Origin: Ctena decussata
Taxonomy: Eukaryota; Mollusca; Bivalvia; Lucinida; Lucinidae
NCBI GenBank assembly: GCA_963989385.1
Contig: OZ022502.1
Location: 12,449,001-12,513,000, forward strand
Reading direction: 5' to 3'
Length of the DNA: 64,000 bases
The translations under genes were made by a program, and so were the position numbers. Positions 1 through 64,000 of this stretch are shown here, piece by piece. Position 1 is the stretch's first letter; every line of letters begins with the position of its first letter. The notes beneath the pieces were generated by a model. The model saw only the letters and a program-made list of their open reading frames with translations, was not told the origin of the DNA and ran no database searches.

Positions 1-1891
1 TATCTATTAAAAATCGGTAGATAATTACAATATCTATGCACCGTCAAAAAATCTTTTTGTAAGGCGACTGTGCCCATAGTCAAATTTGCGACCAAAGACG
101 CGAAAACTCGCAAAAAACATCAAAATACGCCTACCCTACCCCATTTTATCGGCCTATTACATAACAGAGATAGGTTAATATAGAAAACCAAGTGCCGATT
201 CTGACAGTAGAGATGCCAGGCATACCAACTAGCAAAATGCCGCTGTTCTTAAGCGAGTTGGATTTTTTGCCAATCTACAGGGCCGACAAAGCAGGTTCAC
301 TTGCTTTGAATTTTTTGTTAAAATCAACAATTTTGACTATTTAGTCCATGGCAGTGTGACTATGTAGATCTTCTTTACATAAAAGATGTAAAGGAACTAT
401 GTTTACATAACACACTTTGCTTGTATTTACCAGTGTACCATTTCACATATTTTTTTTATTCCGGCTTCAATCAGGGTGGGGTTTGCCGTTTTCCAGTTTT
501 ACCGAAAATCCTGTTTTTGGACATTTTCATGAATCTATTATTTCAAAAAGCCAGCAGAGTTGAGCGTATTCAAGTGTTTTTATAAAAAAGCACATTACCA
601 GTTAAAGAGAATAAGATAATAAAATTGATGGGCACTCCATAGTCGGAAATTTAAGACGCTGGCAAATTTGACCACTGAAACAGCTTTGTAACATTTCTCC
701 ACTTCAGTTGATGTTGTCCTTCAACCATATTCCATAATTTATTACTTTACCAGACTAAATACTTGAACAAGATAATTATGGTTTAAAGAAATACATCTTC
801 TCCACAGCTTTACACAATGGTTCTACAAAGATCTGGTTAATTGAAATGGGACTGTGATTACCCCACCCACGTAAATTGCATGCAAAATTGTGAATAACCA
901 TAAACTGTATTTTATTGTCATTTTTTATGTCTGTTAAACCAAGCAAATAAGTAAAGAAGATAGCAACATAAGTTTCTTTATTTTATTTATTGTGGGCCAA
1001 GTTTTGCTGTCGTAACCATGGAAACAAGAAATGACAAAACAGACTGAACTCTATAAATATATTTGGCTTTCAATTGTTTAAATTATCACTCTGAAACAAA
1101 GCAATTATTTATCACATTGTCAACTTTTCTAAATCATCCTAGTTGATCTGAGATCAGTGTATTAACTAGATTTAAATTTGCTTGGATATGTAATAAAAGG
1201 TCTGATTAGATAACGACAAATAGTTTCAAAAGTACATACATGTATGTATATTCTGTGATACTTAGTAGAGCAAACTTGATGGGCTATCTTTTCAAGGGGA
1301 TGGTCTCCAGAGTGTAACATTAGTCTTTATATCTCAGAATAACTCTCTGGGTCTATTGTTATCAAATTCAGTGTTTGCCACCTTGGCAAACCTTGAATAA
1401 TTCTGTAGCCGTCAGTTATTTACGTTACCTCGATAAATTTTGAATATCTAAAATATTCATTGAGGTCAATAAGAAATGTGTTTAAACTATATAAGTGTAT
1501 CAAAAATAAATATTTTCTGTAAGAACTGTTGATATACTATAAATTAGACTGCACAGAAAACGGTTCAGAACTTTGGTGTTGTTATTTTCGTTACAATATA
1601 TCATGGATATACGATATATCATGGACCCCTGGAAATATAACTTATGTTGTTGCGTTTTGCATAGACCGTGAAAAATGCCCCAAAATGTTCAATTCTCTTA
1701 TTGTCCCCAATTAATATTTTCTAACAAAACATATTTGAGACCACTAGCTTTTAAACAGTGTCATCTATGTAATGTTGAACATCGTTATACCTAAAATTCT
1801 GACTTTAAACCAACGCAGTTGTGATAAATATCTGTATTGTTTAGTGAAATGAAACTTTTGCATAGTACCTACTTAGACAGAAAACAGTTAT
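1..1891. other. Non-coding, no feature recognised
   Basis: AT-rich sequence with only short chance ORFs and no recognisable domain, RNA gene or terminal repeat pair. Confidence 0.6.
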
Positions 1892-2010
1892 ATACAATAC
1901 AATACAATACAATACAATACAATACAATACAATACAATACAATACAATACAATACAATACAATACAATACAATACAATACAATACAATACAATACAATAC
2001 AATACAATAC
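1892..2010. repeat. (AATAC)n pentanucleotide microsatellite
   Basis: About 23 nearly perfect AATAC/ATACA units in a row. ORFs on both strands here are translations of the repeat and not genes. The tract abuts a sequence that looks like a retroposon 3' end on the minus strand, so it may have started as the simple-repeat tail of that insertion. Confidence 0.95.
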
Positions 2011-2066
2011 AAATACAATACAAATATTTTATTTCGTAAATAAAGGCCTCCGGCCCAAATTACACA
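2011..2066 (-). mobile_element. Possible 3' end of a minus-strand retroposon
   Basis: Read on the minus strand, a GGGCCGGAGGCC palindromic segment is followed by an A/T-rich stretch ending ATAAAATATT and then the long (TATTG)n tract. That is the order expected for a LINE/SINE 3' end with a short-repeat tail. No coding part remains nearby and the 5' limit is not visible. The call rests on arrangement only. Confidence 0.3.
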
Positions 2067-3229
2067 TCAATTATAATACAAACAAGGAGTGACATATGAT
2101 ATTATACAACATTATAACATATGATCCCATAATGCTTCTACTATATATGGATTGGGTAATAATATTAGCCATAAAATGCTACTACAAATGCACAAAAGAG
2201 TATTCATATTCTCATAAAGCAGTGACGGCTGTCAATACTTTTACACACATGGCTTCACCTGCACGAGATCTCATTTACTATCAAGTGTATTACGATTGTG
2301 TAGTTTTACAACAGTCTACCAAAAGTCCGTGCGAACTGAGTCTTGATACGTAACTAATGACTAGGAATGAAATCTAGTGGTTCCAAGTGAAACCTTGAAA
2401 TATTTATTAGTAACTTCTTATTGCCGCTAGAGGCGCTCTTTCGGTCACAGAGGTCACAAAGAAAAAATGAAATAAACAATGCGAACCGGAAATGCAGCTA
2501 AATATCTTGTTTTGCATGATTTTTTAATGGATTTTCTGATTTAGACTATTTTATATCTAGCGGGAGTATCTGCAGGTAAGTGCCAGATAAATATTACGCT
2601 TGAATTCTGCGAGTTTGAAAATTTAAATTTTGTCATGATAAGTTCCAATGCATTCCAAGGTCACTGCCATGTGCAATTTACTGTATTGAATGCATTTCCT
2701 AAAGATTCTGAACAATTCAGGCTGGCGCAAAGAAGCGCAGTGCACTTGTTTTCTGACTGTTTTGCAGCTGATTTTATGAATGGAAGGTGGGGTCACAACC
2801 TAGTAGTAACAAGTATAGTCTGTTTCAAACGTAACATGTGATGGAAATAACTAAAAAAATGCATGAAGAAACCGACAGACCGGAATTGAGTAAAACAGAC
2901 TATAGGTTAGAGGCTATAAATTTCATTGAGGAAATTGCTTTGTTTTCATATTATAGTATTTTCATGTTTACTTTGTTTATACCGGTAACTAAGGGAACAT
3001 ATTTTTGATAACTGCTTTGAATAAAGTTTTTTTTTTCTATTCTTAGTTAATGTGAAGGTCAAACTATATCACCAGTAGTCTATTTTTAGCCATAGTCGCT
3101 GTTTCTAATTCCTGTTAGAGTCTCTATATTTATGAACATATTCATTTGGATTGTGTACTATTGGAATATTCATGGTGACCTCTACATGTAAGTTCTATAT
3201 TTCTTGTACCGTACTTTTCCAAAATATTC
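2067..3229. other. Non-coding, no feature recognised
   Basis: Single-copy-looking AT-rich DNA. The short ORFs lack start context, domains or splice-supported extension. Confidence 0.55.
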
Positions 3230-4449
3230 GAGTGGCACAGCCGTTTAAACCACAGAAGTTTGAACAAGTACAACTCAGCGGGCATAAAATGCCGGACAAC
3301 ATCGAATCAACGATAATTCAGCGTACTGACGCTGAATGATCGCCGCCTCAACAATACTCCAACGCTGTGCGCCCGCAGACAGCATGGGCACTGCTGACCC
3401 AGATCAGACATCAAAAATAATAAAACCTGCGCCGCCATTAGTATACGAATATCAGGGCAAATACGGTACCTTCACGAAGTTTATAACTAACAGTTTTAAA
3501 ACAGTGCAACAGCACGACACTATCAGTTGGCGCACATTCCAGACCCTGGTCAGTCTGCTCTACAGAGGCAGTCTGATCAGGATCTTTAATGTAACGCAGT
3601 ATTTAGCTGCTTGTTACAGCCCGAAAGGACAGTGTTACTGCTTGGCACCGTCAAAAAACTAAAATTTCAGTTCCTGCTCGGAATGTTTCACAGAAGCTTT
3701 ACGCACATGACCTACAATGTTATAAGCCCAAGTAGAAGTGTCACGCCAATGACTTCGGCAAAAACTGAGCGGTAAATTTATATTCAACAAGGTACCGACA
3801 AGCACTGAAACTTAAGGCATGCGTAAGTTTACAATAAGCTTTTACAAACAGCTCACGATAAACAATTTTGGTTAACTGAGTGCAGCACACTACGAACCTT
3901 TGCTTGCCCAAGTATTTGCATCCCAGCATCTAGGGTAGATACGGTAAAGATACGAACATTTATATTTGCCAAGGTACGACAGAATGCTAACATTGCAGAC
4001 CCAGATCAAATGGTTCGGCCAGGATCTGCCATGCAGCAAATAAAGTATCGTAATTCCCTGACAAATACGACTGACGAAATAATTGTATATTTAACAGAGT
4101 GCGGCAGCTAGCGCAGCATAAGTATACATAACAGACCCTGATCAAACTGCTCCATTAGATCAGCTCGACCAGGATCTGCAATACTAATCGAGTTGTAAGT
4201 GTCTGAATAGCGTCAGCAATTGCGACGCATTATATGTATAACGAAATTGAACAGTATAAAGCTGTACGCTAGCAAGTACCGCGGACTCCGCAAATATTTC
4301 CAAAGGAGCAGTCCGAAGAAGCAGTCCGACCAGGATCTACAGTTTTAGTACATGTATTACAATCGAAGTATTTAATGCTACAAAATGAGAATTTTTACAG
4401 CAATGTAAGACAGCATGTCATAATTCAAAAACACTGCAGACCCTGGCCA
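3230..4449. repeat. Diverged tandem repeat carrying CAGACCCTGATCAG / GACCAGGATCTG motifs
   Basis: A motif pair, AGACCC(T/A)G(G/A)(T/C)CAG followed ~30-45 bp later by (GACC/TGAT)AGGATCTGCA, recurs at about 3541, 3999, 4134, 4295 and 4437. The last intervals are 135-160 bp. The units are strongly diverged, so this looks like an old satellite-like array of ~145 bp. It runs up to the left end of the foldback element at ~4450, so it could be part of it. Confidence 0.45.
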
Positions 4450-4453
4450 GATC

Positions 4454-4517
4454 GATCTGCCGGTGTAACGAAGTAAAGTGACCCCCATAGAATAACGACC
4501 CCCCGGTCATTATTCTT
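4454..4517 (+). repeat. Left terminal inverted repeat of the foldback-like element
   Basis: Nearly the reverse complement of 7601-7666. The match begins at GATC.TGCCGGTGTAACG and continues through the CATAGAATAACGACCCCC box to TTATTCTT. Confidence 0.65.
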
Positions 4518-5545
4518 TAAAGAAAAGTGACTCCCCGGTCATAATATTATGACTCCCCGGTCATAATATTATGACCCCCATACACGAAATAGATCGACCC
4601 CTCGCGAAGAATTGTGACCCCCATAGAATAACGACCCCGGTCATTATTCTTTAAAAAAAAAGTGCCACCCCGCAGGTCATAATATTATTGTCCCTCTAAG
4701 CGAAGTTAAGTGGCAATTAGCGAAAAAGAAAAGAACGTCACCCCCGTCTCCCCCTCCCCCCTAAAAACACACACACACACCGCCTTCCCCGCAACCACCC
4801 CGTACAAAAAATGATAAACAAATACAGGACATAAAAAATACATGAAATAAACAAATAAATAGATATAAAACATAAAGTCATACTTGGAATAAAAAAATAA
4901 AGTCATTCCGAGTATAGTGTACGCTCCTATGGCTGATACGATTACATTAACCCATTTAAGCCTAGCGTTGAGGCAAACGCTCAGACCAAGATCAGACGCA
5001 GCAGAAATAATCATCCGATCATTTTCATTGTTAGCATAAAATTTACAGCAATTTCTATAAAATGAAAAACGAGAGGGCCATGAGGTACTAAATCGCTCAC
5101 CAGAGTAAAAAAAAGTTCAGAGATCAAATTAGTGCCATCGATTGAACAGACCTACTATATGAATCCCAAAATGCTGGATATCATATTTTCAATATCATTA
5201 CATTTTGGGAAGAAGAAGAATTTTAAAGGTTTATAACACATGGGCATAACGGACATCTCGGCCATGTGACCAGAACCATTCAAACAAACCTGTTGTTTCC
5301 CTGACTCGTGGAGGCTTCATGTGACATTTTCCTTCAATTAGCTCAGTCGTTTCGTTTGACAGAGATGTCTGAAGCTGTTGAAATACGATCAAATAATGGC
5401 CTTGATCTTTGGTACTAAAATTCTTCAAATACTCATTTAGTTGATTGGCTATTCCAAAGTCTTCAAAAATATGTTATGACATTTTCTAACATAAAGAAAA
5501 TTTGACCTTGTTGTAAAAAGGTCAAGGACAATGCAATTTCATCAT

Positions 5546-5907
5546 CTACTGCAAGTTTTATTATTAGTAATACATGTACTTGTAGATGTTGTTGTTGCTA
5601 CTGCAACTGCTTCTGCTATCGTAGCAATTGTAGTGCTTACAAATTTCATGAAGAAAATTTGTTTTCGTGCTACTCAAGGAAATTTGACAAAATATTTAAC
5701 CCGGAAAAGGACCATACACATGTCATTTCGATTAGTTTGTGAATAAGTATCATTCTACTCAATGTACTTTTCTTTAGAAACTAATGGCCGGGTGGGGTTC
5801 TTAAAAAAAGTGACGATAAGGTGACGGGGTCGTTATTCCAGGCGGTCACAATTCTTCGTGAGGAGTGATAAGATTTTGCGTGGGGAGGTTTGTGTGTTTG
5901 GGGATTT

Positions 5908-5945
<38 letters not shown>

Positions 5946-6178
5946 ATGAGATTATAATGTTATGACCGCAGAGTCATAATATTATGACAGGGTGGGGTCA
6001 CTATTCTTTAAAGAATAAAGACCGGGGGTCGTTATTCTGTGGGGAAATTTCCTTGAGTAGCGCGAAAACAAATTTTCTTCATGAAATTTGTAAGCACTAC
6101 TACTGCTGTGATAGCAGAAGCAGCTGCATTAGATACAACAACATCAACAAGTATTACTAATAACAAAACTTGCAGTAG
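5546..6178. repeat. Inner inverted repeat, arms 5546-5684 and 6045-6178
   Basis: The left arm runs from CTACTGCAAGTTTT through a Gly/Ala-codon-like GTTGTTG.TACTGC stretch to CTCAAGGAAATTT. The right arm is its reverse complement with some substitutions and small deletions. The ~360-bp loop holds the GGTCATTATTCTT boxes and a GT run. A partial third copy of the arm lies at 6484-6528. The arms could form a long RNA or DNA hairpin inside the foldback element. Confidence 0.75.
5910..5944. repeat. (GT)n microsatellite
   Basis: Uninterrupted GT run of about 17 units inside the foldback-like element. The reciprocal (CA)n lies at 6437-6481, on the other side of the inner right arm. Confidence 0.95.
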
Positions 6179-6436
6179 ATAATAGTCAATTTGTGGTCAG
6201 TTAGGTGGGAATTATCATTTTATAGCTATCTTCGACGGTTAACGGGTGTCAGTATTTTCTATAAACGGAGTCACTTTTTCTATAGAATAATGACAGGGGG
6301 TCGTTATTCTATGGGTTCCCCATAGAATAACGACCCCCGGTCATTATTCTTTAAAGAATAGTGACCTCCTACACCGTCATAATATTAAGATTCCGCGGTC
6401 ATGACATAATATAGTAACGCCCCCACTCTTTCCTTC

Positions 6437-6444
6437 AACACACA

Positions 6445-6481
<37 letters not shown>
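6437..6481. repeat. (CA)n microsatellite
   Basis: CA run with a single TA interruption, the inverted counterpart of the GT run at 5910-5944. Shorter CA runs occur at ~4768 and ~6783, each in a comparable position next to the subrepeat boxes. Confidence 0.95.
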
Positions 6482-6483
<2 letters not shown>

Positions 6484-7600
6484 CCTTCCCAACAACATCA
6501 TCAAGTATTACTAGATGATAAAACTTGCAGAAGTTAATAGTCAGTTAGTGGTCGATTAGGTTGGGTTTGATATTTCATAGGTATCATCAAGGGGGTAAAC
6601 GGGAGTCAGTATGTTTTAGAAAGGGAGTCACTTTTTCTATGGAATAATGACCGGGAGTCGTTATTCTATGGGGACCCTATAGAATAACGACTCCGGTCAT
6701 TATTCTTTAAAATTAGTGACCCCCCCTGTCATAATATTATGACTTCCTGGTCGTAACATTATAACACCACCTACCCCCTCTCCACACACACACCCTTCCC
6801 ACGCAAAGATAAATAACTCCTCATGAAGAATTGTGACCGCCTAGAATAACGACCACCGTCACTTTTTCCTCAAAAAGCTGCCCCTGGTGATTAAATTCAA
6901 AGAAAAGTATCCTGGTCATTATATTATGACTCCTCTTCGCGAATTCGAATGACAATGCGCGAAGAAATTGCTTATTGAGGGATCAAAAATGATTTTTCGG
7001 TTTACTTCAAAATTTCCTTTCAAAAGGTGTTGCTCCGACTTCCCTATAAATAACACTTACCTCAATTTTAAGCAGATAGAGTAAGACTTTTGGTGTTATT
7101 ATTACTGAATGTATTGAAAATAAGCAAAGTTTTATAGAGATACTACCCCCAACCTGATATTTTTTTCAAAATCAACAGCAAAATCTCTGTATGGTACATA
7201 AGTCCACCTGTTAATACTAAAATCTTATATAACATTAACACCATGAGTCAAACTATCACATTGTCATGTATCTTAATTTGTGATATTGACTTTAATTTTT
7301 GAGGTTGGGACCTATATCTTGCATGCGATTTATTGTCTTTTGAAATCCATTTTAAAATTCATCATCAAACAAGAGAGTTGTAACAGAACCGGACACAACA
7401 TTCTGTATGCTATAAGCATTTATAAAGACACCATTGCTTCATGGGGAGTCATAATATTATGACCGCGGTGGGGCAGGGGGTCACTATTCTTTAAAGAAAA
7501 ATGACCGGGGGTCACTATTTTATAGATATCATTAGGGGGGGGGGGCGTTATTTTTTTAAAGGGAGTCAGTATTTCATAGAAAATGGGTCACTTTTTCTGA

Positions 7601-7666
7601 AGAATAATGACCGGGGGGTCGTTATTCTATGGGGGTCAGTTTACTTCGTTACACCGGCACAGATCG
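7601..7666 (-). repeat. Right terminal inverted repeat of the foldback-like element
   Basis: Inverted partner of 4454-4517. It ends TTACTTCGTTACACCGGCA followed by AGATCGAC, mirroring the left outer end. Confidence 0.65.
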
Positions 7667-7804
7667 ACGGGTGTCCACATTGTTTGCCCAGATATTAGCA
7701 ATAAATTACGACATAAAGTAGTTTAGTTATGTGGCTATTTCTAATTGCTATAATAATTCTTTCCGATGAGAAAAAGCACTTAACAAAAATTTGAAAACTG
7801 ATAA

Positions 7805-8245
7805 AACCGACGACTTCTCTTGACTTGACATTATAGAGTAAAACTTATTAGTTGTAATAATACCTCTATTCCACTGAGGTTTAAAAAGTATAACTTCCTG
7901 ATTTCTTCATAAGCGGGACATACAAAGCGAAAATGAAATTCATCTTCAACTACATATACATTTCGTTGAAGGCAAATTTGACAGAATCGTAAGCTTCGGT
8001 CTATATTCTGGTGTCTTCCCTTTTCGATCATTAAATCGAAAATTAGCTAATATCTTCCTGTATAGAAATGGTAAGTCCATTTTTAAATAACATTCAACTT
8101 CTAGAATGAGTTTAAAATGTTTATAATGTAGAGCTTTAGGAGAGTCTTGAATATCTGAGTGCCACTACATGTCATGCAAAGCTGAGATTGCCCTGATGTT
8201 CAAATGAAGCCTTCTTTGAATTAATCTGTACATGAAATATACTCT
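7805..8245 (-). pseudogene. Remnant of a non-LTR retrotransposon (LINE) ORF, C-terminal part
   Basis: The minus strand encodes, across at least one frame break, a stretch like YRKILANFR followed by R.QNIDRSLRFCQICL and VEDEFHFRFVCPAYEEIRKLY. The pattern C-x2-C, then VEDE.HF.F.CP.Y..LR, is the cysteine/histidine motif that follows the reverse transcriptase in many animal LINE ORF2 proteins. Only this C-terminal end is left. The RT core is absent upstream on the minus strand and the downstream frame is closed. The motif supports the LINE assignment, but the clade cannot be named from this piece. Confidence 0.6.
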
Positions 8246-8452
8246 TTCTCATTGACTTATAAAACTTTAAAGTTTAAACAAAACCACAAAATATCAAATA
8301 ACTGATCGTAACTGGCAGTTTTTGTACTCAGAAAGGTAACGTTTGCAACCTTTATTTGAAAAAAATCCCTGAGATTAAATATTGCTACTGCCAAATATAT
8401 GTTAGTTTTATTATTTTGAGATAAAAAACACGGCCACATTAAATTCACCCAT

Positions 8453-8960
8453 TTAATGCTTCGTTCACATGAACAAAGTTTCATTGTCGCAGAGACTGTA
8501 ACAAAGAAAGTTTGTCAAATATTTTGCGTTTACACGGAGCAAATTATTTGTTAAAGAAAAATCTGGCATAGAATCTTTGTCACATAAAATTCGGCAAGGA
8601 AATATTGCTGCCGTGTTTACACGAACAAATAATTTTCATCAACGTTACCTGGACAAACAAACTTTGCTCGTGTAAACGGCTAACTGTGCCACATTTTCTT
8701 TGTTAAATATGCTTAGTTCAAAATCAGTCTGATTTGATCATGAGCAAAGTTTTCTGTATTCATCTTCATGGCTTATTTCTTTGTTACATATTCTGTGGCA
8801 ACTTTTCTGTTCACACGGACAAATTATGTTCATCATAGAAATTTTACCATATAAATTTGGCAATGAAAATGTCGCATATTGTTTCATTCACACGAGCAAT
8901 TTTTTTCTATGCCAAACCCTACTTTGTTACAGAAACTTTGCCCGTGTAATCAAAGCTTAA
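8453..8960. mobile_element. MITE-like inverted-repeat element, copy 1 (TTAA ends)
   Basis: Begins TTAATGCTTCGTTCACA and ends TGTAATCAAAGCTTAA, which are imperfect inverted termini flanked by TTAA. The interior has repeated ACAAAGTTTC / GAAACTTTG and CATTTTCTTTGTTA / TAAAGAAAAAT pairs, making it largely self-complementary. It aligns along its length with the second copy starting at 9138. There is no coding capacity. TTAA flanks suggest a piggyBac-type mobiliser, but that is inference. Confidence 0.65.
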
Positions 8961-9137
8961 CTCATTGACAACCCCAAGGCAGAGCATCAGTGCTGGTGTA
9001 TCAATGTCATAGTTTGTGTTGTCAGCTTATCTGTCGTCTTCAAAAATCGATGTAATTTACTATCGTTCTGATGCATATTTGGCATAAATGTAAAAAAAAA
9101 ATAAAAAAAAAATAGGTGAACATTTTGTATACATACC

Positions 9138-9641
9138 TAAAGCCTCGTTCACACGACCAAAGTTTCTTTGACACAGAAACTATAACCAAGAAATATTGGC
9201 AAATATGTTGCGTTTACATGGAGCAGATTGTTTGTTAAAGAAAAATGTGGCATAGAATCTTTGTCACATAAACATTGGCAATGAATTATTTGCAGCCATG
9301 TGCACACAAACAAAGAATTCTCGTCAAAGTTACCTGGACAAACAAACTTTGCTCGTGTAAACGGCCAACTGTGCCACATTTTCTTTGTTAAATATACTTT
9401 GTTCAAAATCAAACAGATTTGATTATGAGCAAAGTTTTCTGTGTTCATCTCCATGGCCAGTTTTTTGTTACATATTCTATGGCAAATTTCCTGTTCACAC
9501 GGACAAATTTTTTCTGTCACAGAAACTTTACCGTATGAATTTGGCAATGAAAATGTGGCATATTGTTTCATTCACACCAGCAAATTTTACTAAGCCAAAC
9601 CTACTTTGTCACAGAAACTTTATCTGTGTAAACGAGGCTTA
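9138..9641. mobile_element. MITE-like inverted-repeat element, copy 2
   Basis: Begins TAAAGCCTCGTTCACACGA and ends CGTGTAAACGAGGCTTA-like, forming inverted ends. The body matches the 8453-8960 copy in order (TTACACGGAGCA, GTTAAAGAAAAAT, GGCATAGAATCTTTGTCACA, TTACCTGGACAAACAAACTT, CTCGTGTAAACGGC). The ORFs of 127 and 140 aa on opposite strands are by-products of the self-complementary sequence. Confidence 0.7.
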
Positions 9642-10077
9642 TGCTACTATCACACTGTTGCTTATCAGCTGCGTATTTCATAGAAATTACATACGCTTGT
9701 CGACTGCGAAGAACTGTGATGTATTTTATGCAAATTCTAGTCCTGCGAAGTACATGGCGTATGTGTGACGATTCCGCGATGTATCCATAATTTCTATTCC
9801 ACTTATCTCTTTTCGTACCTGTTTCAAGATTCCACGCATTGAGGCGTATGCGTGACACATGTGTGGCGTTTAATGGGTTGCTGTTGCGTAACTGTTGCAT
9901 TGGCACGGCGTTTCATTTTCAAGGGCAACGTAGCTACTGCATACTAGCGGCGTAAACAGCTGCGTATAAATGTTCCTGTGCTCTGCACGGCTGTTTATCT
10001 TTCCAAAGCAGTCAAACAAAAGGTAAAGGTACAGGATTCCCATTTCCCACAGTCAAACAAGTCACTAGCAAATCATT
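9642..10077. repeat. GCGT/ACGC-rich repeated segment
   Basis: Contains many short GGCGTATGCGTGA, GTTGCGTAAC and GGCGTTT-type words, resembling 11150-11700 (partly inverted) on the other side of the GGATATCC field. The CpG density is clearly above its surroundings. The two segments may be ends of one element, but I cannot align them convincingly. Confidence 0.35.
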
Positions 10078-10194
10078 ATGCCTCCAAAGAAGTATGCTCG
10101 GGGAGCACCAGGAGAACCGCGGAAGAAAAAGTCGGCTGCACTCACCAAGCTAGACCTTTGGGCACAGCCAGCTGTCATCCCTAAGATCCAGTAG
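10078..10194 (+). CDS. Possible short basic peptide or first exon (38 codons), unassigned
   Basis: ATG at 10078 opens a 38-codon frame ending TAG. It starts MPPKKYARG, has a basic cluster RKKK and then AALTKLDLWAQPA. The composition, a nuclear-localisation-like N-terminus, is more protein-like than the surrounding chance ORFs. There is no recognised family, no clear downstream continuation, and the frame sits between repeat segments. It may be the start of a degraded transposon ORF or chance. Confidence 0.15.
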   Translation: MPPKKYARGAPGEPRKKKSAALTKLDLWAQPAVIPKIQ

Positions 10195-10289
10195 CAGCAG
10201 CTGAGTCTGAGACAGCTGTCAAACTAACAGGGGGCAAAGAGGCCAGGACATATTGGTTGCCGTTTTTCTATGTATTCTCTATTTATAGA

Positions 10290-11045
10290 TACCTATAAAA
10301 TTTATGGATATCCATAATTCAAGAAGGTGATATCCATCATTCGAATAAGTGATCTTCATTATTAGTTATGAGTTTCCCTTATTCATTTATGGATATCCAT
10401 GGGTCGAATTAATAATTATCACTGTCCATAATTCGAATTATAGATACCCAATCATCTGAAAGATTGATGGATATGACTTATTCGAATTATGGATTTCACT
10501 TTTTCGAATTATGGATAGAACCATGGATACCCATAATTCTGCCAATTTATGGATATCACCTGCTCGAGTTATGTATATCAACAAATCGAGTTAGTAATAT
10601 CCTTAATTTAAATTTGTAATATCCACTTTTCATTTAGATTTCTGATCATCCATAATAAGAAAAAATTGATGTTGATGATTCGGATTGTGGATGTCAATAC
10701 TTTGGCCTATTTATGGATACCACTTATTAGAAATATGGGTATCAATAATTCGTCTTTGCAAAGAATAAGTTTAAATAACAAACCTCTACGGTGATTTATG
10801 GATATATATTTGAGGTATTGATTTCATTGATTCAGCCCGATTTATTGATATCACTGATTCAAATTATGGATCTCCATCATTCAAATTATTGATATCCATA
10901 ATTCAGCCCATTTAAAGATATCCATGATTCAAATTATGGATATCCATTAACTTAATTGGTGATATCAATGAATGGGCTGAATAATGGATATCACTTATTC
11001 GAATAATGGACATCCATTTATCAAATTCATGATAGCTATAAATAG
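10290..11045. repeat. Palindromic GGATATCC / ATAATTCGAATTAT repeat field
   Basis: About 25-30 irregular units of TTATGGATATCC followed by AT(A/C)ATTCGAATTATGGAT, each close to its own reverse complement. Spacing is roughly 25-40 bp with much divergence. No ORF or other signal is visible. Confidence 0.85.
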
Positions 11046-11149
11046 GGATTAGATGGTGAAACTGCACATCATAAAGACAGAGTTAAAAGTTATCTTCTGT
11101 GGTACTGCAGAAAGTGGATCTTCTAGTCCATGGCTATGAGAAGAATGAG

Positions 11150-11700
11150 AACAAACAAGAAAAATGTGTCCTCTGCCTGCGACTGTCGTGTTGACGTAGT
11201 AGGTACTCATGGAACGCCGAAACGAAATGGACAACGCAACACCTACCCAGCGGCTGCGCCACAACAGCGCAAGGTGCGTAGTTCGAACGCAGTTCCTATG
11301 CAGTTCATGCGCCACGCTACTCCATAGAAGCACTTAATAGATTCGAAACGAACGCCGTAGGTACGCAGTGAAAACGCTTTATACGCCATACGTACGCCAC
11401 AGTTACACCGTACGCGTTTCTATGGCGTACCAAGCGATCATGTTGCGTTACCACTGTGTCACTGCTGCGTTGTGTTTGCTTTTGCGGCGTTCGTGTGACG
11501 TATGTATGGCGTATCAAAGCTGCAACGCACGTGCGGCGTTTTTTTTCAAGCCGGTTTGAAAAAAATCGCCGCAGCCTGGCGTTCAAGGAGATCGTGCTGC
11601 GTATCAGCTTTCGTTGCTGTGGCGTTCCTTTCTTACTGCCACGTTATCCGGATACGCAGTACGTACGCAAGCTTATACGCCAATGTGTGATAACAGTATT
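11150..11700. repeat. ACGC/GCGT-rich segment, partly inverted
   Basis: Dense in TACGCCA, GTACGCA, GGCGTTC and GCGTACC words on both strands. Overlapping ORFs on both strands (60-94 aa) arise from this composition, so they are not called. The word usage is shared with 9642-10077. Confidence 0.4.
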
Positions 11701-12038
11701 ATTTGTTTGATTAAAGCTAACTTTGTACCCAGAAACTTGTAAGGGGCTGCATGTTTATCTGGCTATCCGCTAGTATCGTCTATCTACTTGTCTTATAACT
11801 TTATGCTGGTATTTCCAGTTTGGTATCATGGGTGGCTTGTTGCACAGATGGAATCAATTTGTGGTCGTTGCCCCTTTACACTACTTTATCTATTTAAAAA
11901 CAATGTATACAACCCGTGGTTTATAAATTTTGCCTTGTAGCATGTATTTTCACAAAAGTAACATATATAACAGGTTAAAAAGTATGTTTTTATTCTACTG
12001 CAGCTACAGTAAATGTCATGGGGCTACCATGGAAAGCT
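11701..12038. other. Non-coding, no feature recognised
   Basis: Plain AT-rich DNA between the ACGC-rich segment and the retroposon at 12039. Confidence 0.5.
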
Positions 12039-12229
12039 TCCTCGTACTTCACCAATGAGTGAGTGAACTCGGGTTTAACGTCCAACCAACAACGAGGTCA
12101 TATGGAGACGGGACCTCGGTTTAAAGTCTCACCCGAAAGACCGGAGAAGCGGGGGTCGAATTTGCGACCCCTGGATTGGTAGTCTGGAGTGTTATCCACT
12201 ACGCTACAGCCGCTCCTCGTACTTCACCA
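12039..12229 (+). mobile_element. SINE-like retroposon with 16-bp target-site duplication
   Basis: TCCTCGTACTTCACCA occurs exactly at 12039-12054 and again at 12214-12229, bracketing a 159-bp insert (12055-12213). The insert carries GGGTTTAACGTCCAACC, AGGTCATATGGAGACGGGACC, TCGAATTTGCGACCCCTGG and GTTATCCACTACGCTAC. Long direct repeats of this size are the mark of LINE-machinery retroposition. A diverged relative lies at 19529-19650. There is no poly(A) tail and no clear RNA polymerase III box, so the insert may be a SINE core or tail domain. Confidence 0.8.
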
Positions 12230-12723
12230 TATTGAAAATTATGTTTGGGATCATCTGGGCTCAAACTGAGTCAGTTCAGCTAAAGCTGTTGCTAGGGTCA
12301 TTGGTGTTGTTGCGCCATTACATTTCCGGACACACATCTAACTTAATTGAGGTTGTGTGTGTGTCTGTGTGTGCGCGTGTGCGTGCGTATGTGTGTTGCA
12401 TTCCTCGCTTCCTTCAGAATTGTTATCATACCACCAGATATTAAGGTGAATCGATATTGTGTGATGAGATAACTATGACTATGTTGGCCTCCCTGCCTAA
12501 TTAGGGGATGGTGGGGAGGTGGGGTGGGGGTAACCTTATTATTTGAAATTATTATCAAAATGACTTTTGAAACGACTCAATGGTAAGTCACCACCTTGAC
12601 ATAAAGGTAACGTATATAGAGATTATTACACAGCTGTTATCTCAGCCCGAGTTGACTGTATCGGCCCAAGCCCGAAGGGCGAAGGCTGATACCGTCCGAG
12701 AGCTCTTACAAATGTACATTCTT

Positions 12724-12774
<51 letters not shown>

Positions 12775-13568
12775 AAAATCCTTATCACGAACAAAACAAA
12801 TTGCTTTCGAGTACACAAGTACCAACTGGACACGTTCAGCACTATCAAGACTTGGCTTCGGCACTAGCTCGAGTTGACCTCAGTTAAACTCGTATCAGAT
12901 ACTTCTACTCCGTGAAGAGGTTTGCATAAGCGTTGCACCGATGAAAAAGCGAGTTAGGAAATATTGAAAAACTAGAAGTTATGTTACAGAACTTTTGCAG
13001 GCTAAAGTAGTTAAAATCAAATATTGAGATTTAGGGCATGCGAAGTGAAACTGTCCTTACCCAGGCTTACCGCTGACTTAAATGACTCAAGGTCTGGGAA
13101 GAAAGGTGTCTGTTCTTATTAGACCGGGTTAGGCAGAAATCAAAGTGGCTACGATAACCACTCACCGACACGGGAAAGGTTTTTCAGCTGATTCAGAAAC
13201 AAGCGATACTTTTTTGTGCCGGGATGCAGAAAGATTGACCTTTAAAAAGGGTTCGTTAGAAATCAAGCATGTGCATTTTGCCCAATTAACAAATCATTGA
13301 ATGTTGGTGACACACTGCAAATCTATACTCATGGTAATAGCCGAAGAGGGTTACCTGGGTTTCATGCCGAATGCACTATTAATTTTTAAATGAGGTCACA
13401 GCAGACGAAAACAAACACAAAAGTGAGCCAAAGAGTTTGCTTTCTTCACGAGGCTGCTGGAAACGATGCATCATGACTGGGTCAGGTTTGCTAGTATAAT
13501 AGTTTGTGTTGACTTACCTTCGGAGTTCGTTTGCAAAGTAGAAACAACATTCGATGAACCTGACCCAA
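12230..13568. other. Non-coding with simple repeats
   Basis: Holds a GT-rich run (~12350-12402), a (CT)n tract and, at ~12640-12710, an imperfect palindrome around GCCCGAAGGGCGAAGGCTGA that resembles the foldback at 33053. The remainder shows nothing recognisable. Confidence 0.5.
12720..12773. repeat. (CT)n microsatellite
   Basis: Nearly pure CT dinucleotides with one CC interruption. Confidence 0.95.
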
Positions 13569-15048
13569 TTAAGGGGGTGTCACCCCCTCCCCCCTTGAAT
13601 ACTGAATACCGTTTAATTTTGAGCTTGAATACTGAATACTCTTTAAAATCGGGCTTGAATACTGAATACTATTTAGGGAGTAGCGCAATGTTAAGTCCCT
13701 ACTTGTGCGAGATCGGCGTTTTATAAGGAGCCATGGGTCGCAGCAACTGATTCATGTACAAGTTAAATGATGCCTGTTCAAATCGAATGCATATGGTCAC
13801 ATTCAATTTCCACAAAGTCTTTATTGATAGGAGCCTCAGTGTATGATTTATTGAATGCCTTGCTATTATATATTTTGGGGTCTTGGCCTGCGGTTTTGTC
13901 ATCGTAACATGTTTTCACACATTGAGAGCTGGGTAGTTATATCTGAACTTTACCAAGAAAGTCTCCTACAGTCAGTCAGCCAGGTCATTCTTCAGTCACA
14001 AATGCGACACCTAACGGCAGGAAGATGAAAAATAACTATGGCTGGTATGGTCGGGTACCATGTCTATATGCGCACAAACATTACAGACTAAGGCCCCAGC
14101 CTCGGGATCTCAGGGATGGGGGAGAGTCTACAGATTGATATCTTTCTTACCAGTGAACCGATTCAAATGAAGCTTTCTGTGGGCATTTAGGGATGTAAAC
14201 TGCATCGTAAATAATACGGGTTGGGAATGGTATGCCTATGAGTCCCTGGGCAGGGGTGGAACTTAGCAGACGATGTCTTGACAAACGTTGCGTTGTATGA
14301 ACACTCATGTAGTCTCTTTACATCGACGTTTAAGTTTCCTGTGTACTTATACAGATACATAATGTAAAATTTATCGCAAAGATAGTATACTTAGACCCCA
14401 ACACCCAAGGAGGTAGGGTATCATCAACCATTAGAAAAAAGACATTTCCTTCTAACTAACGACTATGGATCCAACTCAAATGAAACTTTCTGTGATCATT
14501 AAAGGATGTAAACATGTACGTTTTGTTTTGGCTTAGTAGGTATATGCATAGGCCTCCCCACCCCCGCACCCTCTTGCCTCTTCGAAGGCATGGAACTTTG
14601 TGGACTTTGTCAATTTTAATTTGACAAAATACTGCGTTTTATAAACGCACACTTTATCTCTTTACTCCTCGTAAATGAATAGACACTGACTTTCCCTGTT
14701 GATATTAGCAGACACTGACATTTTCTCTTAACTCTGTAAGTGCGTGATATGAACAAACATTTCGGCATCAGGCCTCACACACTATAGCAAAAGCACCTTT
14801 TGAATACCTTCTGCTACTGGATGAAATGTGAAAGGTATCCAAGAGATATTTTTGCTTTTAGTTCTCTACAATTGTCAGGTCTTGCAACAGTCATTTCTAT
14901 TTATATATTTGTTTATATCCTTTTATGCGAGTACGCGTACGATTTTCTGTTTTTCTTGAATACTGCGTACCATGACTCTGCGTACTGAATACTCTCTGAT
15001 TTGGGCTGAATACTGCGTACGATTTTGGGGGGTGACACCCTCAATTAA
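13569..15048. mobile_element. Non-autonomous inverted-repeat DNA element, 1.48 kb, TTAA ends
   Basis: The left end TTAAGGGGGTGTCACCCCC (13569 on) and the right end GGGTGACACCCTCAATTAA (to 15048) are inverted. Both are followed inward by GAATACTG(A/C)(A/G)TAC subrepeats, again in inverted orientation (13594-13684 and ~14958-15022). The interior has a direct-repeat pair around AAATGAA(G/A)CTTTCTGTG at ~14166 and ~14477, and no transposase. TTAA at both edges would suit a piggyBac-like mobiliser, but the terminal sequence is not one I can assign to a family. Confidence 0.65.
13594..13684 (+). repeat. Three 30-bp tandem subrepeats (TTGAATACTGAATAC)
   Basis: TTGAATACTGAATAC starts at 13595, 13625 and 13655, exactly 30 bp apart, with variable spacers. 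It forms the inner part of the left end of the 1.48 kb element. Confidence 0.9.
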
Positions 15049-15683
15049 GAGAGGTCAGTACGTTGCTTGAACGCGCTCACGTGAATGCCTATGACGTAAA
15101 CACGCGACTTTGCGAATCCAAAAGAAAAAAAGGCATGTATTTTATTCACATCTCGATATCCTGATCAGTTTTTGCACTAGTTTGATCAAACACATCTTAA
15201 ACTTAGGTTTAAGGCCGTTTAAGTTGCGAGGAACAGAGAGTTTGAGAGTTTTGAGAGTTTTTTATTTTGACCAAAACCCCTAGCCGGGGTACAAGTCACA
15301 AACAAATAAACAATTATGAACATGAAAACATTTTGAGGAAAGTTGCACTATAATACTAACAGCATTGAAATCTACAGTGGACACATGTATGTAATAGCAA
15401 TCTGGTGAGCAAGAAACTTGCCATTAAACATGCCTGAAACTTGGCATATACCCTGAGCACTTCAGTAAACCCTATCTAAAACTAGCAAGATGTATGTATA
15501 AGTTCTAAGCAATTGGACAAGTACGCCTGAACAAACAGCACATGCGGACACAAATAGAAGAGCAGCCTGATCAAGGCATTGCTGACCATTTCATCTGCTT
15601 CACAGGAACATACCAAACAAATTGCCTCAGTTATTAAAGAACAGGGTATCCTAACTGTTAGAATGGCAGTCATTGATCAATCA

Positions 15684-15718
15684 AAAAAAAAAAAAAAAAA
15701 AAAAAAGAAAAAAAAAAC
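15684..15718 (+). repeat. Poly(A) tract
   Basis: About 35 nt of A with one G. It could be a retroposon tail on the plus strand, but no recognisable body lies upstream. Confidence 0.9.
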
Positions 15719-17778
15719 TGCATACAAGACCTGAGTGAAATTGAAGACTATTGATGAAACAGGCTAGTTCTGACGAAATGCCGTGAGAGAAGTCAAGCCA
15801 CATTGTGACAGTCCATCTCTGGGGCGACATTTATGTATCAGCAATGAAAAACATTGCACTGCTTGGGCTGTTCTTAGAGATGAAGTCGGTAGTTTTCAGA
15901 GAGCTGATACTTGTTACAGTCGAGACAAATACTTAAGTCCTTTATTATTATTATTTATTTTGGTCTATTGATGGGGATTTTATGACCAAATTTTTCGGAT
16001 TTTGGCCACATTCTAAAAACTATAATGCAGTGAACTGAATAGTTACAAATATATTAACTGTATTAAAAGTAGCAAAGTAAGTATGAGCAAGTTTACATCA
16101 TGATAGTTTATAAGTAATTCTTGTAATCAGTTTTGTTGTGTATTTCTTGTTTATACTGTGTGCTCTTACGCCACCTGTGTGTGGCCTGAGTTTTAATTGA
16201 ATAAAGTTTCTGTTCTGTTCAGCAAACAATGCGAAATCAGTGGACATTGAAATATGGGTCAAAATAACCTGGTAATATCGGTAACTGCACATTGCTGATG
16301 TACTAAAGTATTAAGTTGCTACCGTAACAGGCAATCTATTCATCTATCTCTTACAAAAATCTATACCCGAGTCTAACAAGATTGGGGACGTACATACGCA
16401 CACGATCAAGTACACATACGCAGACAATCTGAATACAGTATACAGTGACTGACTAGAATTTTAGGGTAGTCGGGCACTAGAGGCACGTAGCGATTAGCTT
16501 ATTAGATAATGGACGTAAATCATTCTTTTGTAGTACCACTCTGTCTTTAGACAAAAAAAAAAATGCAGAATTTCTGGGAATTTCCATGTGCACCTGGGTG
16601 GCACGGAATATGCCTAATATGTTTTAAGCATTTGATCAGAACACAGGAATTTGACTTTTTAGTTTAAGTTTCATATGAAAATTTCATCAAAATGACGTAC
16701 AACAGAAAATGATCGTCTAAACACTTCTTAAAAGTTGCGTACAGAGGAAAGGGTATTTACATTACAAAACTTCACCGCAAAGGGTGGGGTATGAAACCCT
16801 GATCAAATCAGATTTCCTGTACAGCACAGGCACTTGTTTCTCAAAAGGAGCTATAAGAGTAAGGGCGTTTTTGTGTTGCAAGAGATGCACTAATAGTGGG
16901 GATGTGTTTATATGAAACAAGTGCTGTACAGGTAAAACTATGAAAAAAAATTCAATCAGTTGACTAGAATTCCCGAACATGCATTTTCTTTTAGGAGCTA
17001 CTAAAGGGTATCGTGTATGTTATTCTGCTGCACAATAATAGTATATGGCTCAAATAATGATTTTCGCCAAATAAGCACTTCATGTTAAAACCCCAAAAAT
17101 GTATATCTGTGTTGGAAAACCATATTTATTTATATACATATATAGTTCGTTTCAGTAAAACACGTGCATTCCGGTGCGTTTCCGTATTTTCGTGTTTTTA
17201 CATAATTTGTTAATTTGACATTGCGTATTATATATCATTTGTCTTCATCTTTAGACGTACATTCTACCGCTTAGAGGGCATTTATGGGATTTTAACTCCC
17301 ATCGCGGGTATTCTATCGCTGGTACGGATTACACATTTTACCTACTTTGAATTCGACTTTTTGCGTTTATAGTCTCAACTAGATCAGACTTACGTATTTT
17401 CTTAGTGGGTTTGAAATGGTCAGTCCTATATATAACTATTTCAATGCCTTAACATTATCTATTTCGCTGCTACATACATGTTCAGCCATTCATAAAATTC
17501 CAATGCGGTTTACGCGGGTGCGGGTGCGGGTTACACTTCTTATCTATTCTCCATTCTCGTTCCGGTATTTCTACGGACCGAATCCAAAGTACTAATTTCC
17601 TTTAATACTTGCGCATCTAGATCTAGTCCCACATTTTAATTAATAATTGTTATCTACATGAGACTGTTAACAGACAGGTTTTAAGTTTTCTTTCTCCTAT
17701 AATCGATTCTTTATTCATCAGTAAGCAATTAAAACACCAAACGCATCACATAAAAAACTTGGACTCATATTTATATAT

Positions 17779-17803
17779 AGTCAAGCCGTCTTGCGGCTTG
17801 ACT
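17779..17803. repeat. Perfect 10-bp hairpin
   Basis: AGTCAAGCCG and CGGCTTGACT are separated by 5 nt. It lies just after a TATATATA stretch. It may be the tip of a small inverted-repeat element, but no larger arms are seen. Confidence 0.6.
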
Positions 17804-19528
17804 AGTATGAGAACTCATTTTGTTTACACCACAACTAAAGCTTCCTCCAACTGAAGAGTAGCAAAGGGAGGTAAATGCACTGGCTCTTGTTGCTAAGGAA
17901 ATCCAGCCATAAAAAAGGCTACTGTTCATCTCAGAAGTGAATTTAGTGCTAAAACCTAAATATTTACCTACATATCTGTTCAAAATGGACAATTTATACC
18001 ACTAAACAGCATTTACCTGTAACAGACCATTTAAATGACTGTTTTTGAATAACTTAGTAATCAACAGAAATGAGAAAGTCAACCCCATTTATTTGCAATC
18101 GTTTTCAGTTTGCCCACAGATGTTCTTCATGAAAGTAATTCATGAAGTGTGTTCTTCATACAAAAAACAGTGTCACTACCAGAGGTGCCTGCCTTTTACA
18201 ATAATTGTTCATCAAAATACACACCTATCGTCTTTTTTTTTTTGCTCCGCTTTCACACCTGTATCAGCTTACAAGTTTTTTATTTAAATTGCATACTCAT
18301 GATAATTATACGTTTTGACTTCTTAAACGTTCCTATTAGAAGTATAAACTACATATTAATTTTTAACCCAGCAAACCCATTAAAATCATAGGACCCTATA
18401 TTTTCAGCTAATTCTCAATTTTCAGATAGTTCTTCGCTGTGGCCATGGAAACGAAGAACAGATTTTGAAAACAAACATCCGTTACTTACAATGTTGATGG
18501 GTCTTAGCTTATATAGCACCGTTTTATCAAAATCCCTGACTATGCGTGGCCAAGGTATTTTGGTGGTTACGTGGAATTAGTCTTTAACTTTTCTGCGTCT
18601 GCGTAGGCGTGACAATTTCCTGTACCTGCGATATCTTTTGAAACAATAAACGCAATCCCACAATACTTGCTTGGATATATCATTAGGACAAGCTTAAGAG
18701 ATGATCAGATTTTGGTGACCTTGACCTCATTTTCAAGGTCAAAGAAGGACTGAATATGTGACGCCGACACGGACGCCAACACGAACGAGATCCGCACTGA
18801 AGCCAATATGTATTCCCTTACCTGTAGTGGCGGGGGTATGGGGCATAATGTAGCAGTTAAAATGTTAATTTGACCAAAGTTTCATAATTCTAGGTCATAA
18901 AATTGAATGAAAACCATCTTCCAAGCAAGTTTATATGTTCAATCAACCATGAAAACTAGGTCATTGTGAAATCTTGGTCCCATGATCCTATTGTCCTGGT
19001 CAAGAGGCTTCCTGGACGTGAGTTTGATGATTACTAGTCAGTTTATTTTGCATTAACGCCAAGCAATATTGAAAATAGAGGACAAAAATGCCAAATATTG
19101 CTGGATGTCAAATGAAGTCTTTTTTGACATCATATGTTAAAATTAAACCAAACAAAATGATATGGAAATACATCTCAGTTGTTCTTTTAATCATTTTATC
19201 AAACGCTTTCTGTCTGTTATACTTTTCTACCAAATGAGAATGTTTTTACAAGACAGGCTAAAACCATGTTGAATTACCCTACCCACTTCTGTGGACCCAT
19301 AGCTCAGTAACTAGGGCTTTCCGACCAAAGTCACATATGGTTCAATAAACTAGACACACTGGAGTATACCATTTGTCCAAAAAATAAAACTTTGGTAGGA
19401 TGAAGAAAAAACACCTTATTGATACCCTTCTTTATTACCTAATGCTAGCACCTAATCTACTACTTAATGTATTTTCTGAGTAAACTGTGTTACAATATTA
19501 TTGTTCAAACTGAGAGATCGAGAGAATT

Positions 19529-19650
19529 GGGTAAAACGACGCACCAATGCTAAGGTCATATGAAGACAGGACCTTGCGGCTTAGAGTCACATCTGAAGGA
19601 TCACTGAGGCGAGGGTGTGTGTGTGGGGGTCGAACTGACTGCAACCGCTG
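19529..19650 (+). mobile_element. Diverged relative of the SINE-like element at 12055
   Basis: Shares the ordered blocks GGGT(T/A)(T/A)AACG.C, AGGTCATATG(G/A)AGAC(G/A)GGACCT, AGTC.CA.C.GAA.GA and GGGGTCGAA with 12055-12213, with a GTGTGTG insertion near the end. No target-site duplication could be recognised, consistent with greater age. Confidence 0.55.
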
Positions 19651-20523
19651 GTCTAGTCTAGTCTATCCCATAATCTTATGAGGCCGTTGGGGCACCACAG
19701 ATGACTCTAAAACACTCCTTTTCCACATAGTCTTGTCTTCAGCTGCCCTAGTTGAGTTAGCAAAATCCGTCCCTGTCATTTAAAGAAGACTTGAAGAGGA
19801 AGTAACAGTAGTTGTGCCCCTTTGTAAAAATGGCGGAAGGGGCACATTTTCAATATAAAATTGATCTCTCACAGAGGTGCATTCAGATTAAAAATACTTC
19901 CTATATGAAAGTATTATGGCTTGAGTTACAGCTCAATGAAACCATAATATTATTAAATATTGGGACACATATGCGTAAGCCAAAGAGAAGTCTAATCGGG
20001 CTCTGCTCTGTCTGCAATTGGCACGTCTTTAGAAAACTATAAACTTGTTCAAATTTTGGGTTAGCTGCAGTTAAATGTATGTTGAATTAGGGGAAATACT
20101 GCATCATTTTATCATATCATAACACTTACAGCGAAGTGCAACAATGTAGACACCTTCGTCTTCCATAGTTTGAGAGAGATTACATGGTCAGCAAGTGGTT
20201 AATCTTTTAGGCAGTTTAAGATCAAAATTAAGATAGAATGAAACTTGTTTGGAGTATTTTACTCAAAAACATTAGGACGGCTCATTTTCTTTTCTGCCCG
20301 TTCAGTAGAAATACCATAATGACTTCTTTCCTCATATTTTTGGAAATGATTTTAAAAGAACAGTTTTGCGGCAAAAACTGCAAACCGTGATTAGTACACT
20401 TCTTTACAGATTGCATTCTGATCAGGGTCTACACAGTTTAAAAAGGAAACACCTGACTAAGTATTCAAAGAATTAACTGCCTTTTGAATAGGATATATTG
20501 ATACATCTTGATGCAAAACATGT
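19651..20523. other. Non-coding, no feature recognised
   Basis: Includes a 76-codon chance ORF (19812-20042) without domain or splice signals. Confidence 0.5.
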
Positions 20524-20925
20524 GATGCGAAAAGGCGCCATGCGAAAAGACGAAATAACGCCACGCGAAAGGACGAAAAGACGAACTAACGCCATGCGAA
20601 AAGACAAAAAGACGAAATAATGCCATGCGAAAAGACGAAATAACGCCACGCGAAGAGCTGAAAAGACGCCAAGCGAAAAGGCGAAAAGACGACAAAACGC
20701 TTTCGCGAAAAGACGACAAATTCAGAGTTTCAAATGGCGTCTTTTCGCATGGCGTTTTTTCGTCTTTTCGCGCTGACGCGTGGCGGGTTTCGTCTTTTCG
20801 TCTTTTCGCGTGGTGTTATTTCGTCTTTTCGGCTGGCGATTTTTTCCGTTTTTTTCGTCTTTTGGCATGGCGTCTTTTCGTCTTTTCGCGTTGCGTCTTT
20901 TCGCGACGAAAAGACGAAATGGCAC
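20524..20925. repeat. Inverted minisatellite of GCGAAAAGACGAAATAACGC units
   Basis: From 20524 to ~20725 the units read GCGAAAAGACGAAA(T)AACGCCA(T/C), about 20-30 bp each. From ~20735 to 20920 the same units run in reverse complement (GGCGTCTTTTCGTCTTTTCGC). The two halves form a ~200-bp-arm imperfect palindrome with a ~20-bp spacer. Six overlapping Arg/Phe/Ser- or Lys/Arg-rich ORFs here are artefacts of the repeat. Confidence 0.9.
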
Positions 20926-22409
20926 AAACCAGTCACCATATTGTAAATTGGTGGCAAATCTAAGTTCCGCAGCAGAAGACCTCCAGAATTCGAACACGAT
21001 GGATAATATAATATTTCCAGTCGCTGTGATCCAGCTGACATTCATGAACCAGTACCTTTAAACAGCTCAGCTTGTTCTTCTTGCTCTTCAGGCTAACCGG
21101 GGCTTCTGCTTGGCGTTCAAGAGGGCGCGGGTTTTGCTCAGTTAAGAGAGCAGGAGTCTGGGAGTAGGAGTTGGGATATCCTTTCCTGCGATCCAGGCTG
21201 GATGAAAATAGTCTCCTGACCAGCATGGGCATGGGTCGAGTTTGCCTTCTGCTATTTTGAATGAAACGTGAGTATTTAATTGTGAAAAGTTTTTAGCGCG
21301 AGCCTTGGAAAAGCGGCGTTGTCATACCCGGATCTGTATAAGAGCAGAGGAAACGTAGTTTAAGCGGCAAGAGCTCAGTTGAAGCGTGGTGGTTGCACTA
21401 ATCATAAATTGTACTGTCGCAACGGAAGCGTCAGGAGCACAATGAGAGCGTTATAGCGGAGCGCAAAGAGCGTAGCAGAAACCTAGCTGGGTCGCGGACG
21501 AATCTCCACGGCGCTGTCAGCTAGATTCCACTGCGCTGGTGCTACGTTGCTCGCGCTGCTGCCTCGATACTGCTGCGCTCATGAATTTCATGCTGCGCTG
21601 TTACTACGCTTTTGTTGCGCTTTGTGTCCACGGCGATTCCGCTACGTAAATTTTGAGCAAGGTCAAAACAAGCGTCGTGGCTTGGCGATCATGCCGTTTT
21701 AGATACGCTTTCACTACGACCTAGAAGCTTCTACTGCGCTGCTGCAGCTTCTGCTACGATTTATGGCGTTATATCCAAACCGTTAAAGCGCAGCAGAAGA
21801 TAGTTGCAGAAGATAGATGTTTTCCTAGTAATAACTAAAAGTCCCCACCCCTTCCCCCTACACTGTCTTTAATGAATTAAAGGCTAGAAGCTGGAGTGAC
21901 AGCATAGTTCAGCGCCATTTAGAATGTGACAAAGAATCAAGCGATTAGGTCACCTCAACCGAGTTTTATTTATTATTTTTTTTTGCTATGAAAAATCACT
22001 TTTTGCGTCGTACATTATATGCTACACCGTGACGACTCTAAATATCGGACAATATCCAAATGCTGGGGAAAAAACATGAAGACCCAGATAAAACTGCAAC
22101 GATCGGGGTCAGCAGTATTTGCCATCCCGTTCGCATTGTCATCGTTATACAAATTTTAAGATAGCACGCATCATTGATTAAAATGTTCCAATACTTATGG
22201 TTATTACGGTAGCTTTATCATAACGTTTTCAAGGTTTAATGGTGTATATATTTCTGTAGTTCAAGTGTACCGTCATACTCTATGTCTAACCACTATCAAA
22301 CAGTTTATAATTATAGACGGTTTCCTGATTACGAGAATAGAAACAATTTAAGGTAAGTCATAAAAATTTTAAATTATACTTTTAAATCATAATTCAGCAG
22401 CTTAAACCA
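20926..22409. other. Non-coding; GC-richer block at 21360-21790
   Basis: 21360-21790 is enriched in GCTGCGCT / AGCGCAGC words on both strands, with a weak palindrome around ACCTAGCTGGG...GTCAGCTAG (~21480-21535). The rest is AT-rich and unremarkable. Confidence 0.4.
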
Positions 22410-22551
22410 CAGGGGCGGATCCAGGAATTTTGGATAGGGGGTTCAAATTAGCTGATGGGGTTCGATTTGCGCAGTTCGACCAATTTTTGCTGAAATTCCC
22501 CATGAAAATGAAATAATTTAGGCTGTAGAGGGGGTTCTGGATCCGCCACTG
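22410..22551. mobile_element. hAT-like MITE (142 bp)
   Basis: Termini CAGGGGCGGATCCAG and CTGGATCCGCCACTG are inverted with one mismatch. CAG.GGCGGATCCAG ends are typical of hAT-superfamily non-autonomous elements in animals. A short AACCAC repeat flanks both ends (before 22411 and after 22551), compatible with part of an 8-bp target duplication. There are no coding sequences. Confidence 0.75.
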
Positions 22552-25072
22552 AACCACGGCTGTACTATGGTAATTTGTTAAATAATATGTCTGACCACCT
22601 TTCAAACTTGACAGTAATGTTAATAAGAAACAAGAAATACATTTCATTGGCTCGAACAGGTTTGGGACCATGAAAATTAGTTCCAGCCAAGGGTAGTTCT
22701 AGCCATCCAGGGTTAGTTTCTATACAAAGTGACCTGTAGAGACCAAGGAAGGAGTTCTAGCCAGGCAGGCTTAACGAGTCATCAGAGTTCGAGCCACTGA
22801 AGTTCTACTGTACTTTGAAAAAATAATCGGCTTAGATTAAATAGAAGTATGTATTGTTATATGTATAAGGTCAAGGTCACACTTCAAGGTACATGTAAAA
22901 TATCGCATGTACTGATCAGATTGTACGGATGCGCATTTTGATATGCATATTTTGGTGGAGTTGGGGTTTTGATTTCGGAAATGCTGTTGAATTTTGATTG
23001 GAATCGGTCTGTGTTGCACATAACAATGAAGATTGTTTGGCTGACCACCCCAAATATAACCTTAAAAGTGTTGCAGTTCCAACACAACATCAACAACTAA
23101 GCCACTAACAATTATGTAATGTTCGATTTCTGTGTCAAGTTATTTTGTTGGTTTTATATTTTACATGAGCGACATAACAGGCGAAATGTTCTTTGGCAAA
23201 ATGCGATTTGGACCGAAATATCCAAATTCATTACAACAAGGTTTAAAGGCCAACAGTCAAATGAAACTGAAAGTAGAAAGATAAAGCTGAAAGTAAGCTA
23301 CTTAAATCACAATCCCGGATGTATTCATATTGGCCGATGAAATACTTCAAATGTAGGTCAATAGTAAGGTTATAAGGTTAAACGAACACATATAACAGGA
23401 AGGTCGTCATGTTATAAAATAGGCGAAACTTTTATATATCCGCTCATGTTGCTGGACGTAAAAGATGAAAAACTGAGTGCTGAGAAAGTGAGTTGTCATC
23501 CCTGTATCAATTGAGCTGGCCTGTTTATAGTCCAAAGTCTCAAACAGAAAAAAACAAAACAAAAAAAAACAACATGTAAACGTACTAGGAGAGACATGCC
23601 AAGGTTAAGGCCAACCCAGGGTCATCATTTTAGCAAACTCTAAAGTACTCGAGCACCCGATGCTATTTTGAGTGTCAACACCATGAGTATTGGCATTATT
23701 GGTAGAATATCTTTTTTTTGTCATACTACTGCTGCAACAGGAAAAGAGGGCTTATACTACTGCAGAATTGTCATAGGGAAAAGTAATTCTTTGGGGCATC
23801 GCGGAAGACCTGGCAGCTACGATATTGAGAGCTGTGTGGCGCTCTAATTTGCATCAGTCATGTATCTGGGGTCAGACATTTATAAAATAAGTCTGCCGGA
23901 GATGGCCACTTCAGCTCATTGAGCATAACACCACTAGTTGTGTTTCTCCATCGCTTACAGGTCCATCTAGATGTTATTTAGTTTAAACGATATTTTATTA
24001 ACTATAAATTGCATACATATTAATAATAGTAATATAAATTACATACATATACTACAATACAATTTCAAAAGTACATGTATCAGGATTTGACAGTAAGCAA
24101 GATGCTTATTTATAAAGTCATTTCCTGGGAAGATGTTATTTTCTAGACCCTCTCAACCTGCTTTGTCTGAGTTTTAAAATGAGAATCTCAAATAGATAGC
24201 TTTAACCAATGATTTGTATGCTAAGTGCAAAGGATAACTTGCGTCGCAGAATGTATTTGATGTTGCCTCGTTCCCAGGCTACCCAAATAGACGCCTAATG
24301 CAAACGATGTTGGTTTACCTAAATAGTTCAGATATTCCCATACTGACGTACTGCATATCTATTTATATCTCGGCCGTGTGTATAAGTTATTTATCGCTCT
24401 CCTTGAATGTTTATGTTGAGATTATTTTTCCTGCTACACTCCAGCACACAAGAGCAACTGGCCACACATACAGCAGCAGATTCTGTTTGACCTCATCACT
24501 CATTCCAGACTGTGATTGTAACAGTACACAAAGTGCTGGTATTTATTTAGCACCATAATATGTTTGCAGTTTAAGCAGTTTTTGTTTATTTTACTGCAAG
24601 GATACAAGAAGTTTGACAACTTTATCTGATTATCAAAACATTATGGGAGTCTGGCATGTGGTAGTAATGATGGATATAGAGGTACCTTGTAAAGGTCACT
24701 GTGAAAGATCTTCACACTTTCTATACCATGTGAGCCTGACTGGCTAGTAGATAAGAAGTTTCTCTAAGATGATTCCCGGCGCTGTTAAAAGTTTAGGTTG
24801 TGTATTGGGAACCAGATATACCAGTCAAGTTTCTGCCGCCTGTCTCTACTGTAGTGAGTCACACGAAACGGAAGTTGTGCAAGGAACTGGTCTAGTATTT
24901 GATGTAAACTCTGAGATATGTTGATCCCAAATGAACTCGCTCTTGCTATAGACATTTGCTCTTTCATCCATTCGTATTGTAGGCCTCTTCATCCAGGAGA
25001 AGAAGCACGTATTAACTGTTTTTAACTTGGCAGCCCACATGTTTGTAATTAAAAGTATCACATTGTTTATCT
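22552..25072. other. Non-coding, no feature recognised
   Basis: Scattered A-rich simple stretches (~23550) and an AGGTCAAGGTCAC word (~22867). No supported gene. Confidence 0.5.
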
Positions 25073-25252
25073 GAGTCCAACCTGTATTAAGCGAACTCCA
25101 AAGGGATAATCAAAATCTGCTTGCTTAAGACAGATGCTTGCTTAATACAGGTACATTTCAATATATTTGCCTGTTTTGGGAACTAAATACATGTATGCTT
25201 AGTACAGGTTGCTTGCTTAAAAGGGGTGGTCACTAAGGCAGGTTTTACTGCA
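25073..25252. mobile_element. Small MITE-like repeat with AACCTGTATTAAG / CTAAGGCAGGTTTTACTG ends
   Basis: Left end AACCTGTATTAAGCGAACTCC and right end GGTGGTCACTAAGGCAGGTT are imperfect inverted copies. TGCTTGCTTAA words repeat three times between them. Confidence 0.5.
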
Positions 25253-25739
25253 TTTCACAATTCAGTGACATTGTAATATCTCCGGCAATATTTAAAGGGC
25301 ATGAAAAATTCTTAGGATAACAGTTTATTCTGACACTGCAATTAATCTCATTTCTCTTCGTTGGTATAGTCCATATTAAACGTCAAGCTCCCATAGGTCG
25401 CGCTTTATTGTGTTCTAACGGTTCTTGTATATCTAATCAAGGACATAACAAATCTATATTTCTAAGGCAAGGTAAAATCGGGGCAAGAAATTTTACATTT
25501 AATTATTCCCACAGTCCAAGATCTTATATACTATGTTAAACATTCCTATCCTTAAAATTACTCTTGTTGCCATGGCAACTGCGGAAGTTATGAACGTTCG
25601 GTTTTTCTTAGTTCGAAAGACCCTTTGCAAAATTTTCCTATTGAATAGATTTATAATAGTAAAAGTAAAACGATAGGCAATGCTCAGGAATCAATACAAA
25701 CTGAAAAAGAGGGGCTATACTGTCTGTAATTCCGTGAGA

Positions 25740-26990
25740 TTTTTTGACGAAAATTTGTGCCTCAGGTTTCTCAAGAACTGTTGAAGCTAGAATCTTCAAA
25801 CTTAGTATACATATGCACAATGAGTTTTTGTATTGTGGAAATGTGAATCGGGCTCATTGTTTTTATTCTTCCCTTTGTCTATCCATTTTTCTATCTTTAC
25901 AAGATGAATTTGTGTCACAGTTTTCTCAGGATTTATGCAAGCTAGCGTCTTTAAGAATTGTATAAATATGAAGGATGAGTGGTTTTATCATGGGATTGAG
26001 GCCTAGGCTCACTGATATTATTCTTCCATTTTTTATCATTTTGTTTTCTTTCTATCCATTTTTGCATGTTAACATTGAAACTTTGTGTCATAGTTTTCTC
26101 AGGAATTTCATACTTGATATACATACGGGACAAAGAACTGTTGTATTGTGGGATTGAGAATACAGCTAATTCCTCCTCTTTATTTGTCTATTTTTCTGTC
26201 TTTTCAAGGTAAATTTGTGTAACGATTATTTCTGGAATTATTCAAGCCATAATTTTCAAATTAAGCAGATATATTGAGAATGAGTTGTTGTATCATGGGA
26301 ATGAGAATCGGGCTTATTGCTTTTATTCTTCCGTTATTTATCTATTTGTCTTTCTTTTCCTATTTCACACATTGAAATTTTGTATCAGAGTTTCATCAGG
26401 AACTATTAAAGCTAGACTCTTAAAACTTGGTGTACATCTGACAATGCGCTTTTGTAACATGTGATTGAGATTGATTTGATTTCTCCCTTCATTTTCCCAT
26501 TTTTCTGTCTCTTTAATGTAAATTTGTGACAAAGGTTTGAGTTTTCTCAGGGACTATTCTAGCTACAATCTTCAACCTTTGTACACTTTTGAAAAGAGAG
26601 ACTTATTGTATCTTGGGATTGAGACGCGGATTCATTTGTCCATTTTCTGTCTTTCTAATGTGTTTGTGACAAAGGTTTAAGTTTTCTCAGAGACTATTCA
26701 AGCTAAAATCTTCAACCTTTATATACTTTTAAAAAGGCTGATTTATTGTATCTTGGGATTGAGACGCGGATTTATTGCTCTTACTCTTCCTCTATTTACC
26801 CATTTATTCTTTCTCTCCCTATTTCACACATTAAACTTTTGTGTCAAAGGTTCCTTTGAAAGCATTCACGAAAGGATCTTTAAACTTGATATACGTATGA
26901 ACAACGAGTTGTTATATTGTAAGATTGAGAATCAGGATCATTTATATGCATGCATGTTTTTTTTTCTTCATTTTTTTATTTTCGCAGAGT
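25740..26990. repeat. Divergent tandem array, ~130-185 bp units
   Basis: About eight units each run AATTTGTG(T/A)CA.AG-TTTCTCAGG-ACTATT.AAGCTA-AATCTT.AAACTT-GTATA(C/T)AT-ATGA.TTGT(T/A)GTATTGTGGGA(A/T)TGAGAATCGGGCT-CATTG.TTTTATTCTTCC and end in a pyrimidine-rich TTTCTATCC(C/A)TTT part. Unit starts are at about 25748, 25906, 26076, 26206, 26375, 26517, 26655 and 26835. No unit is identical to its neighbour, so the array is old. Short ORFs on both strands reflect the repeat. Confidence 0.8.
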
Positions 26991-28375
26991 AACAACATTA
27001 AAATTGCTCAATAAGTTCAAAGTCATTCAAAGATGATTTGGGAATAATGATTTTCCATTCGCTGTGCTCCATACACTAATGCTAATCTTAGACAATGATG
27101 CTTGCCAAAGAATTTAAAGTTTGACTCCTGACTCGAGAAATTGATCGACAATTCAAGGTACTGTGATTTCTTCAAAGACAGTTTAAAATGCCACTTTCAC
27201 AGGGAATTTGAAGTCGAAACGGCTTGCGGACGCTTGGCGATCCCGGCAGTTGGGTCATAAAAATGGTAATGACAAAACTTTGAAAAACGACGGGCAGGTA
27301 CAGTGATAATAATGCATGGAAAATCGCTTTTCAACGTCAAACGGAGATATCTGAGAATTTGAAGAATTTAAAGCTTTTATGTATAGACTGAGTACAAGAT
27401 ATTGGACATTGTAATTGTTTTTGTGATTCCAGCATTATGAACTTTCCTGCGCCAAAAACTATTCCTGCCCATGCGCACGAATGAGGTGCATTTCAATTAA
27501 GTCCTATCGATTATTACTACGAGATAGATAACTCTGACGTGAAAAACTATGGTTTGCTGATTTTCTAAGCATTTTGTACCTTCGCGTCTCCCCAAATATA
27601 CATGAGCCTCAGTTAATTCCTATAGGCACTGGATTCCTTGAAAATATGGCTAATAGTTGATATCGTTACTTTCCTGACCGGATATATTCCATGTCAGTCC
27701 TCCTAATTTCCCTTTGCTCATTTTCCCTAAGCTTTATTTTTAAAGTTAGTGCATACCCACTTCCTGTTTTTGTTCGTATGTATGTTAGCTCAGGCGCTCG
27801 TTTGGCATCACTGACTAACACTAGCATGGATACAGGGATAGGACTCACGTCCTCCTCAAATAATAAGATTATTGTGTTCCTTTCTACTATGGAATCTATA
27901 TTATTTTTGTTACAGTAAGCGGTGGCTCGAGAATCAGCGAAAGTATTGAAATCATCTATACCCAGGAACCAACCTCGAGGCAGAATGGACCCGTTCACAT
28001 GATCTGCGACGTGACCTGGCTAGAAACTGTGAGATATATAGATAGTTTATTTATGCATTAATCCATATGGTCCACAAGCATATGTTCATGAATAATTTTT
28101 CACAAATATTTAGGATAGCAAGCAACACACTTTTTCTTGTCTGTTACTAATACATGTAACACAGAGTTTTGAGTATAATTTCTTTTTACACATGAAGACG
28201 AAGTTTGATAGCCCAACAGTCTATTATGGGAGAGGTTCTAGGTTAGCTAGTACAATATCTACCCACATGCTAACTAAGAATAAGTCAATCTTTTTCTTAG
28301 AGTCTAAAATCGATATCCTGACGTCTATGCATGTAGCGGACCGTATGTATTTTATACCAGTATCGCTACTACCAG
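26991..28375. other. Non-coding, upstream of the CARD gene
   Basis: Contains opposing 75- and 110-codon ORFs at 27666-27998 without recognisable domains. Otherwise unremarkable. Confidence 0.45.
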
Positions 28376-28424
28376 TCACGTGGGGCTGGTTTCAAATAAG
28401 TCACGTGGCGTTGGTTTCAAATAG
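28376..28424 (+). promoter_or_regulatory. Duplicated 25-bp segment, each with a CACGTG E-box
   Basis: TCACGTGG(G/C)G(C/T)TGGTTTCAA repeats in tandem, giving CACGTG at 28377-28382 and 28402-28407, about 310-360 bp upstream of the predicted ATG. CACGTG is the bHLH/USF-type binding site. Position and duplication suggest a promoter or 5'-UTR-proximal element. The transcription start is not visible. Confidence 0.3.
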
Positions 28425-28737
28425 TATGTGTCATGACATCCTTACCCCGAAGCCAGCCCATCGTCACCAATTGCAGATCTCAAGCTTATCCTGATCCCTA
28501 CCGTGCCTAGCTTAGCACATGCAGTTTATATCTTTGACACATTCTTTAGATGCATGACAGTACACCTTTAAACACATTTAGCTATCAAGCAGAGACTTTT
28601 GTTAACTCGAATCGAGTTATTCCATTTTTATAATCGTGCTTGAATGTACCCCCCACTATCTTACTTATTATCCCTCACAAAAGAATCCTTAAATAATCGC
28701 ACAGGTCGTATTCTTGTTTTATTAACAGACAATAACA

Positions 28738-28888
28738 ATGGCCGAGAGAGATGGCGGACGAAAGATCAGACAGGACGAGGAGATATCAGAGGAATCCATA
28801 GCGGCAAATTTTAAGGCCTACAGATCATATCTAGAACAGCATGTTCATATTTTCGATTTGATTGGCTACTATGTACCATTTACTGAAG
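28738..28888 (+). CDS. Coding exon 1 of CARD-containing gene (RIG-I-like receptor candidate)
   Basis: ATG at 28738 in good context (ACAATGG) opens 50 codons plus 1 nt to a GGTATA donor at 28889. A TTAACAG acceptor at 28728 suggests an upstream 5'-UTR exon. The peptide has a charged start (MAERDGGRKIRQDEE) and then the first helices of a death-fold domain (FKAYRSYLEQHVHIFDLIGYY). That layout, F..Y...L......IL.YL, is what CARD1 of RIG-I/MDA5-type helicases looks like. In that family the CARDs sense activation by dsRNA binding of the helicase and recruit a downstream adaptor CARD in the cytosol. The phase-1 junction joins cleanly to the exon at 30423. It is the start of the visible gene; the rest of CARD1 is in exon 2. 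Confidence 0.6.
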
Positions 28889-30422
28889 GTATATTATTCG
28901 TGTTATGTTCAAGTAAAATATTTATATTAAGTGTTCAACACAATTATGAGATGCATTTTAGATATATTTTTCGGACACGTTTTTTTCTCTGTCTAAGCTT
29001 TTGTCAGAAATTCAGCAATGTTCAGTAGCCAATGGAAGGTCATATTCGCCTAAATCAATGCAAAATGCGAAAATATTTGGAAGAAATAATAATACATTTC
29101 TAAAGGCCACTTAATGGCTTGCACTTCGGTATGAAATTTATTAAAATATCTTTACGGAGTGCAAAACAAAATACTTTAATGTGAAAATTGTATATAATCG
29201 AGCACTATTTGTTTTTCACAATAAACGTCAACCCCTCACATTTTCCTGACGTCATAGAAAAAAATATTTGTTTCATTGAAAACGCTGAACTTCTTGATCA
29301 TTGTTCTTTTTACACGAAAACTGAAAATTTTGATTTGTCCTATTCCACCTTAAACTCTAGTCTGATTTTAAACGTCACTTTATTATAATATTTAATTAGA
29401 TTGACCGCAGTCAGTCAGAATAACGTCTTCGTTGAATAGCCGGGTCTTGTTGGCTGATAAACTATTGGTAAGACGAGTCTTGCAATCTTTTTCTATCGTA
29501 AACGGGGTTCCATTAAGCGCAGCTTTAATTAGGACCCTTCCATGGTTGAAATGCTGTTGAAAAGGCCATAGAATTGCATGTCAGTAAAATATGTTAAGAT
29601 GCATCTTTCTCTGGTGCTGTGACATTTCATATTGTTGCTCACAGCATCTTTGTCCGCACACGACATCTATGCGTAAAGGGTCTTTAACAGTTGCGAATAA
29701 CGAAATATTCCTGTGGTTTTTAGACGGGTTTTAAAATTCTGGCCTCACAAATAGGCATCAGCAAAAGTAAAAATTTGGGAGTAATCTGCACTGGAGCGAA
29801 AGCACTTCAATTTATTTTGGCATTGTGGAAAGTCCTGAGGGACCTTTCCAATTATAGGTGAGAGAACACAAGCACAGTAGGCTGTTACTTTACTGTTATC
29901 CAAAATGGCACTTAAAGTTACCAGCACCATCGCCCGACCACGGCCACTCCAGCGGTAGAGGTAACCATATGTATTTGATAAGTGGTTTTATCAGATTTAA
30001 CAGCTGTTTGCTGTGGCAAGAGAAGTACTGAGAACAAACAGAAACATAGGCAAGCCACAATGGAAAAAACAACGCCATAGAATATTTACTTAAGATTAAT
30101 GCTTACTGCCATATATATTTGTCACTTTGTTAGTATAAGGAGAAGAACTAGGCTAAATAAGCTTATGCTTTCGTTCTGATCCTATTGTGTTCACATCTTA
30201 TCATTGATGTAACCATGAATGTATGTTTATTGGAAATAAAATATGCTTAAACCAAACGCCTTAGATCGGTCGTTCTTCCACCGGGTTAGACCAGGAGGAC
30301 TCGGATCCAAGCACCTGCCATGGTAATGCTAGTCACTGGAGAAATGCAAGGGCCTGAACTATAACAAGCATTTATATTGTCATTAGAATGATGTTTTTAA
30401 TCGAGCTACGTTTTTTTTTCAG
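28889..30422 (+). other. Intron 1 of CARD gene
   Basis: Donor G|GTATAT at 28889, acceptor TTTTTTTTTCAG ending 30422 with an excellent pyrimidine tract. Inside, nothing beyond chance ORFs was recognised. A GTTTATTGGAAATAAAATATG stretch at ~30222 could be an old retroposon 3' end. Confidence 0.55.
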
Positions 30423-30554
30423 AGGATAAACGGAAACTTTATCAAGAAAGCAAGCCTATTACTCAGGAAGCTGTTAGAACAGCATTTAGTTTAATTGAGC
30501 AAATGACAGTCGCGGACAAATATGTGCAGTTACTATCCGCCTTGGAAAAAGCAG
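30423..30554 (+). CDS. Coding exon 2 of CARD gene (second half of CARD1)
   Basis: 132 nt, exactly 44 codons, phase 1 at both ends, bounded by a strong acceptor (T9CAG) and a consensus donor CAG|GTAAGT. It encodes EDKRKLYQESKPITQEAV followed by RTAFSLIEQMTVADKYVQLL and SALEKAG. These fit helices 3-6 of a CARD: in RIG-I-like proteins a comparable stretch ends in ..F..AL...G. Together with exon 1 this makes a domain of about 85-90 residues, the usual CARD size. Splice signals, phase and domain continuity together make this the best supported of the four exons after exon 3. Confidence 0.65.
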
Positions 30555-30801
30555 GTAAGTATATGTTTAATATTTGTGAACGCGGTCAAAGTACCCAATT
30601 CATATGCCAGATGAAATACTGTCAAATCCGAAATTTTGCGATACACAGACATGGATTCAAATCAGGGATGTGATTAGGTGCCCGCGTGTATATGCACCAG
30701 CTGCCTATTATAATACACCAATCATGTGTATGCACCTGAAGGGACCAGTCAGTGAAAAATGAAAGTGCCATTATATATTTCTTCCGTAGAGTTTCATAAT
30801 A

Positions 30802-32154
30802 TACTGGACAAAAAAAGTAAGGGATCTACCCATGCAAAAACATTACCAGTGCTCATCGATATCTCCGAGGGGGTCTGAATAACTGCATGACAGCTACTCC
30901 TTATACTTTTGGTAAAGCGCTAGAGGCTCATTTGGGGACTCGTTTGTCATTTTTCATCAAAGGCCTGAAGTAGCTCTCCAGGAGTTTCCTGAAGCCTTTG
31001 GTGATTAGAATTGCTGTGTTGTAACATATGTCAAGCAACATATGTCAAGCATGTTTAATCAGATTTAAAGCTTGCGATCGACTAGACTTGTCCATACGGA
31101 CGATAGTCTCTGTCCCAAGCTACTGGTTCTCTACAGTAACACTGTGAGGATGCGCATAATTTGTCCATTAAAATGGTTCAATCGGCCAATTTAAGCGAAA
31201 ACGGTTAGGAACAGACTTTACACAGCAAATTTGCGCACTCGCATGCTGGTAGTGAGGCCAGGATTGACGCGATTCCATAGAAATGCGAGGCGACAGTCGG
31301 CAAAAAGTGACATGAATTGCCTACTGGGTCATTGGACCCATTTTCTTTTCACAGATGAGTCCAGATTTGTATGTAGATATCCACGATGATAGGAGAAGGG
31401 TTTGACGCCTGCCAGGTACACGTCGTATAGACCATGAATTGAATCGTGACGTGGAATATGACATGTCTCGAGGAGGATGGGTAATGGTATGGTTCTGGAT
31501 TGGCAGCTATATGGACTTGCGCGTACTAGACAAAGGCGCTCTGATGGTGTTAGAGCTAGGAATGACAGGTTTTATCCAATTACGAGGCCGTTCGCTGAGG
31601 TTTTTGGCGATGACACCATCGAATCACAGGGCAAATGTGGTGGGCCAGTACCTAGCGACAGAAACAAACGTCCGCATTGGCATGTCAATTTAACCAGAAG
31701 TTTTAAATCCGATTGAGCATGCTTTGGACATGTTACACCGCCAATCATGATCACGAGAGGCTTCCCGAAACTCAATGAGAGCTAATTTAGGCCTTTCGTG
31801 GAAAATGGCAAACGAGTCCCTAAATGGGCCTCAGAGGATTTACCAGAAGCATAAAGAGTGGTTGTCATGCATTTATTCAGGCGCTTAGAGGTCACACTGA
31901 GAACTGAAAATTATTTTGCATGGTTAAAGCCAAAAATAATGGACATTCAGATTTGTGTTAATGCCAGTTTTCACTTTGATTTTAGAGGTATGCCTGTTTA
32001 TTCATTTCTGTTGGTGTGTCGCGTGATCAAATTCCAATATGTGTCATGTTATCTTGTGTAGCATTGTTTAATGTATTCAACAGAAGAAAATGATTTTTGG
32101 AAAATTATTGTTTTTCAGTCAAATGTTTGATCCTTAACTTTTTTTGTCCAGTAT
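30802..32154 (+). mobile_element. Tc1/mariner-type transposon, decayed, with long inverted ends
   Basis: Termini TACTGGACAAAAAAAGT.A and its inverse (ending 32154) are flanked by TA at 30800-30801 and 32155-32156, the target duplication of Tc1/mariner elements. Inner inverted segments are also paired: ~30890-31000 (TTTGGTAAA...GGGGACTCGTTTG.CATTTT) with ~31750-31875. The inverted ends therefore reach roughly 200 bp, as in Tc1 members with IR/DR-type ends. The ~1.35 kb length is close to a full-length element. It sits in intron 2 of the CARD gene, in the same direction. Confidence 0.85.
31310..31770 (+). pseudogene. Tc1-like transposase remnant
   Basis: Fragments in three frames keep the family order. 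HWTHFLFTDESRF (31330-31368) contains the first catalytic-core Asp of this half. GGWVMVWFWIGSYMDL (~31471-31515) follows, then MTPSNHRANVVGQYL (~31610-31655), where the canonical DNARPH reads T-P-S-N-H so the catalytic Asp is lost. VLNPIEHALDMLHR (~31700-31735) carries the last acidic region. Tandem stops follow TDESRF and the frames do not join. The N-terminal helix-turn-helix half is not recognisable. It cannot encode an active enzyme. Confidence 0.8.
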
Positions 32155-33052
32155 AGTTTCATAACTCTACAAATGTTTAAGTCGGACAAGACATTTTTTA
32201 TTCCATAAACTGTTTTTTATGCGAGAAAGTATAGTAGCTACTCAATGCTGATGCAGGAAATATTTTTGATACCAAGGCCCATTTCTTGATTTACATTCAA
32301 CTATCTTAGATGGTGGTGTTTCTTCAAGAATCTCGTAAACATTATTGTCGTAATTTTGCTGTTGTAAATTTTGCTAGGGTTTCTAGTCATATTGCTGACT
32401 TTAACACTGATACAGAAACTTTTCAGAAACTTTTAAAACAAACTCCGTGAAGACTTTTTCCTAACTTTATCGACGCCACAATGATTTAGTATCTAAATAT
32501 ACTTTAAAATCGTCCTAAAAAGGCCTATCGGAGCCTGAATTTGAGAATGTATTTGTGTATAAATTAAAAGCAAAAATCTGATTGTCGGAATCATTTTTGA
32601 TTGACTCAGGAAAGTAATCTCTAGTTATACAAAAAACGGATGTGACATAAATGTAATGTGACAGACTGCATGCTTAGTGCCCTCTTAAATTGCATGCCGG
32701 TGTGTACAGCCTCAGACCGAATGATGCCCCCGAAATAAAGCTTTCTACCAAGTTGGTTTGGGGCTTGATGACATGTTTTGGTCGGACCCATAGGGGTTCA
32801 ACCGTTGGACTTCTTTTGTTTCGGTGTGTTAGTGTTTTTCTTGCTATTGAGTGCCATCTTGTTTCATCTCAGTATTTAATTTTGATTTATGCCGGTTTCT
32901 GTTTTGATTCATTGATGGGTTAAAAGTCTCTCGCACGGACTGTATAACTTATATGTTTTGAACCACATCATAATTCAGGCGAGGGTTATGCGAATGTATT
33001 TAATTACAGACATTTCTATGGGTTGCGTCTCTTGTACTTTACTATTAAAGGG

Positions 33053-33188
33053 ATCAAACATAATTTTTCATGCATTAATGAATGCAAGGTCCCGAGGGAG
33101 ATATTGAAAACCGAGGCCGAAGGCTGAAGTTTTCAACATCTCCCGAGAGACTTCGGAAACGTTAATGCATTGGAAAAAAATGTTTGAT
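33053..33188. repeat. Foldback/palindromic MITE-like repeat
   Basis: Outer ends ATCAAACATAATTTTTCATGC and its inverse GCATTGGAAAAAAATGTTTGAT enclose inner arms CCGAGGGAGATATTGAAAAC and GTTTTCAACATCTCCCGAGAG, with GCCGAAGGC at the centre. Almost the whole 136 bp folds on itself. Confidence 0.75.
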
Positions 33189-36088
33189 TGCTATTATTGC
33201 ATAAATTGAACTACAATGCAATAAAAACAACGAAGATGTCGGCGCACTTTTTTCGGCCTAATCGTCATTACCTTGCTGATTTCAACACGCACTATGTATG
33301 TCTATAAAATCCTCATTTCAGGCGTTGGTCAGCTACCGTGAATTTTCGTTCAGCCTTAAGAAGCATTTCAGAAGTCGTAATCATGTTCATCATAGGTTTT
33401 ACTGGATGTCGTCTGCACTTTCATTTTTACAATATCCGAAATTGTATAACTACCCCGTTAAAATCTTAAACGGATATCTTCAGCTGCAGTTTTGGCCGCT
33501 TGTTTCTGCACTGACAGTGTATTGCCCTGCAACTTGTATACGAAAAGCCGCTAAAGTGGTCATTATCGGCGCATGAAAACCCATGTTAATACATGTTTTT
33601 GTGTTCGTTAAAACATGCCTATTAATAGCGACAACATCGATATTTATGCAAAATTGTCATTATTTGTAAGTGTTTAAATCGACTATCTCATTAAAATTTA
33701 GAAATTGCAGATTACCCATACGAAACGTAAGTCATACAATATACTGGCATGTTACTGACAGCACTATGGCAACACACTGAAAAAGTGCTGGTCATAAAAA
33801 TTGACATCTTGCATACAAGGACATTATTATGGCAAGGAAAATATGCTCCTGGCAACAGTAGAACAATATTGCTTTGTGCAGCTTCTAGGAATCAACTGGT
33901 AATACAATGAATTCACACTGACACTGGAAATTAAGGACAAACAGGTTTCTGATAACAGTAGGGGTTTATTGTCAGTATATTGCCCTTATCTGACATAGTC
34001 AAATTACTTGATGATCACATGACATTACTTCCTGTGTCATGTTATCTTTATGACATCACATCCTGTTTACTGCATAGGGTGATTAAAGTTCACCAATAGA
34101 GCATCTTGTTACTCCAGAGGCTACCAATAGAAAACTTTGTTACCGGCACTATTTTTTTTCTTTTTCCTTTGGAAGTGTCACCGATTTGACTATAACTTAT
34201 TTAGAAGCATCAGATCAATTAATTATTAAGCAGAGAAGATGCAAAATAGTATGCTACAAGATTAAAAAGGACAGGAAGAAAAACATAAGATCTCTTTGAA
34301 GGCAATGCTTTTTTTGAAATTTAGCCAGAGAATGTTGAAAACATCTGAGAATGATGTTTAGTGTACATTTTTCTAAATGTTTAGTGTAATTTTTCTAAAA
34401 ACTAAACGGGGTAATTGGGGGATTATATTTACCAATCGAACACCTTAACGTCACTTTCCAAGCTCACACAGGCCGTCCGTTTATGGGAAAGATGTAGTGA
34501 CCTTTCTCGCAATCCATGCCGCTGAGTGATGAGACTCGCCTCAGAACAAAAATTTTGAAAAAAAGATAAGTGACATTTACACACCCTTTTCTGCGCGTTG
34601 CGTCAGTTAAATGACATGGCCATCTAATAGCATTCTGTATTTATTTCATTTAATCTCTGAAACAATTTACAAAAATCGAGAAACGCCAGACTTACCTCTT
34701 GCTGTCACAATTTTCTAAGCTACAACTTCAGAGGCGCACGTGACGCGGAAGTTCTCCAAAAGATTAAAGTTGCGGTGCCAGTGTCTTTGTTTATCGAGAT
34801 TACCCACCGTGCATAAAGTAAAAAGTATGATGAATATGTTCTATAAAAGGGTTATCCCCTGGAAGCAAGGATCACATCAAAGAACTGAAAACTGTCGAGT
34901 TTACAAGTTTTCTGGGCCAGACTAGCTAGTTTCGGCCAATTAGGCCTCATCAGTTAAGCACACTTCGTTAATGTTTTGTTATCTGAACTACCGATACGAA
35001 TTCTGATAAAACATATTTGCTCTTTATAAAATGTATTTTAATACTTTTATTTTTCTGATTTTCTCTGAATCCCTGCTACCGAGAAACCCGCTAGATTTCT
35101 CCTGTTAATTTTGCTTGTGCAATCAACTTGTTAAAATCTCTGGACTATTTAATATACAATTACTGACTGTTGAGTCATTAGACATGATGTGATGTCAACC
35201 AGAGAATTCCAATGGGAAAACCCCCAAGCCAGTAGACATCCAGTATGTCAAGCGGTTCTAATCACGTTCTGCACCCATGAAAATGTGTTTATTTTGAGAT
35301 AATACAATGAAAAAAATGTCACAAGTCCATAAATGCGCGACCTTGATGTCATTCTCCACAAATTTGAAGAGTAACTACACTTCAGGAACTGACTGAATCA
35401 TTTCCCAAACCCTATCACCAACATCAAAGGGAAAGATTGACAAAGACATCCCAACAAACAATAAATTACAAGTGATAAGCCGAGTCAGCAGCTCCCTCCC
35501 AAATAGGTGGCAACTCAGCTATCTTTATAGAACTAAATAATTTAGACCAACAGAAGGATTACAACAGACTAAGCAAATTATACGAAAAACATTTAACAAC
35601 TACTTTTATCTATTTTCTATCTTTATTATAGAAGGGTTAAAATGAGAACACAAAATATTAAACAGCACCGAACATAAAACAAATGCAACTGCAACGAAAG
35701 TACCGCCTTGGGACGGTCAATAATAACTACTGGGCGTTTGTTTGTTTGTCTGTTACTGGGGGGGGGGGGTTGTCTGTTTGTTTGTCTGTCACAAGTCTGT
35801 TTCTCTCTGACAAGGTCCCGCATATCGTTCTCACAAAATGCAATGGAGCGTGACGCTAGCCGCGTGTTTTTTTAGCATAATAAGAAAAATCATTGAGTGA
35901 AGATTACATCCTGCGTTTGGAAGGCCCTTGTCCTATAGGGGAAGCAAACAGGAAGTTTCTCTTCAGTGAAAATGGCGGGAAAACAAGGAGGTATACTCAT
36001 ACACCTTGTTTTTATTTTCTTGTGCTGTTGGACTACGATTGTCCGTCTAATTTTTGTATGAACGTTTTGTGTTCTCATGTTATTACAG

Positions 36089-36427
36089 AGCGTCCAAAGC
36101 TTGTTGATCTGTTGAAGGGAATGCTCGTTCCTGGTGGTAACACTCGGAATCGCGAACGCATTAATTCAGCAACACCACATATCTACGAAAGACTTACCCC
36201 ATCGAATGTGGTTCCTCATCTGGTATCGTATGGTGTTATAACAAGAGACGAATGTCAATATGTCATAAACAAAGAAACCAAGGAGTCACGCTTGCATGCT
36301 GCATTGGAACTGCTCTATATGCTTCCAAACAGAAGGAAAGATTGGTACATTTTGTTTCTCAAGGCTCTGGTATATGGTGATGAACACACACAGCTTGCAG
36401 AGTTAATTGACCAGAGGAAGACAAATG
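36089..36427 (+). CDS. Coding exon 3 of CARD gene (CARD2)
   Basis: 339 nt, 113 codons, phase 1 to phase 1, between TGTTATTACAG and AAATG|GTATGT. It encodes a complete helical death-fold domain. ERPKLVDLLKGMLVP is followed by HIYERLTPSNVVPHLVSYGV, ITRDECQYVIN, SRLHAALELLYMLPNR, KDWYILFLKALVYG and HTQLAELID. The pattern L.P..V...L...GVIT..E...I, then A...LL..L, then .W...FL.AL...G...L...I, is that of RIG-I/MDA5 CARDs. The frame stays open for ~195 nt upstream, but that part lacks CARD-like sequence and is taken as intron. A tandem-CARD arrangement with a helicase still to come would make this a RIG-I-like receptor. Without the helicase, another CARD protein remains possible. Confidence 0.7.
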
Positions 36428-36617
36428 GTATGTTTCTTGCTTAAACGACCTTATAATTATAGATACGAGCATGACACTCAACGTACTTTACGGCCAGACA
36501 TTTTTGTCGCATCTGTTTTAGCGAGTAAGTGCATGTTTCGATCCGTTTTTCGTCGTTAGCTCATCCGTCTGTCAATTTTTATGTCAGGCCTAAGTGTCAC
36601 AGGGGAGGAAAAAATCG

Positions 36618-36690
36618 TGGCCCGACCGGGACTCGAACCCAGGGCCTCTCGCTTACCGTGCGAGCACTCTGCCAACTGAGCTACCGAGCC
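36618..36690 (-). tRNA. tRNA-Thr(GGU)-like sequence, probably tRNA-derived repeat
   Basis: The minus strand folds into a complete 73-nt cloverleaf: 7-bp acceptor (GGCTCGG/TCGGGCC), D arm GCTC-AGTTGGCA-GAGT, anticodon arm CTCGC-ACGGTAA-GCGAG with anticodon GGT, 5-nt variable region and T arm CTGGG-TTCGAGT-CCCGG. The A box (TAGCTCAGTTGG) and B box (GGTTCGAGTCC) of RNA polymerase III are intact. Position 33, almost always U, is C, which argues against a working tRNA. Being inside a repeated unit also points to a tRNA-derived element. A functional gene is the less likely alternative. Confidence 0.6.
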
Positions 36691-36850
36691 ACATGGTCGA
36701 CCTTTGACATTTTCCCCCTGCTTAATAAGATTCGTCCCCGAATCTACCCGGTACCACGGAGGAACCAACGAGACATGCCATTTTTGATGCTCGCGGTCCT
36801 AGCCGTGGACCCACACTGGCCACCAAATGTCACAGGGGAGGAAAAAATCG

Positions 36851-36923
36851 TGGCCCGACCGGGACTCGAACCCAGGGCCTCTCGCTTACCGTGCGAGCAC
36901 TCTGCCAACTGAGCTACCGAGCC
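36851..36923 (-). tRNA. Second tRNA-Thr(GGU)-like sequence
   Basis: Same 73-nt cloverleaf as the copy at 36618, including C at position 33. It lies 233 bp away in the same orientation and has the same flanking 20-odd bases on each side. Confidence 0.6.
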
Positions 36924-37320
36924 ACATGGTCGACCTTTGACATAAGTTTAGACTCTTTTTTGAGTAAAAGTAAGGCCGGTATTCATGAGCTTGGTATACA
37001 CATCCTCCCAAATACTCGGAGCTTCAACAGTGTCGTATTGTTCTTTATCCTTAAGCTCATGACTTTGTACTTTTGTCATCCATCAATATTCACTCGTACC
37101 GCCTCAGACAGTGTTTAGGTCCAGTAATCACAAACTTGGAAAACACATCCTCCCTAGGAAGAGCTTGATTTATATGTTTTCTACAATGGTTCGCTGATGG
37201 GCTAGGACCAAACAGTGTTTAACATGAATCATAATGCATCTGCAGCGGGAGTTGGTTAATCACTCCAGTACAATAATACTGACCGTTCCAAACCGGACTT
37301 CCGTTCTGTTGTACCTTTAT

Positions 37321-37346
37321 TGGCTTGCGCTCCCGGGCGCAAGCCA
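37321..37346. repeat. Perfect 10-bp GC-rich hairpin
   Basis: TGGCTTGCGC and GCGCAAGCCA flank TCCCGG. No larger arms are visible. It may be the remnant of an inverted-repeat element. Confidence 0.6.
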
Positions 37347-37985
37347 GTATTCAAGTGGTTAAGTGATACCGAGTTATTTTCGGAAGAAACGATACGTCAA
37401 GCTTAGTCGGAAAATACCAGGAGAGTGTGTACTGCAACGATTCGCTCTAAACTTTTTTAGGGCCGCAATTAAGCCAAAGAGATCGGAAAGTTCGCTCCGG
37501 GTTGAGACAGCATTTCTTCATTATTTTCTTCACAGACATAACAAAGACCTCGTCCGATTTTGTCTATTTTTATCCATATCCGATATGCCTTATCTGCTAA
37601 AAATAACAGATGGAAACTTTATTCTATTTTTGATAGTACATGTACTATTTTTTTTAAATATTTCCGTAAAAAAGCACGTTTTTCTTTTTCAAGTGCCTTG
37701 AACTTGGCCACATTTCTGTTGCTTTTTATAAACTGATTGCATAAAAAATGAAACTCTGCATGCAATGCAAAGTATTTGGCTTTGCACCCTAAGAAATATA
37801 CCAAAACTTGTGTAAGAAACAGTGTTTATATATAGCTTAGCGCAAAGCATTAGCTTTTCCAAAAAAACATGCAGCTTCGTCGCGAAAAATAGGCCTTAGG
37901 GCATCGCATAATCTGACTAGCCAAAGCAGCCGGCACACTGTCCAGCGCCCATGCATTCGTTGGATCTGATCAGTCTTTGTCGGCA

Positions 37986-38000
37986 TATATATATATATAT
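37986..38000. repeat. (TA)n at the left edge of the PLE array
   Basis: Short AT run directly abutting the truncated ORF1 fragment. The matching, longer run is at 60620-60678 on the other edge. Confidence 0.85.
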
Positions 38001-38429
38001 CATATTCCAGTACGCATTTCTGCGTTGTCCCATTCTTACACCCCACATTTTGTTAATCTGTGTCTTTATTCTTAAAGCTTCTGTCTCGATAATATTTTTT
38101 GCTACATTTGTGCTGTTTAATTGTGTTTGATTTGTTGCTGCACAGGATTGCGGCATTTGTTTTGTAATTTCTTCCACAGTTTTTGCAAGTTCAACCACCA
38201 TTTCTTCTTTGTTACAAGCTTTACTTTCCGCTTGATTGTTCTGTACGGTAGCTTTTAAATCATTTATAGCTGTAATAATGGTAGATAATTTATTACTTAT
38301 CTCTTGAAGTAGTTGTTGCTCATTCGGCTCCTTCGGCTCCTCTGGCAATGACATATTTGACTCCGACGATAAAGCGTTGTCTGTACTAGAATCCATTTTT
38401 ACTCGCTTTGCGTTACAGTTTTTGCCCAT
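37998..38429 (-). pseudogene. M3: PLE ORF1, N-terminal fragment
   Basis: ATG at 38429 followed by 144 codons identical in kind to the full ORF1, up to the NAYWNM segment, then running into (TA)n. The truncation point shares AT/ATAT with the microsatellite, so the exact edge is ambiguous. The coiled coil is kept and the C-terminal basic tail is missing. Confidence 0.85.
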
Positions 38430-38545
38430 ATCGTCTCCGGGTCCGGAAGATATATAGGTAAAAATACAAAAATAATGTCCGGAACCAGAACTCTGTATAT
38501 AAAAAATCAAACTAACGAGATGGAACGTCTGTAAATAATTTAATT

Positions 38546-38583
38546 TTCCCTATGCATTTCACTGTATAAGATCATCAGGGGAA
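38546..38583 (-). ncRNA. Hammerhead-like motif, copy in M2/M3 spacer
   Basis: Same 38-nt core as at 49451: TTCCC, CTGATGA, weak stem II, GAAA, ATGCAT, A, GGGAA. It lies about 65 nt after the M2 ORF2 stop. Confidence 0.65.
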
Positions 38584-38649
38584 TAATGGCGTTGTATACA
38601 TAGTAACGGCGTTATACCGTTACGTTATTGTGCACATATATTTATGACG

Positions 38650-40875
38650 TCATTTGAAACTGTTCAGTAATGGATTAAAAGTGTTTATGAAATGTTTTTC
38701 CATGTTTAACCTAGCTGAAACGTTTTCCGTAAACAATTTGTAAAACGGGAATATTTTAAATTTTGGTTCAGTTTTGCAACAGTCGTCTAAATGTTTGCTT
38801 ACTGGTATTTGTCTTACCGAGGGGTCTCTAATCTGTTGCTTGTGTACTGTTACCCTATTTCTTAGTTTGTCACCAGTTTGGCCTATATAGTATTCGCCGC
38901 ATCCATTGCACGAAAGAGCGTATATTACATTTGAAACTGTACATGACATTGACGTCTTCACTGTAAATATTTTACCTTTAAAATTAAATTGGTTGCCTTC
39001 TATCAAATATGGGCATAAACCACATTTAGCTGATTTGCACTTTTTGACTTCTGCCTTCCTGGTGTTAAAGTTAGATCTAATTAAAAGACCTTTAAGGTTT
39101 TTTGGTTGTCTTTTACTTTTTATTATTCTAGTATTTTTTAAAATTTCACTCATGGTATTGTCTTCCTGTAAAATCGTTAGATTGTTTTTTAATATACCAA
39201 ACATTTCTTTGTTTTGAGGATTGCAAGTGGATACATAAGGTAGAATATTACTTCTTTCTTTCGTTTTGGGGGTTAAGCATTCTTTTCTGGACATTGACAT
39301 AGCTTTTTCTATTCCTTTGTTAATTACAGTTTTAGGGTAGTTTCTGTGGCGCAATGCTGTTCTTAGGTCTGACATTCGTTTTTGTGTCAAAGTATCATCG
39401 GACACTATCGTTCTGATGCGTTTTGCTAAATTAAATGGAACATTTACTTTGGTATGCTTTGGATAACATGAAAAGAAATTTAAGTATTGTTTTGAGTCTG
39501 TCTTTTTATAAAATATATCTGTTTTAATATTGTATTTATCTTTTATTACCAGTACATCTAAAAATGGTAACTGCTTTTCATTTATTTCCATTGTGAACCT
39601 TATGTCTGGGTGTAGTTGATTCAGATGTACATGAAAAGATTTTAATAAGTGTAGATCTTTCTGCCAAAAGATGAAACAATCATCTAAAAATCGTTTCCAG
39701 TTTTCTTTCACAAAACTGGAAATTTCTATACCATAACTCTCCTGCAGTTTAGTATATAGTTTTTGCTCCAGAAATCCGAGGACTAGAGTCGCATATGTTT
39801 GTGCAAACTTTGTACCCATTGCTGTGCCTTTAATTTGTTTATAGTAAACATCATTGAATATAAAATTGTTATTCTCAAGAATAGTCCTGGAACCTTCTAA
39901 TCTGAATTCTTTTGTGAAGCGATCGTTTATTAGATCTGGGTATTTTGATAGCCAGTAATTTAAAGCATCAAAGCCAAGATTATGTGGAATGTTTGAATAT
40001 AAACTAATGACATCAAAAGACACAAGCAATGTTTCGTCAACCACAGTTGTGGGAACATGTCTTAAAAAGTCCATATCGTCCTGAATATAACTGTCCACAT
40101 GTTTTACAAAAGGTTTCAGTAGTATGTCTAGTAAGTTGCTTAATCTATGTGTTTTCGATATGGGACCGGCTACGATTGGTCTGAATTCCAAATCCTCTGG
40201 ATCGTTAATTTCAATATAATCTGAGTTTGTTTTAGAACAGGCGTGTTGTATAAGTTTACTTTTATGGATTTTTGGAAGTCCGTAAAATGTGCTTGTTTTA
40301 AAATCGAAATTTATTAAATAGTCTTTTTCTTTTGTGGAAATATCTTTAGATAATTTGAATAATTCTTTTATTTTTGAAAATGATTCTTTGGAGCATTGTT
40401 CATTTATTTGTTTATAGTAGGTCTCATCTTTTAGCATATTCTGTACTTTCGTTTTATAAAACTCAATGTTCATAATTATTATTCCGCCACCTTTATCAGC
40501 TTCTTTTATTATTATATTCGGATCATTTGCTAATGATTCTATTGCCTTTCTTTCTTCCGAGCTTATGTTATGTTTTAATGAATTATTTTCTTGCAATCCT
40601 GAAAGTGTCGAAGTAATTGTTTTGGTTGTATCAATATATTTTTCGAGTGTCTCATTTCTTCCTCTAGGAGGCATAAAATAACTTTTATTCTTTACAAGAG
40701 AATCATCATCGTTTGTGTTGTCATTATAGAAATATTCTTTTAGTCTAAGTTTTCTATAAAATTCGTCAATGTCAGTATTTAAATCAGTTGTATTACTTTT
40801 AATTGGAGTTGGTGTAAATTTTAGACCCCTCAGTAAGATACTTATTTCTGGTTTTGTTAATTTTCGTTTTGACAA
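38650..40875 (-). CDS. M2: PLE ORF2, intact 741 codons (reverse transcriptase + GIY-YIG endonuclease)
   Basis: Uninterrupted frame with the whole domain series. LLRGLKFTPTP lies at ~14-24, the DKG motif at 127-129, RT motif A VSFDVISLYS (Asp288), motif B GTAMGTKFA (350-358) and motif C FLDDC (Asp398-Asp399). A Cys-x4-Cys-x2-Cys finger follows at 613-621. The GIY-YIG nuclease has IYALSC (651), YYIGQ (662), Arg672/674, His678 and a Glu at 726. In PLEs this protein nicks DNA and primes reverse transcription of the element RNA. Position 1 is a TTG at 40875; the first ATG is codon 68, after the conserved N-terminal motif. The frame is open back to ~40974 inside ORF1, so a frameshifted start is favoured. 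Pro359 just after motif B is Gln here, unlike all other copies, which may impair RT. ORF1 of this unit is broken. Confidence 0.9.
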   Translation of the reverse strand: MSKRKLTKPEISILLRGLKFTPTPIKSNTTDLNTDIDEFYRKLRLKEYFYNDNTNDDDSLVKNKSYFMPPRGRNETLEKYIDTTKTITSTLSGLQENNSLKHNISSEERKAIESLANDPNIIIKEADKGGGIIIMNIEFYKTKVQNMLKDETYYKQINEQCSKESFSKIKELFKLSKDISTKEKDYLINFDFKTSTFYGLPKIHKSKLIQHACSKTNSDYIEINDPEDLEFRPIVAGPISKTHRLSNLLDILLKPFVKHVDSYIQDDMDFLRHVPTTVVDETLLVSFDVISLYSNIPHNLGFDALNYWLSKYPDLINDRFTKEFRLEGSRTILENNNFIFNDVYYKQIKGTAMGTKFAQTYATLVLGFLEQKLYTKLQESYGIEISSFVKENWKRFLDDCFIFWQKDLHLLKSFHVHLNQLHPDIRFTMEINEKQLPFLDVLVIKDKYNIKTDIFYKKTDSKQYLNFFSCYPKHTKVNVPFNLAKRIRTIVSDDTLTQKRMSDLRTALRHRNYPKTVINKGIEKAMSMSRKECLTPKTKERSNILPYVSTCNPQNKEMFGILKNNLTILQEDNTMSEILKNTRIIKSKRQPKNLKGLLIRSNFNTRKAEVKKCKSAKCGLCPYLIEGNQFNFKGKIFTVKTSMSCTVSNVIYALSCNGCGEYYIGQTGDKLRNRVTVHKQQIRDPSVRQIPVSKHLDDCCKTEPKFKIFPFYKLFTENVSARLNMEKHFINTFNPLLNSFK

Positions 40876-40931
40876 ATTAAATATTTTTATACAATTTTGA
40901 AAGTTTGAATTTTCAGCTAGGTTACCTGAAT

Positions 40932-42109
40932 CTACGTCGGAAATGTTCTGTCGAAGGTGTCCTCTAAAAAATAATCATTTTCTGATGACGTATCTGTTTC
41001 CTGCATACAGTCATTGATGTTGTTTGTATTATAGTTTCTTCTTTGACCTTGATTTCTTTGATTTGGTCTTCTGTTCATGTTCCTTCTGTAGTTTTGACCT
41101 TGATTTTGTACCAGTGCCGAAAGTAATTGCTGTAACATTTGGTTGTTATGTTGTCCCTGAATGTAACCTTGTTTTCTGTTGTTTGTATTTCGCTGTCCTG
41201 GGTGTTGTTTAACAATGTCGGCAAATGTCGTCTGGCGTCGTTGGTTCGTAGGGTTTTTGGTATTGAAGTCCACCGTTTTGAAAAATGGATTGCAGTTTTC
41301 ATGCTCTTTAGAAAACTTTTCTGCATATGATTTTAGCCAAGCATCATTTTTCAGCCATCTTTTTGTGAAATTTCTTCGTTTCGTTTTGTTTCGTAACACC
41401 ATAGTTCGAACAGGTATTTGGCAACCTCCCCGTGGCATCTTGAAAGTATAGCTTCTTGTATTTCTTCATCTATTCTTTTCGTGGTCTCTATATTTGCGGA
41501 TGTTCTTAATCGATGAATTTCTATTTGCATTTGAAAGTCATTAATTACACCACGCTCTCGTATTGCTTTTTGTTCGTTATTTTCATTTGTAATCTCTTTC
41601 TTTTGTAGATAACGTGGAATGATCGGCGGTTTTTGTTCAATCCACTCAGAATATGCTTGAAAATGTCCTTGGTTTTTTATCATATTCCAGTACGCATTTC
41701 TGCGTTGTCCCATTCTTACACCCCACATTTTGTTAATCTGTGTCTTTATTCTTAAAGCTTCTGTCTCGATAATATTTTTTGCTACATTTGTGCTGTTTAA
41801 TTGTGTTTGATTTGTTGCTGCACAGGATTGCGGCATTTGTTTTGTAATTTCTTCCACAGTTTTTGCAAGTTCAACCACCATTTCTTCTTTGTTACAAGCT
41901 TTACTTTCCGCTTGATTGTTCTGTACGGTAGCTTTTAAATCATTTATAGCTGTAATAATGGTAGATAATTTATTACTTATCTCTTGAAGTAGTTGTTGCT
42001 CATTCGGCTCCTTCGGCTCCTCTGGCAATGACATATTTGACTCCGACGATAAAGCGTTGTCTGTACTAGAATCCATTTTTACTCGCTTTGCGTTACAGTT
42101 TTTGCCCAT
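40932..42109 (-). pseudogene. M2: PLE ORF1, broken by a 1-nt deletion
   Basis: Starts at the MGKNC ATG (42109) and is colinear with the 392-aa ORF1. The A6 run before RWLKNDAW is A5 here (41360-41364), which shifts frame to an early stop after ...ISQKDG. The distal half remains open in another frame (to 40932). The same deletion occurs in P3, so the two copies share a defective ancestor. Confidence 0.9.
40965..40971 (-). other. M2: U UUU UUA slippery heptamer
   Basis: In ORF1 frame at Tyr380-Phe-Leu, in the same context as the site at 50744. Because ORF1 is already out of frame upstream in M2, this copy cannot make the fusion from its own ORF1 start. Confidence 0.6.
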
Positions 42110-42225
42110 ATCGTCTCCGGGTCCGGAAGATATATAGGTAAAAATACAAAAATAATGTCCGGAACCAGAACTCTGTATATAAAAAATCAAACTAACGAGA
42201 TGGAACGTCTGTAAATAATTTAATT

Positions 42226-42263
42226 TTCCCTATGCATTTCACTGTATAAGATCATCAGGGGAA
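42226..42263 (-). ncRNA. Hammerhead-like motif, M1/M2 spacer
   Basis: Core identical to the copy at 38546. The spacing between the two is 3680 nt. Confidence 0.65.
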
Positions 42264-42329
42264 TAATGGCGTTGTATACATAGTAACGGCGTTATACCGT
42301 TACGTTATTGTGCACATATATTTATGACG

Positions 42330-44556
42330 TCATTTGAAACTGTTCAGTAATGGATTAAAAGTGTTTATGAAATGTTTTTCCATGTTTAACCTAGCTGAAA
42401 CGTTTTCCGTAAACAATTTGTAAAACGGGAATATTTTAAATTTTGGTTCAGTTTTGCAACAGTCGTCTAAATGTTTGCTTACTGGTATTTGTCTTACCGA
42501 GGGGTCTCTAATCTGTTGCTTGTGTACTGTTACCCTATTTCTTAGTTTGTCACCAGTTTGGCCTATATAGTATTCGCCGCATCCATTGCACGAAAGAGCA
42601 TATATTACATTTGAAACTGTACATGACATTGACGTCTTCACTGTAAATATTTTACCTTTAAAATTAAATTGGTTGCCTTCTATCAAATATGGGCATAAAC
42701 CACATTTAGCTGATTTGCACTTTTTGACTTCTGCCTTCCTGGTGTTAAAGTTAGATCTAATTAAAAGACCTTTAAGGTTTTTTGGTTGTCTTTTACTTTT
42801 TATTATTCTAGTATTTTTTAAAATTTCACTCATGGTATTGTCTTCCTGTAAAATCGTTAGATTGTTTTTTAATATACCAAACATTTCTTTGTTTTGAGGA
42901 TTGCAAGTGGATACATAAGGTAGAATATTACTTCTTTCTTTCGTTTTGGGGGTTAAGCATTCTTTTCTGGACATTGACATAGCTTTTTCTATTCCTTTGT
43001 TAATTACAGTTTTAGGGTAGTTTCTGTGGCGCAATGCTGTTCTTAGGTCTGACATTCGTTTTTGTGTCAAAGTATCATCGGACACTATCGTTCTGATGCG
43101 TTTTGCTAAATTAAATGGAACATTTACTTTGGTATGCTTTGGATGACATGAAAAGAAATTTAAGTATTGTTTTGAGTCTGTCTTTTTATAAAATATATCT
43201 GTTTTAATATTGTATTTATCTTTTATTACCAGTACATCTAAAAATGGTAACTGCTTTTCATTTATTTCCATTGTGAACCTTATGTCTGGGTGTAGTTGAT
43301 TCAGATGTACATGAAAAGATTTTAATAAGTGTAGATCTTTCTGCCAAAAGATGAAACAATCATCTAAAAATCTTTTCCAGTTTTCTTTCACAAAACTGGA
43401 AATTTCTATACCATAACTCTCCTGCAGTTTAGTATATAGTTTTTGCTCCAGAAATCCGAGGACTAGAGTCGCATATGTTGGTGCAAACTTTGTACCCATT
43501 GCTGTGCCTTTAATTTGTTTATAGTAAACATCATTGAATATAAAATTGTTATTCTCAAGAATAGTCCTGGAACCTTCTGATATGAATTCTTTTGTGAAGC
43601 GATCGTTTATTAGATCTGGGTATTTTGATAGCCAGTAATTTAAAGCATCAAAGCCAAGATTATGTGGAATGTTTGAATATAAACTAATGACATCAAAAGA
43701 CACAAGCAATGTTTCGTCAACCACAGTTGTGGGAACATGTCTTAAAAAGTCCATATCGTCCTGAATATAACTGTCCACATGTTTTACAAAAGGTTTCAGT
43801 AGTATGTCTAGTAAGTTGCTTAATCTATGTGTTTTCGATATGGGACCGGCTACGATTGGTCTGAATTCCAAATCCTCTGGATCGTTAATTTCAATATAAT
43901 CTGAGTTTGTTTTAGAACAGGCGTGTTGTATAAGTTTACTTTTATGGAATTTTTGGAAGTCCGTAAAATGTGCTTGTTTTAAAATCGAAATTTATTAAAT
44001 AGTCTTTTTCTTTTGTGGAAATATCTTTAGATAATTTGAATAATTCTTTTATTTTTGAAAATGATTCTTTGGAGCATTGTTCATTTATTTGTTTATAGTA
44101 GGTCTCATCTTTTAGCATATTCTGTACTTTCGTTTTATAAAACTCAATGTTCATAATTATTATTCCGCCACCTTTATCAGCTTCTTTTATTATTATATTC
44201 GGATCATTTGCTAATGATTCTATTGCCTTTCTTTCTTCCGAGCTTATGTTATGTTTTAATGAATTATTTTCTTGCAATCCTGAAAGTGTCGAAGTAATTG
44301 TTTTGGTTGTATCAATATATTTTTCGAGTGTCTCATTTCTTCCTCTAGGAGGCATAAAATAACTTTTATTCTTTACAAGAGAATCATCATCGTTTGTGTT
44401 GTCATTATAGAAATATTCTTTTAGTCTAAGTTTTCTATAAAATTCGTCAATGTCAGTATTTAAATCAGTTGTATTACTTTTAATTGGAGTTGGTGTAAAT
44501 TTTAGACCCCTCAGTAAGATACTTATTTCTGGTTTTGTTAATTTTCGTTTTGACAA
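42330..44556 (-). pseudogene. M1: PLE ORF2, broken by a 1-nt insertion
   Basis: The N-terminal 204 codons (44556-43942) run through LLRGLKF and DKG to GLPKI. An extra base in the run at ~43947-43949 then shifts frame. The rest, with intact RT motifs A-C, Cys finger and GIY-YIG, is open from ~43900 to 42330. Motif B keeps Pro359, unlike M2. Confidence 0.9.
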
Positions 44557-44612
44557 ATTAAATATTTTTATACAATTTTGAAAGTTTGAATTTTCAGCTA
44601 GGTTACCTGAAT

Positions 44613-45758
44613 CTACGTCGGAAATGTTCTGTCGAAGGTGTCCTCTAAAAAATAATCATTTTCTGATGACGTATCTGTTTCCTGCATACAGTCATTGATG
44701 TTGTTTGTATTATAGTTTCTTCTTTGACCTTGATTTCTTTGATTTGGTCTTCTGTTCATATTCCTTCTGTAGTTTTGACCTTGATTTTGTACCAGTGCCG
44801 AAAGTAATTGCTGTAACATTTGGTTGTTATGTTGTCCCTGAATGTAACCTTGTTTTCTGTTGTTTGTATTTCGCTGTCCTGGGTGTTGTTTAACAATGTC
44901 GGCAAATGTCGTCTGGCGTCGTTGGTTCGTAGGGTTTTTGGTATTGAAGTCCACCGTTTTGAAAAATGGATTGCAGTTTTCATGCTCTTTAGAAAACTTT
45001 TCTGCATATGATTTTAGCCAAGCATCATTTTTCAGCCATCTTTTTTGTGAAATTTCTTCGTTTCGTTTTGTTTCGTAACACCATAGTTCGAACAGGTATT
45101 TGGCAACCTCCCCGTGGCATCTTGAAAGTATTGCTTCTTGTATTTCTTCATCTATGCTTTTCGTGGTCTCTATATTTGCGGATGTTCTTAATCGATGAAG
45201 TTCTATTTGCATTTGAAAGTCATTAATTACACCACGCTCTCGTATTGCTTTTTGTTCGTTATTTTCATTTGTAATCTCTTTCTTTTGTAGATAACGTGGA
45301 ATGATCGGCGGTTTTTGTTCAATCCACTCAGAATATGCTTGAAAATGTCCTTGGTTTTTTATCATATTCCAGTACGCATTTCTGCGTTGTCCCATTCTTA
45401 CACCCCACATTTTGTTAATCTGTGTCTTTATTCTTAAAGCTTCTGTCTCGATAATATTTTTTGCTACATTTGTGCTGTTTAATTGTGTTTGATTTGTTGC
45501 TGCACAGGATTGCGGCATTTGTTTTGTAATTTCTTCCACAGTTTTTGCAAGTTCAACCACCATTTCTTCTTTGTTACAAGCTTTACTTTCCGCTTGATTG
45601 TTCTGTACGGTAGCTTTTAAATCATTTATAGCTGTAATAATGGTAGATAATTTATTACTTATCTCTTGAAGTAGTTGTTGCTCTTTCGGCTCCTTCGGCT
45701 CCTCTGGCAATGACATATTTGACTCCGACGATAAAGTGTTGTCTGAACTAGAATCCAT
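44613..45758 (-). CDS. M1: PLE ORF1, 381 aa from an internal ATG
   Basis: A missing T in the run at ~45757-45760 (minus strand A run before ATGGATTCTAG) throws the usual MGKNC/MCKNC ATG at 45790 out of frame. The next ATG, MDSSSDN, keeps the frame to the normal stop, so only the first ~11 residues are lost. Coiled-coil region, Trp-rich central block and N/Q/R-rich tail are all present. Substitutions specific to this copy include S-S-S-D-N-T near the start and KEPKEQQ in place of KEPNEQQ. Confidence 0.8.
   Translation of the reverse strand: MDSSSDNTLSSESNMSLPEEPKEPKEQQLLQEISNKLSTIITAINDLKATVQNNQAESKACNKEEMVVELAKTVEEITKQMPQSCAATNQTQLNSTNVAKNIIETEALRIKTQINKMWGVRMGQRRNAYWNMIKNQGHFQAYSEWIEQKPPIIPRYLQKKEITNENNEQKAIRERGVINDFQMQIELHRLRTSANIETTKSIDEEIQEAILSRCHGEVAKYLFELWCYETKRNEEISQKRWLKNDAWLKSYAEKFSKEHENCNPFFKTVDFNTKNPTNQRRQTTFADIVKQHPGQRNTNNRKQGYIQGQHNNQMLQQLLSALVQNQGQNYRRNMNRRPNQRNQGQRRNYNTNNINDCMQETDTSSENDYFLEDTFDRTFPT
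44646..44652 (-). other. M1: U UUU UUA slippery heptamer
   Basis: Same phase relative to ORF1 as in the other units. The downstream ORF2 of this unit is interrupted ~200 codons later. Confidence 0.6.
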
Positions 45759-45906
45759 TTTACTCGCTTTGCGTTACAGTTTTTGCACATATCGTCTCCG
45801 GGTCCGGAAGATATATAGGTAAAAATACAAAAATAATGTCCGGAACCAGAACTCTGTATATAAAAAATCAAACTAACGAGATGGAACGTCTGTAAATAAT
45901 TTAATT

Positions 45907-45944
45907 TTCCCTATGCATTTCACTGTATAAGATCATCAGGGGAA
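45907..45944 (-). ncRNA. Hammerhead-like motif, M0/M1 spacer
   Basis: Core identical to the other six. It is 3681 nt from the 42226 copy and would define the 5' end of a unit-length M1 RNA. Confidence 0.65.
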
Positions 45945-46010
45945 TAATGGCGTTGTATACATAGTAACGGCGTTATACCGTTACGTTATTGTGCACATAT
46001 ATTTATGACG

Positions 46011-46340
46011 TCATTTGAAACTGTTCAGTAATGGATTAAAAGTGTTTATGAAATGTTTTTCCATGTTTAACCTAGCTGAAACGTTTTCCGTAAACAATTT
46101 GTAAAACGGGAATATTTTAAATTTTGGTTCAGTTTTGCAACAGTCGTCTAAATGTTTGCTTACTGGTATTTGTCTTACCGAGGGGTCTCTAGTCTGTTGC
46201 TTGTGTACTGTTACCCTATTTCTTAGTTTGTCACCAGTTTGGCCTATATAGTATTCGCCGCATCCATTGCACGAAAGAGCATATATTACATTTGAAACTG
46301 TACATGACATTGACGTCTTCACTGTAAATATTTTACCTTT
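46011..46340 (-). pseudogene. M0: PLE ORF2, C-terminal fragment (GIY-YIG part)
   Basis: The last ~110 codons of ORF2, from the GKIFTVKTSMSC segment through the GIY-YIG domain to the normal stop. The 5' side is cut at the inversion junction 46338-46340. One substitution (QQTRDP for QQIRDP) is private to it. Confidence 0.9.
46338..46340. other. Head-to-head junction of the two tandem blocks
   Basis: To the left lies the reverse complement of ORF2 (TATTTTACCTTT). To the right lies ORF1 sense sequence (TTTTCAAGCATATTC). TTT belongs to both, a 3-nt microhomology. The join creates a chimeric 267-codon ORF (46267-47070) that is not a gene. Confidence 0.85.
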
Positions 46341-47070
46341 TCAAGCATATTCTGAGTGGATTGAACAAAAACCGCCGATCATTCCACGTTATCTACAAAA
46401 GAAAGAGATTACAAATGAAAATAACGAACAAAAAGCAATACGAGAGCGTGGTGTAATTAATGACTTTCAAATGCAAATAGAACTTCATCGATTAAGAACA
46501 TCCGCAAATATAGAGACCACGAAAAGAATAGATGAAGAAATACAAGAAGCAATACTTTCAAGATGCCACGGGGAGGTTGCCAAATACCTGTTCGAACTAT
46601 GGTGTTACGAAACAAAACGAAACGAAGAAATTTCACAAAAAAGATGGCTGAAAAATGATGCTTGGCTAAAATCATATGCAGAAAAGTTTTCTAAAGAGCA
46701 TGAAAACTGCAATCCATTTTTCAAAACGGTGGACTTCAATACCAAAAACCCTACGAACCAACGACGCCAGACGACATTTGCCGACATTGTTAAACAACAC
46801 CCAGGACAGCGAAATACAAACAACAGAAAACAAGGTTACATTCAGGGACAACATAACAACCAAATGTTACAGCAATTACTTTCGGCACTGGTACAAAATC
46901 AAGGTCAAAACTACAGAAGGAATATGAACAGAAGACCAAATCAAAGAAATCAAGGTCAAAGAAGAAACTATAATACAAACAACATCAATGACTGTATGCA
47001 GGAAACAGATACGTCATCAGAAAATGATTATTTTTTAGAGGACACCTTCGACAGAACATTTCCGACGTAG
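46341..47070 (+). pseudogene. P0: PLE ORF1, 5'-truncated
   Basis: Begins inside codon ~150 (FQAYSEW) and runs in frame to the normal stop at 47068-47070. It keeps the central block and basic tail but not the coiled coil or any start of its own. Confidence 0.9.
47031..47037 (+). other. P0: U UUU UUA slippery heptamer
   Basis: Conserved in the truncated copy, 31 nt before the ORF1 stop codon. Confidence 0.6.
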
Positions 47071-47126
47071 ATTCAGGTAACCTAGCTGAAAATTCAAACT
47101 TTCAAAATTGTATAAAAATATTTAAT

Positions 47127-49384
47127 TTGTCAAAACGAAAATTAACAAAACCAGAAATAAGTATCTTACTGAGGGGTCTAAAATTTACACCAACTCCAAT
47201 TAAAAGTAATACAACTGATTTAAATACTGACATTGACGAATTTTATAGAAAACTTAGACTAAAAGAATATTTCTATAATGACAACACAAACGATGATGAT
47301 TCTCTTGTAAAGAATAAAAGTTATTTTATGCCTCCTAGAGGAAGAAATGAGACACTCGAAAAATATATTGATACAACCAAAACAATTACTTCGACACTTT
47401 CAGGATTGCAAGAAAATAATTCATTAAAACATAACATAAGCTCGGAAGAAAGAAAGGCAATAGAATCATTAGCAAATGATCCGAATATAATAATAAAAGA
47501 AGCTGATAAAGGTGGCGGAATAATAATTATGAACATTGAGTTTTATAAAACGAAAGTACAGAATATGCTAAAAGATGAGACCTACTATAAACAAATAAAT
47601 GAACAATGCTCCAAAGAATCATTTTCAAAAATAAAAGAATTATTCAAATTATCTAAAGATATTTCCACAAAAGAAAAAGACTATTTAATAAATTTCGATT
47701 TTAAAACAAGCACATTTTACGGACTTCCAAAAATCCATAAAAGTAAACTTATACAACACGCCTGTTCTAAAACAAACTCAGATTATATTGAAATTAACGA
47801 TCCAGAGGATTTGGAATTCAGACAAATCGTAGCCGGTCCCATATCGAAAACACATAGATTAAGCAACTTACTAGACATACTACTGAAACCTTTTGTAAAA
47901 CATGTGGACAGTTATATTCAGGACGATATGGACTTTTTAAGACATGTTCCCACAACTGTGGTTGACGAAACATTGCTGTTCCCACAACTGTGGTTGACGA
48001 AACATTGCTTGTGTCTTTTGATGTCATTAGTTTATATTCAAACATTCCACATAATCTTGGCTTTGATGCTTTAAATTACTGGCTATCAAAATACCCAGAT
48101 CTAATAAACGATCGCATCACAAAAGAATTCATATCAGAAGGTTCCAGGACTATTCTTGAGAATAACAATTTTATATTCAATGATGTTTACTATAAACAAA
48201 TTAAAGGCACAGCAATGGGTACAAAGTTTGCACCAACATATGCGACTCTAGTCCTCGGATTTCTGGAGCAAAAACTATATACTAAACTGCAGGAGAGTTA
48301 TGGTATAGAAATTTCCAGTTTTGTGAAAGAAAACTGGAAAAGATTTTTAGATGATTGTTTCATCTTTTGGCAGAAAGATCTACACTTATTAAAATCTTTT
48401 CATGTACATCTGAATCAACTACACCCAGACATAAGGTTCACAATGGAAATAAATGAAAAGCAGTTACCATTTTTAGATGTACTGGTAATAAAAGATAAAT
48501 ACAATATTAAAACAGATATATTTTATAAAAAGACAGACTCAAAACAATACTTAAATTTCTTTTCATGTCATCCAAAGCATACCAAAGTAAATGTTCCATT
48601 TAATTTAGCAAAACGCATCAGAACGATAGTGTCCGATGATACTTTGACACAAAAACGAATGTCAGACCTAAGAACAGCATTGCGCCACAGAAACTACCCT
48701 AAAACTGTAATTAACAAAGGAATAGAAAAAGCTATGTCAATGTCCAGAAAAGAATGCTTAACCCCCAAAACGAAAGAAAGAAGTAATATTCTACCTTATG
48801 TATCCACTTGCAATCCTCAAAACAAAGAAATGTTTGGTATATTAAAAAACAATCTAACGATTTTACAGGAAGACAATACCATGAGTGAAATTTTAAAAAA
48901 TACTAGAATAATAAAAAGTAAAAGACAACCAAAAAACCTTAAAGGTCTTTTAATTAGATCTAACTTTAACACCAGGAAGGCAGAAGTCAAAAAGTGCAAA
49001 TCAGCTAAATGTGGTTTATGCCCATATTTGATAGAAGGCAACCAATTTAATTTTAAAGGTGAAATATTTACAGTGAAAACGTCAATGTCATGTACAGTTT
49101 CAAATGTAATATATGCTCTTTCGTGCAATGGATGCGGCGAATACTATATAGGCCAAACTGGTGACAAACTAAGAAATAGGGTAACAGTACACAAGCAACA
49201 GATTAGAGACCCCTCGGTAAGACAAATACCAGTAAGCAAACATTTAGACGACTGTTGCAAAACTGAACCAAAATTTAAAATATTCCCGTTTTACAAATTG
49301 TTTACGGAAAACGTTTCAGCTAGGTTAAACATGGAAAAACATTTCATAAACACTTTTAATCCATTACTGAACAGTTTCAAATGA
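47127..49384 (+). pseudogene. P0: PLE ORF2, broken by a 32-bp tandem duplication
   Basis: Starts at the TTG-position LSKRKL. A 32-nt segment (47946-47977) is repeated immediately at 47978-48009, just before RT motif A, shifting the frame to a stop at ~48074. After the duplication the motif A-C region, Cys finger and GIY-YIG remain open to 49384. A second lesion is the Pro to Gln change at position 233 (FRQIVAG), in a conserved Penelope RT segment. Confidence 0.9.
47946..48009 (+). repeat. 32-bp tandem duplication inside P0 ORF2
   Basis: Two exact copies starting GTTCCCACAACTGTGG. Other units carry one copy. It has the look of replication or template slippage. Confidence 0.95.
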
Positions 49385-49604
49385 CGTCATAAATATATGT
49401 GCACAATAACGTAACGGTATAACGCCGTTACTATGTATACAACGCCATTATTCCCCTGATGATCTTATACAGTGAAATGCATAGGGAAAATTAAATTATT
49501 TACAGACGTTCCATCTCGTTAGTTTGATTTTTTATATACAGAGTTCTGGTTCCGGACATTATTTTTGTATTTTTACCTATATATCTTCCGGACCCGGAGA
49601 CGAT
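49385..49604 (+). mobile_element. pLTR-like spacer between P0 and P1 (representative)
   Basis: The ~220 bp between the ORF2 stop and the next ORF1 ATG. In order: TGACGTCA palindrome overlapping the ORF2 stop (49382-49389), a 7-bp hairpin GTAACGG/CCGTTAC (49411-49431), the hammerhead-like motif, an AT-rich stretch with TTTTTTATATACAG, and a CCGGACCCGG-containing leader. In tandem PLEs this region serves as both the 3' end of one unit and promoter/leader of the next. The final copy at 60428-60627 stops just before CCGGACCCGG. Confidence 0.7.
49451..49488 (+). ncRNA. Type I hammerhead-ribozyme-like motif, P0/P1 spacer
   Basis: Stem I strands TTCCC (49451-49455) and GGGAA (49484-49488) pair perfectly. 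Core CTGATGA (49456-49462) and GAAA (49474-49477) are exact. ATGCAT (49477-49482) can form stem III only as a minimal or dimeric helix. The expected UH cleavage site is UA at 49482-49483, before GGG. Stem II (49463-49473) is weak: U-U at the first pair, then C-G and U-A around UAUAC. PLE spacers are known to carry minimal hammerheads with very short stem III, often acting as dimers, which supports the call. The poor stem II leaves activity uncertain. Cleavage at successive copies would release monomer-length RNAs. Confidence 0.7.
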
Positions 49605-50783
49605 ATGGGCAAAAACTGTAACGCAAAGCGAGTAAAATTGGATTCTAGTACAGACAACGCTTTATCGTCGGAGTCAAATATGTCATTGCCAGAGGAGCCG
49701 AAGGAGCCGAATGAGCAACAACTACTTCAAGAGATAAGTAATAAATTATCTACCATTATTACAGCTATAAATGATTTAAAAGCTACCGTACAGAACAATC
49801 AAGCGGAAAGTAAAGCTTGTAACAAAGAAGAAATGGTGGTTGAACTTGCAAAAACTGTGGAAGAAATTACAAAACAAATGCCGCAATCCTGTGCAGCAAC
49901 AAATCAAACACAATTAAACAGCACAAATGTAGCAAAAAATATTATCGAGACAGAAGCTTTAAGAATAAAGACACAGATTAACAAAATGTGGGGTGTAAGA
50001 ATGGGACAACGCAGAAATGCGTACTGGAATATGATAAAAAACCAAGGACATTTTCAAGCATATTCTGAGTGGATTGAACAAAAACCGCCGATCATTCCAC
50101 GTTATCTACAAAAGAAAGAGATTACAAATGAAAATAACGAACAAAAAGCAATACGAGAGCGTGGTGTAATTAATGACTTTCAAATGCAAATAGAACTTCA
50201 TCGATTAAGAACATCCGCAAATATAGAGACCACGAAAAGAATAGATGAAGAAATACAAGAAGCAATACTTTCAAGATGCCACGGGGAGGTTGCCAAATAC
50301 CTGTTCGAACTATGGTGTTACGAAACAAAACGAAACGAAGAAATTTCACAAAAAAGATGGCTGAAAAATGATGCTTGGCTAAAATCATATGCAGAAAAGT
50401 TTTCTAAAGAGCATGAAAACTGCAATCCATTTTTCAAAACGGTGGACTTCAATACCAAAAACCCTACGAACCAACGACGCCAGACGACATTTGCCGACAT
50501 TGTTAAACAACACCCAGGACAGCGAAATACAAACAACAGAAAACAAGGTTACATTCAGGGACAACATAACAACCAAATGTTACAGCAATTACTTTCGGCA
50601 CTGGTACAAAATCAAGGTCAAAACTACAGAAGGAACATGAACAGAAGACCAAATCAAAGAAATCAAGGTCAAAGAAGAAACTATAATACAAACAACATCA
50701 ATGACTGTATGCAGGAAACAGATACGTCATCAGAAAATGATTATTTTTTAGAGGACACCTTCGACAGAACATTTCCGACGTAG
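49605..50783 (+). CDS. P1: PLE ORF1, intact 392 aa
   Basis: ATG at 49605 has G at -3 and +4. The frame is open further upstream but without another ATG, so 49605 is taken as start. Residues ~37-92 (QQLLQEISNKLSTIITAIND on) are helical heptad-like and probably a coiled coil. Residues 128-160 hold MWGVRMGQRR and AYWNMI with Trp/Tyr. Residues 285-365 are rich in Asn, Gln and Arg (NRRPNQRNQGQRRNYNTNN), typical of RNA-binding tails. The end (SENDYFLED) is acidic. No named domain is recognised. By position and composition it resembles an ORF1p/Gag-like RNA chaperone or capsid-like protein. It ends 30 nt after the slippery site that could lead into ORF2. Confidence 0.85.
   Translation: MGKNCNAKRVKLDSSTDNALSSESNMSLPEEPKEPNEQQLLQEISNKLSTIITAINDLKATVQNNQAESKACNKEEMVVELAKTVEEITKQMPQSCAATNQTQLNSTNVAKNIIETEALRIKTQINKMWGVRMGQRRNAYWNMIKNQGHFQAYSEWIEQKPPIIPRYLQKKEITNENNEQKAIRERGVINDFQMQIELHRLRTSANIETTKRIDEEIQEAILSRCHGEVAKYLFELWCYETKRNEEISQKRWLKNDAWLKSYAEKFSKEHENCNPFFKTVDFNTKNPTNQRRQTTFADIVKQHPGQRNTNNRKQGYIQGQHNNQMLQQLLSALVQNQGQNYRRNMNRRPNQRNQGQRRNYNTNNINDCMQETDTSSENDYFLEDTFDRTFPT
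50744..50750 (+). promoter_or_regulatory. P1: U UUU UUA -1 frameshift site, ORF1 to ORF2
   Basis: ORF1 codons TAT TTT TTA (50742-50750) contain the heptamer T TTT TTA in the X XXY YYZ phase required for simultaneous -1 slippage. The -1 frame opens at 50741, right after a TGA at 50738-50740, and stays open through the ORF1 stop (50781-50783) into LSKRKL and the whole RT. A downstream stimulator is not obvious: only a TTCAG/CTGAA hairpin (50785-50789 with 50799-50803) was seen. The identical heptamer drives -1 frameshifting in several retroviruses and other RNA systems. Confidence 0.65.
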
Positions 50784-50839
50784 ATTCAGGTAACCTAGCT
50801 GAAAATTCAAACTTTCAAAATTGTATAAAAATATTTAAT

Positions 50840-53066
50840 TTGTCAAAACGAAAATTAACAAAACCAGAAATAAGTATCTTACTGAGGGGTCAAAAATTTA
50901 CACCAACTCCAATTAAAAGTAATACAACTGATTTAAATACTGACATTGACGAATTTTATAGAAAACTTAGACTAAAAGAATATTTCTATAATGACAACAC
51001 AAACGATGATGATTCTCTTGTAAAGAATAAAAGTTATTTTATGCCTCCTAGAGGAAGAAATGAGACACTCGAAAAATATATTGATACAACCAAAACAATT
51101 ACTTCGACACTTTCAGGATTGCAAGAAAATAATTCATTAAAACATAACATAAGCTCGGAAGAAAGAAAGGCAATAGAATCATTAGCAAATGATCCGAATA
51201 TAATAATAAAAGAAGCTGATAAAGGTGGCGGAATAATAATTATGAACATTGAGTTTTATAAAACGAAAGTACAGAATACGCTAAAAGATGAGACCTACTA
51301 TAAACAAATAAATGAACAATGCTCAAAAGAATCATTTTCAAAAATAAAAGAATTATTCAAATTATCTAAAGATATTTCCACAAAAGAAAAAGACTATTTA
51401 ATAAATTTCGATTTTAAAACAAGCACATTTTACGGACTTCCAAAAATCCATAAAAGTAAACTTATACAACACGCCTGTTCTAAAACAAACTCAGATTATA
51501 TTGAAATTAACGATCCAGAGGATTTGGAATTCAGACCAATCGTAGCCGGTCCCATATCGGAAACACATAGATTAAGCAACTTACTAGACATACTACTGAA
51601 ACCTTTTGTAAAACATGTGGACAGTTATATTCAGGACGATATGGACTTTTTAAGACATGTTCCCACAACTGTGGTTGACGAAACATTGCTTGTGTCTTTT
51701 GATGTCATTAGTTTATATTCAAACATTCCACATAATCTTGGCTTTGATGCTTTAAATTACTGGCTATCAAAATACCCAGATCTAATAAATGATCGCTTCA
51801 CAAAAGAATTCATATTAGAAGGTTCCAGGACTATTCTTGAGAATAACAATTTTATATTCAATGATGTTTACTATAAACAAATTAAAGGCACAGCAATGGG
51901 TACAAAGTTTGCACCAACATATGCGACTCTAGTCCTCGGATTTCTGGAGCAAAAACTATATACTAAACTGCAGGAGAGTTATGGTATAGAAATTTCCAGT
52001 TTTGTGAAAGAAAACTGGAAAAGATTTTTAGATGATTGTTTCATCTTTTGGCAGAAAGATCTACACTTATTAAAATCTTTTCATGTACATCTGAATCAAC
52101 TACACCCAGACATAAGGTTCACAATGGAAATAAATGAAAAGCAGTTACCATTTTTTAGATGTACTGGTAATAAAAGATAAATACAATATTAAAACAGATA
52201 TATTTTATAAAAAGACAGACTCAAAACAATACTTAAATTTCTTTTCATGTCATCCAAAGCATACCAAAGTAAATGTTCCATTTAATTTAGCAAAACGCAT
52301 CAGAACGATAGTGTCCGATGATACTTTGACACAAAAACGAATGTCAGACCTAAGAACAGCATTGCGCCACAGAAACTACCCTAAAACTGTAATTAACAAA
52401 GGAATAGAAAAAGCTATGTCAATGTCCAGAAAAGAATGCTTAACCCCCAAAACGAAAGAAAGAAGTAATATTCTACCTTATGTATCCACTTGCAATCCTC
52501 AAAACAAAGAAATGTTTGGTATATTAAAAAACAATCTAACGATTTTACAGGAAGACAATACCATGAGTGAAATTTTAAAAAATACTAGAATAATAAAAAG
52601 TAAAAGACAACCAAAAAACCTTAAAGGTCTTTTAATTACATCTAACTTTAACACCAGGAAGGCAGAAGTCAAAAAGTGCAAATCAGCTAAATGTGGTTTA
52701 TGCCCATATTTGATAGAAGGCAACCAATTTAATTTTAAAGGTAAAATATTTACAGTGAAGACGTCAATGTCATGTACAGTTTCAAATGTAATATATGCTC
52801 TTTCGTGCAATGGATGCGGCGAATACTATATAGGCCAAACTGGTGACAAACTAAGAAATAGGGTAACAGTACACAAGCAACAGATTAGAGACCCCTCGGT
52901 AAGACAAATACCAGTAAGCAAACATTTAGACGACTGTTGCAAAACTGAACCAAAATTTAAAATATTCCCGTTTTACAAATTGTTTACGGAAAACGTTTCA
53001 GCTAGGTTAAACATGGAAAAACATTTCATAAACACTTTTAATCCATTACTGAACAGTTTCAAATGA
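50840..53066 (+). pseudogene. P1: PLE ORF2, broken by a 1-nt insertion
   Basis: 446 codons are open through RT motif C, then an extra T in the run at 52151-52156 converts LPFLDV to LPFFRC and a stop at 52180. The remainder (Cys finger and GIY-YIG) is open from ~52134 to 53066 in the next frame. It carries Leu18 to Gln (LLRGQKF) and Lys241 to Glu (PISETH), both shared with P2. Met147 to Thr and an Arg600 to Thr change are private. Confidence 0.9.
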
Positions 53067-53132
53067 CGTCATAAATATATGTGCACAATAACGTAACGGT
53101 ATAACGCCGTTACTATGTATACAACGCCATTA

Positions 53133-53170
53133 TTCCCCTGATGATCTTATACAGTGAAATGCATAGGGAA
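53133..53170 (+). ncRNA. Hammerhead-like motif, P1/P2 spacer
   Basis: Core identical to the 49451 copy, 3682 nt downstream of it. Confidence 0.65.
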
Positions 53171-53286
53171 AATTAAATTATTTACAGACGTTCCATCTCG
53201 TTAGTTTGATTTTTTATATACAGAGTTCTGGTTCCGGACATTATTTTTGTATTTTTACCTATATATCTTCCGGACCCGGAGACGAT

Positions 53287-54465
53287 ATGGGCAAAAACTG
53301 TAACGCAAAGCGAGTAAAAATGGATTCTAGTACAGACAACGCTTTATCGTCGGAGTCAAATATGTCATTGCCAGAGGAGCCGAAGGAGCCGAATGAGCAA
53401 CAACTACTTCAAGAGATAAGTAATAAATTATCTACCATTATTACAGCTATAAATGATTTAAAAGCTACCGTACAGAACAATCAAGCGGAAAGTAAAGCTT
53501 GTAACAAAGAAGAAATGGTGGTTGAACTTGCAAAAACTGTGGAAGAAATTACAAAACAAATGCCGCAATCCTGTGCAGCAACAAATCAAACACAATTAAA
53601 CAGCACAAATGTAGCAAAAAATATTATCGAGACAGAAGCTTTAAGAATAAAGACACAGATTAACAAAATGTGGGGTGTAAGAATGGGACAACGCAGAAAT
53701 GCGTACTGGAATATGATAAAAAACCAAGGACATTTTCAAGCATATTCTGAGTGGATTGAACAAAAACCGCCGATCATTCCACGTTATCTACAAAAGAAAG
53801 AGATTACAAATGAAAATAACGAACAAAAAGCAATACGAGAGCGTGGTGTAATTAATGACTTTCAAATGCAAATAGAACTTCATCGATTAAGAACATCCGC
53901 AAATATAGAGACCACGAAAAGAATAGATGAAGAAATACAAGAAGCAATACTTTCAAGATGCCACGGGGAGGTTGCCAAATACCTGTTCGAACTATGGTGT
54001 TACGAAACAAAACGAAACGAAGAAATTTCACAAAAAAGATGGCTGAAAAATGATGCTTGGCTAAAATCATATGCAGAAAAGTTTTCTAAAGAGCATGAAA
54101 ACTGCAATCCATTTTTCAAAACGGTGGACTTCAATACCAAAAACCCTACGAACCAACGACGCCAGACGACATTTGCCGACATTGTTAAACAACACCCAGG
54201 ACAGCGAAATACAAACAACAGAAAACAAGGTTACATTCAGGGACAACATAACAACCAAATGTTACAGCAATTACTTTCGGCACTGGTACAAAATCAAGAT
54301 CAAAACTACAGAAGGAACATGAACAGAAGACCAAATCAAAGAAATCAAGGTCAAAGAAGAAACTATAATACAAACAACATCAATGACTGTATGCAGGAAA
54401 CAGATACGTCATCAGAAAATGATTATTTTTTAGAGGACACCTTCGACAGAACATTTCCGACGTAG
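53287..54465 (+). CDS. P2: PLE ORF1, intact 392 aa
   Basis: Same start and length as P1 ORF1. Differences include KMDSS for KLDSS near residue 12 and a Gly to Asp change (NQDQNYRR) in the basic tail. Structure, start choice and uncertain function are as for P1. Confidence 0.85.
   Translation: MGKNCNAKRVKMDSSTDNALSSESNMSLPEEPKEPNEQQLLQEISNKLSTIITAINDLKATVQNNQAESKACNKEEMVVELAKTVEEITKQMPQSCAATNQTQLNSTNVAKNIIETEALRIKTQINKMWGVRMGQRRNAYWNMIKNQGHFQAYSEWIEQKPPIIPRYLQKKEITNENNEQKAIRERGVINDFQMQIELHRLRTSANIETTKRIDEEIQEAILSRCHGEVAKYLFELWCYETKRNEEISQKRWLKNDAWLKSYAEKFSKEHENCNPFFKTVDFNTKNPTNQRRQTTFADIVKQHPGQRNTNNRKQGYIQGQHNNQMLQQLLSALVQNQDQNYRRNMNRRPNQRNQGQRRNYNTNNINDCMQETDTSSENDYFLEDTFDRTFPT
54426..54432 (+). 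other. P2: U UUU UUA slippery heptamer
   Basis: In the same phase. The TGA closing the -1 frame upstream is at 54420-54422 and the ORF1 stop at 54463-54465. Confidence 0.6.
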
Positions 54466-54521
54466 ATTCAGGTAACCTAGCTGAAAATTCAAACTTTCAA
54501 AATTGTATAAAAATATTTAAT

Positions 54522-56747
54522 TTGTCAAAACGAAAATTAACAAAACCAGAAATAAGTATCTTACTGAGGGGTCAAAAATTTACACCAACTCCAATTAAAA
54601 GTAATACAACTGATTTAAATACTGACATTGACGAATTTTATAGAAAACTTAGACTAAAAGAATATTTCTATAATGACAACACAAACGATGATGATTCTCT
54701 TGTAAAGAATAAAAGTTATTTTATGCCTCCTAGAGGAAGAAATGAGACACTCGAAAAATATATTGATACAACCAAAACAATTACTTCGACACTTTCAGGA
54801 TTGCAAGAAAATAATTCATTAAAACATAACATAAGCTCGGAAGAAAGAAAGGCAATAGAATCATTAGCAAATGATCCGAATATAATAATAAAAGAAGCTG
54901 ATAAAGGTGGCGGAATAATAATTATGAACATTGAGTTTTATAAAACGAAAGTACAGAATATGCTAAAAGATGAGACCTACTATAAACAAATAAATGAACA
55001 ATGCTCCAAAGAATCATTTTCAAAAATAAAAGAATTATTCAAATTATCTAAAGATATTTCCACAAAAGAAAAAGACTATTTAATAAATTTCGATTTTAAA
55101 ACAAGCACATTTTACGGACTTCCAAAAATCCATAAAAGTAAACTTATACAACACGCCTGTTCTAAAACAAACTCAGATTATATTGAAATTAACGATCCAG
55201 AGGATTTGGAATTCAGACCAATCGTAGCCGGTCCCATATCGGAAACACATAGATTAAGCAACTTACTAGACATACTACTGAAACCTTTTGTAAAACATGT
55301 GGACAGTTATATTCAGGACGATATGGACTTTTTAAGACATGTTCCCACAACTGTGGTTGACGAAACATTGCTTGTGTCTTTTGATGTCATTAGTTTATAT
55401 TCAAACATTCCACATAATCTTGGCTTTGATGCTTTAAATTACTGGCTATCAAAATACCCAGATCTAATAAACGATCGCTTCACAAAAGAATTCATATTAG
55501 AAGGTTCCAGGACTATTCTTGAGAATAACAATTTTATATTCAATGATGTTTACTATAAACAAATTAAAGGCACAGCAATGGGTACAAAGTTTGCACCAAC
55601 ATATGCGACTCTAGTCCTCGGATTTCTGGAGCAAAAACTATATACTAAACTGCAGGAGAGTTATGGTATAGAAATTTCCAGTTTTGTGAAAGAAAACTGG
55701 AAAAGATTTTTAGATGATTGTTTCATCTTTTGGCAGAAAGATCTACACTTATTAAAATCTTTTCATGTACATCTGAATCAACTACACCCAGACATAAGGT
55801 TCACAATGGAAATAAATGAAAAGCAGTTACCATTTTTTAGATGTACTGGTAATAAAAGATAAATACAATATTAAAACAGATATATTTTATAAAAAGACAG
55901 ACTCAAAACAATACTTAAATTTCTTTTCATGTCATCCAAAGCATACCAAAGTAAATGTTCCATTTAATTTAGCAAAACGCATCAGAACGATAGTGTCCGA
56001 TGATACTTTGACACAAAAACGAATGTCAGACCTAAGAACAGCATTGCGCCACAGAAACTACCCTAAAACTGTAATTAACAAAGGAATAGAAAAAGCTATG
56101 TCAATGTCCAGAAAAGAATGCTTAACCCCCAAAACGAAAGAAAGAAGTAATATTCTACCTTATGTATCCACTTGCAATCCTCAAAACAAAGAAATGTTTG
56201 GTATATTAAAAAACAATCTAACGATTTTACAGGAAGACAATACCATGAGTGAAATTTTAAAAAATTCTAGAATAATAAAAAGTAAAAGCAACCAAAAAAC
56301 CTTAAAGGTCTTTTAATTAGATCTAACTTTAACACCAGGAAGGCAGAAGTCAAAAAGTGCATATCAGCTAAATGTGGTTTATGCCCATATTTGATAGAAG
56401 GCAAACAATTTAATTTTAAAGGTGAAATATTTACAGTGAAAACGTCAATGTCATGTACAGTTTCAAATGTAATATACGCTCTTTCGTGCAATGGATGCGG
56501 CGAATACTATATAGGCCAAACTGGTGACAAACTAAGAAATAGGGTAACAGTACACAAGCAACAGATTAGAGACCCCTCGGTAAGACAAATACCAGTAAGC
56601 AAACATTTAGACGACTGTTGCAAAACTGAACCAAAATTTAAAATATTCCCGTTTTACAAATTGTTTACGGAAAACGTTTCAGCTAGGTTAAACATGGAAA
56701 AACATTTCATAAACACTTTTAATCCATTACTGAACAGTTTCAAATGA
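54522..56747 (+). pseudogene. P2: PLE ORF2, two frameshifts
   Basis: Shares with P1 the extra T (55833-55838) that truncates the frame after motif C, plus LLRGQKF and PISETH. A second lesion, loss of one A at ~56288 (AAAAGCAACC for AAAAGACAACC), breaks the frame again before the Cys finger, where Lys617 is also changed to Ile (CISAKCG). The GIY-YIG end is open from ~56391 to 56747. Confidence 0.9.
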
Positions 56748-56813
56748 CGTCATAAATATATGTGCACAATAACGTAACGGTATAACGCCGTTACTATGTA
56801 TACAACGCCATTA

Positions 56814-56851
56814 TTCCCCTGATGATCTTATACAGTGAAATGCATAGGGAA
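56814..56851 (+). ncRNA. Hammerhead-like motif, P2/P3 spacer
   Basis: Core identical, 3681 nt downstream of the P1/P2 copy. Confidence 0.65.
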
Positions 56852-56967
56852 AATTAAATTATTTACAGACGTTCCATCTCGTTAGTTTGATTTTTTATAT
56901 ACAGAGTTCTGGTTCCGGACATTATTTTTGTATTTTTACCTATATATCTTCCGGACCCGGAGACGAT

Positions 56968-58145
56968 ATGGGCAAAAACTGTAACGCAAAGCGAGTAAAA
57001 ATGGATTCTAGTACAGACAACGCTTTATCGTCGGAGTCAAATATGTCATTGCCAGAGGAGCCGAAGGAGCCGAATGAGCAACAACTACTTCAAGAGATAA
57101 GTAATAAATTATCTACCATTATTACAGCTATAAATGATTTAAAAGCTACCGTACAGAACAATCAAGCGGAAAGTAAAGCTTGTAACAAAGAAGAAATGGT
57201 GGTTGAACTTGCAAAAACTGTGGAAGAAATTACAAAACAAATGCCGCAATCCTGTGCAGCAACAAATCAAACACAATTAAACAGCACAAATGTAGCAAAA
57301 AATATTATCGAGACAGAAGCTTTAAGAATAAAGACACAGATTAACAAAATGTGGGGTGTAAGAATGGGACAACGCAGAAATGCGTACTGGAATATGATAA
57401 AAAACCAAGGACATTTTCAAGCATATTCTGAGTGGATTGAACAAAAACCGCCGATCATTCCACGTTATCTACAAAAGAAAGAGATTACAAATGAAAATAA
57501 CGAACAAAAAGCAATACGAGAGCGTGGTGTAATTAATGACTTTCAAATGCAAATAGAACTTCATCGATTAAGAACATCCGCAAATATAGAGACCACGAAA
57601 AGAATAGATGAAGAAATACAAGAAGCAATACTTTCAAGATGCCACGGGGAGGTTGCCAAATACCTGTTCGAACTATGGTGTTACGAAACAAAACGAAACG
57701 AAGAAATTTCACAAAAAGATGGCTGAAAAATGATGCTTGGCTAAAATCATATGCAGAAAAGTTTTCTAAAGAGCATGAAAACTGCAATCCATTTTTCAAA
57801 ACGGTGGACTTCAATACCAAAAACCCTACGAACCAACGACGCCAGACGACATTTGCCGACATTGTTAAACAACACCCAGGACAGCGAAATACAAACAACA
57901 GAAAACAAGGTTACATTCAGGGACAACATAACAACCAAATGTTACAGCAATTACTTTCGGCACTGGTACAAAATCAAGGTCAAAACTACAGAAGGAACAT
58001 GAACAGAAGACCAAATCAAAGAAATCAAGGTCAAAGAAGAAACTATAATACAAACAACATCAATGACTGTATGCAGGAAACAGATACGTCATCAGAAAAT
58101 GATTATTTTTTAGAGGACACCTTCGACAGAACATTTCCGACGTAG
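56968..58145 (+). pseudogene. P3: PLE ORF1, broken by a 1-nt deletion
   Basis: The ATG at 56968 is intact, but the A6 run before RWLKNDAW is A5 (57713-57717), giving a stop after ISQKDG. The tail is open in another frame to 58145. The lesion is the same as in M2, on the opposite strand of the array. Confidence 0.9.
58106..58112 (+). other. P3: U UUU UUA slippery heptamer
   Basis: Conserved directly upstream of the intact ORF2 of this unit. The ORF1 break lies ~390 nt upstream, so only an internally started ORF1 could reach it in frame. Confidence 0.6.
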
Positions 58146-58201
58146 ATTCAGGTAACCTAGCTGAAAATTTAAACTTTCAAAATTGTATAAAAATATTTAA
58201 T

Positions 58202-60427
58202 TTGTCAAAACGAAAATTAACAAAACCAGAAATAAGTATCTTACTGAGGGGTCTAAAATTTACACCAACTCCAATTAAAAGTAATACAACTGATTTAAAT
58301 ACTGACATTGACGAATTTTATAGAAAACTTAGACTAAAAGAATATTTCTATAATGACAACACAAACGATGATGATTCTCTTGTAAAGAATAAAAGTTATT
58401 TTATGCCTCCTAGAGGAAGAAATGAGACACTCGAAAAATATATTGATACAACCAAAACAATTACTTCGACACTTTCAGGATTGCAAGAAAATAATTCATT
58501 AAAACATAACATAAGCTCGGAAGAAAGAAAGGCAATAGAATCATTAGCAAATGATCCGAATATAATATTAAAAGAAGCTAATAAAGGTGGCGGAATAATA
58601 ATTATGAACATTGAGTTTTATAAAACGAAAGTACAGAATATGCTAAAAGATGAGACCTACTATAAACAAATAAATGAACAATGCTCCAAAGAATCATTTT
58701 CAAAAATAAAAGAATTATTCAAATTATCTAAAGATATTTCCACAAAAGAAAAAGACTATTTAATAAATTTCGATTTTAAAACAAGCACATTTTACGGACT
58801 TCCAAAAATCCATAAAAGTAAACTTATACAACACGCCTGTTCTAAAACAAACTCAGATTATATTGAAATTAACGATCCAGAGGATTTGGAATTCAGACCA
58901 ATCGTAGCCGGTCCAATATCGGAAACACATAGATTAAGCAACTTACTAGACATACTACTGAAACCTTTTGTAAAACATGTGGACAGTTATATTCAGGACG
59001 ATATGGACTTTTTAAGACATGTTCCCACAACTGTGGTTGACGAAACATTGCTTGTGTCTTTTGATGTCATTAGTTTATATTCAAACATTCCACATAATCT
59101 TGGCTTTGATGCTTTAAATTACTGGCTATCAAAATACCCAGATCTAATAAACGATCGCTTCACAAAAGAATTCATATCAGAAGGTTCCAGGACTATTCTT
59201 GAGAATAACAATTTTATATTCAATGATGTTTACTATAAACAAATTAAAGGCACAGCAATGGGTACAAAGTTTGCACCAACATATGCGACTCTAGTCCTCG
59301 GATTTCTGGAGCAAAAACTATATACTAAACTGCAGGAGAGTTATGGTATAGAAATTTCCAGTTTTGTGAAAGAAAACTGGAAAAGATTTTTAGATGATTG
59401 TTTCATCTTTTGGCAGAAAGATCTACACTTATTAAAATCTTTTCATGTACATCTGAATCAACTACACCCAGACATAAGGTTCACAATGGAAATAAATGAA
59501 AAGCAGTTACCATTTTTAGATGTACTGGTAATAAAAGATAAATACAATATTAAAACAGATATATTTTATAAAAAGACAGACTCAAAACAATACTTAAATT
59601 TCTTTTCATGTCATCCAAAGCATACCAAAGTAAATGTTCCATTTAATTTAGCAAAACGCATCAGAACGATAGTGTCCGATGATACTTTGACACAAAAACG
59701 AATGTCAGACCTAAGAACAGCATTGCGCCACAGAAACTACCCTAAAACTGTAATTAACAAAGGAATAGAAAAAGCTATGTCAATGTCCAGAAAAGAATGC
59801 TTAACCCCCAAAACGAAAGAAAGAAGTAATATTCTACCTTATGTATCCACTTGCAATCCTCAAAACAAAGAAATGTTTGGTATATTAAAAAACAATCTAA
59901 CGATTTTACAGGAAGACAATACCATGAGTGAAATTTTAAAAAATACTAGAATAATAAAAAGTAAAAGACAACCAAAAAACCTTAAAGGTCTTTTAATTAG
60001 ATCTAACTTTAACACCAGGAAGGCAGAAGTCAAAAAGTGCAAATCAGCTAAATGTGGTTTATGCCCATATTTGATAGAAGGCAACCAATTTAATTTTAAA
60101 GGTAAAATATTTACAGTGAAGACGTCAATGTCATGTACAGTTTCAAATGTAATATATGCTCTTTCGTGCAATGGATGCGGCGAATACTATATAGGCCAAA
60201 CTGGTGACAAACTAAGAAATAGGGTAACAGTACACAAGCAACAGATTAGAGACCCCTCGGTAAGACAAATACCAGTAAGCAAACATTTAGACGACTGTTG
60301 CAAAACTGAACCAAAATTTAAAATATTCCCGTTTTACAAATTGTTTACGGAAAACGTTTCAGCTAGGTTAAACATGGAAAAACATTTCATAAACACTTTT
60401 AATCCATTACTGAACAGTTTCAAATGA
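58202..60427 (+). CDS. P3: PLE ORF2, intact 741 codons (RT + GIY-YIG)
   Basis: Full open frame with motif A Asp288, motif B GTAMGTKFAPTYA, motif C FLDDC, the C-x4-C-x2-C finger and GIY-YIG catalytic residues in place. Position 1 is TTG at 58202 and the first ATG is codon 68, as in M2. The frame continues upstream into ORF1. The conserved DKG motif reads NKG (Asp127 to Asn, with Ile123 to Leu), a change not seen elsewhere in the array. Its effect is unknown, but the motif is near-universal in PLE proteins. It is the best-preserved RT core here. Confidence 0.9.
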   Translation: MSKRKLTKPEISILLRGLKFTPTPIKSNTTDLNTDIDEFYRKLRLKEYFYNDNTNDDDSLVKNKSYFMPPRGRNETLEKYIDTTKTITSTLSGLQENNSLKHNISSEERKAIESLANDPNIILKEANKGGGIIIMNIEFYKTKVQNMLKDETYYKQINEQCSKESFSKIKELFKLSKDISTKEKDYLINFDFKTSTFYGLPKIHKSKLIQHACSKTNSDYIEINDPEDLEFRPIVAGPISETHRLSNLLDILLKPFVKHVDSYIQDDMDFLRHVPTTVVDETLLVSFDVISLYSNIPHNLGFDALNYWLSKYPDLINDRFTKEFISEGSRTILENNNFIFNDVYYKQIKGTAMGTKFAPTYATLVLGFLEQKLYTKLQESYGIEISSFVKENWKRFLDDCFIFWQKDLHLLKSFHVHLNQLHPDIRFTMEINEKQLPFLDVLVIKDKYNIKTDIFYKKTDSKQYLNFFSCHPKHTKVNVPFNLAKRIRTIVSDDTLTQKRMSDLRTALRHRNYPKTVINKGIEKAMSMSRKECLTPKTKERSNILPYVSTCNPQNKEMFGILKNNLTILQEDNTMSEILKNTRIIKSKRQPKNLKGLLIRSNFNTRKAEVKKCKSAKCGLCPYLIEGNQFNFKGKIFTVKTSMSCTVSNVIYALSCNGCGEYYIGQTGDKLRNRVTVHKQQIRDPSVRQIPVSKHLDDCCKTEPKFKIFPFYKLFTENVSARLNMEKHFINTFNPLLNSFK

Positions 60428-60493
60428 CGTCATAAATATATGTGCACAATAACGTAACGGTATAACGCCGTTACTATGTATACAACGCCATTA

Positions 60494-60531
60494 TTCCCCT
60501 GATGATCTTATACAGTGAAATGCATAGGGAA
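60494..60531 (+). ncRNA. Hammerhead-like motif, terminal pLTR
   Basis: Core identical, 3680 nt downstream of the P2/P3 copy. Cleavage here would trim the 3' end of a P3-derived RNA about 135 nt before the array edge. Confidence 0.65.
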
Positions 60532-60619
60532 AATTAAATTATTTACAGACGTTCCATCTCGTTAGTTTGATTTTTATATACAGAGTTCTGGTTCCGGACA
60601 TTATTTTTGTATTTTTACC

Positions 60620-60645
60620 TATATATATATATATATATATCTATA

Positions 60646-60678
<33 letters not shown>
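60620..60678. repeat. (TA)n at the right edge of the PLE array
   Basis: TA repeats with two short interruptions follow TTTTTACCTATATAT, the last base run shared with the element, so the end point is ambiguous within ~8 nt. Confidence 0.9.
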
Positions 60679-62008
60679 TTTTCATGCTGAGCTAGACTGA
60701 TCAGACTGCGCTTGTGCCGGAGTGGGCTGATCTGTGTATCAGTGTAAAATCTGAAAGAGCAGAGTTCAAATTTATTGTTTAAATTTAGAAACAAGCGCTT
60801 TTGACGATTTCTTCCCATATAACATTTACTGAAAAAAAAGTATCCCATGTATCTGTGTGTGTGGCTTATATGTACAACGGACCGTGTTATGTATGTAAAA
60901 GTCGGTAATGTCGGTGAGTAATTAACGCATACACATTGCAACAAGCATTTCCATGGCACAAAGCGATATGTTATGCACACATTTTTAGCATCTGATAAAT
61001 TTCCTATTGGCCATCAACATGTTCATGAATAGCATGAACTGGAAGCCTCTTACAATGACACAGGTACAGAAAAAGGGCACAATTCAGAATTGTTAAAATT
61101 TGAAACTGTTAGGGATTCATTGACAATAGAGGGGTTGGTTGGATGGTGCGACGATGCTAGGTATAACTTCCAGTGCCGGGGCGTCCTACTGATTTGGATT
61201 ATAGTAGGTGCGGGTGGGGGTTGTGTGGGCGCTTTTCTTGCTTTTATAACACTCTCTTGTGTTGCCTTCTTACTTCAGCTGTACAAATGTACAGAGAAAT
61301 ATTTACACTCTTCGACGATTTCCTTAGATGAACCTATACTGGGCTGACGTTGTTCATACATCCACGAACAACACACATTCATGCAATCTTACGCGTTAGC
61401 AACGTCACGGATAATTCAGATAGATGATTGGCCGACGTAACGTTTGATATATGTCATGTCATAGTAACGGCTGCTGTACTTCATTACCAAACACGTTCGT
61501 TAATAACTATTTTTCGTCCTTTGCTTGGCGTTAAATTAGTCAGAACTTCACTAATGGGTAGCAAAATTGATGTGAAAACATAGCATAAATATAAAAGATA
61601 AATTTCATTTGTCGGGAGTTCATGGAAATACGAACGCAATGGGTTCCGTGCTTTGTTGTTCCCAAATGGTGTAAAGCAAGTTATTGTCCCAAACAACAGC
61701 AGCATGCATTTTCTTCTCAGAGTGTCAAAATTTTGTTCCAGTCACTGCCACTAATGCCACTTAAACCAAAAATAAACGTCAGTAAATATAAATTTATTTT
61801 CTTCTTTTGATGCAAGTTTAAATGTGCCAAGATTCCATAGACATGGGTTGCCAAGATTCCATAGACAGGGGTTTGAAATAGTCTTTCCTAAAATTTTGAT
61901 TCAGACCAAATGTGACTCAACAGTTGTGAAGAAAAGACTTGAAACAGGTCCATATAGTTATTTTCCTTGAGACATGCCTAAAACGGCCGGCCAAAACGTT
62001 GGGAAACT

Positions 62009-62059
<51 letters not shown>

Positions 62060-63943
62060 TGTGTTAAACTATTTCTTCAATTTGTTTTTCAAATAAATTC
62101 TACACTTGTTTTTACCTTACACCCGTGGATAATGCCACCATTCAATAAGTTAGAAATTAAATTCTTTGCTAAATAAAAGTTAGCAACAGAAAGTGCACTA
62201 CCAATCAGGTTCCCTTCAATAACAACTCCTGAAAATTTCACTGTTTTAGCTGGGCAAGCCTTCCTTTTGAAAAGAAGTTTTACTTTTGTTTGTCTATAGT
62301 ATTAGAAAAATCTTTTCTGAGTCTGTCTTTTATTTTAATGTATATTTTTCTGATACAGAAAATTAAAGATAAAAAAAAATAAATAAAAAGGAAGAATCTA
62401 GTGTCAGACGTCTGTCATCAGCCAATATTTGGTATATTTGCTACTGCCTGTCGTCTGTCACTAGCCAGTTATCGCTAAATTTGCTACTGCCAGACATCTG
62501 TCACTAGTCGACATTCGTTGAAACCTAGCAAATACAAGTTTTAGTTTGAGTATATTTAGACAAGTTATGATCATTGTCATGGGCTACTGGGTTTATGGTT
62601 CGTTCAAATTGGCGAACGGGCAGCGACTATGGACACAGAAGTCGTGGACTTGAGACTGCTGTAGTCGTGACTTTTCTATAGCCTCTGAATTATTTCTGCC
62701 ACACTATCATTGGTCGGAAATGATTGAAACGCCGTTGAAAAGACCGTTAAACAACTATCAGTGATCGGAAATAACTGAAACGACATTGAAAAGACCGTAA
62801 AACAATATGTGGAAAGCTGATGTTTGGCTGGTTGGTTGTTTTGGGTTTGACGACTGTTTGAGACAGTATTTCAATCTATATCGAGCCGTCTGTAAGAGAG
62901 ACGAAGACACTGATTCTCAAGAAAGTGGGACAAATGCTTTAAACGTATGTATAATTTTGTTTTGAGATGTCGATTTAATCAAATAAGTACATGCGCTGAA
63001 GTTTCTGCCACTATCTAAAACATTTAAGTTATAATATTGAATCAAATACATGGAAAGACTCACATGGCTATACCTGATAATGAAGGACCCCCCTATATTT
63101 TGCATGTCATAATTAAAGATGTCAATATTTACTTTCAATAATTTTGTAGACTTTCGGCGTGAAACAAATAGTTTTGACTTAGAAAGGTTGCATTTATCGG
63201 GTCCTTTCAACTCGTGATTAACGGAACACAATGCTTTGTTTAACGTATGACCGTTTCTTGTCACTGAGTTCTATCTATTTTACGAGTCCAAGCATTAACA
63301 ATGCATTCCAAAGTTTTGTGAGTGGCTAACATGGTTTGATTATTTTTACCAAGGAGGTCATAATCAGTCACCCTGACAGGTCATAAATATTTCTTTTACT
63401 ATCTATTGAATTAACATTTTGTTTTGACGTGTCCTTAACATTCCGAAAAAACGTAATTTTTCAAGTGTATTTTACGAGTCAAGCCAAAGTCACACAGTAT
63501 ATAAACAAGAAAGAAACCTATTGCCTGCCATGGAAGGGAGACGCCCCTCCTAGTCATTGGACAACTATCGTAACCCATATCGAATATGCTTCGTGGAAAA
63601 TAAGTTTAACGTTTCATAAAATTATTTTACGGGACGTATAATACAGGACAGTAATTCTGAGTAGCAAGAAGCTGATACACTCTTAAAAGGGATGCATTGT
63701 CTTATTTATTTAAAAACTTACACATGAACGGCCAATCGGAAGCTGCAAAAGATTGAAAACTACGGAGAAATTTTCAGTTTTTCATTTTTTTATATTATGA
63801 TTTCATGATTCAACAAAGTATTCGTTTAGTATTTATCTACTTCTTAAACTGAATTTGATATGTGCATATATGCGCTAAATATTTTACACTGATTGTACTG
63901 GGCAATTAAAATGAAACACTAATGCACTGTGGTCTTTTTTTAG
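60679..63943. other. Non-coding distal part of intron 3, with short repeats
   Basis: Small local duplications: a 23-bp direct repeat (GCCAAGATTCCATAGACA, ~61827-61872), ~46-bp units with GTCTGTCA(C/T)(T/C)AGCC and TTTGCTACTGCC (62405-62523), and a ~57-bp duplication (TCGGAAAT.A.TGAAACG..TTGAAAAGACCGT, ~62710-62805). A T/GT run lies at 62008-62063. No gene is supported. Confidence 0.5.
62008..62063. repeat. Poly(T) followed by (GT)n
   Basis: About 38 T then GT repeats. Confidence 0.9.
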
Positions 63944-64000
63944 GCATAAATCGACGTTCGAGCAGTCCCGTAGGCTACAGAAATGTGCCCCGAAAAATAC
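63944..64000 (+). CDS. Possible exon 4 of CARD gene, partial at window end
   Basis: A strong acceptor (GGTCTTTTTTTAG) ends at 63943. Reading on from the phase-1 end of exon 3, the 57 nt are open (G-INRRSSSPVGYRNVPRK). No domain is recognisable; a basic, Ser-rich stretch after CARD2 could be the linker before a helicase. The exon has only an acceptor and a compatible phase to support it and is cut by the window edge. Confidence 0.35.

Follow-up and report, generated by a model that had tools for sequence, protein, structure and literature searches.

How is a reverse transcriptase (RT) translated when its reading frame overlaps an upstream ORF out of phase and has no ATG near its beginning? This question is raised by a repeated retroelement in a 64-kb window (i.e. 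the whole stretch of DNA analysed here), in which two ORFs meet at positions 50741–50783. Their junction is a real and conserved feature that, on the basis of sequence comparisons, is best read as programmed −1 ribosomal frameshifting in a clade of Penelope-like elements (PLEs).

The ORF1/ORF2 junction in the window

Self-comparison of the window delineates an array of PLE units at 37998–60626 with a period of ~3.68 kb. The array consists of two head-to-tail runs of opposite orientation that meet near 46340, and its units are ~99.5% identical. In the unit under study, ORF1 extends from stop to stop over 49485–50783 (+), encodes 392 aa from a methionine (MGKNC) at 49605, and terminates at a TAG (50781–50783, +). 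ORF2 is closed upstream by a TGA (50738–50740, +) and encodes the RT part of the element at 50741–52180 (+), with its frame broken near codon 472. The two ORFs overlap by 43 nt in −1 phase (50741–50783, +), and the overlap contains the slippery heptamer T TTT TTA (50744–50750, +). Read in the ORF1 frame, this sequence is TAT TTT TTA, which places the heptamer in the X XXY YYZ phase; the TGA ends 3 nt ahead of it and the ORF1 TAG begins 30 nt past it. The same heptamer is found on the plus strand at 47031–47037, at 54426–54432 and, in a unit with an intact ORF2, at 58106–58112, and on the minus strand at 44646–44652 (5′ end at 44652) and 40965–40971 (5′ end at 40971).

A preliminary description of this DNA had claimed the 43-nt overlap in −1 phase, the in-phase heptamer in six units and the two spacings of 3 and 30 nt. 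All of these are borne out, with the overlap and the heptamer present in six of six units, on both strands. It had also placed the first ORF2 ATG at codon 68 and an LLRGLKFTPTP motif at codons 14–24, two positions that are both off by 33: an early ATG is indeed absent, the first being codon 101, and the motif LLRGxKFTPTP (LLRGQKFTPTP in the unit at 50741) occupies codons 47–57.

When the codons of ORF1 were shuffled, any canonical X XXY YYZ heptamer (where Y is A or T, and Z is not G) appeared in the last 14 codons with a chance of 9.3%, so that a single site is weak evidence, suggestive on its own. For TTTTTTA itself, a sequence picked after the fact, this chance was 0.1%. The two ORFs are not intact together in any of the six window units: those with an open ORF1 (49485 and 53167) have an ORF2 that breaks near codon 472 (in the unit under study, at a T-run exceeding that of the remaining units by one T), and those with an open ORF2 (58103, +, and from 40974, minus strand) have a broken ORF1.

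The short spacer between units contains a hammerhead-like core (CTGATGA..GAAA; CTGATGATCTTATACAGTGAAA) at 49456–49477 (+). Pattern search located further cores of this kind at 53138, 56819 and 60499 (+) and, on the minus strand, with 5′ ends at 45939, 42258 and 38578, and an Rfam search returned no hammerhead match for the candidate cores in the spacers. AT repeats flank the array on both sides (37998 and 60626), and one copy elsewhere in the genome (L017) abuts (GA)n(TA)n, which suggests insertion at TA-rich microsatellites.

The encoded proteins

The intact ORF2 (58103–60427, +; 774 aa) encodes an RT carrying an FLDD motif, followed by a C-terminal GIY-YIG endonuclease domain (PF01541; E 1.3e-7; 32.2 bits against a cut-off of 22.6). 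An AlphaFold model of this protein (16 sequences) has a mean pLDDT of 81. Ranked by E-value, the first seven PDB matches to this model are all telomerase RTs (the best being 3du5, E 7e-8), with TM-scores of only ~0.3–0.4. Residues 1–26 are modelled below pLDDT 50, and residues 31–60 form one strand and one helix, with mean values of 94, 93 and 84 per ten residues. Because residues 31–60 are modelled confidently, the RT fold seems to need translation that starts well before codon 101.

The element at 50741 is a PLE. It has the telomerase-like RT, the C-terminal GIY-YIG domain and the tandem and inverted copies of this class, and it shares with the GIY-YIG PLEs both the order of RT and endonuclease and the arrangement of copies; PLEs commonly occur as tandem and inverted copies according to two reports (PMC11167929, PMC3846280). 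In a further report, PLEs are described as having either one ORF that combines RT and endonuclease or two ORFs and no endonuclease (PMC6431247), and another calls a single ORF typical of them (PMC6515669). Unlike the described GIY-YIG PLEs, this element has a separate ORF1 preceding the RT-endonuclease ORF, which lies in the −1 frame. An RT-endonuclease ORF with a start of its own was not found, as ORF2 has no ATG until codon 101. Since RT, endonuclease and layout all agree with a PLE, we read the missing start as a variant feature.

ORF1 ends in a basic, Q/N/R-rich tail, on the basis of which it is perhaps an RNA-binding, Gag-like partner of the RT. It has a conserved core (RRNAYWN..IIPRYLQ) that is common to four other families of the same genome (see below). 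Pfam yielded no hit above cut-off for ORF1 and the PDB yielded none, and protein database searches, with the whole ORF1 and then with its core, returned no relatives, so that its relatives are known only from the window's own genome. The AlphaFold model of ORF1, made without an alignment, has a mean pLDDT of 39, and its helices are therefore not taken as evidence.

The junction across the genome

A search of the 1.66-Gb genome with ORF2 as query scored 59 of 4089 candidates, so that the counts given here are lower bounds. Forty of the 59 places were sampled and, together with the window, gave 41 distinct junctions on 10 contigs, which we designated family A. Among the 40 places, L017, L018, L034, L035 and L039 have no junction of their own. 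L018 and L034 (with open frames of 851 and 799 aa) and L017 were considered as in-frame ORF1 fusions and rejected, being 5′-truncated copies joined to inverted or foreign DNA. The TGA closing ORF2 lies at the same place in all 41 junctions and TTTTTTA is present in 40, the remaining one reading TTGTTTA. Both ORFs are full length (432 codons for ORF1 and 774 for ORF2) in 11 units: eight belong to a single array on C2, and the other three are located singly on C4, C7 and C10. Four more units have an ORF1 that is open for 392 codons from its methionine, together with an ORF2 of 774 (three units) or 773 codons (one unit). The heptamer occurs in all 15 of these units with open ORFs, and its retention throughout the genome argues against decay confined to this locus and against an error in base calling.

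A single frame with seven Ts could nevertheless be the working form of the element, the six Ts being a copy-specific loss or an assembly error, or else being corrected by polymerase slippage. By frame arithmetic, one added T would fuse the two frames, and four of the five single-base indels between window units lie in, or lengthen, a one-letter run. However, across 10 contigs the junction has six Ts in 40 of 41 cases, with no exception among the units in which neither ORF is shortened, and the out-of-frame layout recurs in four diverged families. Furthermore, a one-frame ORF1-RT fusion is absent among the best 120 of 840 protein relatives, the longest of which has 798 aa. We consider a seven-T working form extremely unlikely.

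The presence of intact units also bears on whether the family is alive. If it were dead, ORF2 would be a remnant and no fusion would be made, a scenario that fits the 30 of 41 units in which the two ORFs are not both at full length. It is contradicted by the 11 units in which they are, and by the non-synonymous/synonymous ratios of 0.56 and 0.41 between copies over ORF2 codons 101–774, leaving it with almost no credence. Over ORF2 codons 15–100 the ratio is 0.75 for private and 0.93 for shared changes, values that rest on few sites and are not clearly below 1. The corresponding comparison for ORF1 is unreliable, because it includes units with non-homologous upstream DNA.

Diverged families in the same genome

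The preliminary description had proposed an alignment of the overlap across diverged relatives. With a protein relative of ORF2 (P0004) as query, four further families (B–E) were found in the same genome, and another relative (P0016) gave no additional families. Thirteen junction stretches were examined. Two of these have no junction, as L050 carries other DNA in place of its 5′ end and L052 lacks the motif, leaving 11. Families B–E show the −1 overlap with an in-phase heptamer, T TTT TTA or T TTT TTG, which is kept in eight of the 11 junctions (L041, L042, L044, L047, L048, L049, L051 and L057) and broken in three (L043 of family B, and L045 and L046 of family C). In L045, ORF1 is open despite the broken heptamer, and ORF2 has one stop. 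Both ORFs are open in L042 (B), L044 (C) and L048 (E), one copy each, all with the heptamer. Among the junctions read in all families, there is no copy with both ORFs open but without the heptamer.

For comparisons between families, one copy with an intact heptamer was chosen per family (A, L011 or the window; B, L042; C, L044; D, L049, which has lost the original 5′ end of its ORF1; E, L048). The three broken junctions (L043, L045 and L046) were left out of the family alignments and of the spacing, codon and synonymous-conservation figures. Families B–E are 58–59% identical to family A in ORF2 and 30–36% in ORF1; among all five families, these values are 58–76% and 30–58%, respectively. In the chosen copies of B–E, a TGA closes ORF2 upstream and the −1 overlap measures 40–46 nt, and in those of all five families the start of T TTT TT[A/G] precedes the ORF1 TAG by 37 nt. 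Between positions −45 and +60, the longest run shared without change by the five families is that of the six Ts. Three of the five families (B, C and D) have U UUU UUG, a form outside the canonical definition used above (Z not G).

The codon preceding the Phe-Leu pair changes between families (TAT, TAT, ATT, GAT and ACT, encoding Tyr, Tyr, Ile, Asp and Thr), and its third base is always T, whereas third bases elsewhere in ORF1 agree in only 34–43% of codons between families. Conditional on the encoded amino acids, this set of codons has a probability of 3.5e-4 (counting three lineages) or 1.4e-5 (counting five families), figures that were obtained after the fact and on chosen copies. It is the comparison with the other families that makes the heptamer more than a product of chance.

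Conservation of the −1 frame

The ORF2 protein is conserved upstream of its first ATG. The residues NLAE, encoded in the −1 frame past the heptamer (at codon 18 in family A), are also present in families B–E, and in C and E their codons overlap the ORF1 stop. Among the protein relatives of the close clade, five extend far enough N-terminally to be compared, and four of them have NLAE (P0003, P0004, P0006 and P0016). The fifth, P0015, lacks NLAE and has a called M start at about its place. Upstream of the NLS portion of the RT N-terminus, none of the families has an ATG; in family D, one follows just behind this portion.

Synonymous conservation was compared between the ORF2 of the window, where the region of interest lies at 50744–50880, and families B–E (L042, L044, L048 and L049, with L053–L056). 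Across 150 thirty-codon segments of ORF2, it is highest in the one that begins at the heptamer (0.74 vs 0.485 overall; permutation p 0.0015). The value for the first 30 codons is 0.69 (p 0.041) without the six Ts, and 0.79 (p 0.024) when only the pairs B–D and C–E are compared, and a second, weaker hump occurs at approximately ORF2 codons 60–100. Windows at the end of ORF1 are highest or tied for highest in that ORF; with the slip codons masked, they are not significant (p 0.33 for all pairs and 0.84 for the two pairs). The conserved first 30 codons of ORF2 could be an RNA signal for frameshifting or for RT initiation. For an Anolis PLE, one report states that insertion in vitro needs the first 172 nt of the ORF (PMC11167929). 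By analogy, the conserved start of ORF2 may hold another RNA signal.

Frameshifting as the best explanation

We regard −1 frameshifting that gives rise to an ORF1-RT-GIY-YIG fusion as the best explanation of this junction, and as a probable one. In this mechanism, one mRNA would carry ORF1 and, in the −1 frame, ORF2. Most ribosomes would terminate at the ORF1 TAG. On reaching U UUU UU(A/G), 37 nt ahead of this stop, a minority would move back by one base and continue into ORF2. The product of this slippage would be an ORF1-RT-endonuclease fusion. A retrovirus-style frameshift of this kind had already been proposed in the preliminary description, and the layout of families B–E lends it support: the overlap, its phase, the heptamer in five families and the lack of an ATG before the NLS motif are all read directly from the junctions. 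That ribosomes slip here, how often they do so and what ORF1 contributes are inferences.

Among the features sought in a frameshift site, the heptamer in phase within a −1 overlap and its conservation in diverged relatives are present, and a downstream hairpin or pseudoknot is not. Over 120 nt downstream, the structure has a z-score of +0.59. The best hairpin reaches −5.5, against a shuffle mean of −7.0, and no pseudoknot was found under simple rules. Over 70 nt downstream in eight copies of the five families, values range from ~0 to −1.2 sd of shuffles, and a search for covarying structure gave no consensus pair across families. The missing stimulatory structure counts against frameshifting, as do the G as last base in three families, the three broken junctions, P0015, the non-significant conservation at the end of ORF1 with the slip codons masked, and the non-synonymous/synonymous ratio over ORF2 codons 15–100.

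The main rival to frameshifting is splicing, in which an intron would join ORF1 to ORF2, the T-run would be part of the 3′ splice site and the overlap would never be translated in two frames. The sequence TTTTTTAG of families A and E resembles an acceptor, and the AG of the ORF1 TAG lies at the same distance and in the same phase in all five families. However, acceptors right after the heptamer differ in phase between families or are missing, and no donor of at least 7/9 occurs inside ORF1 of A and D, while B, C and E have none in a common position. Nor does splicing predict that a codon which varies between families should keep T in its third position, or that the spacing should be fixed at 37 nt, and we consider it unlikely.

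Distribution among protein relatives

Of the 840 protein relatives of ORF2 that were scored, the best 120 were considered. In the resulting tree, the window's ORF2 belongs to a 26-row clade (support 93/92, or 89/90 with the new families added), within which family A falls in one half and families B–E in the other. As they fall in opposite halves, the layout probably dates to the ancestor of the clade. Searches of viral contigs, GTDB genome contigs, plasmids and phages returned no relatives.

The called starts of these proteins bear on whether ORF2 might instead be translated alone, by non-AUG initiation, from an internal ribosome entry site, or by reinitiation after ORF1. Outside the close clade, 59 of the 72 motif-bearing tree rows have a called start at least 16 residues upstream of the motif, as does P0015 inside the clade, and such starts would be compatible with an independent ORF2. 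Rows of the close clade, on the other hand, mostly start fewer than 16 residues before the motif (12 of 18 vs 13 of 72 elsewhere; Fisher p 1.3e-4, in a table that omits 31 of the 121 tree rows, namely 30 without the motif and the query, and with a 16-residue cut of our own choice). Called starts are indirect evidence, since a GTG or TTG start may be rendered as M by gene callers. The junctions themselves also argue against a separate start: family A has no ATG before codon 101, and upstream of NLAE only an ATT (codon 11) is one base from ATG. By inspection, no near-cognate codon upstream of NLAE is common to the five families, A and B each having an ATT. Independent translation of ORF2 is accordingly judged very unlikely.

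Extending −1 frameshifting from these families to their relatives, the case is evenly balanced for the proposal that throughout the 26-row clade the RT-endonuclease is produced exclusively within a Gag-Pol-like ORF1-RT-GIY-YIG fusion, through −1 slippage at U UUU UU(A/G). No classical RNA stimulator would be involved, a linear RNA signal within ORF2 codons 1–30 possibly helping instead, and the retroviral Gag:Gag-Pol strategy would then have evolved independently in a telomerase-related class.

Relation to known systems

U UUU UUA is the shift site of HIV-1, according to two reports (PMC5009743, PMC4373837). The PLE junction shares with HIV-1 gag-pol the heptamer, its phase and the position of the RT in the downstream frame. 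It differs from HIV-1 in that no stem-loop or pseudoknot was found, in belonging to an unrelated retroelement class, and in having G as the last base in three of the five families. HeT-A, a telomeric non-LTR element of Drosophila, has a Gag-like gene that is described as needing frameshifting (PMC5009743), and it does not encode its own RT, unlike the PLE.

The preliminary description had stated that no PLE with a frameshift strategy was known. None was found in the open-access PMC literature searched, and the statement holds there only. In the portions of PMC5408684 and PMC6431247 that were available, −1 frameshifting of PLEs is not described, and in that of PMC3846280 frameshifts are named only as defects. 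If the frameshifting reading is true, endonuclease-bearing PLEs, which have been described as one-ORF elements, can make a set ratio of upstream protein to fusion RT in a retrovirus-like manner. Annotation that takes the first ATG as the start of ORF2 would then lose part of the RT. In addition, natural U UUU UU(A/G) sites without an obvious stimulator could be used to study other drivers of frameshifting.

Other features of the window

Outside the array, two tRNA-Thr (GGT) calls (36617–36690 and 36850–36923, −) lie ~160 bases apart, each embedded in a repeated stretch whose opposite strand reads GPTGTRTQGLSLTVRAL and which is perhaps a tRNA-derived repeat. At 20528–20903, repeats of the CGAAAAGACG type form an array that switches to the reverse complement (TTTTCGTCTTTTCGC) inside 400 bases. 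Lastly, the open frame at 35884–36444 (+) contains the stretch RPKLVDLLKGML..LHAALELLYMLPNRRKDW, which we take to be reminiscent of a death-fold domain.
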